The notes beneath the pieces were generated by a model. It ran no database searches. It had not been told where the DNA came from and was given only the letters and a program-made list of their open reading frames with translations. 64,000 nucleotides of DNA from an uncultured Pelagibacteraceae bacterium. Its GTDB lineage: Bacteria > Pseudomonadota > Alphaproteobacteria > Pelagibacterales > Pelagibacteraceae. Below are positions 1 to 64,000 of this stretch, piece after piece. The stretch lies in the NCBI GenBank assembly GCA_902578525.1, contig CACHDJ010000001.1, forward strand, positions 1-64,000. Reading direction: 5' to 3'. Each line of letters opens with the position of its first letter. Within the stretch, counting starts at the first letter, position 1. A program made the position numbers and the translations under genes.

Positions 1-1
1 A

Positions 2-682
2 GCAGATGCTACAATGATTTATGTACCTGCTAAATTTGCTGCTTCAGCAATTATAGAAGCTATAGAAGCTTCAGTTGAACTTATAGTTTGTATTACTGAA
101 GGGATACCAGTTCAAGATATGATCAAAGTTAAACAAAAGTTAAAAAATTCAAAAAGTAGATTAATAGGACCTAATTGTCCTGGTATAATTACACCGGATG
201 AATGTAAAATTGGAATTATGCCTGGTAATATTCATAAAAGAGGATCTGTTGGAATTGTATCTAGATCAGGAACTTTGACTTATGAAGCAGTTGCTCAAAC
301 AACTGAGAATGGTTTAGGTCAATCAACTTGCATTGGTATAGGAGGTGATCCTATTAATGGAACAAACTTTATAGACTGTTTGGATTTATTTTTAAATGAC
401 GAAGAAACGCAATCAATTTTAATGATTGGAGAAATTGGCGGTTCTGCTGAAGAAGAAGCAGCAGAATTCATTAAAAATCATAAAATTAAAAAGCCTATAG
501 TAGGATTTATAGCTGGAATAACAGCTCCTCCTGGAAGAAGAATGGGTCATGCAGGTGCTATTATTTCAGGTGGAAAGGGCGGAGCATCAGATAAAATAAA
601 AAAAATGGAAGATTGTGGTATCATAATGGCAAACTCTCCATCTAAGATTGGAAAAACTTTGTTTGATGAATTGTCTAATTGA
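2..682 (+). CDS. sucD: succinyl-CoA synthetase alpha subunit (5' truncated by window)
   Basis: Frame is open to the left edge ([14 protein letters not shown]...); [17 protein letters not shown] motif; followed by sucA. Confidence 0.96.
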
Positions 683-715
683 AAATTAATATTTCAGTAA
701 TATACTTATTAATTA

Positions 716-3592
716 ATGTCGCTGACAAAAAATTTAGAGTTTGAAAAAACATCATTTTTAACAAAAACTAATAGTGCATTCATTGAAGAAATGTATTTGA
801 AGTTTATAAATAATGATCCAACTTTACCTGATAGTTGGAAAAAATATTTTAATGAAGTTAGTGATGAATTTAGTGTCGTTATTAAAGAAATAAATGGTCC
901 ATCATGGGGACCACCTTCAAAAAAAATTCCAATAAATGAAATTATTGAAGATAAAAATGTAAATTTAGATTTAAATGAACCAGGTATCGTTAAATCAAAT
1001 GCTTATTCAATCAAGGCTGTTGCAATGATTAGATCTTATAGGCAACGAGGACACTTAATTGCAAAATTAGACCCTCTAGAAATGTTAAAGTCAGATTATT
1101 TAGATGAACTTCATCCAGAGTCCTATGGATTTAAAAAAGAAGATTATAGAAAAAAAATTTTTTTAGATGGAGTAATAAATAAACAATATTCAAACGTCAA
1201 AGAAATACTTGAGTTTTTAAGAGAAAAATATTGTGGCTCACTAGGCTTTGAGTATATGCATATTTCTAATCCTACCGAAAGAAAATGGTTTAGAGATAGG
1301 GTGGAAAAAACAGATGACTTTAAATTTACTAAAAATGGTAAAGAAGCAATTCTGAATAAATTAATACAGGCGGAGGGTTTTGAAAAATTTTTACATACTA
1401 AATATGTTGGTACAAAAAGATTTGGTCTTGATGGTGGTGAAAGTTTAATACCAGCTCTTGAACAAATAATTAAGATAGGCGGACAATCGCAAGTAAAAGA
1501 AGTCAAAATTGGGATGTCACATAGAGGTCGATTAAATGTTTTGGCTAATGTACTGCAAAAATCTTATAAACGAATATTTAACGAATTTGCTGGAGAGATA
1601 AGCTCAAAATCTGAAGATGACACTGGAGATGTTAAATATCATTTAGGAGCATCGTCGAATAGGGAATTTGATGGAAACTCCGTTCATGTTAGTTTGACTG
1701 ACAATCCATCTCATTTAGAAGCTGTAAATCCAGTAGTATTAGGACAGACAAGAGCTAAACAATATTTTCATCAAGATAAAGATAGAAAAAAAGTAATTCC
1801 AATATTAATTCATGGAGATGCTGCTTTTGCAGGTCAAGGAGTTGTGGCTGAGTGTTTTGCTATGTCAGGACTACCAGGACATAACACTGGAGGAACTATT
1901 CATATAATCATTAATAACCAAATAGGCTTTACTACCAGTCCAAGGTTTGCAAGATCATCACCTTATCCATCAGATGTAGCTAAAATGGTTGAAGCTCCCA
2001 TAATTCATGTAAATGGAGATGATCCAGAGGCAGTCGTTTATGCAGCAAGAATTGCGACTGACTTTAGGTTAAAGTTTAACAGAGACGTAGTTATTGATCT
2101 AATTTGTTATAGGAGATTTGGCCATAATGAGGGAGATGAACCATCTTTTACACAACCACTTATGTATAAAAAAATACGTTCACACCCATCCCCTGTAAAA
2201 GTTTATGGTGAAAAATTAATTAATCACGGAGTAATTTCAAATAATTATTTAGCTGAGTCAATTAAAAAGTTTAAAGAATTATTAGACGACCAGTTTAAAA
2301 ATGCAAAAAACTATAAACCAAAAATTGAGTGGTTTGAGGGTACTTGGTCTAGGTACAAACCTGAAAGAGGTAAAGATAAAAGAGGTGTTACAGGCTCTGA
2401 TACAAAGAAGTTGAAAGAAATTTCAGACAAGATTAATACAATTCCTAATGATGTAAATATCCATAAAACTATTAAAAAAATTTTAGATAATAGAAAATTA
2501 ACAGTATCTAATGGTAAGGGAATTGATTGGTCTTCTGCAGAAGCTCTTGCCTTTGGTTCCTTATTAGAGGAAGGCTATCCTATTAGATTAGTTGGTCAAG
2601 ATACTGGAAGAGGAACTTTTAGCCAAAGACATTCAGTTTTAAGAAATCAATTAAATAACTCAAGATATATACCTTTAAATAATATATCCAAAAAACAAAA
2701 AAATTTTGAGGTAGTTGATAGTTTTTTATCTGAGCTAGCTGTTTTGGGTTTTGAATATGGCTATAGTTTAGTAGAACCAAATACACTTACAATATGGGAA
2801 GCTCAATTCGGTGATTTTGCCAATGGTGCTCAAGTAGTTATTGATCAATTTATTGCATCTGGAGAAAGAAAATGGTCAAGAGCTTCAGGATTAGTAATGT
2901 TATTACCTCATGGATATGAAGGACAAGGACCTGAACATTCTTCTGCTAGATTAGAAAGATTTCTACAACTGTGTTCTAATGATAATATGCAAGTTATGAA
3001 TTGTACTACTCCCGCAAACTATTTCCACGCTTTAAGAAGACAAATGCATAGAGATTTTAGAAAACCATTAGTTATAATGACACCAAAATCATTATTAAGA
3101 AATAAATATTGTGTTTCCGATCTAGATGATTTTAATAAAAAAAATTCTTTCCATCGTGTTCTTTGGGATCATGCTAATGACCCTAAATCTAAAGGATTTA
3201 TAGAATTAAAGAAAAGCTCCAAAATGAGAAAAGTAATTTTGTGTTCTGGTAAAGTTTATTTTGATTTACTAGAAGCTAGAGAAAAATTAAAAGTTGATGA
3301 TGTAGTTTTATACAGAATTGAGCAGCTCTATCCATTTCCAGCAAAAGCACTTGTAAAGGAACTTAAGCCTTATGCTAAAAATGCAATATTTCATTGGTGT
3401 CAAGAAGAGCCAAAAAATATGGGAGCCTGGTTTTCAGTAAGAGACTATATCCAATGGACATTGGATAGTATAAAAGCTAATAATAATAAAATTTCTTATA
3501 TAGGAAGAAGTCCAGATGCATCCCCAGCAACAGGCTATGCAAAAAGGCATATTTCTCAGCAAAAAGAAATTATTAAAAAAGTATTTGAATAA
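716..3592 (+). CDS. sucA: 2-oxoglutarate dehydrogenase E1 component
   Basis: 958 aa; thiamine-dependent E1 motifs ([25 protein letters not shown]); operon context. Confidence 0.98.
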
Positions 3593-3597
3593 ATGAA

Positions 3598-4890
3598 ATG
3601 AGTGAAAAAATTATAGTTCCAGTTCTTGGAGAGAGCATTACTGAGGCGACAGTGTCTAAGTGGTTAAAAAAAGAAGGTGATGCAGTTGAAGCAGATGAGC
3701 CAATAGTAGAATTAGAAACTGATAAAGTAAATTTAGAGGTACCATCACCAGTAAGCGGAGTTTTATCAGAAATCAATTTTAAAGATGGTACAGTTGTTGA
3801 AGTAGGTGCTTTATTAGGTTCTGTATCAGAAAATGGAACTGGTGAAATTAAAAAAAAAGTTGTTAAAAAGACTAATCCATCACCTCAAAAAGATAACATT
3901 GTAAATCTTGAGTTATCTCAGAAGGAACCCAAAATTTTTGATAAAAAATCAAATGGAGATTACTCAAATGAAAAACCATTAGTTTTAAAAAATGAAATCA
4001 AAGAAGAAAAAATTTTGGATAAAAAAAATGAAAATGAAACTTTATCACCAGCAGTTAGAAAAATTGTAGTTGAAAAAAATATAGATATTCAATCTGTAAA
4101 AGGCTCTGGCAAAGAAGGAAGAATTTTAAAAGGCGATTTAATAAATTTGATGGGAGATAAACCAAAACCATCCGAGAGAAAAGCTCAATATGGTCAAGAA
4201 GAAAGAATTAAGATGACCAGATTGAGACAAACAATTGCAAAAAGATTAAAACAAGCTCAAGAAAACGCAGCCTTGTTGACCACATTCAATGAGGTGGATA
4301 TGTCTGGCATCATTGATATGAGAAAAGAAAATCAAGATGACTTTATAAGTAAATATGGAATTAAATTAGGCTTTATGTCTTTTTTTGTAAAAGCTTGTAT
4401 AGTAGCTTTAAAATCTTTTCCAGCATTAAACGCAGAAATAGATGGTGAAGATATTGTTTATAAAAATTACTATAATATTAGTTTTGCTGTAGGAACTGAA
4501 AAAGGTTTAGTAGTTCCAGTTTTAAAAAATGCAGATGAATTATCATTTGCAAATATAGAAAAAAATATTAAAGAAATTTCAGAAAAAGCTAAAGATGGAA
4601 AATTAACTATAGAAGACCTTCAGGGTGGAACTTTTACTATAAGTAATGGAGGAGTTTATGGTTCAATGCTTTCAACACCAATTTTAAACTTACCCCAATC
4701 TGGCGTTTTAGGAATGCATAATATTGTTGAAAGACCAGTGGTTGTTGATGGAGAAATTAAGATAAGACCTGTAATGTATCTAGCTTTATCCTATGATCAT
4801 AGAATTATTGATGGGAAAGAGTCAGTTTCATTTTTAAAAATGATCAAAGAAAACTTGGAGGACCCTAGAAGATTATTTTTAGATATATAG
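3598..4890 (+). CDS. sucB: dihydrolipoamide succinyltransferase E2
   Basis: N-terminal lipoyl domain ([14 protein letters not shown]), C-terminal catalytic [14 protein letters not shown]. Confidence 0.97.
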
Positions 4891-6291
4891 ATGTCAGAAA
4901 AATTTCAAACAATAGTAATAGGCGGAGGTCCAGGTGGATATGTTTGTGCTATTAGATTAGCTCAATTAGGATTAAAAACTGCTTGTATTGAGTCTAGGGG
5001 TTCATTAGGTGGAACTTGTTTAAATGTTGGATGTATACCATCAAAAAGCTTACTTAATCTCTCTGAGGAATTTCATAAAGTCAAAGGATTAGCAAATAAA
5101 GGAATAGAAATCAGTGATATAAAATTAAATTTAGATAGAATGATGAAAAGCAAAGACAAAGCAGTAACTGTTCTAACTAAAGGAGTTGAATTTCTTTTAA
5201 GAAAAAACAAAGTTACTTATTTCAAAGGTCATGCAAGTTTTAAGTCTAAAAAAGAAATTTCTATCAAAGATGATAAAAATAAAGAAACTATTATAGAAAC
5301 AGAAAAAATTGTTATCGCCACAGGATCTGTTCCAGTATCATTGCCAGGAATTGATATTGATGAAAAAATAATAGTTTCATCAACAGGGGCTTTAAAATTA
5401 GAAAAAGTACCTAAGAAAATGGTTGTTGTAGGTGGAGGTTATATTGGTTTAGAGATGGGATCTGTTTGGTCAAGGCTTGGTGCAGAAGTAAAAGTTGTTG
5501 AATTTTTAGATCATATTACACCCGGAATGGATAAAGAGATCTCATCTGAATTTATGAAAATCTTAAAAAAGCAGGGAATCAAATTTAGTATGCAAAATAA
5601 AGTTGAAACAATTAAAAAAAATGCATCTGGCGCAGTAGTTTCAACGACAGATAAAGATGGTAATAAAAATGAATTTGAATGCGATGTTGTTCTAATTGCT
5701 GTTGGTAGAAAACCCAATACTTATGGCTTAAATTTAGAGAACGCAGGAGTTAATCTTGATGAAAGAAATAGAATTAAGACTGATAAAAACTTTAAGACGA
5801 ATATTGAAAATATTTATGCAATAGGTGATGTAATTAATGGCCCAATGCTTGCTCATAAAGCTGAAGATGAAGGCATAGCAGTTGCAGAAAATATTGTTGG
5901 TCAGTCAGGTCATGTGAATTACGATACGATTCCTGGAGTAATTTATACAACCCCTGAAGTAGCGTCAATTGGTAAAACTGAGGAACAATTAAAAGAAACA
6001 AATAAAAAATATAAAGTAGGGAAATTTTCATTTATAGCTAATTCGAGAGCTAAGGCGATAGACGATACTGAAGGCTTTGTAAAAATTTTAGCGGATGAAC
6101 AAACAGATAGAGTATTAGGTGCACATATAATTGGAGCTCATGCAGGGGAATTAATTGCAGAGATTGGTGTTGCAATGGAATTTGGGGCAAGTGCAGAAGA
6201 TATAGCTAGAACTTGTCATGCTCACCCTACTTTTTCTGAAGCAGTTAAAGAAGCTGCTTTATCAGTAGATAAAAGAGCAATACACTCTTAA
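4891..6291 (+). CDS. lpdA: dihydrolipoamide dehydrogenase E3
   Basis: GGTCLNVGCIPSKSLL redox motif; C-terminal CHAHPTFSEAVKEAAL. Confidence 0.98.
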   Translation: MSEKFQTIVIGGGPGGYVCAIRLAQLGLKTACIESRGSLGGTCLNVGCIPSKSLLNLSEEFHKVKGLANKGIEISDIKLNLDRMMKSKDKAVTVLTKGVEFLLRKNKVTYFKGHASFKSKKEISIKDDKNKETIIETEKIVIATGSVPVSLPGIDIDEKIIVSSTGALKLEKVPKKMVVVGGGYIGLEMGSVWSRLGAEVKVVEFLDHITPGMDKEISSEFMKILKKQGIKFSMQNKVETIKKNASGAVVSTTDKDGNKNEFECDVVLIAVGRKPNTYGLNLENAGVNLDERNRIKTDKNFKTNIENIYAIGDVINGPMLAHKAEDEGIAVAENIVGQSGHVNYDTIPGVIYTTPEVASIGKTEEQLKETNKKYKVGKFSFIANSRAKAIDDTEGFVKILADEQTDRVLGAHIIGAHAGELIAEIGVAMEFGASAEDIARTCHAHPTFSEAVKEAALSVDKRAIHS

Positions 6292-6313
6292 TTTTTTTTC
6301 ATTTTATAAAAAT

Positions 6314-8269
6314 ATGAAATATCCGATTCTTTTACCAAATATTTTTAATTATCCTTTTACTTATGAAAGTAGTTTAAATCTTAAAGTTGGTGATTACGTC
6401 TTGGTGCCCTTTGGAAAATCAAAAGTAACTGGTGTGGTTTGGAATGAATTTGAAAATCATAATAATAAAAAATTTAAAATAAAAAATGTTCTTAAGAAAT
6501 TAGATGTTACTCCTTTAAAAAAAAATATAATAAGCTTTTTAAATTGGTTTGCCGAGTACAATCTTGTACCAAAAGGTATGGCATTAAAGCTTGTTCTATT
6601 GAGTAGTAAAGCAATAGAAAATAAAGAACCTAAAATTTACGAAATTTTTGAAAGTAAAATAAAAAAAGATCTATTTAAGCTATCAAATGATCAAAATGAT
6701 TCTTTAGAAAAAATGAATATTTCAAACAAAAAATTCAGAGTTCATGTTTTACAAGGTATAACTGGTTCAGGCAAAACTCTGGTTTATTTTGAGACACTAA
6801 AACCCTTAATAAAAAAAGGTTTTCAAGGGTTAATTTTATTACCAGAAATTGGTTTAACAAGTCAGTTTGAACAAAAATTTTTAGAATATTTTGGTTTTAA
6901 GCCAGCTGTTTGGCATTCAGGTATCTCCAAAAAAAAAAAAGAATTAATTTGGAGTGGTGTTTCTAATGGTAAAGCAAAAATTATTATTGGTGCTAGATCT
7001 TCTTTATTTTTACCATTTAAAAAATTAGGAATTATAATTGTTGATGAGGAACATGATCAATCTTTTAAACAAGATGAAGGCATAACTTACAACGCTCGAG
7101 ATATGGCAATTTCTAGAGCATCTTTTGAAAAAATTCCAATAAATTTAATTACTGCGGTTCCCTCTGTAGAAACTTTTGAAAATATTAAAAAAGGTAAATA
7201 TGAAATTTCTAGATTAAATGAAAGATTTGAAAACGCAGCATTACCAAATTATGAAATAATTAATTTAAATAGTGTAAAACTTGAAAAACAATCATGGTTA
7301 TCAAATAAGATTGTTGAAAAAGTAAACTTACATCTGAAAAAAAAAGATCAAGTTTTGTTTTTTTTAAATAGAAGAGGTTTTTCTCCAAATGCTTTATGTA
7401 ATAAATGTTTTACAAGTTTTATGTGTCCAAATTGTAGTATCAATTTAGTTTATCACAAAAATAAAAGTAATTTATTATGTCATTATTGTGGATATAAATC
7501 AGATTTAAAAAGAAACTGCACAAAAGAAGGTAATTGTGAATTTATTTTTAGTGGGCCAGGAGTTGAAAGAATTTCTGAAGAAGTAAAAAAAAAATTTCCT
7601 GGAAAAAAAATAGAAATTTTTTCTAGTGATACTATGAATAAAAAAGGCTCTAAAGAAAAAATAGATCAAATTATTAATAATGAAACTCAAATTTTAGTTG
7701 GAACTCAATTAATCTCTAAAGGTTTCCATTTTCCAAATTTAAATTGTATTGTTGTTGTAGATATTGATCTTTCTTCTCAAGGACACGATTTGAGAGGTGC
7801 TGAAAAAAATCTACAGCTTTATCATCAACTTTCGGGACGAGCTGGTAGAACTGGAAAACCTGCAACTGTATATTTTCAAACCTATGAAAATAATTCTGAG
7901 ATGATTTCAGAAATTACAAATAAAAATCCAGATATTTTTTTAGAAAGAGAATTAGAAATAAGAAGAAAAAATAAACTACCTCCATTTCAAAGATTTATCT
8001 CTTTAATCTTAACTGGAGATAATGAAAATAAATTAGAAAAAGAGGCTTTTAATTTTAAAAATTTTATCGAAAATAAAATTGAAGGAAAAGTATTGGGTCC
8101 TGTAAATGCCCCACTATTTAGATTAAAGAAAAAATTTAGAATTAGATTTTTGATAAGAGGTTCAAAATCTATGAAACTCCAAAATTCTATTGCAAAAATT
8201 ATTCCAAAATATAAATTTTCTACTGGAATAAAACTTTCAGTTGATGTTGACCCAATTAACTTCAATTAA
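6314..8269 (+). CDS. priA: primosomal protein N' (replication restart helicase PriA)
   Basis: Walker A GITGSGKT, DEEHDQSFKQ, Cys-rich zinc region CNKCFTSFMCPNCS, SGRAGRTGKPA. Confidence 0.95.
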   Translation: MKYPILLPNIFNYPFTYESSLNLKVGDYVLVPFGKSKVTGVVWNEFENHNNKKFKIKNVLKKLDVTPLKKNIISFLNWFAEYNLVPKGMALKLVLLSSKAIENKEPKIYEIFESKIKKDLFKLSNDQNDSLEKMNISNKKFRVHVLQGITGSGKTLVYFETLKPLIKKGFQGLILLPEIGLTSQFEQKFLEYFGFKPAVWHSGISKKKKELIWSGVSNGKAKIIIGARSSLFLPFKKLGIIIVDEEHDQSFKQDEGITYNARDMAISRASFEKIPINLITAVPSVETFENIKKGKYEISRLNERFENAALPNYEIINLNSVKLEKQSWLSNKIVEKVNLHLKKKDQVLFFLNRRGFSPNALCNKCFTSFMCPNCSINLVYHKNKSNLLCHYCGYKSDLKRNCTKEGNCEFIFSGPGVERISEEVKKKFPGKKIEIFSSDTMNKKGSKEKIDQIINNETQILVGTQLISKGFHFPNLNCIVVVDIDLSSQGHDLRGAEKNLQLYHQLSGRAGRTGKPATVYFQTYENNSEMISEITNKNPDIFLERELEIRRKNKLPPFQRFISLILTGDNENKLEKEAFNFKNFIENKIEGKVLGPVNAPLFRLKKKFRIRFLIRGSKSMKLQNSIAKIIPKYKFSTGIKLSVDVDPINFN

Positions 8270-8304
8270 TCACAAAAAAAATGCCTTTTTTAGGAATCAG
8301 TTAC

Positions 8305-8333
8305 TTGAAGACATAGGGGTCGTGTGCTATTCA
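8305..8333 (+). promoter_or_regulatory. putative sigma70-type promoter for the atp operon
   Basis: TTGAAG (8305-8310), 17 nt spacer, TATTCA (8328-8333), in the priA-atpH intergenic region. Confidence 0.5.
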
Positions 8334-8376
8334 GAGCTGTTTTTAAAATAATCTTCAACATTATAGAGGAATCAAG

Positions 8377-8934
8377 TTGAGTAAAAATACAGGATTTTCA
8401 ATAACTTCAGCCGAAAGGTATTCTCTTGCGCTTTTTGAGCTTTCAAAAGAAAACAATCTTTTAAGCCAGATTGAAGATCAATCTCTATTAGTACTAAATT
8501 TGATTAATCAAAGTAAAGATTTTTCTAATTTTATTAAAGATCCAACCATAAGCCAGGGAGATTTATTAAAAGTGACAAATAAAATTTTGGAAAATAATAA
8601 ATTTGAAAACTTATTTAAAAATTTTTTAAGTTTCTTAATTCGAAAAAGACGCTTCTTTTTTATTGAGCGTATTCTAAAAAGTTTTATTGAAATTTGTTCA
8701 AGAAAAAGAGGCGAACTTAAAGCAGAACTAAGATCAGCAAAAAAATTATCTAATGAAGAAATAACAAAAATCACAGAGGAGTTGATAAAAAATTTTAGCT
8801 CAAAAATGAAATTGAATTATAAACATGATGAAAGTTTAATAGGAGGTTTGGTGGTGAAAGTCGGAAGCATTATGATCGATAGCTCAATTAAAAATAAGTT
8901 ACAACAAATCGAAAATAAAATGTTAGAGGTATAA
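8377..8934 (+). CDS. atpH: ATP synthase F1 delta subunit (TTG start)
   Basis: Position before atpA; C-terminal GGLVVKVGSIMIDSSIKNKLQQI. Confidence 0.93.
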   Translation: MSKNTGFSITSAERYSLALFELSKENNLLSQIEDQSLLVLNLINQSKDFSNFIKDPTISQGDLLKVTNKILENNKFENLFKNFLSFLIRKRRFFFIERILKSFIEICSRKRGELKAELRSAKKLSNEEITKITEELIKNFSSKMKLNYKHDESLIGGLVVKVGSIMIDSSIKNKLQQIENKMLEV

Positions 8935-10470
8935 ATGGAAATAAATCCTTCAGAAGTTACAAAAATATTAAAAGAACAAATTAAAAATTTTGGTGAAAAA
9001 ATAGAAGTTACAGAGGTTGGTCAGGTTTTATCTGTTGGAGATGGAATTGCTAGAATTTATGGTCTAGATAACGTTCAAGCCGGTGAAATGGTAGAGTTTG
9101 CGGATGGATCAAAAGGTATGGCTCTAAACTTAGAAAGTGAAAACGTAGGTGTTGTAATATTTGGTGATGACAGAAATGTTAAAGAAGGTGATGTAGTAAA
9201 AAGAACTGGTAACATTGTAGATACACCAGTTGGAAAAGAATTATTAGGCAGAGTGGTTGACGGTTTAGGAAATCCTATTGATGGTAAAGGACCATTAGAT
9301 AAAGGTATTAAAAAAAGTAGAGTAGAAGTAAAAGCACCTGGAATTATTCCTCGTCAATCAGTAAGTGAACCAATGCAAACTGGTCTTAAATCAATCGACA
9401 GTTTAGTACCAATTGGAAGAGGACAAAGGGAATTGATTATCGGAGATAGACAAACTGGCAAAACAGCAGTTGCTGTAGATGCAATTATTAATCAAAAAAA
9501 AATCAATGAGTCAGGGAATGAAAAACAAAAACTGTATTGTATATATGTTGCAGTTGGACAAAAAAGATCAACTGTAAGACAAATTCAAAAAACATTAGAA
9601 GAAGCTGGTGCCATGGACTACACAACTATTGTCGCTGCAACAGCATCAGACTCTGCTCCACTTCAGTTTTTAGCACCGTATACTGGATGTACTATGGGTG
9701 AATATTTTAGAGATAATGGAATGCATGCATTAATTATTTATGATGATTTATCAAAACAAGCTGTTGCTTATAGACAAATGTCCTTACTATTGAGAAGACC
9801 CCCAGGGCGTGAAGCCTATCCTGGAGATGTATTTTACTTACATAGTAGATTACTTGAAAGAGCAGCAAAACTAAGTGATGAACATGGTGGAGGATCACTT
9901 ACTGCGCTTCCAATAATTGAGACACAAGGCGGAGATGTCTCTGCATTCATTCCAACTAATGTAATTTCAATTACTGATGGTCAAATTTTCCTTGAAACAG
10001 AGCTATTTAACCAAGGTATAAGACCAGCAATTAACGTAGGATTGTCTGTATCTAGAGTGGGATCGTCTGCTCAAACAAAAGCAATGAAAAAAGTTTCTGG
10101 CTCTATGAAATTAGAACTCGCACAATATAGAGAAATGGCTGCTTTTGCTCAATTTGGATCTGATTTAGATGCATCAACACAGCAGCTTTTGAATAGAGGC
10201 TCAAAATTAACTGAACTTTTAAAACAAAAACAATATTCTCCTATGACTGTAGCAGAACAAGTTATATCTGTTTTCTGTGGAGTAAAAGGTTATCTGGATG
10301 ACATTGATTTAAAAGATGTTGCTGAATTTGAAAGTAAAATTATTGGAAAATGTAAGTCAGATAAGCCCGAGATTATTGAGTCAATAATAAGTTCAGGAAA
10401 ACTTGAAGAAGACAAAGAAAAATTACTTGTTGAAGTAATTTCTCAATTAAAAGGAGATTTTAAATCTTAA
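8935..10470 (+). CDS. atpA: ATP synthase F1 alpha subunit
   Basis: [14 protein letters not shown]-loop; 511 aa. Confidence 0.99.
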
Positions 10471-10476
10471 TATTTT

Positions 10477-12769
<2,293 letters not shown>

Positions 12770-12770
<1 letters not shown>

Positions 12771-13162
12771 TGAGTGAAGAATTTAAATTAGAAATAGTAA
12801 ATCCTGAAAAATCTTTTTTAGCAAAAGAAGATGTTTCTGAAGTAGTAGTTCCTGCTTTTGAGGGAGAAATGGGGATATTGAAAGATCATATTTCAATTAT
12901 TTCTTTTTTAAAACCTGGAATTATTAAAATTTTTTCAAAATCAGGCAATGAAAATTATTATGTTGAAGATGGTATTGTTGAGTTTAAAAATAATAATTTA
13001 TCTATTTTAACTAGCACAATATTTAATCTTGCTGAAATGAATAAATCTAAGCAGCAAGATTTACTAAAACAAGCAGAAGAAGAAGCAAACATATCAGAAA
13101 ATGATGATCAATCTAAATATTTAGTAGATCAAAAAATTGAAGTTTTAAGATCTATTAACTAA
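12770..13162 (+). CDS. atpC: ATP synthase F1 epsilon subunit
   Basis: Follows atpD with 1 nt overlap; VPAFEGEMGILKDH motif. Confidence 0.95.
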
Positions 13163-13630
13163 TATATTTTTTACTTTTTTTTGAACTTCTTGGTAAACAT
13201 TTAGCTTAAAATCTACAACTAACTTTGTGATTTGGTCAAGCTTTGCCCATTTCCAATCTAAGAATTCAGGATTTTCAGTTTTAATGTTTATTTCACTGTC
13301 TTTTCCTAAAAACTTCATTACAAACCATTTTTGTTTTTGACCTTTATATCTCCCCTTCCAAATAATACCTAATAAGTGATCAGGTAAATAATATGTAATA
13401 AATCCATCTAATTCATCAATAAGTTTAACATTTTTAATACTAGTTTCTTCTTCTAGTTCACGATAAGCAGCAGTTAAAAAATCTTCTCCCTGATCAACTC
13501 CTCCTTGAGGCATTTGCCAAAAATTATTTGGATTATCAATTCTTTTTGCTACAAAAACTTCATTATCTTTATTAAGCACAACAATTCCAACACCACTTCG
13601 AAGTGGTAAATTTTTAAACTTATCTCTCAT
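13145..13630 (-). CDS. rppH: RNA pyrophosphohydrolase (NUDIX)
   Basis: Nudix box GGVDQGEDFLTAAYRELEEETS; RSGVGIVVLN start. Confidence 0.93.
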   Translation of the reverse strand: MRDKFKNLPLRSGVGIVVLNKDNEVFVAKRIDNPNNFWQMPQGGVDQGEDFLTAAYRELEEETSIKNVKLIDELDGFITYYLPDHLLGIIWKGRYKGQKQKWFVMKFLGKDSEINIKTENPEFLDWKWAKLDQITKLVVDFKLNVYQEVQKKVKNILVNRS

Positions 13631-13631
13631 T

Positions 13632-14771
13632 TTATCCTTTTAGGAGTCTAATTGCGTAATTTAGTTGATTGTCAGTTTCAGTTTTTATTCTAAATTTTTC
13701 TCCTTCTTCACCAATTTCAATATCAGGGCTTACACCAACCTCAGAAATAGATTTTCCAGATGGTAAATAATATTTAGCTACTGTTAGCCTAATAGCCCCT
13801 TCATTTTTTAAAGGTATAATTGATTGAACTGAACCTTTTCCATAGCTATTTTCACCTAAGATTATTGCTCTTTTGTGATCTTTTAGGGCCCCAGCAACAA
13901 TCTCTGAAGCAGATGCTGATCCATAATTAATTAATACAACCAGTGTCTTCCCATTTGTTAAATCACCTTCTTTTGCAAACCATTTTCTATTTTCTGAAGC
14001 TTTTCTACTTTTTGTAGAGACAATCTCGCCATTGTCTAAAAAGAAATCAGATATTCTTATTGCTTGAGATAATAAGCCACCCGGATTGTTTCTAAGATCT
14101 AAAATATAGGCATTAACACTTTTATTTTTTTCTAAATCTTTAATTTTATTTCTTATCTGATCACCACTATTTTCATTAAATGAAGTTAGCCTAATATAAC
14201 CAATATTTTTTTCTATGAGGTCAGATTTAACAGATTGAATTTGTATAATTTCTCTTACAATATTAAATGTAAGTGCTTTTTTTTCACCTCTTCTTCTTAT
14301 TGTTAGCTCAATACTAGATCCGACAGGCCCACGCATTAAATCAACAGCTTCACTAAGAGATTTACCTTGTACTTGAGTGTCTTCAATTTTAACAATATAA
14401 TCTCCTGCTTTTATGCCTGCTTTAGAAGCTGGAGTATCATCTATTGGAGAAATTACTTTTACTAATCCAGACTCCATACTTACTTCAATTCCAAGACCAC
14501 CAAATTTTCCACTAGTTTCAGTTTGCATTTCATTAAAAATTTCTGGAGACATATAAGCCGAATAGGGATCAAGAGATTGTAGTAATCCATTTATTGCTGA
14601 GTCCATACTTTCAGATTGATTTATTTCATCAACATATTCTCTGTTAATTTTTTCTAAGACTTCACCAAATAAATCAATTTTTTTGTAAATATCATTTTCT
14701 GCAGAGATTGATATATTTGCTGAAAATAAACAATTTAAAAAAAAAATTATTAATAAATAAGTTTTTTTCAT
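13632..14771 (-). CDS. ctpA: carboxyl-terminal processing protease (S41, PDZ)
   Basis: PDZ domain and S41 motif NYGSASASEIVAGALKDHKRA; signal peptide. Confidence 0.95.
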   Translation of the reverse strand: MKKTYLLIIFFLNCLFSANISISAENDIYKKIDLFGEVLEKINREYVDEINQSESMDSAINGLLQSLDPYSAYMSPEIFNEMQTETSGKFGGLGIEVSMESGLVKVISPIDDTPASKAGIKAGDYIVKIEDTQVQGKSLSEAVDLMRGPVGSSIELTIRRRGEKKALTFNIVREIIQIQSVKSDLIEKNIGYIRLTSFNENSGDQIRNKIKDLEKNKSVNAYILDLRNNPGGLLSQAIRISDFFLDNGEIVSTKSRKASENRKWFAKEGDLTNGKTLVVLINYGSASASEIVAGALKDHKRAIILGENSYGKGSVQSIIPLKNEGAIRLTVAKYYLPSGKSISEVGVSPDIEIGEEGEKFRIKTETDNQLNYAIRLLKG

Positions 14772-15118
14772 ATTATTACCTTTTCTTTTGGAATTAATTC
14801 AGACCAAATTTTTTCTATTTCATAAAATTTTCTTTTCTCAGGGTGAAAAATGTGAACAATAAGATCTATTCCATCTACTAATTTCCATTCATTACTTTCC
14901 TTGCCCTCGATTTTTAAGTTTTTAAGTCCATTATCTTTAAATTTTTCTAAAACTTGCTCTGATAAAGACTGGATGTGTCTTGAAGAAGTTCCGCTGGCTA
15001 TGATCATATAATCAGCCATTGAACTTTTATCCTTTAAGTTAATACTTACTATGTCGTGAGCTTTATTTACATCCAAAGTTTTAATTATGGTGTCTTTAAG
15101 ATCTAGAATTTTATCCAT
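14768..15118 (-). CDS. rsfS: ribosome silencing factor
   Basis: DUF143/RsfS features (ADYMIIASGTSSRHIQSL, EWKLVDGIDLIVHIF). Confidence 0.94.
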   Translation of the reverse strand: MDKILDLKDTIIKTLDVNKAHDIVSINLKDKSSMADYMIIASGTSSRHIQSLSEQVLEKFKDNGLKNLKIEGKESNEWKLVDGIDLIVHIFHPEKRKFYEIEKIWSELIPKEKVII

Positions 15119-15135
15119 CAGTTAGATTTAGACTA

Positions 15136-15657
15136 TCAAATTTTTCTTAATTGAGAAGATGAAATGTTGACTTTATCAAATTCTATAAATTTAAGATTTT
15201 TGTTGTTTAGCCTTTTAAATGTCATTGAATTTAATGATTTTTTTTTATACCCGTGACGATCGAAGACTATAATATTACATTTTTGTGAAATTATTTTCCA
15301 TTGATGCCATTTGTGAAAATTAATTAGATTATCTGCCCCCATTAAGAAATAAATCTTATCTTTTTTATTTTTATTAAGATATCTAATTAGATTTATAGTT
15401 TTATTAGATTTTATAATGTCCTCATAAAACTTAACTTTAATTGAACTGTTTTTGCCTATAATTTTTTTACAATAACTTATTCGATTTAAAAGACTTATAT
15501 TACTCTGTTTTTTAAAAGGATTTTTTTTTGTAATCGCCCATATTATTTTTTTTAATTTAAGTCTTTTTATTGCTTCTTTGGATATTGCTAAATGACCTTT
15601 ATGAGCAGGATCAAAAGACCCTCCAAGAATTCCAATTTTATTTTTTTTAAAACTCAA
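15136..15657 (-). CDS. nadD: nicotinate-nucleotide adenylyltransferase
   Basis: GGSFDPAHKGHLAIS; rsfS-nadD-proA synteny. Confidence 0.92.
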   Translation of the reverse strand: MSFKKNKIGILGGSFDPAHKGHLAISKEAIKRLKLKKIIWAITKKNPFKKQSNISLLNRISYCKKIIGKNSSIKVKFYEDIIKSNKTINLIRYLNKNKKDKIYFLMGADNLINFHKWHQWKIISQKCNIIVFDRHGYKKKSLNSMTFKRLNNKNLKFIEFDKVNISSSQLRKI

Positions 15658-15658
15658 C

Positions 15659-16905
15659 TTATTTCCTTATTTTCCCTTTACTTGTCACAAGATATTTATA
15701 AGAAATTAATTGGTTTAAACCTACAGGTCCTCTTGGAGGTAAAGTGTTAGTCGAAATCCCCACTTCTCCTCCAAAACCAAATTCACCGCCATCAGCAAAT
15801 TGTGTAGAAGTATTATGCATAGCAATAGAACTATTTACCCCGTGTAAAAATTTTTTTGCCGATTTTTTATTTTGGGTAATAATACAATCTGTATGCATTG
15901 TTCCATATTTATTAACATGATTAATCGCCTCATCTAAATTTTTAACTGATTTTACTGATACTACTGAGGATAGATATTCTTTTGACCAATCTTTGATAGA
16001 AGCCTTTTGTATTTTTCCATTATATAATTTTATAACTTTACTATCACCAATAATTTTACATCCATTTTCCTCTAAATTTTTTAAAATTAAATTTCCAAAT
16101 TTTTTGATTATTTTTTCATGAAGTAAAATTGTTTCTGTAGCTCCACAAATAGCTGTATTTCTTAATTTAGCGTTATAAATAACTTTTTTTGCAATCATTG
16201 GGCTAGCATCTTTATCGACATAAGAATGACAAACACCCTCTAAATGACTTATTGTTGGTATAGAAGATAATTCTTGAACTTTTTTTACTAAATTTTTTCC
16301 CCCTCTTGGTATAATTACATCTATAAAATTATTCATTTTAGTTAAAAGAAAATCAACTACTTTTCTTTTTTTAGTATCTATAAATTGTACAAAATTTTCA
16401 TCTACATTATTATTTTTTAAAGATTTTCTGAATAATTTTGATAGTATTTGGTTTGAATAGAATGCTTCTGAACCACCCTTTAAAATTACTGGATTTCCAG
16501 ATTTAAAGCACAAAGATGCTACATCAGATGTGACATTGGGTCTGCTTTCATAGATTACACCAATTACTCCTATAGGGATAGACACTTTTGAAATTTTTAG
16601 ACCATTAGATCTTTTCCATTTTTCAAGAATAATATTAGTTGGATCTTTTAGTTTTATTATTTTTTTAATTGAATTAGTGATATCTAAGATTTTTTTATTA
16701 TCCAAAATAAGTCTTTTAATCAAATTATCTTTTAATTTTTCTTTATAAGCATTGTTAATATCTTTTTTATTTTCATTCAGAATTAATTTTTTATTTCTCT
16801 CTATAAGTAAATAGTAATCTTTTAAAATTTTATTTTTTTTTTTGGATTCTATCTGATTAAAAAATGCTTTCTTTGATTTCTTGCCTATATTTAATAATTT
16901 TTTCA

Positions 16906-16906
<1 letters not shown>
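15659..16906 (-). CDS. proA: gamma-glutamyl phosphate reductase
   Basis: YESRPNVTSDVASLCFKSGNPVILKGGSEA; NTAICGATETILLH. Confidence 0.97.
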
Positions 16907-18994
<2,088 letters not shown>

Positions 18995-19012
18995 TCATTT
19001 TTAGTTGTACTG

Positions 19013-19267
19013 TTAATTGGGTTTTACAGAAACAAAAGTTCTATCTGATTTAGTCTTTTTAAAGACTACTTTTCCCTTTATTACAGAAAAAATAGAATGA
19101 TCTTTTCCCATTCCTACATTATCACCAGGGAATATTTTGGTACCTCTTTGACGAACGATTATATTTCCAGGAATTACGGTTTCTCCACCGTACTTTTTTA
19201 CACCAAGTCTTCTTCCAGCACTATCTCTTCCGTTTCTTGATGATCCACCTGCTTTTTTTGTTGCCAT
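19013..19267 (-). CDS. rpmA: 50S ribosomal protein L27
   Basis: [28 protein letters not shown]. Confidence 0.98.
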
Positions 19268-19280
19268 AAAACTTACCTAA

Positions 19281-19679
19281 TTATTTTTTTTCTTTTTTAG
19301 CTACGTCTTCTTTTTTAACAGGCGTAACTTTTTTTTCACTCTCAGATAAAACTTTACCATCTTTTGAAAAAATTTTGTTTATTTTTATCATAGAATATTC
19401 TTGCCTATGACCATTTTTTCTTCTTGAATTATGTCTTCTTCTTTTTTTAAAAATCAATATTGTTCTATTTTTACTATTTTTGATTAAATTAGCTTCAACT
19501 TTAGCTCCAGCTACAGTAGGGGATCCTAATTCAATAGTTTTGTCATCTCCATAAGCTAAAATTTCTTTAAATTCTATTTTTGTATCAGGTTTAGAATCTG
19601 TTAATTTTTCGATTTTTAAAATTTCTCCAGACTTAACTTTATACTGTTTTCCACCTGTTTGTATTATTGCGTATGACAT
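19281..19679 (-). CDS. rplU: 50S ribosomal protein L21 (start trimmed from the ORF-track 19727)
   Basis: MSYAIIQTGGKQYKVKSGE is the canonical L21 start; the extra 16 N-terminal codons lie over a promoter-like element. Confidence 0.95.
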   Translation of the reverse strand: MSYAIIQTGGKQYKVKSGEILKIEKLTDSKPDTKIEFKEILAYGDDKTIELGSPTVAGAKVEANLIKNSKNRTILIFKKRRRHNSRRKNGHRQEYSMIKINKIFSKDGKVLSESEKKVTPVKKEDVAKKEKK

Positions 19680-19707
19680 AGTATTAGTAGTAAAAATTTG
19701 TAATGGC

Positions 19708-19735
19708 AATATAGTTCTAGCTTGCATATAGTCAA
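19708..19735 (-). promoter_or_regulatory. putative sigma70-type promoter for rplU-rpmA-obgE
   Basis: Minus strand TTGACT (19735-19730), 16 nt spacer, TATATT (19713-19708), ~30 nt upstream of the L21 ATG. Confidence 0.6.
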
Positions 19736-19745
19736 GCTGAATAAG

Positions 19746-20465
19746 TTAAAAATTATCCTTTAAATCTCTCAATTTTGAGAAGCTTTCTAAGTCATTTGTT
19801 CTAAGAAATATATTACAATCCAATTCATCCTTTATCGTAGATGGAATAGTAGGTATACCATCTCTGACTTGTTTTTTTATATTTTCTATTTTATTTTTTA
19901 AATTTAGATTATTAGGATCATGCGCAATACAAAACTTAGAGTTATTTAGAGTATATTCATGACCACAATAAATTTTAGTCTCTTCTGGTAGAGATTTAAT
20001 TTTGTTCAAAGAATTAAACATTTGTTTATAAGTACCTTCAAATATTCTTCCACAACCAAGAGAGAAAAGTGTGTCTCCAGTAAAAACTAATTTTTCTTGA
20101 AAAAAATGAAAACAAATGTGACCTATCGTATGTCCTGGTATATGAAAAATTTTTGCTATAAAGTTTTCAGCTCTCCATACTTGATTATCTTCTAACAGGA
20201 TATCTATTTCAGGTATTCTATTAGCATCTCCTTTAAAGCCTACAACAACAGATCCAAATTTTTTTTTTAAATCTTTATTACCCCCAATATGATCAAAATG
20301 ATGATGTGTATTAAGAATATATTTTAAGTTTATATTTTTATTTTTCAAAAAATCAATTATTGGATTAGCTTCACTTGGATCAACAACACAGGCTGAATTA
20401 TTGTTTTCATCAATAATTAAATAGCTATAGTTATCCTGAAGGCATGGTATAATTTCAACTCGCAT
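19746..20465 (-). CDS. gloB: hydroxyacylglutathione hydrolase (glyoxalase II)
   Basis: Metallo-beta-lactamase THHHFDHIGG, GHTIGHICFHF, CGHEYT. Confidence 0.95.
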   Translation of the reverse strand: MRVEIIPCLQDNYSYLIIDENNNSACVVDPSEANPIIDFLKNKNINLKYILNTHHHFDHIGGNKDLKKKFGSVVVGFKGDANRIPEIDILLEDNQVWRAENFIAKIFHIPGHTIGHICFHFFQEKLVFTGDTLFSLGCGRIFEGTYKQMFNSLNKIKSLPEETKIYCGHEYTLNNSKFCIAHDPNNLNLKNKIENIKKQVRDGIPTIPSTIKDELDCNIFLRTNDLESFSKLRDLKDNF

Positions 20466-20466
20466 A

Positions 20467-21063
20467 TTATTTTTCTATTAAAAATATACCCAAGTCTGCA
20501 AATAAATTTTTCATTCCTAAATTACTTTCATTTATTAATGAGGTGTTAAGATTATTTAATGCTAATGATTTAAAAATTTTAATATCTCTAGATTTAACAA
20601 AATAAACAAAGTCTTTAATAGTACACATATGTAAATTAGGTGTGCTATACCACTCATCTGGTAAAGCTTTTGTAATTGGCATTGTACCTTTAAATAATAA
20701 GTGAAATCTTACTTTCCAGTAACCAAAATTAGGAATTGTAACTATTGCTTTTTTTCCAACCCTTAAAAGTTCTTTTAACACTAATTCAGGATTTAAAAAA
20801 GCTTGCAAGGTTTGACTTAAAACAACGTAATCAAATGATTTATCTGGAAATTGTTTTAAGTCTTTTTCAGCATTGCCTTCTATCACAGTCAAACCTTTTG
20901 CAATACATTCCTGGACTTTTTCTTTTGAAATTTCTAATCCTCTAATGTTTGTATTTTTATTATCTTTTAAATATTTCATTAATGTTCCATCAGCACAACC
21001 TACATCTAAAACTTTTTTATCATTTTCAATTAAGTCTGCTATTACTTTAAATTCATTTTTCAT
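20467..21063 (-). CDS. metW: methionine biosynthesis protein MetW
   Basis: SAM-methyltransferase-like VLDVGCADGTLMKYL; 4 nt overlap with metX. Confidence 0.95.
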   Translation of the reverse strand: MKNEFKVIADLIENDKKVLDVGCADGTLMKYLKDNKNTNIRGLEISKEKVQECIAKGLTVIEGNAEKDLKQFPDKSFDYVVLSQTLQAFLNPELVLKELLRVGKKAIVTIPNFGYWKVRFHLLFKGTMPITKALPDEWYSTPNLHMCTIKDFVYFVKSRDIKIFKSLALNNLNTSLINESNLGMKNLFADLGIFLIEK

Positions 21064-22184
21064 TTTTGATTTTCTATATAAGATTTATCTAAAAAATTTT
21101 TAAGAGCGTTTAAAAAATCTGGAACATCTAATAAGAAAGAATCATGGCCCTTATCTGACTCTATTTCAACAAATCCAACATCAGCTCCAATCGAATTTAA
21201 TGCTATAACAATATCTTTATTTTCTTGAGTTGGATAAAGCCAATCTGAAGTAAAAGAAATTATAAAAAATTTAGCCTTTGTATTTTTAAATGCATCAGAA
21301 AGATTACCTTTAAATTGCTTTGTTAAATCAAAATAATCCATCGCCCTTGTGATATAAAGGTAACTATTTGCATCAAATCTATCTACAAAAACTGAACCTT
21401 GATATCTTAAATAACTTTCAATTTGAAAATCTGCATCAAAACCAAATTTGAGATCTTCTCTCTCCTGTAATTTTCTTCCAAATTTTTCCTGTAAACCTTT
21501 TTTTGACAGATAAGTTATATGTGCAGCCATTCTAGCTACTGCTAACCCTTTGCCTGGACTAGTGTTGTTAGAAATATAATTACCATCTTTCCAATTGCTA
21601 TCAGCAGTAATTGCCTGTCTTCCCAATTCATTCAGAGCAATATTTTGTGCTGAATGACTTGATGTAGTAGCAATAGGTATTACTGTTTTAGATTTATTAG
21701 GAAAGTTAGTTATAAACTGAAGAACTTGCATTCCACCCATAGAGCCGCCAGTTATAGAAAAAAGTTTATCAATACCAAAATGTTCGAGTAAATTATATTG
21801 TGCATTAACTATATCATTAATTGTAATGACTGGAAAATTTGTTCCGAATACACTATTGTTATCTGGATTTTTATGGCTTGGTCCAAAAGAACCCATACAT
21901 CCTCCAATTACATTACAACAAATAACAAAATATTTATTTGTATCTATAGCTTTATCTGGGCCTACAGCATAGCTCCACCAGCCATCTTTTTTAGTTATAG
22001 GATTTAATCCAGTCACAAACTGATCACCTGTTAATGCATGAAAAACTAATATTGCATTATCTTTTTTTGAATTAAGTGAACCATAAGTTTCATATGCAAT
22101 TGGAAAATCTTTGATAGTTTTACCACAGTCTAGCTTAAGAGGTTTTTTTATAATCAATGTTTTTATGTTTTTCTCAATATGCAT
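21060..22184 (-). CDS. metX: homoserine O-acyltransferase (MetX type)
   Basis: alpha/beta hydrolase nucleophile motif ITGGSMGGMQVLQ; LVFHALTGDQFVTG; metX-metW pair. Confidence 0.97.
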   Translation of the reverse strand: MHIEKNIKTLIIKKPLKLDCGKTIKDFPIAYETYGSLNSKKDNAILVFHALTGDQFVTGLNPITKKDGWWSYAVGPDKAIDTNKYFVICCNVIGGCMGSFGPSHKNPDNNSVFGTNFPVITINDIVNAQYNLLEHFGIDKLFSITGGSMGGMQVLQFITNFPNKSKTVIPIATTSSHSAQNIALNELGRQAITADSNWKDGNYISNNTSPGKGLAVARMAAHITYLSKKGLQEKFGRKLQEREDLKFGFDADFQIESYLRYQGSVFVDRFDANSYLYITRAMDYFDLTKQFKGNLSDAFKNTKAKFFIISFTSDWLYPTQENKDIVIALNSIGADVGFVEIESDKGHDSFLLDVPDFLNALKNFLDKSYIENQK

Positions 22185-22217
22185 AATTAGCTTTATTTGA
22201 ATTGTGAGAAAAAAAAC

Positions 22218-22267
22218 TATTTTAGCGGTTTTTTTTAAGCGCTCGCAATTCAGTTAAATCAGCGCAT
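22218..22267 (-). promoter_or_regulatory. SAM-II-type (SAM-II/SAM-V superfamily) riboswitch upstream of metX
   Basis: Minus strand reads TGCGCTGATTTAACTGAATTGCGAGCGCTTAAAAAAAACCGCTAAAATAG: P1 GCGCT/AGCGC, conserved CTGATTTA and ATTGC loop, 3' GCTAAA. Confidence 0.85.
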
Positions 22268-22374
22268 ATTTTTTTTACTAGAACTTATTTATTATGTCAA
22301 TTTTTTAAAAATCCCTCTTATTCTCTATAAAAATTTGTAATTTTATCTATAAAGAGCTCATAAATTAAAAAAAT

Positions 22375-23457
22375 ATGATTACTCTAAAATTCAAAAAATT
22401 TAATATTGAAGCTTACAAACCTGGAAAATCAAGAGTCAAAAAATTAAGAAAAGTAATAAAATTGTCAGCAAATGAATCTGCTTTAGGATTAAGTCCAAAA
22501 GTTAAAAGATTGATTTCAAACAAAAAGTTAATTTTAGATAAATATCCCGATGGAAAGTCAAAAGATTTAAGAAAAGCAATATCTAAAACTTATAACTGCA
22601 ATTTTGAAAAAATTATTTGTGGAGCAGGTTCTGATGAAGTTATTCAGATGATTTGTCAATTATTTTTAAATCCAAAAGATGAAGTCGTTTTACCAGAATA
22701 TAGTTTTTTAATGTATAGAATTTACTCAAAAGTAGTTGGTGCAAAAGTTGTATTTTCAAAGGAAATAAATTTCAAAATTTCAATCAAAGAAATTCTAAAA
22801 AAAGTTAATAAGAAAACAAAAATTGTTTTTATAGCAAATCCGAATAACCCGACCGGCACCTATTTGACTAAGAAAGAGGTATTAGAACTTAGAAAAAAAT
22901 TAAATAAAAATATTTTACTTGTAATTGATGATGCATATGCAGAATACATGAAAAACTCAGACTATTCTTCAGGATTAAATCTATTTAAAAATAAAGATAA
23001 TGTTTTTATTCTTAGAACATTTTCAAAAATTTTTGGGTTAGCATCTTTAAGAGTAGGATGGGGATATGGATCAAAAAAAATAATAGATAGATTAAATTTA
23101 ATTAAACCACCATTTAATGTAAATCGTATTGCTCAACTTGCTGCGGTAGAGGCACTAAAAGATAAAAAATTTGTTAATAGGTCCATCAAACATAATTTCT
23201 TTTATGCAAATAAAATTAAAAAATTTCTTGAAAAATATAATATTTTTTCAAATACTGTGTCTGCGAATTTTTTGTTTCTAAATTTTGAAAAATGCAGATA
23301 TTCATCAAATTTTTTTTATCAAAAGTTAAAAAGCAAAGGAATTATTTTAAGATCAACAAAAGATGGTTACCACATTAATAATAGGTTAAGATTAACTATT
23401 GGGTCATCTAAAGAAAATTTAAAATTTATGAATACAGTGAAAGGAATATTTGATTAA
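22375..23457 (+). CDS. hisC: histidinol-phosphate/aromatic aminotransferase
   Basis: Class I/II PLP aminotransferase: NPNNPTGTY, TFSKIFGLASLRVGWG. Confidence 0.92.
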   Translation: MITLKFKKFNIEAYKPGKSRVKKLRKVIKLSANESALGLSPKVKRLISNKKLILDKYPDGKSKDLRKAISKTYNCNFEKIICGAGSDEVIQMICQLFLNPKDEVVLPEYSFLMYRIYSKVVGAKVVFSKEINFKISIKEILKKVNKKTKIVFIANPNNPTGTYLTKKEVLELRKKLNKNILLVIDDAYAEYMKNSDYSSGLNLFKNKDNVFILRTFSKIFGLASLRVGWGYGSKKIIDRLNLIKPPFNVNRIAQLAAVEALKDKKFVNRSIKHNFFYANKIKKFLEKYNIFSNTVSANFLFLNFEKCRYSSNFFYQKLKSKGIILRSTKDGYHINNRLRLTIGSSKENLKFMNTVKGIFD

Positions 23458-24354
23458 GTGAAAAATATTTTAATTATAGGTTGTGGATTACTTGGTTCAT
23501 CTTTGGTTAAATCAATTAAAAGAAGAAAAATTGCTAAAAAAATATTTATTTTCGAAAAATCAAAAAAAAATATTTCAAAAATAAAAAAACTTAATTTACC
23601 TGGAAAAGTTGTAAAATCTCTTAAAGACGGAGTGATAAATGCAGATCTGATAATTTTATGTACACCAATGAGTGAATATAAAAATATTATTCTTCAAATG
23701 AATGATTATATTTCACCAAATTGTTTAATTACAGATATTGGATCTTCAAAAATTGAGTCTTCAAAAATTATTAAAAGATTCCTTAAAAAAGGAATCTCTT
23801 GGGTTTCTAGTCACCCAATAGCTGGATCAGAGGTCAGTGGGCCTGAAAATGGGAAAACAAATATGTTTGTTGGCAGGTGGTGTATTTTGATTAAAGGAAA
23901 AGATACAAAAAAAATTAATTTAAATATTTTAAAAAAATTCTGGAAAAAAAATGGTTCAAAAATAGTTGTTATGACATCTGAAAAACATGATAAAATTTTT
24001 TCTATTACTAGTCATTTGCCACACTTAATTGCTTATAACTTAGTAAAGTCAGCTCAAGAATTTGAAAAAAAACAAAGCTACGATTTAATTAAATTTAGTG
24101 CTGGTGGATTAAGAGATTTCTCAAGAATAGCTGCATCTAATGAGATAATGTGGAGAGATATTTTTTTTAATAACAAAAACAATATTTCAATGGCAATAAA
24201 TTTATTCATTAAAAATTTAAAAGGATTTAAAAAGGACATTAATTCAAAAAATAATAAGTCAATTTTAAAAAAACTTATTCAAACTAAGAAGGTAAGATCA
24301 AAAATAATTAAGTTAAAGCAAGATATCAATAAGCCTGACTTTGGTAGAAATTAA
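23458..24354 (+). CDS. tyrA: prephenate/arogenate (cyclohexadienyl) dehydrogenase, GTG start
   Basis: IIGCGLLGSSLVKSI Rossmann motif; SSHPIAGSEVSGPENG; hisC-tyrA pair. Confidence 0.92.
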   Translation: MKNILIIGCGLLGSSLVKSIKRRKIAKKIFIFEKSKKNISKIKKLNLPGKVVKSLKDGVINADLIILCTPMSEYKNIILQMNDYISPNCLITDIGSSKIESSKIIKRFLKKGISWVSSHPIAGSEVSGPENGKTNMFVGRWCILIKGKDTKKINLNILKKFWKKNGSKIVVMTSEKHDKIFSITSHLPHLIAYNLVKSAQEFEKKQSYDLIKFSAGGLRDFSRIAASNEIMWRDIFFNNKNNISMAINLFIKNLKGFKKDINSKNNKSILKKLIQTKKVRSKIIKLKQDINKPDFGRN

Positions 24355-25103
24355 TATTTTTTAATATTACTAATTTTTTTTACTTCTAGTTTTGCTGTTT
24401 TAGAAATTAAATATATTGTTTTATTAATAGACATGATTAAAACTTTTTTTTGTGGTCCATAAGCATGAATAAATTTTTTTTTATTTAAGCAAAGTCCGAC
24501 ATGACCTTTCCAAAAAATAATATCTCCATCCTTAAAATTTTTACTTATATTTTTTTTACAATATTTAATTTGATCTTTCGTATCTCTTGGAAAGAAATTT
24601 CCATTATATTTAAAAAATAATTGAATAAGAGCCGAGCAATCAATTCCATCTGCACTCTTTCCACCCCATAAATATTTTGTATTTAAAAAGAGTTTTAAAA
24701 CTTTTTTATAATTTTTTTCTATATGATTTAACTTTTTTAGATCTTTTTTTTTGATCCATCTATTTTTATCAAATCTTATAAAATTTTTTTTACTTTCTAA
24801 ATTTTGGATTAAACTTGAAAAATATAAATATTTTTTTGTTTTTGTAAAATCAGATTTTACCTTTTTATAAATCCAACTTTTTTTAGAAAATATTTTATAG
24901 TAGGGTTTAAAATAATTTATAAAATTTTTATCTTTAATAAAACCTGAATATCTGTCAAAATTAGTTTGAATTTTTATCCAGCCTTTCTTCTTAGAAATTA
25001 TTCTAAATTTTTCTCCATATAAAATTTGTGTAGAAATCTCTGATTTAATAGATGGTTTTAAATATACATTTCCAATTGGTTTATTATAAAAACTATTTTT
25101 CAC
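24351..25103 (-). CDS. SH3-domain NlpC/P60 family peptidase
   Basis: SH3-like N-terminus; YLWGGKSADGIDCSALIQ with catalytic Cys; GHVGLCL. Confidence 0.88.
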   Translation of the reverse strand: MKNSFYNKPIGNVYLKPSIKSEISTQILYGEKFRIISKKKGWIKIQTNFDRYSGFIKDKNFINYFKPYYKIFSKKSWIYKKVKSDFTKTKKYLYFSSLIQNLESKKNFIRFDKNRWIKKKDLKKLNHIEKNYKKVLKLFLNTKYLWGGKSADGIDCSALIQLFFKYNGNFFPRDTKDQIKYCKKNISKNFKDGDIIFWKGHVGLCLNKKKFIHAYGPQKKVLIMSINKTIYLISKTAKLEVKKISNIKKY

Positions 25104-26469
25104 TTAATTTTAATTTACTTTTCATTGACCATAAAATTATCAAGGAAGGTATTACCATTAAAGCTGTTAGTATAAAAAACAAACCCCAATTACCGTTTAA
25201 CCAATCAACTAGCGCACCTGAAGAAGAAGCTAGTGTTGTCCTTCCAGCAGTACCAATAGAGGCAAGTAATGCATATTGCGTAGCAGTATAAGCTCTGTCT
25301 ACGAGTAAAGAAATAAATGCAACAAAAGCTACTGTTGCAAAAGCGGCAGCTATATCATCAAATATAACTGCAATTGCGAATAGTAGTTCTGATTTATCGC
25401 TCCATGCAAGAACGCTAAATAATAAATTTGTGCTTGCCATGATAATTCCTGCTAGAAACATTGCTTTTAAAACACCAGATCTAATTACAAAAAGTCCACC
25501 AAGGAGAGTAAAAATAACAGTTGTAATCCAACCTAAAGTTTTAGAATAAATTGCTATATCTGATTTGCTAAAACCAATTTCTTTGTAAAAAATTATAGAC
25601 ATTCTTCCTAAAAAAGCCTCTCCAACTTTAAATAAAAAAACAAAAGCTAAAATACTTAGGGCTATAGAAAATCCATTTTTCTTAAAAAAACTAATTATTG
25701 GACCACTTATTGTGCCACCGATCCATGTTATCATACTGGTAAAAAAATTATTATTTCCTAATTTTTCAGAAATAATCTTATCATTTAAAGCTTGTTTGTT
25801 TTTTCTCTCATCTGAATTTTGTTCTCCAACAAACATAAGGCCGATATTCATAAAAATAATTAAAATACCTAATATCAAAAAAGTAATTTGCCAGTAATTT
25901 TGAAAGCCTAAGTTTTGAAAGTATTCTGCAGAAAATAAAGCAAGCACTCCACCTAATTTATATCCACTCCACCAACCTACTACAGCCATAGCAGCCCCAG
26001 CTGCCATTGATTTACCCTCATTTTCTCCTATTTGCTCTATCCTTAGAGCATCAACTGTAATATCTTGTGTTGCCGAAGCTACAGCTATCAAAAGTCCAAC
26101 TGTAATTACCAATGCTAAATTTTCAGTTGGATTAATCAAGCTCCATAAACCCAAAGATACTAAAATCATAACCTGCATTAAAACAATCCATCCTCGTCTA
26201 TGACCAATTTTTTTTGTTAGGTATGGAATTTGAATTCTATCTACTAGTGGAGCCCATAAATAATTAAATGCATATACACCAAATATTAAACCTGCCCACC
26301 CAATAGTAGATCTACTAAGCCCGTCTTCTTTGAGCCATAAACTTAGGCTACTTCCAATCAATACCCAGGGAAATCCTGATATTGATCCTAATAATAAAAT
26401 TTTTAACATTCTTTTATCAAAATAAATTGAAAAAGTTTCTGAAAGTGATTGTTTTTTAATTTCAATCAT
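25093..26469 (-). CDS. AmpG-like muropeptide MFS permease (start trimmed to the ATG at 26469)
   Basis: GISGFPWVLIGSSLSLWLKEDGLS and YLWAPLVDR AmpG-type features; the 26484 TTG overlaps a GGAG Shine-Dalgarno. Confidence 0.85.
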   Translation of the reverse strand: MIEIKKQSLSETFSIYFDKRMLKILLLGSISGFPWVLIGSSLSLWLKEDGLSRSTIGWAGLIFGVYAFNYLWAPLVDRIQIPYLTKKIGHRRGWIVLMQVMILVSLGLWSLINPTENLALVITVGLLIAVASATQDITVDALRIEQIGENEGKSMAAGAAMAVVGWWSGYKLGGVLALFSAEYFQNLGFQNYWQITFLILGILIIFMNIGLMFVGEQNSDERKNKQALNDKIISEKLGNNNFFTSMITWIGGTISGPIISFFKKNGFSIALSILAFVFLFKVGEAFLGRMSIIFYKEIGFSKSDIAIYSKTLGWITTVIFTLLGGLFVIRSGVLKAMFLAGIIMASTNLLFSVLAWSDKSELLFAIAVIFDDIAAAFATVAFVAFISLLVDRAYTATQYALLASIGTAGRTTLASSSGALVDWLNGNWGLFFILTALMVIPSLIILWSMKSKLKLSEK

Positions 26470-26471
26470 TT

Positions 26472-27911
26472 TTAATTTCTCCAAAATGAAGGTAAGAACA
26501 ATACTAATATTGCAAATAACTCAAGTCTACCCAATATCATTCCTAACGATAAAATCCACTTTGAAATATCTGGAAGAGATGAAAAATTTCCATTTGGACC
26601 AATTATTGAGCCTAAACCAGGACCCACATTTGAAATTGAGGTTGCTGCCCCTGAAATAGATGTAACAAAATCAAGACCAGTTAATGATAATAGAGCAGTT
26701 AAAATAAAAAAAATAACTAAATACATATAGATAAATGAAATAATGGAGGAGATGAATTTATTATCTATTGGATTTTGATCATATTTTAAAACAAAAATAC
26801 CTTTTGGATAAATTACTTTTTTTAATTGATTTACTACAAATAAATACAATATTTGGAATCTGAATATCTTTATTCCACAAGTAGTTGATCCTGCACAGCC
26901 TCCAATGAACATTAGTCCTAAAAATAAAATTAAAGTAAAGCTACCCCAAGTATCGAATTCAGCATTAACATAACCAGTTCCAGTAAGTATAGAAATAATA
27001 TTAAAGGAAATTGATCTTAAGTTTAAGTCACTAGATTTATTTATCATTAAATAAATAGTAAGAATAATTATACTGAAAATTATAATTTTAAAAAAAGATT
27101 TTATTTGGGAATCATTGAATAAAATTTTTTTGTTACCACTTATAAATTTTATATATGCTATGAAGGGTAGACTTCCCAAAATAATGAAAATCATTGCAGA
27201 TATTTCAATTGATACACTATTAAAGAAACCAATAGATTCATTATAATTTGAAAATCCTCCTGTTGCTATTGTTGTCATAGAATGTGTTAAGCTATCAAAA
27301 AAACTCATTCCAAATATTTTATAAGTAATTGCACAAAGAAAAGTTAAAAAAGAGTAGATATAAATCAAACGAAGTGCAATTTCTTTTGATTTAGGTAATA
27401 TTTTTTCAGAAGAATCGTTACTAGAAACTTTAAATAGCTGCATTCCACCAACATTCATTATTGGCATTAAAGTTATTGCCATAATTATTACCCCAATACC
27501 ACCCAGCCATTGAAGAATTGCTCTCCAAAGCAAGATACTTTTCGGCATCTCATTTAGATTAGAGATAATTGTTGAACCAGTCGTCGTAATTCCAGACATA
27601 CTTTCAAAAAAAGCATTAGTGAATGAGAAATCTAAACTTGAAAAAAAAAAGGGCAAGGATCCAAATATTGCAATACTTAACCATGATAATGCGGTAAGAA
27701 GAAACGCTTGTTGAAGGGTTAATCGCTTTTCATGATCTAAATTAGACAAGAAAAATAATGTTCCAAAAATAATGGTTACAATTGAAGCTCCAAAAAAAGA
27801 TGAGTCGATTTCAGAATAAAAAAACTGAAAAATAATTGGAATAAACATAAATACCCCCAGAATTATTTGCAAAATTCCAAGAGTAAAAAAAACTGTTTTA
27901 TAATTAGACAT
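26472..27911 (-). CDS. trkH: Trk-type potassium uptake protein TrkH
   Basis: Multi-TM; MSGITTTGSTI, TGGFSNYN, GGCAGSTTCGIKIFR selectivity-loop motifs. Confidence 0.93.
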   Translation of the reverse strand: MSNYKTVFFTLGILQIILGVFMFIPIIFQFFYSEIDSSFFGASIVTIIFGTLFFLSNLDHEKRLTLQQAFLLTALSWLSIAIFGSLPFFFSSLDFSFTNAFFESMSGITTTGSTIISNLNEMPKSILLWRAILQWLGGIGVIIMAITLMPIMNVGGMQLFKVSSNDSSEKILPKSKEIALRLIYIYSFLTFLCAITYKIFGMSFFDSLTHSMTTIATGGFSNYNESIGFFNSVSIEISAMIFIILGSLPFIAYIKFISGNKKILFNDSQIKSFFKIIIFSIIILTIYLMINKSSDLNLRSISFNIISILTGTGYVNAEFDTWGSFTLILFLGLMFIGGCAGSTTCGIKIFRFQILYLFVVNQLKKVIYPKGIFVLKYDQNPIDNKFISSIISFIYMYLVIFFILTALLSLTGLDFVTSISGAATSISNVGPGLGSIIGPNGNFSSLPDISKWILSLGMILGRLELFAILVLFLPSFWRN

Positions 27912-27999
27912 TTTGAAAGAACATTATTTTATGGTAAATAAATTTCAACTCTATAAGAATTAGTAAATTCATTATAATAATAATTTTAGAGTGTAATTC

Positions 28000-29562
28000 A
28001 TGATAAAAAAAGAAAATTTAGATAAAACTAATGCATGGCCATTTGTAGAAGCAAAAAAGATGCTTCGAGAAAGAAAATTTGCAATTGAAAAAAAAGGTAA
28101 AATTACACTTCAAACTGGATATGGTCCGAGTGGATTGCCTCATATAGGAACTTTTGGAGAAGTTGCTAGAACTTCAATGATGGTAAATGCTTTAAAACAA
28201 TTAACAGAACTTCCTACAGAAATTATCACCTTTTCAGATGATATGGATGGACTTCGAAAGGTTCCTGACAATATTCCAGATAGAAAATTATTAGAAGAAA
28301 ATTTACATAAGCCCTTAACTCAAGTCCCTGACCCATTTGGAAAATTTAAAAGTTTCGGTGAACACAATAACGAAATGTTGAAAGATTTTTTGAACAGTTT
28401 TAAATTTAATTATACTTTTAAAAGTTCAACATCATTGTATAAAACTGGATTTTTTAATTCTGCAATACAATTAATTTTAGAAAATTATGATGATATAATG
28501 AATATAATTTTGCCAACATTGGGTAAAGATAGACAAAAAACTTATAGTCCATTTTTACCAATTTGTCCTAATAGCGGGCATGTACTAGAAATTCCAGTTA
28601 TTGAAATAAACAAAAGTAATTCAAAAATAATTTTTGACAATAAGGGTAAAAAACTTGAGAAAAGTATTTTAGACGGAAACTGTAAGCTACAGTGGAAAGT
28701 TGATTGGGCTATGAGGTGGTACGCTCTTGATATTGATTTTGAAATGTATGGTAAAGATCTTATTGAAAGTGCAATTTTATCTAAAAAAATCATAAAATTA
28801 ATTGGTAAAGATAATCCCTCGGGATTTGCTTATGAGCTTTTTTTAGATGAAAAAGGTGAAAAAATTTCAAAATCTAAAGGCAATGGAATTACAATTGATC
28901 AATGGTTAAAATATGCATCTCCAGAGAGTTTGTCTTTATACATGTACCAAAATCCAAAAAGAGCTAAAAAGCTATATAAAGAAATAGTTCCTAAAGCTGT
29001 TGATGAATATTTAGATTTTATTGAAAAAGCAAAAAAACAAGAAGAACTTCAGTTGTTAATGAATCCAGTTTGGCATGTGCATAATGGAAATATTCCAAAA
29101 GAAAAAATGATAATGTCATTTTCTATGCTTTTAAATCTAGTTGAAACTAGTAATGCAAACTCTAAAGAACTTCTGTGGAAATTTGTAAAGAAATATAAAC
29201 CAGATATTGAAGAAAAAAATTATCCAATATTTGATAATTTAGTCGGATATGCGATACAATATTTTAACGATGTTATAAAATCTCAAAAAAAATATAAAAC
29301 TCCTAATAAGAACGAAAAATTAGCCTTAGAAGCATTAATAAAAACTTTAGAAAAATGTAATGATGACTTGTCACCCGAAGATATTCAAACATTAATATAT
29401 TCTACGGGAAAAGAAAATGGTTATTCAGAGAATCTTAGAGATTGGTTCAAATTAATTTATGAGGTTGTTTTTGGAGATGAAAATGGACCTCGAATGGGTT
29501 TTTTCATAAGTTTTTTTGGTGTTAATGAAACAAAAGAGCTTATAATAAAAAAAATTAAATAA
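28000..29562 (+). CDS. lysS: lysyl-tRNA synthetase, class I
   Basis: Class I signatures PSGLPHIGT and EKISKSKGN. Confidence 0.95.
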   Translation: MIKKENLDKTNAWPFVEAKKMLRERKFAIEKKGKITLQTGYGPSGLPHIGTFGEVARTSMMVNALKQLTELPTEIITFSDDMDGLRKVPDNIPDRKLLEENLHKPLTQVPDPFGKFKSFGEHNNEMLKDFLNSFKFNYTFKSSTSLYKTGFFNSAIQLILENYDDIMNIILPTLGKDRQKTYSPFLPICPNSGHVLEIPVIEINKSNSKIIFDNKGKKLEKSILDGNCKLQWKVDWAMRWYALDIDFEMYGKDLIESAILSKKIIKLIGKDNPSGFAYELFLDEKGEKISKSKGNGITIDQWLKYASPESLSLYMYQNPKRAKKLYKEIVPKAVDEYLDFIEKAKKQEELQLLMNPVWHVHNGNIPKEKMIMSFSMLLNLVETSNANSKELLWKFVKKYKPDIEEKNYPIFDNLVGYAIQYFNDVIKSQKKYKTPNKNEKLALEALIKTLEKCNDDLSPEDIQTLIYSTGKENGYSENLRDWFKLIYEVVFGDENGPRMGFFISFFGVNETKELIIKKIK

Positions 29563-30614
29563 TGTTTTCAAATTTAAGATCACTAATTTTTAAATTAGAT
29601 CCAGAAAAAGCTCATACTTTAGCAATTAAATCTTTAAAATTAAATTTTGTGCCTTATCTATCTCAAAATGAAGAAAATGACAGCTTATTTAAAACAAAAT
29701 TATTTGATAAAGAAATAAAAAATCCAATTGGGATGGCAGCAGGTTTTGACAAAAATGCTGAGGTTTATAATCAATTATTTAAATTAGGATTTGGCTTTGT
29801 AGAAGTGGGTACAATCACTCCTTTAAGTCAATACGGAAATTCTAAGCCAAGAGTATTTAGATTAGTTAAGGATGAGGCATTAATTAATCGATTGGGATTT
29901 AATAATCATGGAGCACAAAATGTTTTAGAAAGAATAAAAAGAAATTCAAAAATTGGAGTATTGGGAATAAATATTGGTCCTAATAAAGAAACTCAAAATA
30001 GATTAGAGGACTTTTTATCAGGTTTAAGAAGTTTTTATGAAGTTGCTGATTATATAACAATTAATATTTCATCACCGAATACCGAAAATTTAAGAAATTT
30101 TCATAATGAGATCCAATTAGAAGGATTGCTGAAAGAAGTTAAAAAAGAAAAAAAAAATCTTAGTTCAAAAATACCTATTGTAGTGAAGATTGCGCCAGAC
30201 ATAAATGATGATGAAATAGAAAAAATTTCAGAAGTACTTACTAATAATGAAGTAGAGGCCGTAATTATTTCTAATTCATCAGATGCTACAAGAGAAAAAT
30301 TAAAAGATATACAAAAACATCAAAGGGGAGGCTTATCCGGAAAACCAATAGAAGATAAATCTAACATTCTAATTAATAAATTTTATAAGTTATTAAAAAA
30401 TCAAATTAAAATAATTGGTGTTGGAGGTGTAGATTCAGGTATAAGCGCTTATAATAAGTTTTTAGCTGGAGCTAGTTATGTTCAGCTCTATACAGGTATG
30501 GTTTATAAAGGCCCCAATGTTGTTAACATAATTAAAGATGATCTTAGGAAATTATTATTAAAAGATGGAGTAAAAAATTTTACAGAAATTATTGGAAATA
30601 AATCCAAACCTTAA
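29562..30614 (+). CDS. pyrD: dihydroorotate dehydrogenase (quinone)
   Basis: NPIGMAAGFDKNAEVY; INISSPNTENLRNF; IIGVGGVDSG. Confidence 0.97.
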   Translation: MFSNLRSLIFKLDPEKAHTLAIKSLKLNFVPYLSQNEENDSLFKTKLFDKEIKNPIGMAAGFDKNAEVYNQLFKLGFGFVEVGTITPLSQYGNSKPRVFRLVKDEALINRLGFNNHGAQNVLERIKRNSKIGVLGINIGPNKETQNRLEDFLSGLRSFYEVADYITINISSPNTENLRNFHNEIQLEGLLKEVKKEKKNLSSKIPIVVKIAPDINDDEIEKISEVLTNNEVEAVIISNSSDATREKLKDIQKHQRGGLSGKPIEDKSNILINKFYKLLKNQIKIIGVGGVDSGISAYNKFLAGASYVQLYTGMVYKGPNVVNIIKDDLRKLLLKDGVKNFTEIIGNKSKP

Positions 30615-30623
30615 TTCTATTAC

Positions 30624-30652
30624 TTGACCTTAACCCCATCACGGCTTATATA
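30624..30652 (+). promoter_or_regulatory. putative sigma70 promoter for rpmB
   Basis: TTGACC (30624-30629), 17 nt spacer, TATATA (30647-30652); ATG at 30664 implies a very short leader. Confidence 0.7.
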
Positions 30653-30663
30653 GTCGTTCTACT

Positions 30664-30975
30664 ATGTCTAAAAAATGTGAACTTACAGGCAAAATTCCTA
30701 TGAAAGGTCATAATGTTAGTCATGCTAACAATAAGACTAAGAGAAGATTTTTACCTAATTTAAAAAAAGTAAAATTTACAAGTGAACTTTTAAAAAGGAG
30801 TTTGAAGTTAACAGTAAGCAATGCAGGTGTTAGATCAGTAGACAAAAAAGGAAGTTTTGATGATTTTTTAAAAACAGTTAAAAACAAGAATTTATCTCCA
30901 AGACTTAAAAAATTAAAAAAAGGTATTTTAATTAAATCTCCATTTAAGAAAAAACCTTTAGCCAAATCAGCTTAA
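30664..30975 (+). CDS. rpmB: 50S ribosomal protein L28
   Basis: [29 protein letters not shown]. Confidence 0.97.
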
Positions 30976-31529
30976 TGAATAAATTGTTTTTATTCCTCTC
31001 ATTTCTAATGGGAGTGGTTGTTTTATCTTCAAATTACTTAGTCCAATTTCCAATAAAATATTATGGTTTAGAGAAAATATTAACTTATGGAGCATTTAGT
31101 TACCCTATAGCTTTTTTAATAACTGACTTAGCCAACAGATCTTATGGTAAATTAATTGCTAGAAAAATTGTATATATTGGTTTTGCAATAGGAATTAGTT
31201 CCACTCTTTTATTCTCAACTAATTTTGCAGATTTAATTTCAGTTAGAATTGCAATTGGCTCAGGAACTGCTTTTTTAGTTGCTCAACTTTTGGATGTACA
31301 AATATTTGATCAATTAAGAAAAAAAAAGTGGTTTATTGCACCTTTAACCTCTTCTTTCATCGGCTCAACCGTTGATACTTTTTTATTTTTTTCAATATCC
31401 TTTTATGCAACAGGAATTCCCTGGTTTACTTTATCTTTGGGTGATTTAGCTGTTAAGATATTTGTAGCTTTGGTAATGTTAATACCCTTTAGATTACTAC
31501 TTGGGACTATTAAAGCTGTCAAAGTTTAA
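30975..31529 (+). CDS. VUT family / queuosine precursor transporter-like membrane protein
   Basis: SYPIAFLITDLANRSYGK and LDVQIFDQLRKKKWF features of the YhhQ/VUT family. Confidence 0.85.
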   Translation: MNKLFLFLSFLMGVVVLSSNYLVQFPIKYYGLEKILTYGAFSYPIAFLITDLANRSYGKLIARKIVYIGFAIGISSTLLFSTNFADLISVRIAIGSGTAFLVAQLLDVQIFDQLRKKKWFIAPLTSSFIGSTVDTFLFFSISFYATGIPWFTLSLGDLAVKIFVALVMLIPFRLLLGTIKAVKV

Positions 31530-32401
31530 TACAAAAATTTATAAGATAAAATTTTATAGGCTAATTTAGCAACTAGAAAGTTATATGAATTAAAGCCTTT
31601 TATTGGTGCGAGTTCATTTATATCAGCACCAACAATTTTTGAATTTTTTGCAGCAATCTTTAAAATTTCTAAAGTTTCATCCCACAATAATCCACCAGGT
31701 TCAGGAGTTCCGGTTGCTGGCATAATACTTGAGTCTAGTCCATCAACATCAAAAGTTATATAAACTGTTTTATTCTTTATTAATTTTTTAAGATTATTTA
31801 GATTCCATTTATTTTTATCTTTTGCCCAAAATATATGAATTCTACTTGAATTTCTTTTTAAAAAAGGAATTTCACTCTTTGATATATTTCTTATTCCAAA
31901 CGAAATCACAGAAACATTAGGATAATCTAAGCATCTTTTTATTGCCGATGCATGAGAAAATTTTTCCCCATTATAGCTTTCGCGTAAGTCGGCATGAGCG
32001 TCAAAATGTAAAAGACAAATATTTTTATATTTTTTAGAAAAGGGAGCGATACATCCTGGGGTAATTGAATGTTCTCCACCAAAAGTCATTGGAAAAAGTT
32101 TTTTATCTAAAATTTCTTGGTTAATTTTTGACATTTTGTTTAATGCATTTTTAATATTCTTATCAATTTTAAATGGTTTTAAAGTTTTAATTCCTATCTT
32201 CTTATAAGGTTCGCAGTTTAATTCTTCATCGTAGAGTTCCACTTGGTGTGAGGCCTTAATTATCTCTTTAGGTCCATTTTTTGTTCCACTACCATAACTA
32301 ACAGTTTTTTCTAAACCAAATGGAACTACAACAACTTTCTCTTTAAAATTGAACTTATTGTCAATTCCTAAAAAACCATTTTTGTTAGAAAGATATTTCA
32401 A
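31526..32401 (-). CDS. speB: agmatinase / ureohydrolase family
   Basis: FGGEHSITPG, HFDAHADLR, FDVDGLDSSIMPATGTPEPGG. Confidence 0.93.
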   Translation of the reverse strand: MKYLSNKNGFLGIDNKFNFKEKVVVVPFGLEKTVSYGSGTKNGPKEIIKASHQVELYDEELNCEPYKKIGIKTLKPFKIDKNIKNALNKMSKINQEILDKKLFPMTFGGEHSITPGCIAPFSKKYKNICLLHFDAHADLRESYNGEKFSHASAIKRCLDYPNVSVISFGIRNISKSEIPFLKRNSSRIHIFWAKDKNKWNLNNLKKLIKNKTVYITFDVDGLDSSIMPATGTPEPGGLLWDETLEILKIAAKNSKIVGADINELAPIKGFNSYNFLVAKLAYKILSYKFLY

Positions 32402-32403
32402 TT

Positions 32404-33447
32404 TTACTTAAAAATTTTTGTAAAGTTTTTTCTACTTCTATTTTTCCATTCACCTTTATGATAAGCATCACTTGCTATCAATGGAAGTACACTTGTTGCT
32501 TCCGCAAAAACCATCTGTTCTTTCGTAATATCAACTTTGCCCCAGGAGCTTGCCTCTTTTAAAGTTGAACTACTACAGGCCCCATCTCTACTATCCGCAA
32601 CAGTAATTTGCACGGCATATTTATGCATATCAACTTCTTTACCTAATAATTCAGCACAAATTACAGTATCTTGAATAAAATTTTTTGGAACTCCTCCACC
32701 TATCATAAAAAGTCCTGATCCTTTAGATTGAATTTTAATTTCTGTAAGTTCTCTAAATTCTCTAATAGAGTCAATTGTTATATGTTTTTCTGGATTTTTT
32801 TCTTGGTGCATTACAAGACCAAATCCTGCACTTGAGTCAGTAAAAGCAGGACAAAAAATAGGAACATTATTGTCATAAGCAGTTTCAATTAAAGACTCTT
32901 TCTTTTTTGAGTTTTGTTTTAAATATTTACCCATTTGATGAATGAATTCTCGAGAAGTATAACTTTTTGGCTCTAAGGTGTCTGCTATATCACAAATAAC
33001 CTTATCACACATTTGCAACTCTTCTTCATCAATATAAGTATCATATATTCTATCAATATAATTATTTCTTAATTCTGTATCATCTTGAAATTGAGATCCT
33101 TGATAATGCTTAAATCCAAGAGCCTCAAAAAAGTCCATATCAACTATAGAAGCACCAGTTGCTATAATTGCATCTACCATATTATATTTAATTAAATCTT
33201 TATAAATATTCATACATCCTGCTGCCGATGTTGAACCTGCTAAAGTTAAAAATATTGTGCAGTTTTTATCCTTTAACATTTCATTATAAATTTTAGCTGC
33301 ATTAGCTGTTTCTCTTGAAACAAAAGACATTTTTTCCATTGAAGAAATTATTTTTCTAGAATCAAAAGATGTTATATCGATGTGCTCTATAGGATTTTTA
33401 AGAAAATCTTTTTTACTATTATGACCAAGGTTTTTATTGTCAGACAT
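32404..33447 (-). CDS. deoxyhypusine synthase-like protein
   Basis: NAD-binding TLAGSTSAAG-type region; DSRDGACSSSTLKEASSWGKV retains the catalytic-lysine motif (SWGK). Confidence 0.9.
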   Translation of the reverse strand: MSDNKNLGHNSKKDFLKNPIEHIDITSFDSRKIISSMEKMSFVSRETANAAKIYNEMLKDKNCTIFLTLAGSTSAAGCMNIYKDLIKYNMVDAIIATGASIVDMDFFEALGFKHYQGSQFQDDTELRNNYIDRIYDTYIDEEELQMCDKVICDIADTLEPKSYTSREFIHQMGKYLKQNSKKKESLIETAYDNNVPIFCPAFTDSSAGFGLVMHQEKNPEKHITIDSIREFRELTEIKIQSKGSGLFMIGGGVPKNFIQDTVICAELLGKEVDMHKYAVQITVADSRDGACSSSTLKEASSWGKVDITKEQMVFAEATSVLPLIASDAYHKGEWKNRSRKNFTKIFK

Positions 33448-34631
33448 TAAGCAACTAAAGAAGCTTTATTTAAGTCTTTATTATATAAACTTAAAATTGG
33501 ATTATCTTCAACTTCATATATTTCGTCAGAAAAATATCCATTAAATTTAGTTCTAAAAGTCAATCCGTAAGCACCTAGTTGCCCAAGTTCAATATAATCA
33601 TTCTCTTTTATGTTATTTGGGAGAACAAATGGACCTTTCATATAATCCATACTGTCACATGTTGGACCAAAAAAATCAAAGGCAGTCATTTTTTTTGAAA
33701 TTATTTTATTTGAAGTTTCTTTAATCATTTTTGATGGAAAAACTATGTTTGGTGTTCCAGCATCAAACAAAGTTCCATAAGTACCATCATTAATATATAA
33801 TTTTTGTTTTTTTCTTAAATTTACTCTAACAATAGTTGAACCACTTTCTGCAACTAAAGCTCTTCCAGGCTCACATATGATTTTAGGCATTTTTTTAAGC
33901 TTTAAGTTTTCTAAACTTTTTTTAATTTCTTTGAAATATTCGTTTAAACTTTGAGGGATTAAGTCAGGATAAATTGTTGGAAAACCACCACCAACATTTA
34001 TATAATTAGGCGTAATTTTTGTTTTTTTAATTATATTTCCAATTTCTGTAATTCCTTTTGAATAAGAAATAGGATGCATACATTGAGAGCCCACATGAAA
34101 ACTTAATCCTATTTTATGAGCATATTGTTTTACTAATCTGAATAAACCTATGGCCTCTGAATTTAAAGCTCCAAATTTTTTTGATAAATCAATTTCGGCA
34201 TGTTCATTTGAAACTGCAACTCTGACAAATAATTCTAAATCTTTAGCATTATTGGTATTTTCAATAATTTTTATAAGCTCTTCCTTTGTATCTAAAGAAA
34301 AAGTTTTAATTCCATATTTAAAATAAGCTTCTTTAATACTTTCAGGACTTTTGACTGTATGCATAAAAGAACATTTTGCAGAGGTTGTTAATTGTCTTAT
34401 TCTTTTAATTTCCTCAATAGATGCAACATCAAACTGTTGAATACCACTATCTATTAGTGTCTTTATAATTAAAGGATGAGGATTTGTTTTAACAGCATAC
34501 AAAACATCTCCAGGGAAATTTTTTTGAAAAAACTTTGACGCCTTAGTAACAGAATTTTTTCTGATACAATAAACAGGTTTTTCAGGTTTCAGCTGATTAA
34601 TTAAGTTTTCAACTGATTTAAATTTTTGCAT
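33447..34631 (-). CDS. ornithine/lysine decarboxylase, alanine racemase fold (start trimmed to MQKF)
   Basis: PLP decarboxylase YAVKTNPHPLII, HVGSQCMHP, GGGFPT, FFGPTCDSMD; TTTGGAGG Shine-Dalgarno precedes the ATG at 34631. Confidence 0.93.
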   Translation of the reverse strand: MQKFKSVENLINQLKPEKPVYCIRKNSVTKASKFFQKNFPGDVLYAVKTNPHPLIIKTLIDSGIQQFDVASIEEIKRIRQLTTSAKCSFMHTVKSPESIKEAYFKYGIKTFSLDTKEELIKIIENTNNAKDLELFVRVAVSNEHAEIDLSKKFGALNSEAIGLFRLVKQYAHKIGLSFHVGSQCMHPISYSKGITEIGNIIKKTKITPNYINVGGGFPTIYPDLIPQSLNEYFKEIKKSLENLKLKKMPKIICEPGRALVAESGSTIVRVNLRKKQKLYINDGTYGTLFDAGTPNIVFPSKMIKETSNKIISKKMTAFDFFGPTCDSMDYMKGPFVLPNNIKENDYIELGQLGAYGLTFRTKFNGYFSDEIYEVEDNPILSLYNKDLNKASLVA

Positions 34632-34782
34632 ATTTAATGCCTCCAAAAAAATTTAACAAAAAAAAAGCTTTAAAATCTCATTTAAAACCTTTTCATAAAA
34701 AGTGCAGTTAAGCCAATAAATAATGGATGTAAAGCAAATAATTACCTATTGAAATTTTGAAATAAATCCACATATTGGATGT

Positions 34783-35346
34783 ATGAAAAATGGCGAAAAT
34801 ATTCAAAACTTAAGTGATTTTCCTAATAAATCCTTACTAATCGTAGATGATGATAATCCCTTTAGAGAAAGATTATCTAGAGCAATGGAAAAGAAAGGTT
34901 TTGATGTTTTACAAGCTGAGAGTGTAAAAAAAGGAATTGATGCCGTAAAGATAAAAAAACCGGGATTTGCTGTAGTAGATTTAAGATTGTTAGATGGCAA
35001 TGGTTTAGAGGTTGTTAAAGAAATTCAAAACTTAAATTCTTCTAGTAGAATTATTATGTTAACAGGTTATGGAAATATACCAACAGCAGTTGCCGCAATT
35101 AAAGAGGGAGCGATTGATTATCTTGCGAAACCTGCAGACGCAGATGATGTTGAAAAAGCGCTATTAGCAGAACCATCAAAAAAAGCAGCTCCTCCTGAAA
35201 ATCCAATGTCAGCTGATAGAGTAAAGTGGGAACATATTCATAGAGTATTCGAATTATGTAACCGAAATGTTTCTGAGACAGCAAGAAGACTTAAAATGCA
35301 TAGAAGAACGCTTCAGAGAATATTATCCAAAAGATCACCTAGATAA
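34783..35346 (+). CDS. ActR/RegA (PrrA) family two-component response regulator
   Basis: Receiver domain (IVDDDNPF, VVDLRLLDGNG) and Fis-type HTH NVSETARRLKMHRRTLQRIL. Confidence 0.93.
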   Translation: MKNGENIQNLSDFPNKSLLIVDDDNPFRERLSRAMEKKGFDVLQAESVKKGIDAVKIKKPGFAVVDLRLLDGNGLEVVKEIQNLNSSSRIIMLTGYGNIPTAVAAIKEGAIDYLAKPADADDVEKALLAEPSKKAAPPENPMSADRVKWEHIHRVFELCNRNVSETARRLKMHRRTLQRILSKRSPR

Positions 35347-35890
35347 ATTTTTTAATTTTAATTATTTGCTTAGTTAAAAGAGCCAAAATCATAATTTTAA
35401 AAATTTCAGCTAATAAAAAAGGTTTTGCTCCTAAAGCAAAAATTGGCTTATCCCATCCAATAAGCGTTCCAAGCCAAATTAAACCCAAAATATAGATTGT
35501 AGAAGTTGCGATAATTAATTTAAATAAAATTACAAAAAAATTATCATTAGCTTTTATTTTGGAAGCTAAGTAACAAGCTATTAAAAAACCGATTAAGTAA
35601 CCCATGGTCGGTCCAGTAAAGTAAACTAATCCAACACCTTTTTCTGGAGAATTTGAAAATACAGGAAGTCCTGCAATACCTTCAATTAAATACAGTCCTA
35701 TTGTAGCTAGTGCGATTTTATGCCCTAAACTAATTCCTAAAAATAATACAACAAATGTTTGCATAGTCATAGGAACTGGATAAAAAGGAATTTTGATCTT
35801 AGCTGATATTGTTAGTGCTATCGAACCAAGAATCACAACAACCATAGATTTAATTAGTTTAGCTTGTGTAAGATTTTTTGTTAATTCCAT
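35339..35890 (-). CDS. bioY: biotin transporter S component BioY
   Basis: FYPVPMTMQTFVVLFLG; AGLPVF; GPTMGYLIGFL. Confidence 0.93.
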   Translation of the reverse strand: MELTKNLTQAKLIKSMVVVILGSIALTISAKIKIPFYPVPMTMQTFVVLFLGISLGHKIALATIGLYLIEGIAGLPVFSNSPEKGVGLVYFTGPTMGYLIGFLIACYLASKIKANDNFFVILFKLIIATSTIYILGLIWLGTLIGWDKPIFALGAKPFLLAEIFKIMILALLTKQIIKIKKFI

Positions 35891-36004
35891 TGGGAAATAA
35901 TACTCAAAATATAAAAAATAATCTACCTATAATTGTTATAATAAATGAAAGTAAATTTTTTTATATACAGATTATGTTAGCATTGTAATATTTAATAATA
36001 TTTC

Positions 36005-38779
36005 ATGAATAAAATTCAAAAAACAGATCACTTTTATTTAATTGATGGCTCTGGATATATTTTTAGAGCTTATTATGCTTTACCACCATTGACGAGAAAG
36101 AGTGATGGACTACCAACGGGAGCTGTAAGTGGATTTTGTAATATGTTATTTAAATTGTTAGAAGATTCGAAATCTAATCAAAATTTACAAAAACCAACCC
36201 ATTTTGCTGTAATATTCGACTCAGCAAGAAAAACTTTTAGAAATGAAATCTATAGTGATTACAAAGCTAACAGATCAGAAGCACCAGATGATTTAGCTCC
36301 ACAATTTGAATACATTAGAAAGTCAGTCTTAGCATTTAATTTACCTTCTGTTGAACTGCCTAATTATGAAGCAGACGATTTAATAGCTACTTATGTCGAC
36401 CAAATTTTAAAAAAAGGTGCAAAAGTAACAATTGTTTCATCAGACAAAGATTTGATGCAACTTTATAAAAAAGGGGTACGCATTTTTGATCCTATGAAAA
36501 ATAAATTCATAAGTGATGATGATGTTGTTAAAAAATTTGGCGTAGATGCATCAAAAGTTATTGATGTTCAATCATTAGCAGGGGACAGTAGTGACAATGT
36601 TCCTGGAGTTCCTGGGATAGGGGTTAAAACAGCTGCAGAACTAATAAATAAATATGGTACTTTAGAAAATTTAATTAAATCTGCTCATGAGATTAAGCAA
36701 AACAAAAGAAGAGAAACTTTATTAGAAAATAAAGATAAAGCCTTGATAAGCAAAAAACTTGTAACTTTAGATAACAAATCTCCTGTTAATAGAGAATTAA
36801 ATGAATTTAAATTACAAAATATTAATAAAGAAAAATTATATAAATTTTTAAGAGAAATGGAGTTTAACCGATTGTTAAGCTCTGCAATTTCTGTTTATGG
36901 AGAACCTGAACTAGAAAATAATAGGATAGAAGTTCAAAATTTAGAAAAACAACAAACAATTAATAATAAAAATTATCATTTAATAAGCAGTTTAGATCAA
37001 ATTGATAGATGGATAGAAGAAGCAGAGGAGGTTGGTGAGGTTGCCGTTGATACCGAAACAACTTCATTAGATCCTCACCAAGCTGATTTAGTAGGCATTT
37101 CTCTTTGTTCAAAAATTGGAAAAGCATGTTATATACCTGTCGGTCATAACTCACCCAAATGTATTGACAAAGTTGCAGTAATTAAAAAATTAAAAAAATT
37201 ATTAGAAGATCCTAGTATAAAAAAGATAGGTCAAAATATAAAATTTGATTTTATTGTTTTCTATAATCATGGGATAACTCTTACTTCAATAGAGGATACA
37301 ATGTTGATGTCTTATGTTTTAGATGCAGGAAAAAATAGACATAACATGGATACATTATCTGAAATTCATTTAGGTCATAAAACTATTTCTTTTAAAGAGA
37401 TGGTGGGGACAGGTAAGAAAGAAATTAACTTTAGCGAAGTTGAGCTTGACAAGGCAAAAAACTATGCTGCTGAAGATGCTGATGTTACTTTTAGACTGTA
37501 TAAAAAATTTATTAAAAATTTAAAATCAGAAAAAATGGTAAATATTTATGAAATATTTGAAAAACCATTAATTAAAATTCTTGCATTTATGGAAATTAGT
37601 GGAGTTGAAATTGATAGTAAATTTTTGAAATCACTTTCATCTAAATTTGAAAAAAAAATTCTTAAACTTGAAAAAGAGGTATTTAAAATTTCAAAAAAAG
37701 AGTTCAATATTGCATCGCCAAAGCAATTAGGAGAAATAATTTATAACGATCTTAAAATAGCAGGGTTAAAGAAAACTAAAAAAGGAAGTTTCGCTACAAG
37801 CGCAAGTGTTCTAGAGGATTTAGCATTTAAAGGACATGAGTTCCCAAAATTAATTTTAGACTGGAGACAGGTTTCAAAATTAAAAAATACTTATTCTGAT
37901 GCTTTACCCGAACATATAAATCCAAACACAAAAAGAGTTCATACTTCATTTTTGCTTGCTGCAACAACAACAGGCAGGCTGGCTTCTAGTGATCCTAATT
38001 TACAAAACATTCCGATTAAATCAGAAGATGGAAAAGATATACGAAAAGCCTTTACAGCCAAAAAGGGCCATCTACTAATTTCTGCAGATTATAATCAAAT
38101 TGAGATGAGAATTTTAGCAGATCTAGCAGACGTAAAAGAACTTAAAAAAGCTTTTCAAAATAAGGAGGATATTCATTCATTAACAGCTAGCCAAATATTT
38201 AACATTGATATCAAAAAAGTTAATCAAGACCACAGAAGAAAGGCTAAGGCCATTAATTTTGGAATAATTTATGGGATTTCACAATATGGATTAGCAAAAC
38301 AAATAAATGTTTCTAATTATGAGGCAGAGGAATTTTTAAATTCATATTTTGCAAAATTTCCAGAAATTAAAGTTTATATGGATAATACAATAAAATTTTG
38401 TAGAAAAAGTGGATATGTTAGCAATATATTTGGAAGAAGATCTCATTTTAATGGAATTAACGACAAAAATTTTAACATAAGAAATTTCCAAGAACGTGCT
38501 GCAATTAATGCGCCAATTCAAGGCTCAGCTTCTGAAGTAATGAGATTAGCTATGATAAGATTAGACAAGAAATTATCAGAGCAAAAAATTTCTAATTCAA
38601 AAATGCTCCTACAAATTCATGATGAATTAATTTTTGAAATCCCAAAAAAAGATGAAAAGATGATGATTAAACTAATTGAAAAAGAAATGACCAGTGTAGC
38701 TCAGAGCGATTATCATTCTTTTTCTACCCCTTTAACCGTTGATATAAATAGTGGAGAAAATTGGGGATCACTTCATTAA
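36005..38779 (+). CDS. polA: DNA polymerase I
   Basis: 924 aa; 5'-3' exo domain, DTETTSLD 3'-5' exo motif, SADYNQIEMRILA and QIHDELIFE polymerase motifs. Confidence 0.98.
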   Translation: MNKIQKTDHFYLIDGSGYIFRAYYALPPLTRKSDGLPTGAVSGFCNMLFKLLEDSKSNQNLQKPTHFAVIFDSARKTFRNEIYSDYKANRSEAPDDLAPQFEYIRKSVLAFNLPSVELPNYEADDLIATYVDQILKKGAKVTIVSSDKDLMQLYKKGVRIFDPMKNKFISDDDVVKKFGVDASKVIDVQSLAGDSSDNVPGVPGIGVKTAAELINKYGTLENLIKSAHEIKQNKRRETLLENKDKALISKKLVTLDNKSPVNRELNEFKLQNINKEKLYKFLREMEFNRLLSSAISVYGEPELENNRIEVQNLEKQQTINNKNYHLISSLDQIDRWIEEAEEVGEVAVDTETTSLDPHQADLVGISLCSKIGKACYIPVGHNSPKCIDKVAVIKKLKKLLEDPSIKKIGQNIKFDFIVFYNHGITLTSIEDTMLMSYVLDAGKNRHNMDTLSEIHLGHKTISFKEMVGTGKKEINFSEVELDKAKNYAAEDADVTFRLYKKFIKNLKSEKMVNIYEIFEKPLIKILAFMEISGVEIDSKFLKSLSSKFEKKILKLEKEVFKISKKEFNIASPKQLGEIIYNDLKIAGLKKTKKGSFATSASVLEDLAFKGHEFPKLILDWRQVSKLKNTYSDALPEHINPNTKRVHTSFLLAATTTGRLASSDPNLQNIPIKSEDGKDIRKAFTAKKGHLLISADYNQIEMRILADLADVKELKKAFQNKEDIHSLTASQIFNIDIKKVNQDHRRKAKAINFGIIYGISQYGLAKQINVSNYEAEEFLNSYFAKFPEIKVYMDNTIKFCRKSGYVSNIFGRRSHFNGINDKNFNIRNFQERAAINAPIQGSASEVMRLAMIRLDKKLSEQKISNSKMLLQIHDELIFEIPKKDEKMMIKLIEKEMTSVAQSDYHSFSTPLTVDINSGENWGSLH

Positions 38780-38828
38780 TTTAATTCATTGCCCAAATTA
38801 GAACAATTTAGTATTTTTAATGTAGATC

Positions 38829-39536
38829 ATGCATAAACAAACAATTGCTTTAGTTGATGACGATAGAAATATTCTTACAAGTTTAAGTATTGCTCTAGAA
38901 AAAGAGGGCTTTAAAGTTCAAACTTATATAGATGGAGAAAGTGCGTTAATTGGTTTAACTCGAACGCCCCCTGATCTGGCAGTGATTGATATTAAAATGC
39001 CTAAAATGGATGGAGAAGAATTATTAAAAAAGTTAAGAAAAAAAACTTCTATGCCAGTAATATTCTTAACATCAAAAGATGAAGAGGTTGATGAATTATT
39101 AGGATTAAAACTTGGTGCAGATGATTTTATGAAAAAATCAGGAGGATTTTCTATAAAAGTTTTAGTTGAAAGAATCAGAGTTCAGTTAAGAAAAAAAGAT
39201 GTGGATAACAGTATAGAAGAAAGTAAAAGCATTATTACACATGGCAAATTAAAACTTGATCCATCACAATTAGAATGTGAATGGAACGGGAAACAACTTC
39301 CAGACAAATTAACTACTACTGAGTTTTTAATTGTAAAAGAACTTGCAAAAAGACCAGGTATAATCAAAGAAAGAGCTCAACTAATGGATATTGCTTATAG
39401 AGAAGATACAGATATTGAAGACAGAACAATTGATAGTCATGTTAAAAGAATAAGAAAAAAATTTAAAAAAGTTGATCCTAATTTTTCAGCTATAGAAACC
39501 AGGTATGGAAGTGGATATAGATGGAATGTTAGTTGA
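38829..39536 (+). CDS. chvI: OmpR-family response regulator, ChvI-like
   Basis: Receiver plus winged helix; DRTIDSHVKRIRKKFKKVDPNFSAIETRYGSGYRW. Confidence 0.88.
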   Translation: MHKQTIALVDDDRNILTSLSIALEKEGFKVQTYIDGESALIGLTRTPPDLAVIDIKMPKMDGEELLKKLRKKTSMPVIFLTSKDEEVDELLGLKLGADDFMKKSGGFSIKVLVERIRVQLRKKDVDNSIEESKSIITHGKLKLDPSQLECEWNGKQLPDKLTTTEFLIVKELAKRPGIIKERAQLMDIAYREDTDIEDRTIDSHVKRIRKKFKKVDPNFSAIETRYGSGYRWNVS

Positions 39537-41077
39537 TGATTAATTATCTTTTCAAAAATTTATCAATATTAAAAAAATTTTTATTTATAAATTTTATTTT
39601 TTTTACCATAATAGGTTTGTTTACATTTTTATATCTTAAAAATGTCCAACCAAATTTGATCAAAAAAAAATCATCAAATCATATTGAAATAATCAATAAT
39701 ACCATTGAAAACTTAGATCGATTAGAAATTAAATTTAATGAAGAAGATATTCGAAGGTTTTTATTTTCTACAAGATTTATTTTTCAAAGCCTTGATAGAG
39801 TAATTTTTTTTAACAATGAGCTAAACTTAATTGGGGATACAGACACGCTTGATCTTGATCCAAGATCATTTTCCTCTAGGCTAGATATAGTTGAATTAGA
39901 AATTTTAAATGAAGAAAAAACAAAGGAAATCACTGAAGAAAAAAATATAAATTTAGGAAGTAATTATCTTGTATCTCTAAAAGATATTTTATTTAATTAC
40001 GCTGGATCAAAAAATAATGGGGTTCCATTTACATTTACTCAAGAAGAATTTAATAATTTTAAATTAACAACAATTAAAAATGTTTTTAATAATGATAAAA
40101 ACATTGGTTATATTGCTATCATTGAAAACGCAAATGATGTCAGAGCCGCAATAGACGAGAGAAAAACTTTTATTATTAGAACTGCATTTGCTGTTGGAAT
40201 TGTTATATTAATTTTTTCTTATGTCCTTAATAGATATTTTCTAAAGCCAATACAAAATCTAGTAAATTACACCATTAAGATAAAAAATAAAGATCATAAA
40301 AAAATTAATATTGATAGACTTAAAATAAGAAATGATGAATTAGGTTTACTCTCAAAATCTCTTGATGATATGACTCTCGAACTTCAAAAAAGAATTTCAC
40401 AAGCTGAAAATTTTTCAACTGATCTTGTTCATGAAATTAGAAACCCATTAGCTTCTTTAAAAAGTGCATCAGAAATTCTTAATGATACAAAAGATGTAGA
40501 TCAGAGATTAAAATTGATAAATATTTTAAATCATGATGTTCAAAGAATAGAAAGACTAATCACTGACTATTCACAAATGTTAAAGGATGAAGTTGCCCTA
40601 AGTAAAGAAAATTTTAAAAAAATAGATGTTATTCCAATAATTCAGTCTGTAGTTGATGATTATAATAATATATATCAAGTCAAGCGAGGTATTAAAATTT
40701 CTTTTATAAATGATAAAAATAAAACTTATCTAATTAATGGAATTGAAAATAGAATTGAGCAAATAGTTGCAAATTTGTTAGATAATGCAATTTCTTTTAG
40801 TGAAGATAATAAAAATATTCAGGTTAGAATATCAAAAAATTCTAATAAACAGGTTGTAGTTAATATTCTAGATGAAGGGCAGGGATTCAAAGAAAAAGAC
40901 ACAACAAAAATTTTTAAAAGATTTTATAGTAACAGACCTGATAAATTTGGACAACATTCAGGTTTAGGATTAAATATTGTTAAGAACTTAGTTGAACTTC
41001 ACAAGGCTTCGATAACAGCAACAAATAGAAATGATGAAAAGGGTGCAAATTTAGAAATAATATTTCCAAAATTGTAA
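39533..41077 (+). CDS. chvG: sensor histidine kinase, ChvG-like
   Basis: 2 TM, HAMP, LVHEIRNPLASLKSASE H-box, HSGLGLNIVKNLV G-box; overlaps chvI. Confidence 0.88.
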   Translation: MMINYLFKNLSILKKFLFINFIFFTIIGLFTFLYLKNVQPNLIKKKSSNHIEIINNTIENLDRLEIKFNEEDIRRFLFSTRFIFQSLDRVIFFNNELNLIGDTDTLDLDPRSFSSRLDIVELEILNEEKTKEITEEKNINLGSNYLVSLKDILFNYAGSKNNGVPFTFTQEEFNNFKLTTIKNVFNNDKNIGYIAIIENANDVRAAIDERKTFIIRTAFAVGIVILIFSYVLNRYFLKPIQNLVNYTIKIKNKDHKKINIDRLKIRNDELGLLSKSLDDMTLELQKRISQAENFSTDLVHEIRNPLASLKSASEILNDTKDVDQRLKLINILNHDVQRIERLITDYSQMLKDEVALSKENFKKIDVIPIIQSVVDDYNNIYQVKRGIKISFINDKNKTYLINGIENRIEQIVANLLDNAISFSEDNKNIQVRISKNSNKQVVVNILDEGQGFKEKDTTKIFKRFYSNRPDKFGQHSGLGLNIVKNLVELHKASITATNRNDEKGANLEIIFPKL

Positions 41078-41120
41078 AGACTTATTGATTTAATAAAATA
41101 TTATTGTTAGAAAACCCGCC

Positions 41121-42407
41121 ATGGATGATTTTAAAGTAAAAGATATTTCTCAAGCAGAATTTGGAAGAAAAGAAATTTCTATTGCAGAAAGTGAAATGCC
41201 GGGGCTAATGGCTTTAAGGGAAGAGTACGGCAGTAAAAAACCATTAAAAGGTGCTAAAATAATTGGTTGTCTTCATATGACAATTCAAACAGCAGTTTTA
41301 ATAGAAACATTAGATTATCTTGGTGCAGATGTTAGATGGTCTTCTTGTAACATATTTTCTACCCAAGATCATGCTGCTGCAGCTATTGCTAAGGCAGGTA
41401 TACCTGTTTACGCTTGGAAAGGCGAAACCGAAGAGGAGTATGTTTGGTGTATTAAGCAAACTATAGTGGGACAAAAAGATTGGAAACCTAATATGCTTCT
41501 AGATGATGGTGGAGATCTTACTGCAATGATGCACAAAGATTACAAGGAATTGCTAAAAGATGTAAAAGGAGTTTCAGAGGAAACAACAACTGGAATTAAA
41601 GCATTAAATAAAATGGAAAAAAATAAAGAGTTATTAATTCCAGCAATTAATGTTAACGACTCAGTTACTAAATCAAAATTTGATAATTTGTATGGATGTA
41701 GGGAAAGTTTAGTTGACGGAATTAGACGGGCAACAGATGTTATGATGTCGGGGAAAGTGGCTATTGTTGCCGGTTTTGGTGACGTTGGAAAAGGAAGCGC
41801 AGCATCATTAAGACAAAGTGGAGCAAGAGTACTAGTTACAGAAGCAGATCCAATTTGTGCATTACAGGCCTCTATGGAAGGCTACGAAGTGGTTTTGATG
41901 GATGAAGCAATTGATAAAGCAGATATAGTAGTAACAGCTACAGGAAACAAAGACATAGTTACTGCAGATCATATGAGGAGAATGAAGGATAGAGCTATTT
42001 TATGTAATATTGGACATTTTGACAATGAAATTCAAGTTGAGGCATTAAAAAATAACAAATGGACTGAAGTGAAGCCACAGGTTCATGAAATAGAATTACC
42101 AAGTGGAAAAAGAATAATATTATTGGCAGAAGGAAGACTAGTAAATTTAGGGTGTGCTACCGGACATCCTAGTTTTGTAATGAGCGCATCTTTCACAAAT
42201 CAGGTAATAGCTCAAATAGAACTTTGGAATAATTCTAAAAATTATGAAAATAAAGTTTATGTACTTCCAAAGCACTTAGACGAAAAAGTTGCTATGCTAC
42301 ATCTTAAAAAAGTTGGAGCTAAATTAACAAAGTTATCAAAAGAGCAAGCGGACTACATTAGTGTTAAAGTAGAGGGCCCATTTAAACCAAATGCTTATCG
42401 CTACTAA
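41121..42407 (+). CDS. ahcY: S-adenosylhomocysteine hydrolase
   Basis: [31 protein letters not shown]-terminal FKPNAYRY. Confidence 0.98.
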
Positions 42408-42837
42408 AGGTAGTAAAATAAACATATCTTCCAAAAAAAAATTAGAAGAAGTAGCTAAAGAAATTAAAAGCAAAATAAAACCAGGAGATATTCTGTTTCT
42501 CTATGGAGAAATGGGTGTAGGAAAGACTACCTTTGTAAAATACTTGATTAATAATTTTCAACTAGAATATAATGAAAAAATATCTGAAGTAACCAGCCCA
42601 ACATTTAACATTATGAATGAATATAAGATTAAAGATTTAACAATTAAGCATTATGATCTTTATCGATTAAATTCTTCAAAAGAACTGGTTGATTTGAATA
42701 TATTTGAAAAAAATGAAAAATCAATTTTATTAGTGGAGTGGCCTGAGATTATCAAAAAGAAGCCAAATTTATTAATAAAATTATTTTTTGAATATGAAAA
42801 TGAATATCAAGATAGATTTATTAAGATTGTAAATTAA
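42391..42837 (+). CDS. tsaE: tRNA threonylcarbamoyladenosine biosynthesis ATPase TsaE
   Basis: [34 protein letters not shown]. Confidence 0.94.
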
Positions 42838-43761
42838 ATGAAACTGAAAAATATAAAAGGTGATGCATCTTTTAGATCTTTTTTTAGAAATAAAAAAAAA
42901 AGATTTTCAACAATAATTGTGCATGCTAAGAAAGATAAAAAATCAAATTTACTTATTTATGATGCTATAAATAAGATTTTAATAAAAAATGATATCTTAG
43001 CTCCTAAATTGATTAAAGAAAACTATTCACAAAATTTCATAGAGATACAAGATTTTGGTAATCAAACCATTTTTCAAATTTTAAAAAAAGGTAATAAAAA
43101 TAAATTATCTATTTTTAAAAAGATCATAAATTTACTAAATAAGATTCAATTAATCAAAAATAAAAATATAATAAATTTTAAAAAACAAAATTATAAAATT
43201 CCAAAATATACTTCTAGAATATTATTTAAAGAGGCAAAACTTTTTTCAGAATGGTATGCTCCTCAAAAACTACCTGGAAATAAAAAATTTAAATTTTCAC
43301 GAGAATATGGGAAAGAAATAAAAGTTTTAATAAAAAAGATTTCTATGAAAAATAATACTTTTGTCCATCGAGATTTTCATGTTTCTAACCTTATGATGAT
43401 AAAAAATAAAATTGGTGTAATAGATTCACAAGACGCATTAATTGGAAATAAGGCTTATGATTTAGTTTCTTTAATTGACGATGTACGATTTAAAACCTCT
43501 AATGATTTTAAGGAAAAAATATTTAATTTTTATTTAAAATCTCAAAAAAAATTGGACATCAAAAAGTTTAGGAATGATTTTGAAATTATATCAATTTTAA
43601 GAAATTTGAAAATAATTGGAATATTTACTCGTTTAGCAATAAGAGATAATAAAAAAAAATATTTAAAATTAATACCTTATACGTGGAGTTTAATTAGACT
43701 AAGATTAAAAAATAGAAATATTTTTAGAAATTTAAATAACTTGTTAGATAAAAACTTTTGA
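42838..43761 (+). CDS. amgK: aminoglycoside phosphotransferase-family sugar kinase, AmgK-like
   Basis: GDASFRSFFR, FVHRDFHVSNLMM, GVIDSQDALIGNKAYDLVSL; tsaE-amgK-murU context. Confidence 0.85.
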   Translation: MKLKNIKGDASFRSFFRNKKKRFSTIIVHAKKDKKSNLLIYDAINKILIKNDILAPKLIKENYSQNFIEIQDFGNQTIFQILKKGNKNKLSIFKKIINLLNKIQLIKNKNIINFKKQNYKIPKYTSRILFKEAKLFSEWYAPQKLPGNKKFKFSREYGKEIKVLIKKISMKNNTFVHRDFHVSNLMMIKNKIGVIDSQDALIGNKAYDLVSLIDDVRFKTSNDFKEKIFNFYLKSQKKLDIKKFRNDFEIISILRNLKIIGIFTRLAIRDNKKKYLKLIPYTWSLIRLRLKNRNIFRNLNNLLDKNF

Positions 43762-43779
43762 AAATAATTACTTTATAAA

Positions 43780-44466
43780 ATGAAAATCAATACAGCATTA
43801 ATTCTTTGCGCAGGATTTGGAAAAAGATTAAATCCTATTACACTAAATAAACCAAAACCTCTTTTGAAAGTAAATGATTCAACTTTACTTGATAATTGTA
43901 TCAAAATTATAATAAATCTTAATATTAAAAAAATTTTTATTAATACTTTTTATTTAAAAGAAAAATTTTATGAATTTTTTAAAAAACATAATTATAAAAT
44001 TGATATAGAGATCATAGAAGATGGAAGGACTATTCTCGATACTGGCGGTGGTATTCTAAATATGATTAATAATAGTAAAGAGGAAGATTTCTTAGTATTT
44101 AATCCAGATACTATTTGGAACACAAAATATATTGATGAAATTAATTTGATGATTGATCTATACTTTTCAAAAAAAATTAAAAATCTTATTCTATTAGTAA
44201 ATAAAGACCTAAGTTTTGATAAAAATATGTTAGGAGACTTTGGTTTACAAAATTTCTTGATAAATCAAAAAAATAAAAATTATATTTATACTGGATGTCA
44301 GATATTAAATAAATCAATCTTCAAAAATCAGAAATTATCAAATTTTTCGATTTTAAATATTTGGTATGATTTGATAAAAAATAATCAATTATATGGTTTT
44401 GAAAGTAAGCTAAAATTTTATCATGTAACTGACTTAAGTATTTTCAAAAAACTACAAGATCTTTAG
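43780..44466 (+). CDS. murU: nucleotidyltransferase, MurU-like
   Basis: LCAGFGKRLNPITLNKPKPLLKVN; DTGGGILN. Confidence 0.87.
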   Translation: MKINTALILCAGFGKRLNPITLNKPKPLLKVNDSTLLDNCIKIIINLNIKKIFINTFYLKEKFYEFFKKHNYKIDIEIIEDGRTILDTGGGILNMINNSKEEDFLVFNPDTIWNTKYIDEINLMIDLYFSKKIKNLILLVNKDLSFDKNMLGDFGLQNFLINQKNKNYIYTGCQILNKSIFKNQKLSNFSILNIWYDLIKNNQLYGFESKLKFYHVTDLSIFKKLQDL

Positions 44467-45157
44467 CTCTATTTTTATCTAAATATTTACAATCTTTAAT
44501 TGTTTGATCTTTATTGATTTCTATTAATAAAGGATTTCCTGTAGGTATTTCTAAATTAGAAATTTGTATTTCGTCAATCTTAAGTAAATATTTACATAAA
44601 GCTCTTATGGAATTTCCATGGGCTGATATTAATACATTTCCATTATTTAGATTATTTTTAATTTCAGAGTCATAATAATTTATAACTCTTACATAAGTAT
44701 CTTTTAGAGACTCAGTATCTGGAATTTGATCAGTTGAAAGATTTTTATATATATCAATATTAGATGGGTGGAATGGGCTTTTTTTTTCTAAAGGTTCTGG
44801 TTTTAGATCCCATGATCTTCTAAATTCAAACACCTTTTCTTTGCCTAATTTTTTACTCATTTCAATTTTATTTAGACCTGTGAGTGCTCCATAATGCCTT
44901 TCATTTAGTTGCCATGCTCTAGTAAAATCTTTTTTATCGTTTAATAATTCTTGAATTAACTTAAGAGTGTTATTTGCTCTAAGTTGTAGTGATGAATAAT
45001 AATATTCAATTTTTATACCTAGATCTTTTATTAATTTTCCTGCTTTTTTAGCCTCTAACTTGCCATTATCTGTTAAATCAACATCTACCCAACCCGTAAA
45101 TCTTTTCTCTAAATTCCAAGTACTTTGACCATGTCTAATTAAAATTAAATAACTCAT
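44444..45157 (-). CDS. gpmA: 2,3-bisphosphoglycerate-dependent phosphoglycerate mutase
   Basis: LIRHGQSTWNLEKRFTGWVDVDLT; ISAHGNSIRAL. Confidence 0.97.
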   Translation of the reverse strand: MSYLILIRHGQSTWNLEKRFTGWVDVDLTDNGKLEAKKAGKLIKDLGIKIEYYYSSLQLRANNTLKLIQELLNDKKDFTRAWQLNERHYGALTGLNKIEMSKKLGKEKVFEFRRSWDLKPEPLEKKSPFHPSNIDIYKNLSTDQIPDTESLKDTYVRVINYYDSEIKNNLNNGNVLISAHGNSIRALCKYLLKIDEIQISNLEIPTGNPLLIEINKDQTIKDCKYLDKNRAKDLVVF

Positions 45158-45201
45158 TTTTATTATAAATAATTTAATATAAAGAAATTTTTATAAGTTA
45201 A

Positions 45202-45591
45202 ATGAAAAAAATATATTTATTAACAAAAATTATCTTCCATATATCTAATATAGGATTGATTATATTATATCTTTATCCTGGGAGTATTCTTGGATGGTTA
45301 ATTTATGGAGATTTTCAAAAACAACCTCAGATAACCTCAGATTTTGTAGTATCCTCGAGTCATGCTTATGCTTTTATGTTTTTATCATTATTGGGAATGA
45401 TATCTTATATTAATAATAGGATTATGATTTTATTTTTATATTTATTTTTAATTTCAATATTTCTAGAATTGAGTCACTTTATAATTCCAGAAAGAAATTT
45501 TGAATATTCAGATTTGTTTGGAAATTTAACAGGAGTTTTTTTAATATTTATTTTATTTAATTTATATCGTTTTTTAAAAGACAACAAATGA
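45202..45591 (+). CDS. VanZ-like membrane protein
   Basis: 4 predicted TM helices; SHFIIPERNFEYSDLFGNLTGVF typical of VanZ-like proteins. Confidence 0.65.
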   Translation: MKKIYLLTKIIFHISNIGLIILYLYPGSILGWLIYGDFQKQPQITSDFVVSSSHAYAFMFLSLLGMISYINNRIMILFLYLFLISIFLELSHFIIPERNFEYSDLFGNLTGVFLIFILFNLYRFLKDNK

Positions 45592-46190
45592 GTCATAATT
45601 ATTTAAAAAAGATACTAATCCTTTTATTATTTTATATTTCAGCCTGTTCATCTATCCCACAAAACACTTCAAATAGTTGTAAGATTTTTGACAAAAAGTA
45701 TCTTTGGTATAAACATACTAAAAAAGTAGAGCAGAGGTGGGGTACTCCAATTTATATTCAACTTGCGATTATAAAGGCAGAGTCTAATTTTGATTGGCTT
45801 GCTAAACCACCAAGACAAAAATTGTTTAAAGTAATTCCATTTAAACGTCTTTCTAGTTCATTTGGATATTCACAAGCTGTAAAAGGAACTTGGGAGCAAT
45901 ACAAAAAAGAAACAGGAAATAAATTTTCCACAAGAGCTAGATTTAAAGATAGTGTAGATTTTATTGGTTGGTATACTAACAAAACTGAGTCTATTTTGAA
46001 AATTTCGAAAAACGATGCTTTCAAACAATATCTTGCTTATCATGAGGGTTGGGGAAACTATAAATATTATAAAAAAAACAAAAAAGTAATTAAATTGGCA
46101 AAAAAAGTAGAAAGACAATCTAATATTTATAAAAAACAATTATCTAATTGTCAGAATTCTCTTAATAAAAAAAAATATATTATTTTTTAG
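45588..46190 (+). CDS. lytic transglycosylase-like lipoprotein
   Basis: Lipobox ISAC; IIKAESNFDWLAKPP, SSSFGYSQAVKGTWEQYKKETG, LAYHEGWGNY. Confidence 0.85.
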   Translation: MSHNYLKKILILLLFYISACSSIPQNTSNSCKIFDKKYLWYKHTKKVEQRWGTPIYIQLAIIKAESNFDWLAKPPRQKLFKVIPFKRLSSSFGYSQAVKGTWEQYKKETGNKFSTRARFKDSVDFIGWYTNKTESILKISKNDAFKQYLAYHEGWGNYKYYKKNKKVIKLAKKVERQSNIYKKQLSNCQNSLNKKKYIIF

Positions 46191-49100
46191 ATAATTCTTT
46201 TTTAAGTTCTAAATCTACGGCATCAATTCTTTTAGTATTTTTTGCAAATGCTAAATACATTGATGGAGTAACATATAGAGTAAAAAAAGTAGAAATAATC
46301 ATTCCACCTAGGATTGTTGAGCCTACTGCTAATCTTGAACCTTCACCAGCTCCAGGACCGATATTTCCTATGACAAGAGGCATCATTGCGATCATTGTAC
46401 TAAGTGATGTCATAATGATAGGCCTAAATCTTACTGCACAAGCTTCTTTAATGGCAGACTCAATGTTTTTACCTGTAGTTCTAATTTGATTTGCATAATC
46501 TACAATTAAAATACTATTTTTTGTTGAGATACCTATGAGAATGATTAAAGCAATTTGAGAAAAAATATTTATTGAGCTATTCAGAAACAAAATAAATACA
46601 AGTCCCCCAAAAATAGCTAAAGGTACAGTTAGGACAATTATAAAAGGGTGGACAAAAGAGTTAAATGTTGCAGCCATTACTAAATATGCAGTTAATAAAG
46701 CCAAAGAAAAGATTATAAGCAGCTCATTACTAGTCTCTTTTATTTCTTCTGATTTGCCTTTCCAAGTAATTTGATTTTTAGGTGCAGAATCAGCCATTAC
46801 TTTTTCAAAGAATTTAATTGCTTCTGTTAATGTATAATCTTCGTTAATATTTGCTGATATTGTAACAGCTCTTTGTCTATTATACCTTGCTAATTGTTTC
46901 GCTGAGCCTTCTTCTTTAAAATTAACAAGATTCGCTAAAGAAATTAATTTTTGATTGGTTTCTGAACGTACAAATATTTTCGAAATACCATCTTTATTTC
47001 TTCTGTCAGATAAATATTGTTGAACAATAATAGGGTACTCTTTACCTAGTTTATTAAATGTTGTAATTCTTTTACCACCATAAAGTGTTTCAAGCGTTTC
47101 TCCTATCGTTTTTGTTGAGACACCTAAATCTTTAGCTTTATTCTTATTAATTATTAATTTTACTTCTGGTTTATTTCTATTGTAATCAGACTCAATTCTA
47201 GAAAGGCTTTTATTTTTTCTAAGCTCTCTTATTATTTTTTTTTGAATTTCTTCAAGTTCCTCATAAGTACTTCCGTAAATTACCATTTGTACTGGTTTGT
47301 TATAATTAGAGACTCTAATTGATTGAGGAGATATTGGAAAAGCTAACGCTTGAGGTAAAGTGACGATTTTTCCAATAGCTTCTCTTAAAACTATTTGTTG
47401 TCCCTTTTTTCTATTTTTCCAGTCATCTAGTAAAGCAATAATTATAAAACTGTTATATGAATTAGCAGAACTACCAAAACCTGGCACTCTCATTATAAAT
47501 CTAGAATAAGGACTATCCTCAGCCTGCAAAAGCGGAAGCAATCTTGCCTCAACTCTTAATGCTTGCTCTTGAGTATACTCGAAAGAACTACCTTCATCTG
47601 TCGCACCAATTATTAGATATGCACCACGGTCTTCCATAGGCAAGAGTTCTTTTTTTGAAAAATTAAATAATAATATTGATGCAATAATTATAAAAATAAT
47701 AAAAATACTGACAGTTTTAGTTTTGTTTACAATAACATCTAAAGTTTCTTTATAAAAATTAGCAAAGCTTAAAAAGATTTTCTCAAATTTTTGAATGTAA
47801 CTTTTTTTTGATGTTTTTTTGTGTAAAAATTTACTTGCTAGCATGGGAGATAAAGTTAATGCAACAAAAGAAGATACAACTATTGAAAAAGATAATGCTA
47901 TAGCTGTTTCTTTAAATAATGTTCCTGTTATTCCTTCAATGAAAATTAAAGGTAAAAACACTGCTACTAAAATTAAGGTTGTTGCTATAATCGCAAAAGA
48001 AATTTGTTTAGAACCTTTGTACGCAGCAACTAATGGTGCTTCTCCATTTTCAATTCTTCTGTATATAGCATCAGTCATGATAACTGAATCATCTGTAATT
48101 ATCCCAATAGCTAAAATAAAACTTAAGAGAACAAAAATATTTATTGATAGACCAAAAATATAAAGACCTAAAAATGATGCTATTAAACTTACTGGAAGAG
48201 CAATAGCAGGAACAATAACTGCTTTAAGATTTCCTAGGAATAAATAAATTATCATCACAACTAAAATAAATGCAATTAAAAGAGTTTTATATACCTCCTC
48301 AATTGCAGCCTCTACATAGTTCGCTCTATTGAAAGATACTCTTAAATCTAATTCGTCAGGTAAAGACTTTTTTACTTCTACTATTTTTTTTTTAACATCT
48401 TTTGAAAGCTCGACTGTAGATGCACCACTTCTTGCATAAATTCCTATTCCAACAGTTTTTAAATTTATTTGATCTTTAGTTTGAGCTTTAAAAAGAGTTT
48501 TTTCTGAAACAGGGCCAAACTCTATATTGGCAACATCTGATAATAAAATAACTTTATTATCTGTTTTTTTTATTGGTAATTGTTTGATTGAATTAATGTC
48601 ATCATATGATTTATCCAAGTTTAGTGTTAGATCAATATTGTCTGCTTCAAGAGTGCCTGCTGGAAGACTTATATTTTCTCCACGTAAAGCAAATTCAATT
48701 TCTTGAATTGTTAAATTATTTGCTGCTAATCTAATTGGATCAATCCAAACTCTAATACTTAGTTCTCTTAATCCACCTACTCTTATTCTACCAACATTTT
48801 TAATACTTGAAAATTGATCAACTAAGTATCTCTCAGCATAATCTCCTAACTCAAGATCGTCCCATGTAGATGAAGATAATGACAACCACATAGTCGTTGT
48901 AAAACCTGCTGCTCTTTTGAGTATTTGTGGAGGATCAGATTCGGAGGGTAAATTATCTACAACTCTAGCAACTCTCTCTCTGATATCATTAGCTGCATTA
49001 TCTAAATCTATGCTGGTATCAAATTCAATATTAATTGTGCTTCTTCCATTTTCAGACTTTGAGTCAATGTTTTTGATACCTTCAGCTCCTCCAATAACAT

Positions 49101-49308
49101 CTTCTACAACTTGAGTAACTTCTTGATCTACAATAGATGCAGCAGCAGATTTATAATCTACTTGAATTTGCACTACAGGTGGCTGTATTCCATTTGGTAG
49201 TTCTCTTACTGGTAATTTCCAAAAAACAAATAATCCAAAAATAATTAAAATTAGCGACATTACCCAAGATACAGTCGGCCTTTTAATGCTTAATTCTGTA
49301 ATAAACAT
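46180..49308 (-). CDS. RND-family efflux transporter permease
   Basis: 1042 aa; PTVSWVMSLILIIFG start; RND TM motifs. Confidence 0.95.
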   Translation of the reverse strand: MFITELSIKRPTVSWVMSLILIIFGLFVFWKLPVRELPNGIQPPVVQIQVDYKSAAASIVDQEVTQVVEDVIGGAEGIKNIDSKSENGRSTINIEFDTSIDLDNAANDIRERVARVVDNLPSESDPPQILKRAAGFTTTMWLSLSSSTWDDLELGDYAERYLVDQFSSIKNVGRIRVGGLRELSIRVWIDPIRLAANNLTIQEIEFALRGENISLPAGTLEADNIDLTLNLDKSYDDINSIKQLPIKKTDNKVILLSDVANIEFGPVSEKTLFKAQTKDQINLKTVGIGIYARSGASTVELSKDVKKKIVEVKKSLPDELDLRVSFNRANYVEAAIEEVYKTLLIAFILVVMIIYLFLGNLKAVIVPAIALPVSLIASFLGLYIFGLSINIFVLLSFILAIGIITDDSVIMTDAIYRRIENGEAPLVAAYKGSKQISFAIIATTLILVAVFLPLIFIEGITGTLFKETAIALSFSIVVSSFVALTLSPMLASKFLHKKTSKKSYIQKFEKIFLSFANFYKETLDVIVNKTKTVSIFIIFIIIASILLFNFSKKELLPMEDRGAYLIIGATDEGSSFEYTQEQALRVEARLLPLLQAEDSPYSRFIMRVPGFGSSANSYNSFIIIALLDDWKNRKKGQQIVLREAIGKIVTLPQALAFPISPQSIRVSNYNKPVQMVIYGSTYEELEEIQKKIIRELRKNKSLSRIESDYNRNKPEVKLIINKNKAKDLGVSTKTIGETLETLYGGKRITTFNKLGKEYPIIVQQYLSDRRNKDGISKIFVRSETNQKLISLANLVNFKEEGSAKQLARYNRQRAVTISANINEDYTLTEAIKFFEKVMADSAPKNQITWKGKSEEIKETSNELLIIFSLALLTAYLVMAATFNSFVHPFIIVLTVPLAIFGGLVFILFLNSSINIFSQIALIILIGISTKNSILIVDYANQIRTTGKNIESAIKEACAVRFRPIIMTSLSTMIAMMPLVIGNIGPGAGEGSRLAVGSTILGGMIISTFFTLYVTPSMYLAFAKNTKRIDAVDLELKKELSKK

Positions 49309-50178
49309 TTATTTTTTAATAGGTTTTATTTTTCCTCGAGGTCTTACTTTTTTTAAACCTTCAGCTACAATGATATCTCCTAGACTAATTCCAGAGATTA
49401 TTTCTATATTTTCATCCCCTCTAAGGCCTGTTTTTACCTCAGTTTTATTAGCAATATTTTTATCATTAATTCTATAAACATACGATTTGTCACCTTCAAT
49501 CATTATACTCGTATCAGGAACGCTTAAAGAGTTCCTTAATTCGAATTTAACTTTTACCTCTAATAAGGATCCTGAAATTAATTCTAAATTTTTGTTTTCT
49601 ATTTTTATTCTAGACAATAGGCTTCTTGTATCCGCATTAATTCTGCTTGAAACAAAGTCTACCTCACCTTCAAAAATTTTTTCTTTATAACTTGATACTT
49701 TAACTTCAACAGGCAATCCCTTTTTTATAGATGCTGAGTAATTTTCAGGAATTTTTATATCTGAATATATTGTTGAATTATCATCTAGAGAAATAATGAA
49801 TATATTATTTGATACAAGTATGTCCTCAGTAAGTCCTGTGTATCCAAGCATTCCACTAAAAGGAGCCAATATATTTCCGCTTTTTAAATTTATTAAAACT
49901 TCTCCTTTTTTAACAAAATTTTTTAACTCCATATCTTCATAAAGGTCATCTTTTTTTATCTTAAAAGTTTTTGATTTTTTAGAAATCGCTGTACCAAAGG
50001 TTTCTATTTTTTCAGAAAATTCTTTATTTACTACCTCCGTAACTATTATCCCTGGAGGGGGTGTCTTGCTAAATTTTTTCTTAAAATGATTTCCAATCAT
50101 CGTTCTTCCTATAACTACAAAAGCTATGATTAGGAAAAATACCAATATTATAGAAACAGTTTTTGTAGATCTTTTCAT
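49309..50178 (-). CDS. RND efflux periplasmic adaptor (membrane fusion protein)
   Basis: N-terminal TM; adaptor barrel motifs; immediately upstream of the RND permease. Confidence 0.9.
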   Translation of the reverse strand: MKRSTKTVSIILVFFLIIAFVVIGRTMIGNHFKKKFSKTPPPGIIVTEVVNKEFSEKIETFGTAISKKSKTFKIKKDDLYEDMELKNFVKKGEVLINLKSGNILAPFSGMLGYTGLTEDILVSNNIFIISLDDNSTIYSDIKIPENYSASIKKGLPVEVKVSSYKEKIFEGEVDFVSSRINADTRSLLSRIKIENKNLELISGSLLEVKVKFELRNSLSVPDTSIMIEGDKSYVYRINDKNIANKTEVKTGLRGDENIEIISGISLGDIIVAEGLKKVRPRGKIKPIKK

Positions 50179-50185
50179 ATTAAGT

Positions 50186-51001
50186 TTAAATTATGCCGTA
50201 TTCAGCCCATGAGCCATCATAAATACAAGGCTGATATTTATCATTTATTAGAGAATAAGCTAGTGCCAAAACACACGCAGTCACTCCAGAACCACATGAA
50301 AAAACTATATTTTTTTCACTTAAATTTTCTAAACAAGTTTTAAAAATATTTTTAAGATTTTCTTTGCTTTTAAATGTTTTATCTTCATTCAAACATTCAC
50401 TAAAAGGTATACAAAAAGAATTTTCAATACTTCCACTTCTTAAACCTTTTCTAGGCTCTTTAATTTTTCCTTCAAATCTATCTTTGCTTCTGGCATCAAT
50501 GACCTTAAATTTTTTATCATAAATATTTTTATCAATAAATTTTTTATTTTTAACAAGCTCTTTTTTTTCAAAACATTTATAATTAGAAATTTTAACATTT
50601 GTAGGATCGCTTGTAACTTCTCTTTTTTCTTCGATCCATTTTTTTAGTCCACCATTTAGTACATGCACTAGTTTGGGACTATGTCCAAAATAAATGAAAT
50701 TAAACCAACATCGACAAGAGCTAATTACATCTGAATCATCATAAATAATTATTTCATCATCTTTTTTAATTCCCATTTTAGATACTATTTTTTCCCAATT
50801 ATTTATTTCAACTAACATATGTGGTAGGTCAGTATCCTTTTTAGAATTAGTATCTAAGTCAAAAAAAATTGCATTTTTAATATGTTGATTTTTATATTCC
50901 TCAAAACCATCTCTTTTAGTTTGAGGCATATGCCAAGAACAATCAATAACTTTTACATTATTAATATTTTTTCCTAACCAATCTGTTTCAACCAATGACA
51001 T
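50186..51001 (-). CDS. sseA: 3-mercaptopyruvate/thiosulfate sulfurtransferase
   Basis: Two rhodanese domains; FSCGSGVTACVLALA active-site loop. Confidence 0.93.
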   Translation of the reverse strand: MSLVETDWLGKNINNVKVIDCSWHMPQTKRDGFEEYKNQHIKNAIFFDLDTNSKKDTDLPHMLVEINNWEKIVSKMGIKKDDEIIIYDDSDVISSCRCWFNFIYFGHSPKLVHVLNGGLKKWIEEKREVTSDPTNVKISNYKCFEKKELVKNKKFIDKNIYDKKFKVIDARSKDRFEGKIKEPRKGLRSGSIENSFCIPFSECLNEDKTFKSKENLKNIFKTCLENLSEKNIVFSCGSGVTACVLALAYSLINDKYQPCIYDGSWAEYGII

Positions 51002-51002
51002 T

Positions 51003-51446
51003 TTATTTTTTTTCTAAATATTTTTGATGGTATTCTTCAGCTGGACAATAATTTTTTAAGAGAGATATTTTAGTTACCACTTTATCAGATAATCTATTAT
51101 CTACATCTTTTAAAATCTTTTCAGCTACTTCTTTTTGTCTGTCGTTAAGATAAAATATTTCACTTCTATACTGAGTCCCAAAATCTGGCCCTTGAGAATT
51201 TAAAGTGGTAGGGTCGTGTATTTGAAAGAAGATTTTTAAAATTTTTTCGTATGTTATAGTTTTTTCATCAAACTCAAGTTTAACAACTTCAGCATGATTT
51301 GTATTACCAGTGCAAACTTCTTTGTAAGTCGTAGTTGGAACATTACCTCCACAATATCCAACCTCAGTTTTAATAATACCCTCAATTTTACTAAATTTGA
51401 TTTCTGGTCCCCAAAAACATCCAAGCGCTAAAACTGCTATTTCCAT
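51003..51446 (-). CDS. msrA: peptide methionine sulfoxide reductase A
   Basis: LGCFWGPEIKF; VGYCGGNVPTTTYKEVCTGNTNHAEVV. Confidence 0.97.
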   Translation of the reverse strand: MEIAVLALGCFWGPEIKFSKIEGIIKTEVGYCGGNVPTTTYKEVCTGNTNHAEVVKLEFDEKTITYEKILKIFFQIHDPTTLNSQGPDFGTQYRSEIFYLNDRQKEVAEKILKDVDNRLSDKVVTKISLLKNYCPAEEYHQKYLEKK

Positions 51447-51481
51447 TGATTATGAATAAAATTAATTTACAAATTATTCAT

Positions 51482-52366
51482 ATGCTAAGTAAAAATCAAT
51501 TAGGATTTTTGTACATGTTTATGTCAATTTGTGCATTTTCCTTAATGGATGTCATTGTAAAATGGTCTGTTGATTACCCTATAGGGCAGGTTTTATTCTT
51601 TAGAGGTTTTTTCGGGATAGTCTTTTATTTTTTTGTAATTCCAAGAGAAAGACTTCATAATTTTTATCAAACAAGTAGACCAGGATTGCATGCTTTAAGA
51701 TGTATATCTGGATTGATTGCTTTAGTTGCAATATTTATAGCCTTAAGAAAATTACCTTTAGCAACAGTCGTAAGTATTTCTTTTGCAGCTCCAATTTTTA
51801 CAACTATTTTTTCAATTTTTTTATTAAGTGAAAAAGTTGGTATTTACAGATGGTTAGCTGTTATCATAGGTTTTATTGGTATAATAATTATAACTGAGCC
51901 TGGGATAAGTGAATTGAATATTTATTATATTTTTCCAATAATTTTTTGTTTGGGACTTTCTTATGTAGCAATAACAATTAGACAGCTTTCAACTTCCGAA
52001 CCTGTTTGGTTAATTTCCTTTTATTTTTCTTTATCTATAACTTTATTAAGTTTTTTAACTATTCCCCAGGGTTGGATAATGCCAAGTTATGAACATTTTA
52101 TATTATTATCTTTCATAGGTATTTTTGGAGGAGTGGCAAATTTATGGTTAAGCCAGTCTTACAAATACTCAGAAGTTTCTCTAGTAACTCCCTTGAAATA
52201 TTTAGCTTTAGTATTTGCAATATTTTTTGGATATTTTATTTGGGAAGAAATCCCAACAATTAAAACATTAATTGGAGCTTGTTTAGTAATTATTTCAACA
52301 TTAATAATTTTTAGACGAGAAATTTATAAAAAAAATATCATTACTTCAAAAACAATAAATGACTAA
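51482..52366 (+). CDS. DMT/EamA family transporter (likely ATG at 51482; ORF track starts at a TTG at 51446)
   Basis: ~10 TM, EamA repeats; upstream codons overlap the msrA start region. Confidence 0.85.
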   Translation: MLSKNQLGFLYMFMSICAFSLMDVIVKWSVDYPIGQVLFFRGFFGIVFYFFVIPRERLHNFYQTSRPGLHALRCISGLIALVAIFIALRKLPLATVVSISFAAPIFTTIFSIFLLSEKVGIYRWLAVIIGFIGIIIITEPGISELNIYYIFPIIFCLGLSYVAITIRQLSTSEPVWLISFYFSLSITLLSFLTIPQGWIMPSYEHFILLSFIGIFGGVANLWLSQSYKYSEVSLVTPLKYLALVFAIFFGYFIWEEIPTIKTLIGACLVIISTLIIFRREIYKKNIITSKTIND

Positions 52367-52994
52367 AGTTCCAAAATATTGGAATTCTGCAAAGAAATAT
52401 TTATCAAAAAAAGACAGGGTAATGTCTAAATTGATTAAAAATTACAAAAGTCCATCCGAAACTATTTTAACAACTAGAAGAGATATTTTTTTTTCATTGT
52501 GTAAAAGCATTATTGGCCAACAAATAAGTGTAGCAGCTGCTAATGCAGTCTTTTTAAAATTTAAGAAGAAATGCAATAATAAGATTAACGCTAAAGTAGT
52601 TTCAAATTTAACTTTTAATCAAATTAAAAATTGTGGTTTAAGTCGTCAAAAAGTTATTGGTATAAAAAGTTTAGCACGACAAATAATAAATAAATCTTTT
52701 AATCCAAAACTTATTTCCAATATGAATGATGAAGAAGCTATAATTTATCTATCAAATTTGAGACAAATTGGAAGGTGGTCTGCAGAAATGATATTACTTT
52801 TTACTTATAATAGATCGAATATTTGGCCAATACAAGACATTGGACTTTTAAGAGCAGTTTCTAAAAATTATAAAAAAAATTATTTACCACCACAAAAATT
52901 TTTAGCTACTCTTCAAAAAAAATTTTCACCTTATTGTTCAGTAGCAACATGGTATTTGTGGCGAAGCATAGATCCAGAGCCAATTCAGTATTAA
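52359..52994 (+). CDS. alkA: DNA-3-methyladenine glycosylase II, HhH-GPD family
   Basis: SIIGQQISVAAANAV; LRQIGRWSAEMILLF; WPIQDIGL catalytic Asp. Confidence 0.92.
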   Translation: MTKVPKYWNSAKKYLSKKDRVMSKLIKNYKSPSETILTTRRDIFFSLCKSIIGQQISVAAANAVFLKFKKKCNNKINAKVVSNLTFNQIKNCGLSRQKVIGIKSLARQIINKSFNPKLISNMNDEEAIIYLSNLRQIGRWSAEMILLFTYNRSNIWPIQDIGLLRAVSKNYKKNYLPPQKFLATLQKKFSPYCSVATWYLWRSIDPEPIQY

Positions 52995-53278
52995 TTACCT
53001 TCTACTATCTGATGATGTCTAATAGTATGGCCATTAAGAATGTTATGGGCTTCCTGATATTCTGTAGAGTCATAGCATTCTACAGCTGTTTTATAATTAG
53101 AAAATTCAACTACAACTATTCTTGGAGAGTTGATACCTTCATTAGTTCTATTTTTTCCACCTCTTACAAGGAATTTTCCTGAAAACTTTTCTATTGCTGG
53201 CTTAGCTTTAAGAGCATACTCTTTTAGTTTTTCTGTATTATTAATTTTTTCATATATACAAACCCAATAACCTTTCAT
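52991..53278 (-). CDS. DUF1330-like small protein
   Basis: MKGYWVCIYEKI...FLVRGGK...RIVVVEFSNYKTAVECYDSTEYQEA. Confidence 0.85.
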   Translation of the reverse strand: MKGYWVCIYEKINNTEKLKEYALKAKPAIEKFSGKFLVRGGKNRTNEGINSPRIVVVEFSNYKTAVECYDSTEYQEAHNILNGHTIRHHQIVEGN

Positions 53279-53293
53279 AATTTTCCTTTCTTA

Positions 53294-54184
53294 TTAATCC
53301 AACCAATCTTTAAATTTCTCTAGATTATTATTTATATATGATGGTAACTTTTTCAATTTATATTTTTCAAGCTTATTTCCATGACCTATCTTTTGTATTT
53401 TCTTATCAACTTTAAGATCATAAATTGCTTGATGATTTTTAATTAGATTATTTATTTGTTCTATAGACAAGGGATTCACATCAAATTCTCTATGATGAAG
53501 ATAAGATTTAAGTTTATGACTTATTTCTTCAGCTGATTTGATATTAGTAAAATGCCAACCACCTTCATTAATAAATTTAATATCTGAAAATTTAGTTTTT
53601 GAAAAAAAAATATCAAATCTATAAAAAGGATATTTTCTATCTTTTATATTCCTTAACCATTGAGGAGATTTTAAATATTTTTTTTTACATGATTTGGTTC
53701 CGACCCAATTATAATTAGGAAATTTTAGATTAAATTTATAATAAAACATCTCTTGATTAAAAAAAATTAATTTTTCTTTTATTTTTCTGAGATCAATATT
53801 TTTTAAATTGGGGATCTCATCAACATCTGAAATTAGTATTAAATCATCATTATCTGCTATTTTAATTCCTTCATTTATAAAATTTCTTTGACTATTTTCT
53901 CTATGAATTGCATTAAAAATATATTTTCGTGATTTTTCATCTTCAGTGTCCTCTTTATTGATTGTTTCTATTTCTTCAGGTTCTTTATCATGTATTAAGT
54001 AGATAATTTTATCTTTAAATTTTGAAAATTTTTCAGCATTAAATTTCAGACTCCTTCGGTCCCCTTTATGAGTGAAATTACTTTCAACAATTACGAAATA
54101 ATCGACCTCTTGATATAAAGTGTTAAGTCTTAGATCTAAAACTATATCCTCGTCAAAATACATAAAACAATCAAAAATTTTCAT
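53294..54184 (-). CDS. glycosyltransferase family 17-like protein
   Basis: MKIFDCFMYFDEDIVLDLRLNTL...VIVESNFTHKG...LILISDVDEIP...GGWHFTN. Confidence 0.85.
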   Translation of the reverse strand: MKIFDCFMYFDEDIVLDLRLNTLYQEVDYFVIVESNFTHKGDRRSLKFNAEKFSKFKDKIIYLIHDKEPEEIETINKEDTEDEKSRKYIFNAIHRENSQRNFINEGIKIADNDDLILISDVDEIPNLKNIDLRKIKEKLIFFNQEMFYYKFNLKFPNYNWVGTKSCKKKYLKSPQWLRNIKDRKYPFYRFDIFFSKTKFSDIKFINEGGWHFTNIKSAEEISHKLKSYLHHREFDVNPLSIEQINNLIKNHQAIYDLKVDKKIQKIGHGNKLEKYKLKKLPSYINNNLEKFKDWLD

Positions 54185-54217
54185 AATTACTTTTTAATCT
54201 TTTTTATTTTTTTTTAT

Positions 54218-54754
54218 ATGATAAATAAATTTATGGCAGACAAGTTAATTATTTCTTTTAAAGAGTATACCCAGATTGTTGAAAAACTAGCAATTGAAAT
54301 TCATAAAAATTACAAACCTACTGTTTTAGTGGGTATTATGAGAGGTGCTGCTCCGATAATTGATATCTTATCCAGAGTTTTTAAATTGCCCATAGCCTAC
54401 ATAGTAATTCAAAGTTACTCAGGTAAAGGAATAGAGGATAAACAGGGACAGCTTATGTTTGCAAGAGAAATTAGCTCGCTAGCCTCTGAAAAAGATTTTA
54501 ATCGGGTATTATTAATAGATGATTTATCAGACACAGGACTTACATTAAATAAAAGTATTGAGTGGTTAAAGAATTATGGACCTACTAAAAATTATATCAG
54601 TGAAGTAAAGACAGCTTGTTTATGGAAAAAAAAGTCTTCAAAGTTTGAACCAGATTTCTGTGCAGTAAAATTAGATTCAGACCCTTGGATTGTCCAGCCA
54701 ACTGAGCATTATGAGGAATTGAGTATTGAGGATATTATTAAAAAAAATAAATAG
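54218..54754 (+). CDS. purine phosphoribosyltransferase (xanthine/hypoxanthine type)
   Basis: PRPP loop RVLLIDDLSDTGLTL; convergent with NCS2 permease. Confidence 0.87.
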   Translation: MINKFMADKLIISFKEYTQIVEKLAIEIHKNYKPTVLVGIMRGAAPIIDILSRVFKLPIAYIVIQSYSGKGIEDKQGQLMFAREISSLASEKDFNRVLLIDDLSDTGLTLNKSIEWLKNYGPTKNYISEVKTACLWKKKSSKFEPDFCAVKLDSDPWIVQPTEHYEELSIEDIIKKNK

Positions 54755-54777
54755 GGCTAGATCTTACTAGCCCTATT
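54750..54777 (-). terminator. intrinsic terminator of the NCS2 permease gene
   Basis: Perfect 11 bp stem AATAGGGCTAG/CTAGCCCTATT with 6 nt loop; minus strand continues TATTTTTTTT; overlaps the last codon base and stop of the PRTase gene. Confidence 0.88.
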
Positions 54778-54785
54778 AAAAAATT

Positions 54786-56096
54786 TTAAGCAACTGCAAA
54801 ACTTACTACACTAAGAATTGCAATAACCCAAATAGCTGGTGAAGTAGTTGAAAACTTACCAGTAAATATTTTGATTAATGCATAAGAAACAAATGCTAAA
54901 GCAATTCCATTACTTATACTATAAGTTAATGGCATTGATATCATAGCAAGTATTGCTGGAGCAGACTCTGAAATATCGTTCCATTCTATATCTGTAATGT
55001 TCCTGATGAATAGAACAGAAACAAAAAGTAAAGCTGCACCATCTATTTGTTTTGGTAAGCTAGTTGCTAGCGGCGCAAAAAATATACATGCTAAAAACAA
55101 AACACCTATCACTAGAGATGTCATTCCAGTCTTACCACCAGCTTTTACTCCAGCACCAGATTCTACATAACTCGTTACTGTTGTTGTTCCCATCATAGCA
55201 CCAGCAACTGTACCAACACTATCGGATAACATAGCTTTATTTATGTCTTGAACTTTACCTTGCTTATCTACTTTTCCAGCAACGTTTGCAACTGAAGTTA
55301 AAGTTCCAGCTGTATCAAAAAAGTCAATAAATAATAAAGTGAATATTACTGTAGACATTCCAGCTGTCATTGCAGCAGATAAATCAAATTCGAAAAGATA
55401 TGTCATTGGGGGAGGTGAACTTGCTAAACCATTAAATTTAGCCAGGCCTGAAGCCCATGCAATAATGCTAAAGACCAAAATACCAATGATAATATTTCCT
55501 TTAACATTCATCTTTTCTAATACAATTATTGCTATAAAAGTTGCACACCCTAAAAGAACTAATGGATCACTCAAATTACCTAACTGCACTAAAGTTACAG
55601 GGTTATCAACTACAACTTCCATAATTTGTAGACCGATAATTGCTAGGAATAACCCGATACCAGCTCCGATACCTAATTTTAAACTTTTAGGTATAGAATT
55701 AATTAACCAAGCTCTTATAGGTGTAAGAGATATAATTAAAAATAATACACCAGCCACTAATACTGCCCCTAACGCTTCTTGAGGTGTGTAACCCATTCCT
55801 GCACAAACTCCAAAAGCAACAAAAGCGTTAATTCCCATTCCTGGAGCTAGTCCAATAGGCCAAGTTTTGCCGTAAAAAGCCATAATGAAACATGCCAATG
55901 CCGTTGCTAATATTGTTGCGGTATATACTGCGCCGAAATCAAAGAAACCTTTTTCGGGTCCAGCGAATTCTCCCGATAAGATAAATGGATTTAAAAACAT
56001 GATATACGCCATTGTTAAGAAAGTAGTTACGCCAGCAATAACTTCTGTTTTAAAATCTGTATTGTGTTTTTTATAATTAAAATATTTGTCTAACAT
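54786..56096 (-). CDS. NCS2/AzgA-type purine permease
   Basis: EVIAGVTTFLTMAYIMFLNP; GLAPGMGINAFVAF; 436 aa. Confidence 0.94.
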   Translation of the reverse strand: MLDKYFNYKKHNTDFKTEVIAGVTTFLTMAYIMFLNPFILSGEFAGPEKGFFDFGAVYTATILATALACFIMAFYGKTWPIGLAPGMGINAFVAFGVCAGMGYTPQEALGAVLVAGVLFLIISLTPIRAWLINSIPKSLKLGIGAGIGLFLAIIGLQIMEVVVDNPVTLVQLGNLSDPLVLLGCATFIAIIVLEKMNVKGNIIIGILVFSIIAWASGLAKFNGLASSPPPMTYLFEFDLSAAMTAGMSTVIFTLLFIDFFDTAGTLTSVANVAGKVDKQGKVQDINKAMLSDSVGTVAGAMMGTTTVTSYVESGAGVKAGGKTGMTSLVIGVLFLACIFFAPLATSLPKQIDGAALLFVSVLFIRNITDIEWNDISESAPAILAMISMPLTYSISNGIALAFVSYALIKIFTGKFSTTSPAIWVIAILSVVSFAVA

Positions 56097-56222
56097 TTGT
56101 CCTCCTAATAGAGGAAAATTATTTGATTCTATTTAAAAATACTCTCATAAAGTCTATTTTATTCACAAAATTCAACTTAGAAGTTTATATTTATGCCACA
56201 ATTATCTTGTAAAGTTAATTTT

Positions 56223-56528
56223 ATGCAAAATTTTAAAATTATTTTAATTACTTTTATTATTTCAATATTATTGCTGGGATGTCAGACGGTAAAAGAAAAA
56301 ACAGATTCTATAGTTGAGAAAGAGAACGAAAAATTAAGTAAATTTATTGGAAAATCCTCAAGCGAACTACAAATGGAACTTGGAAATCCTGATGAGGATT
56401 TTAAGAACGAAAAAGGTAATTTAGAGCTAGTCTATAATACCAAAAAATATTTAATACCGTGCGAAAGAAGATTTGAAATAAATTCAGATAATATTGTTAT
56501 AGGCTTTGTGTCTAACGGGTGTTTTTGA
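56223..56528 (+). CDS. small lipoprotein of unknown function (start trimmed to MQNFKI)
   Basis: Signal peptide and lipobox LLLGC; ORF-track start 56193 adds a non-signal N-terminus. Confidence 0.7.
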   Translation: MQNFKIILITFIISILLLGCQTVKEKTDSIVEKENEKLSKFIGKSSSELQMELGNPDEDFKNEKGNLELVYNTKKYLIPCERRFEINSDNIVIGFVSNGCF

Positions 56529-56534
56529 TTTACA

Positions 56535-56557
56535 CTTGCGAGGAGAATCCTCGCAAG
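56535..56557. terminator. perfect hairpin between convergent genes (putative terminator)
   Basis: CTTGCGAGGA-GAA-TCCTCGCAAG, 10 bp stem; U-tract weak on both strands. Confidence 0.6.
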
Positions 56558-56568
56558 CAAGGTTTTAC

Positions 56569-57015
56569 TTATTTAATTTCAATAAGTTTTTTCTTTTTTT
56601 GCTCTGGAACAATTCTCTCACAAGATATTGTTAAAAGACCATCTTTTAGTTCTGCACCATCTACTTTTACATCGTCAGCGATAGTAAATGATCTTGCAAA
56701 TTGTCTTTGAGAAATACCTTTATGTATAATTTCTCCATCAGCATTTTTATCTTCAGATTTATTAACTTGTTTAGTTCTTACAGTTAATAAATTATCTTCA
56801 AACTCAACTTCAACATCTTTTTTATTGAAACCAGCTAAAGCAACTTCTATTGCATAGTTATCTTTACCTACTTTTCTGATGTTGTAAGGTGGGTAGTTTG
56901 ATTGCATTGTCAAAGCACCATTCCCAAGCATATTTTCAAATTGATCAAACATATCGTCAAAACCAATTGAAAAAGGTCTTAGTGAGTTAAATATAGATAT
57001 ATCCTTACTTGTCAT
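56569..57015 (-). CDS. Hsp20/alpha-crystallin small heat shock protein
   Basis: YPPYNIRKVGKDNYAIEVALAGFNKKDVEVEFEDNLLTV. Confidence 0.96.
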   Translation of the reverse strand: MTSKDISIFNSLRPFSIGFDDMFDQFENMLGNGALTMQSNYPPYNIRKVGKDNYAIEVALAGFNKKDVEVEFEDNLLTVRTKQVNKSEDKNADGEIIHKGISQRQFARSFTIADDVKVDGAELKDGLLTISCERIVPEQKKKKLIEIK

Positions 57016-57071
57016 AATATCCTCCTTTTTTAAGCAAGTTTATTTTTTATAAGCCCCATTAGGCGGCTTAT
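57016..57071 (-). promoter_or_regulatory. candidate ROSE-like RNA thermometer in the Hsp20 5' UTR
   Basis: Minus strand: ATAAGCC-G-CC-TAAT-GG-GGCTTAT hairpin, then CTTGCT-TAAAAA-AGGAGG in which the Shine-Dalgarno pairs with a UYGCU-type strand, 5 nt before the ATG. Confidence 0.65.
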
Positions 57072-57077
57072 GATCCT

Positions 57078-57105
57078 TATTTAGTAACTAATTGTTATAT
57101 TTCAA
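57078..57105 (-). promoter_or_regulatory. putative promoter of the Hsp20 gene
   Basis: Minus strand CTTGAAA/TTGAAA (57105-57100), 16 nt spacer, TAAATA (57083-57078). Confidence 0.45.
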
Positions 57106-57115
57106 GATTAGCAAA

Positions 57116-59192
57116 TTAAATTTTTTTTGAAATTTTTAAAGCAAAAGCATAGTCAAGAGCTATTTCTTCAATCGCACCATCTCTTCCAGATTTACCACCA
57201 TGACCAGCATTCATTTCTGTCTTTAATAGCAATAAATTATTGTCTGTTTTAAAGTCTCTTAGTTTAGCTGTGAATTTAGCTGGTTCATCAAATAAAACCC
57301 GATTATCGCTTAAACTTGTTGTAATTAACATATTCGGATAATCCATTTTTTTAATGTTATTATAAGGAGCGTATGAAAATATGTATTCAAAATGGTCTTT
57401 ATTGTCTTTTGCATTTCCAAATTCATCAAATTCTCCAACAGTTAATGGCAAAGAATGATCTAGATTAGTTGTTAAAGAGTCTACAAATGGTACTGCCATT
57501 ATAATTCCTAAAAATAATTCTGGAGCTTGATTTACAACTGCTCCCATTAATAAGCCACCTGCTGATCCACCCATACCTATTATCTTACCTTTAGATGTAT
57601 ATTTGTGATCAATCAAATATTTTGCTGCGTGAATATAATCTTCAAAAGTATTTTTTTTTATTTGTAAGTTTTCCTTCCTTCCACCACTTCATTCCTTTTT
57701 CCATTCCTCCTCTAATATGTGCAGTTGCCCAAATTATATCTCTATCTAATAAACTTATTTTTGTTGATGAAAAGCTAGGACTTATAGAATTTCCATAAGA
57801 CCCATATCCATACAATAATAAATTTGCAGTTCCATCAACTTTAGTTTTTTTATGTCTTGTTATGGTTAAAGGAACCATTCTTCCATCATGAGATTTAAAC
57901 TCTACTCTTTCTACCAAATAATTATTTGAATCATGTCCAGAAGGTATTACTTGTTCTTTTACTAATATTTTGGATTTGTTTAAAAGATTATACAGGTAGA
58001 CCCTCGAAGGTGTTTTTGGAGATGAATATCCTAGGTAAACTTCATCTGTATTTCTATCTTTTTGTCTAAGAGAAATGGTTGGAACATAAATTTTTTCATC
58101 TGAAAAAATCAATTCTTCCTCCAATCCTGTAGAGATATTCTTTATAAAAAGCTTGTCTAATGCATTAGAAGTCTCTGAGCGTATTATCCAGTTTTTTAAA
58201 AATACACAGCCTCCAATTAAAACTTCTTCTTTCGCGGCAATAAAAATTTTCCAATTTTGTTTTTCTAAGCTATCACAAATCTCAATTTTGAAGTCTTCAG
58301 CGTCTTTATTTGTATGATTATAAAATTTGTCATCCCATGAATTTACAGAGTATAAAATTCCTTTTTCTCTTTTTTTTATTAATTTAGGTTCTGGTTTTTT
58401 TTCACTAACCTTAAAATAATATTGTTCAGAGGTATTGTGGTCAGAGGTTGTTATAAAATAGTACTGCTCATCTGAGCTTAAACTAATGCCAACAGTAAAA
58501 GCCTCACTTTTTTCTTCAAAAATTAGCTCGTCTTGATCATTAAAGTTTCCAATCTCATGTCTATAAATTTTTCTTGCTCGATGATTTTTGTCTAGTTTTG
58601 AATAAAAGATATATTTATCATCTAAACTAAAAACGATACTTCCAGATGTATCTTTAATTTCTCTTGTTATAATTTTATCAGTATCAATTTCCCTAATGAA
58701 TATTGTATAATACTCAGATCCTTTGGTATCCAAAGAATAAGCAAGATTTTTATCATTATGGCTAACCTCGAGATCACCTACACCAAAATATTCTACACCC
58801 AGTTTTTTTTTCTCTTTATCTCCATTCCAAATTTCCTCAATTTTATTTGTATTTATCTTTTTTCTTAATTTTATTGAATAATTTCCTTCAACTGTTGTTT
58901 TAGTCCAATATTCATATGTGTGATCTTTATAAGGAAGAGACTCATCATCTAATTTAATTCTACCTTTAATTTCATCAAACAATTTTTTTTGTAAATCTTT
59001 AGTATCTTTTAAATGATATTCTGTGAAATTATTTTCATTAATCAAATATTCTTTAACTTCAGGGTCTAATTTATCTTTATCTTTTAAAACTTCTAAAATA
59101 TTTTTTTGGTGTATCCAGCTATAATTGTCTTCCCAGGTGATATTGTGACAAGATTTTATTTCTGGTTTTTTTCTAAGTTGTGGTACTTTCAT
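57116..59192 (-). pseudogene. ptrB: oligopeptidase B (prolyl oligopeptidase family) split into two ORFs by a one-base frame offset at an A9 tract (57651-57659)
   Basis: 57642-59192 encodes the beta-propeller and start of the hydrolase domain; 57116-57616 encodes GMGGSAGG...; skipping one A in the tract gives continuous NKKNTFEDYIHAAKYLIDHKYTSKGKIIGMGGSAGG. Confidence 0.88.
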
Positions 59193-59208
59193 AAAGTAAA
59201 AGGAATAT

Positions 59209-59712
59209 ATGAATATAATAATTTATACATTAGTTATATTGACTATTTTTTATTTTCTGATGAGATTTATTAGTAACATTTCTTCAAAAAAGATATCAAA
59301 AAGTCTAAGAGTTCTAATAATTTTAGGATTAGTTGTTATGGCAATTTTATTTGCTTTAGGGGGCAGATTTTTATTAACATTGCCTCTTACTTTAGCTAGT
59401 TTAGCTTTATTAAAGCTGAAGGGTTTATCTATTTTTCAGTTAATATCACTTTTTAGATTAATTCAAACTTTGAGAAAGTCAGGGAGATTTTCCTTTAATC
59501 AATCAAATTCAAATAATATATCTTCAATATCAGTTTCAGAGGCCTACAAAATTTTAAATTTAGATATGAATAAAAAAATTTCTAAAGATGATGTTAATAA
59601 AGCATATATTAAAATTCAAAAGAAAATTCATCCTGATATTTCACCCGAAACATCAAGATTGTCCTCAATAGTGAATGAGGCAAAAGATATAGTTTTAAAT
59701 GATATCTCTTAA
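59209..59712 (+). CDS. membrane-anchored J-domain protein (DnaJ-like/TIM14-like)
   Basis: N-terminal TM segments; C-terminal J domain EAYKILNLDMNKKISKDDVNKAYIKIQKKIHPDIS with HPD. Confidence 0.88.
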   Translation: MNIIIYTLVILTIFYFLMRFISNISSKKISKSLRVLIILGLVVMAILFALGGRFLLTLPLTLASLALLKLKGLSIFQLISLFRLIQTLRKSGRFSFNQSNSNNISSISVSEAYKILNLDMNKKISKDDVNKAYIKIQKKIHPDISPETSRLSSIVNEAKDIVLNDIS

Positions 59713-60671
59713 TTAATTATTTCTTTAACCCTATTGAATATTTTTTGAGGACTAATCTTTTCTTTTCCTTGTGTTTTGTGAGAAACTGTTTCTTCTCCAT
59801 CAGGAATTATTGGAAACATTTTTGAGCTGTAATTTCCGTAAATTAAGGGTGTGTCTGCCATCAAGGTTATAGTTTTAATACCTAGCGCGGCAGATAAATG
59901 ACTAAAACTTGAGTCATTACAAATAGATATATTACAATTTTTTATGATTGGTAAAGTTTCTTTGATTGACAAATTATCTAAGGGTAAACAAATATTCTTA
60001 AATTTAGATTGCAGTATTTCGTTTAATATGATCTGCTCCTCATTATCTTTGCCTGTTGCGAGAAAAAATTTACATTTTTTAATATCTGATATTTTTTCTA
60101 TTACACTTAAAAATGTTTTTGCAGGTACTCTTTTTGTTGGTCCTGAACCTCCTATACCCAAAAGAATATTTGTTTCATTTTTATTTATTTGAAATTTTTC
60201 AATTGATTTATAAATCAATGTATCATCTATCTGAATTTCGGGATCTTCATTGACATCAAGATTTAATTTATCTTTTATAAATTTTCTTGGAGTATCGGTG
60301 ATATGTTGTCGAGTTTTCTGAAAAAGGGGATACTGATATATTTTATGAATTCCAGAAAATTTAGCAATTAAATTAAATCTCAAAGATGAATTGAAAATAA
60401 TTATTTGATCAAATTCGTGTTTTTTAATATCTTTAATCAAATTTAAACTTCCTAAGAATCCACCATGCTTGTTACTATTTTTTTTATCTCTTTCTAGAAA
60501 AAGAATTTTATCAATATAATTAGTTTGGTATAAATATTGATCAGCTTTTGAACTTTCTTTGACAAGTAAACTTATAGGGGAATTAAACTTTTCTGACAAA
60601 GCCTTTATAAAAGGTAAAAAAACCACAGTATCTCCAATACCCATTCTATTTTGCACCGCTAATATTTTCAT
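59709..60671 (-). CDS. glycosyltransferase family 9 (heptosyltransferase-like)
   Basis: MGIGDTVVFLPFIKAL; ICNDSSFSHLSAALGIKTI. Confidence 0.88.
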   Translation of the reverse strand: MKILAVQNRMGIGDTVVFLPFIKALSEKFNSPISLLVKESSKADQYLYQTNYIDKILFLERDKKNSNKHGGFLGSLNLIKDIKKHEFDQIIIFNSSLRFNLIAKFSGIHKIYQYPLFQKTRQHITDTPRKFIKDKLNLDVNEDPEIQIDDTLIYKSIEKFQINKNETNILLGIGGSGPTKRVPAKTFLSVIEKISDIKKCKFFLATGKDNEEQIILNEILQSKFKNICLPLDNLSIKETLPIIKNCNISICNDSSFSHLSAALGIKTITLMADTPLIYGNYSSKMFPIIPDGEETVSHKTQGKEKISPQKIFNRVKEIIN

Positions 60672-60720
60672 ATGGTATTTATAAACTTTACTAAGTATAT
60701 TTTTTATATAAATTTTTATT

Positions 60721-61605
60721 ATGACAAAAATAAGTGGGATTTTTGCAGCTACTATGTCAGTTCTTAATTCTGATTTGAGCCTAAATATTGAAAAAACAAT
60801 AGATCATGCAGAAAAATTAATAGATCAAGGATGTCATGGTACAGCAATATTCGGAAGTACTGGCCAAGCTCAATTAATATCTATTTCAGAAAAGATTGAT
60901 TTATTAAATAAGCTTTCAAAAAGCAAATATAAAGATAAGCATCTAATTGGCACAGGTTTAAATTCTTTAGGTGAAACTATTAATTTAATGAAAATAGCAA
61001 GTTCATTGAATTTTAAAAAATTTTTAATTATGCCACCGGCTTACTACAAATATGGAGATACTGAAGTAATAGAATTTTATACAAGAATAATAAAATCTAT
61101 TCCAGACTGTGAAATTATTCTTTATAATTTTGAGAAGTTGTGTGGATATAAATTTAGTAAAAATTGTGTTGAAGAACTCGTAAAAAAATTTCCTAATCAA
61201 ATAGTTGGTGTTAAAGATAGTTCATATAATTTATTTGAAAATTTGAAATTAAAAAATTTTTCAATTTTTCCTGGTTCAGAATTAAAATTATTAAAGGGAT
61301 TAGAATTAGGATGTTCAGGAATTATTACAGCTACATGTAATGTAACTGCCGAAATGTCTAGAAAGGTTTATGATGATTTTTATTCAAATAAAGAACAGTC
61401 TCTTAACAAAAAATTATGTGATGTTAGAGGTGCGTTTGACAAATACAACTTGATCTCAGGATTACATACTTATTGCTCTCAAGAAAATGAAATTTATAAG
61501 AATATTTTGCCTCCTTTAAAACTTTTAAATAAAAGTGATGAGAAAGATTTAATTAAAACTTTAAAGGAGTTAGATTTTAAAAACAATTCATCTTTGGCGG
61601 CCTAG
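60721..61605 (+). CDS. DapA/N-acetylneuraminate lyase superfamily aldolase
   Basis: TIM-barrel class I aldolase: GTAIFGSTGQ, VGVKDSSYN Schiff-base lysine. Confidence 0.88.
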   Translation: MTKISGIFAATMSVLNSDLSLNIEKTIDHAEKLIDQGCHGTAIFGSTGQAQLISISEKIDLLNKLSKSKYKDKHLIGTGLNSLGETINLMKIASSLNFKKFLIMPPAYYKYGDTEVIEFYTRIIKSIPDCEIILYNFEKLCGYKFSKNCVEELVKKFPNQIVGVKDSSYNLFENLKLKNFSIFPGSELKLLKGLELGCSGIITATCNVTAEMSRKVYDDFYSNKEQSLNKKLCDVRGAFDKYNLISGLHTYCSQENEIYKNILPPLKLLNKSDEKDLIKTLKELDFKNNSSLAA

Positions 61606-61606
61606 T

Positions 61607-62794
61607 ATGCAGCTTGCTAGTTTTTTAAATAAAGTTTTTAAAAAGGATGGCTTTATATTAACAGACGCCAATTCAAAAGATTACATTATTGGTAAACCAG
61701 GTAACAATCCTATAAAGTTGAAAATTTTAAAAAAGAATCTTCATTACAAATTATTACTTCATCCTGATTTATATTTTGGTGAAGCCTATACAAATGGTGA
61801 AGTAATTATAGAAAATGGAACTCTTACTGATTTTTTAGATTTAGCATTAATGAATTTTGGTAGAAATGACTTAAATTTTTTTAGTTATTTAATTAATAGA
61901 CTCAGAGGATCTTATAGATATTTAACCAATTTTAATTTTATTAAAAAATCAAAGATGAATGTATCTCACCACTATGATATTTCAGATAGTTTATATGATT
62001 TATTTTTAGATCCAAAAAGACAATATTCTTGTGCTTATTTCAAAAATGAAAATGACAGTTTGGAGGAAGCACAAAATAATAAAATTAATCATATAATTAA
62101 AAAACTGAACATTAAACCAAATCAGAAAGTTTTAGATATAGGTTGTGGTTGGGGTTCACTAGCAATCGATATAGCAAAAAATGCAAGTTGTGAGGTTACA
62201 GGAATAACATTGTCAGAAAATCAATTAAATTATTGTAATCAAAAAGCAAAAGAAATGAATTTAGAAAATCAAGTTAAATTCAAATTAATGGATTACAGAG
62301 AACTTAAAGAAAAATTTGATAGAATTGTAAGTGTTGGGATGTTTGAGCATGTAGGAAGAAAATTTTATAAAAAATTCTTTAAACAAATTGAAAAATTACT
62401 TAAAGATGATGGTGTTTCGTTGATACATACAATTGGATCAGTTAATCCACCAAGAGACCCACATCCTTGGATAACTAAATATATTTTTCCGGGGGGTTAT
62501 ACCCCTAGCTTAAGTGAAGTAACAAACCCAATAGAAAAAGCAGGACTAATTGTTACAGATATAGAGGTTTTAAGACTTCATTACTCACATACTCTAAGAC
62601 ACTGGAAAGAAAATTGTATTAAAAATAAAGAAAAGATTATTCAGATGTTTGATGAAAAATTTTTTAGAATGTGGGAATTTTATCTTGCTGGTTGTGAAAT
62701 GGCATTCAAGTGGGGTGATCAAGTTGTATATCAATTTCAACTTACAAAAAATTATAAATCGACTCCTGTGACTAGAGACTATATTTATCAATAA
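61607..62794 (+). CDS. cfa: cyclopropane-fatty-acyl-phospholipid synthase family methyltransferase
   Basis: HHYDISDSLYDLFLD, YSCAYF, VLDIGCGWGSLAIDIA, VSVGMFEHVG. Confidence 0.95.
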   Translation: MQLASFLNKVFKKDGFILTDANSKDYIIGKPGNNPIKLKILKKNLHYKLLLHPDLYFGEAYTNGEVIIENGTLTDFLDLALMNFGRNDLNFFSYLINRLRGSYRYLTNFNFIKKSKMNVSHHYDISDSLYDLFLDPKRQYSCAYFKNENDSLEEAQNNKINHIIKKLNIKPNQKVLDIGCGWGSLAIDIAKNASCEVTGITLSENQLNYCNQKAKEMNLENQVKFKLMDYRELKEKFDRIVSVGMFEHVGRKFYKKFFKQIEKLLKDDGVSLIHTIGSVNPPRDPHPWITKYIFPGGYTPSLSEVTNPIEKAGLIVTDIEVLRLHYSHTLRHWKENCIKNKEKIIQMFDEKFFRMWEFYLAGCEMAFKWGDQVVYQFQLTKNYKSTPVTRDYIYQ

Positions 62795-62823
62795 ATTATT
62801 GATAGAATCGAGTTTCTTTGAAA

Positions 62824-64000
62824 ATGAAAAAAAAACAAAAAAAATCTAATAGAAAGAAAAAATTTAAAAAAAAATCATCTAATCTAAAGCGTTTTAAAAA
62901 AATTAAAAATATTAAAAAAATTTTAAAAAAAAGAAAAAAAAGTTTTGCAAATAAACTTAAAAAAGTTAAAAAAAAAAAACTGATAAGCACCAAAAAAAAA
63001 CTACAGACTAAAGGGGAAAAAAAAGTTCAAAATGAAAGTTTATCTTTAAAATTAGTCAAATTACAATTATCATTAAAGCCTCAATTTAACTTTAAAATTA
63101 ATTTTAGTTTAGAGAAATATATACAAAGATTTTTTGATAAAATTTCAGAAACAATTTCTAATTATAAAATTTTAAAACATGATGAAAAAAGAAGATTAAA
63201 ATTAGAAAAAATTGAACAAGAAAGAAAAGAAAAAATTAAAGTTGAAAAGCAAAAAAAAGAGGAAGCAGCTTTAAAGTTAAAATTAAAAGAACAAGCTTTA
63301 AAAGACGAAGCTAGATTAGAAAAACAAAGAACAAAAGATATAAAATTATTTTTAAGAAAAGAACAGGCTATTTTAAGAATAGAACAAGCTGAAAAGCAGA
63401 AACAATTTTTAAAACAATTAAGATTAGATAAACAAATAGAGAAATTTAGAATTCGAGAAGTCAAAGAATTAGAGAGACTTGAAAAGATTTCTTTAAGAGA
63501 AAAAAGAGATGACTACTCAGGATTACAAGAAAGAATTGATAAGCTTAAAGAGAAATATCGAATAATTAGGGATCAGAAGATTAAAGAAAGAGTAGAAGCT
63601 TTAGGTGTAAAGCTTCAAGGCAATGAAGATAGAGAAACTTTATTATCTAAAGAGAAAGAATATACTTTAGCAAGACAAAAAGTTGAATTTGCATTAGAAA
63701 GTTTCTATAGAAGTGCTAGCAGCTTAGTATTTCAGATAAATAAAAGACATATTACAAGAGATATGTCTATATTACGATGCATTGATAGAAGATTTGAGAC
63801 AGGTGAAATTTTTATTAAATGGGATGAGTCTGAGGATGAAGATTGGCTATTATTAATATATATTAAAAATAATTCGCCTGATGAAGGTATTGTTATAGAA
63901 GATAAAGCAAATTCAGAAAAAAATATTTCTCATGAATTTAGAAGTGTAGATATATTTAAAGCCTCAGATACCATGGTTGACTCTTTGACCCAACTTATTG
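62824..64000 (+). CDS. Lys-rich, coiled-coil protein of unknown function (3' truncated by window)
   Basis: ATG at 62824 open for 392 codons to the window edge; 31 of the first 59 codons are Lys; Glu/Lys/Arg/Gln heptad-like middle; more ordinary-looking C-terminal part. Absent from the supplied ORF track because no stop lies in the window. Confidence 0.85.
   Translation, partial: MKKKQKKSNRKKKFKKKSSNLKRFKKIKNIKKILKKRKKSFANKLKKVKKKKLISTKKKLQTKGEKKVQNESLSLKLVKLQLSLKPQFNFKINFSLEKYIQRFFDKISETISNYKILKHDEKRRLKLEKIEQERKEKIKVEKQKKEEAALKLKLKEQALKDEARLEKQRTKDIKLFLRKEQAILRIEQAEKQKQFLKQLRLDKQIEKFRIREVKELERLEKISLREKRDDYSGLQERIDKLKEKYRIIRDQKIKERVEALGVKLQGNEDRETLLSKEKEYTLARQKVEFALESFYRSASSLVFQINKRHITRDMSILRCIDRRFETGEIFIKWDESEDEDWLLLIYIKNNSPDEGIVIEDKANSEKNISHEFRSVDIFKASDTMVDSLTQLI

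Follow-up and report, generated by a model that had tools for sequence, protein, structure and literature searches.

Thermometers of the ROSE-like class are defined by a U(U/C)GCU motif that pairs imperfectly with the Shine-Dalgarno (SD) sequence in the 3' hairpin of the leader and so blocks it (PMC3669281). The ibpA leader of Pseudomonas has two hairpins in about 62 nt and is a tested thermometer transcribed by sigma-32; in the tested two-hairpin elements of Pseudomonas, melting opens the second hairpin and leaves the first intact (PMC3669281). In the meningococcal fHbp thermosensor the anti-RBS lies within the ORF (PMC4999090), and IbpA represses itself through its own 5' UTR in an Arg93-dependent manner, for which conservation in alphaproteobacterial IbpAs has been suggested.

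Here we analyse the leader of the hsp20 gene in the window, by which we mean the whole 64,000-nt stretch of Pelagibacteraceae DNA under study. A sequence-only reading of this DNA had proposed a minimised ROSE thermometer upstream of the gene. We consider it highly probable (about 0.88) that the leader is a short ROSE-type RNA thermometer, transcribed by RpoH, in which the SD is masked until warming. The thermometer interpretation is supported by a match to the Rfam family ROSE_3, an invariant UYGCU motif and covariation in the first hairpin, and the temperature response is argued by analogy. The features discussed below, all on the minus strand, are as follows.

56569-57015, minus: hsp20, the regulated gene, encoding an IbpA-type small heat-shock protein of 148 aa (Pfam PF00011, E 1.1e-17)
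57016-57071, minus: putative 5' UTR of about 56 nt, a probable two-hairpin ROSE-type RNA thermometer (ROSE_3 match, fold, covariation)
57049-57071, minus: hairpin 1, ATAAGCCGCCTAATGGGGCTTAT, with a bulged G at 57064 (covariation; the bulged G is also in the ROSE_3 consensus)
57021-57038, minus: hairpin 2, CUUGCUU / AAAA loop / AAGGAGG (leader fold; UYGCU in 154/154 leaders)
57100-57106, minus: -35 element CTTGAAA, part of a promoter of the RpoH (sigma-32) type (TTGAA in 141/143 distinct relatives, at a fixed distance from CCATAT)
57079-57084, minus: -10 element CTAAAT, for which the consensus of the relatives is CCATAT, with a 15-nt spacer (alignment of relatives)
57004-57012, minus: codons 2-4, ACA AGT AAG, candidate alternative partner of the anti-SD strand (codon invariance; alternative fold)

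The gene, its leader and the predicted fold

The Hsp20 protein also matches the IbpA model NF008013 (E 5e-30, under the equivalog cut-off), and it is the only Hsp20 gene found in the source genome, which is 82% complete. The leader region lies between the hsp20 start at 57015 and the stop of the upstream prolyl-oligopeptidase frame at 57116. This S9 gene (57116-59192, minus strand), directly upstream of hsp20, is read in two frames with a break at a nine-A run near 57650. Since it is undivided and in one frame in relatives, the split reflects either a frameshift that arose recently or a sequencing error in the homopolymer.

The leader sequence quoted in the sequence-only reading agrees base for base with the minus strand, and the two hairpins drawn there are both present when the 59-nt leader up to the AUG is folded alone. 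This minimum-energy structure has -14.7 kcal/mol and a z score of -2.73, and 4 of 200 shuffles folded equally well. Hairpin 1 has nine base pairs, broken by the bulged G. In hairpin 2, CTTGCTT (57038-57032) faces AAGGAGG (57027-57021), so placing the UUGCU motif (57037-57033) opposite the SD AGGAGG (57026-57021), with the start codon ATG at 57015-57013. The pairs run C-G, U·G, U-A, G·G, C-G, U-A and U-A, as had been drawn apart from one extra U-A pair. G57035 lies opposite G57024 in this fold, and from that position the two may form a syn-anti G·G pair.

The SD was predicted to be unpaired with a probability of 0.17 at 5 C and 0.23 at 45 C in the leader alone (ViennaRNA), which is little melting, from a type of model that captures the non-canonical pairs of ROSE elements poorly. 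Among the predicted folds of many relatives that have the CCUUGCUAACAA form, the SD hairpin does not dominate.

Promoter

A promoter had been placed at this site as TTGAAA-16-TAAATA. The site stands, while the elements are better read as RpoH-type CTTGAAA-N15-CCATAT. When upstream regions were aligned on TTGAA, 141 of 143 relatives showed a (T)CTTGAAA-N15-CCATAT pattern, with the spacing of exactly 15 nt in 132 of the 141 and a perfect CCATAT in 94; the CTAAAT of the window is a degenerate copy of the latter box. Hairpin 1 begins 6-7 nt past the -10 box, and the promoter spacing would put the start of transcription at about 57071. This layout fits a transcript started by RpoH at hairpin 1, and an rpoH gene is present in the genome (362 bits, cut-off 323).

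Conservation and covariation in Pelagibacterales

For comparison about 190 Hsp20 loci were gathered, and Hsp20 leaders were aligned across the order, as the sequence-only reading had recommended. The UYGCU motif proved invariant opposite the SD and hairpin 1 strongly compensatory. U(U/C)GCU occurs 2-9 nt before the SD (AGGAG) in 154 of 154 distinct Hsp20 leaders, 20 of them from a second SAR11 family, f2. It was found near the SD in none of the 17 other SD-bearing ORFs within the window and in 2.5% of shuffled leaders.

Hairpin 1 is a real conserved RNA structure. In a sequence-only alignment of 44 diverse leaders from the family of the window (f1), compensatory double changes are seen at 7 of its 9 pairs. 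The cells of the hairpin are paired in 95.7% of cases, compared with 43-47% after a slide of one column, and the covariation score is 0.505 against at most 0.132 in the slid controls. RNAalifold recovers the same hairpin independently. When leaders of f2 were added the count was still 7 of 9 covarying pairs, in this case from a model-fitted alignment (A3) that leans to its own structure. The core of hairpin 2 shows no covariation, because the SD is fixed and both strands are nearly invariant. The order-wide MAFFT alignment shifts CUUGCUU against CCUUGCU by one base and was not used for the hairpin 2 counts.

The Hsp20 leaders at loci L112-L141 of family f2 are longer, carry UCGCU and are predicted to fold into three hairpins, the last of which is AAUCGCUUAAGGAGGAUU. 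The SAR11 order would then have both a two-hairpin (f1) and a predicted three-hairpin (f2) form of ROSE.

Relation to the ROSE families of Rfam

Among 4227 Rfam families searched with Infernal over 401 nt, ROSE_3 (RF02523) was the only credible match (23.2 bits, E 0.011). The alignment runs from 57072 to 57010 over the full length of the model, positions 1-69, with the AUG in register. The leaders of other Pelagibacterales behave alike, 11 of 20 having ROSE_3 as their sole match (35.1 bits and E 5.7e-5 at best). The Infernal check suggested by the sequence-only reading has thus singled out one family, with a score below its gathering cut-off: that threshold is 43 bits, which neither the window nor its relatives reach, and a search of the entire window at gathering thresholds returned no Rfam match. 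Searching 61 genomes with ROSE_3 also gave nothing over the cut-off; most of these matches were noise, since the model performs weakly on SAR11.

With a score under 43 bits, the element falls outside RF02523 as curated. It does belong to the ROSE-like class by the motif definition, with U(U/C)GCU opposite the SD, imperfect pairing with G opposite G, a stable 5' hairpin and a place in the 5' UTR of a small heat-shock gene. The description as a minimised ROSE is right in part: a leader of three hairpins is predicted in the other SAR11 family, f2. Compactness is not special to streamlined genomes, because the Pseudomonas ROSE (PMC3669281) and the ROSE_3 model itself also have two.

Matches outside the order and rpoH leaders

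A covariance model was built from 20 f1 leaders, comprising only the leader RNA plus three codons, and 387 genomes of the class Alphaproteobacteria were searched with it. Outside Pelagibacterales it gave 14 matches at E <= 1e-3, of which 11 lie before Hsp20 in register, 2 before rpoH and 1 elsewhere. Because the model knew only the leader RNA plus three codons, its landing on heat-shock genes is independent support. Taken together, the 25 non-SAR11 matches that were fetched comprise 13 at Hsp20, 3 at rpoH, 1 at dnaK and 8 at other genes, and the weaker ones are largely chance. The downstream genes were confirmed by Pfam and NCBIfam where scanned, and L225 and L227 were called Hsp20 from close likeness.

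A second R1 match in the source genome itself (C1:86493-86546, 18 bits, E 0.18) was taken as chance. The match at L234, AGGCGGTCGCCTAATGGGGCCGCCTTTTTTTT, resembles an intrinsic terminator; hairpins of this kind can give false positives for hairpin 1. At L240 a weak match of 23.5 bits, AAUUUGCCUAUGGAAGGAG, lies directly upstream of the dnaK of another alphaproteobacterium and may be due to chance.

In alphaproteobacterial families other than those of SAR11, namely f90 (L222/L283, L281, L238/L280) and f86 (L250-L279; 37 genomes searched), the rpoH leaders are ROSE-like. They have an upstream hairpin, which to the eye seems to covary, followed by AUAUUGCUU...AAAGGAUAU just before the start, with U(U/C)GCU in most. 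ROSE_3 scores 33.9 bits (E 0.0011) on the L283 leader, and the SAR11 model picks up several f86 leaders at E of about 1e-5. The rpoH genes of SAR11 were examined as well and are without a ROSE-like leader. Our literature search did not find a paper on ROSE-like rpoH leaders.

Frozen codons at the start of hsp20

The stretch AAGUAAG (57010-57004) in the coding sequence is complementary to the anti-SD strand CUUGCUU. All 119 of the distinct orthologues of 148 aa have the same codons at positions 2, 3 and 4, and these are the only invariant codons among 106 positions with a conserved amino acid. On the gene tree they have no synonymous changes, compared with 8-21 for other Thr, 9-16 for other Ser and 4-10 for other Lys codons, and 7 at codon 5. 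At the start of the neighbouring permease gene, used as a control, codons 2-3 vary and the AAA codons 9 and 10 are invariant in 59 genes, and for this reason an unchanging codon says little by itself when it is a preferred one. The freeze in hsp20 is notable because rare codons are frozen, AGT accounting for 6% of the Ser codons in the orthologues and AAG for 21% of the Lys codons. It reflects a constraint that is unexplained by ROSE alone.

Folding with the coding sequence changes the picture of the SD pairing, which holds for the leader alone: in a 71-nt piece that includes coding sequence, the minimum at 37 C is the CUUGCUU:AAGUAAG helix with codons 2-4. In the ensemble of the leader plus 30 nt, the SD hairpin gives way to the coding-region hairpin in the range from 25 to 37 C. 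For the window RNA the former is predicted up to 25 C and the latter from 30 C upwards, and the predicted unpaired probability of the SD rises from 0.30 to 0.66. If 60 nt of coding sequence are included, the predicted shift falls between 35 and 40 C.

Proposed mechanism and alternative explanations

The thermometer reading is carried by the anatomy of the leader, its conservation and covariation, the layout of motif and SD, the link to Hsp20 inside and outside SAR11 and the conserved promoter. By analogy with the tested elements, transcription of hsp20 by RpoH holoenzyme would begin at the base of hairpin 1, which would be stable, stay unmelted and aid the folding of the 3' hairpin. In the cold, CUUGCUU would pair imperfectly with AAGGAGG, mask the SD and keep ribosomes off, with little Hsp20 made. 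Upon warming, the weak, A/U-rich helix with its G·G pair would open while hairpin 1 remains, and Hsp20 would be translated.

Several other explanations could be considered for the same leader. A 7-nt complement is short and the genome is AT-rich, and thus the pairing might be put down to chance; the motif kept in 154/154 leaders, the compensatory changes in hairpin 1 and the matches outside the order at Hsp20 and rpoH refute this, and we give it practically no weight. It is also very improbable that the leader is structured without sensing temperature, with hairpin 1 acting as a 5'-end stabiliser against RNase and the UUGCU/SD pairing lowering translation at all temperatures. The barely shifting SD exposure predicted for the leader alone is what such a leader would show, but the leader agrees with tested ROSE elements (PMC3669281) in its plan of two hairpins, in motif and spacing, in the gene and in the RpoH promoter, and ROSE_3 is the sole Rfam family matched. 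Another proposal, which we judge possible even if the odds are against it, is that free Hsp20 docks on its own leader and represses translation until aggregates titrate the protein away, and that aggregation is sensed instead of or besides temperature. The window protein reads GISQRQFARS where E. coli IbpA presumably has GIAERNFERK; R93 and R97 look kept and K98 does not. The precedent of E. coli IbpA, with its suggested conservation in alphaproteobacterial IbpAs (PMC10474464), favours the proposal. Such binding would supplement the thermometer rather than replace it, and by analogy Hsp20 may repress itself at the same leader in addition to the thermal control.

The frozen codons raise a further, tentative reading of a thermometer or switch extended into the coding region, in which the anti-SD strand has two partners, the SD and codons 2-4. 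At low temperature the anti-SD strand would pair with the SD, and the competing codon 2-4 helix would enclose both SD and AUG. That helix might serve as a second lock, or on warming it might capture the anti-SD strand and free the SD. In favour of this are the invariance of ACA AGT AAG despite the minority codons, the absence of synonymous changes, the end of the freeze at codon 5, outside the 7-bp complement in window-type leaders, and the temperature-dependent move in silico from the SD hairpin to the coding-region hairpin. The evidence is nevertheless one of conservation and not of covariation, the switch is predicted for some relatives and not for others, and genera g3 and g7 as well as family f2 lack the complement. 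The AGT in use pairs less well than AGC would, the observed encoding ranking only about 12th of 96 synonymous ones, and the codon constraint could have other causes such as start-site decoding, an sRNA or protein binding. We hold the switch to be doubtful because its conservation comes without covariation and the pairing does not extend to the more distant g3, g7 and f2. That sensing itself extends into the coding sequence, with the anti-SD strand changing between the SD and a decoy of frozen codons by refolding rather than simple melting, we consider unlikely.

Novelty and significance

The kind of thermometer and its compact two-hairpin form are already known. SAR11 bacteria, which possess few transcriptional regulators, rank with the most abundant cells on Earth. 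In the literature searched we found no report of ROSE in SAR11; a prediction survey of ROSE elements, reportedly from 2005, falls outside that search and priority is uncertain. The order-wide presence of ROSE in SAR11 seems to be unreported, and the text of a 2009 survey of structured RNAs in 'Ca. P. ubique' contains neither "heat shock" nor "hsp20" (PMC2704228).

An order-wide RNA thermometer under an apparent RpoH promoter would give a concrete and testable route for the response of SAR11 to ocean warming. The class is under-annotated in AT-rich Alphaproteobacteria, because the Rfam models miss the SAR11 element at curated cut-offs. The frozen codons 2-4, together with the ROSE-like rpoH leaders found elsewhere, suggest ROSE control beyond the leaders of small heat-shock genes, and the coding-region freeze and the rpoH leaders are the parts worth following.

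Comparison with known systems

In the fHbp thermosensor bases of the ORF join the structure, as the frozen codons 2-4 may do in SAR11. The pairing logic differs, since the SAR11 ORF would compete for the anti-SD strand, and we know of no UYGCU motif in the fHbp element. In the classical ROSE elements, ROSE1 of Bradyrhizobium hspA and that of E. coli ibpA, the hairpin nearest the 3' end likewise pairs U(U/C)GCU with the SD and contains non-canonical pairs. They have three to four hairpins, compared with two in SAR11 f1 and a predicted three in f2.

With ROSE_3 the element shares the two hairpins, the bulged G before CC in hairpin 1, ACU(U/C)GCU opposite AGGAG, an AUG a few nt downstream and an alignment over the full model length of 1-69. 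It differs in its score (23.2 against 43 bits), its AT-rich stems and, by alignment, a shorter spacer between SD and AUG. The Pseudomonas ibpA leader belongs to Gammaproteobacteria, is proven by experiment and has G-C pairs on either side of its SD core; the SD stem of SAR11 is weaker and A/U-rich. Both have a leader of about 60 nt with two hairpins, the second of which sets U(U/C)GCU against the SD, a sigma-32 promoter (of apparent RpoH type in SAR11) and a small heat-shock gene downstream.
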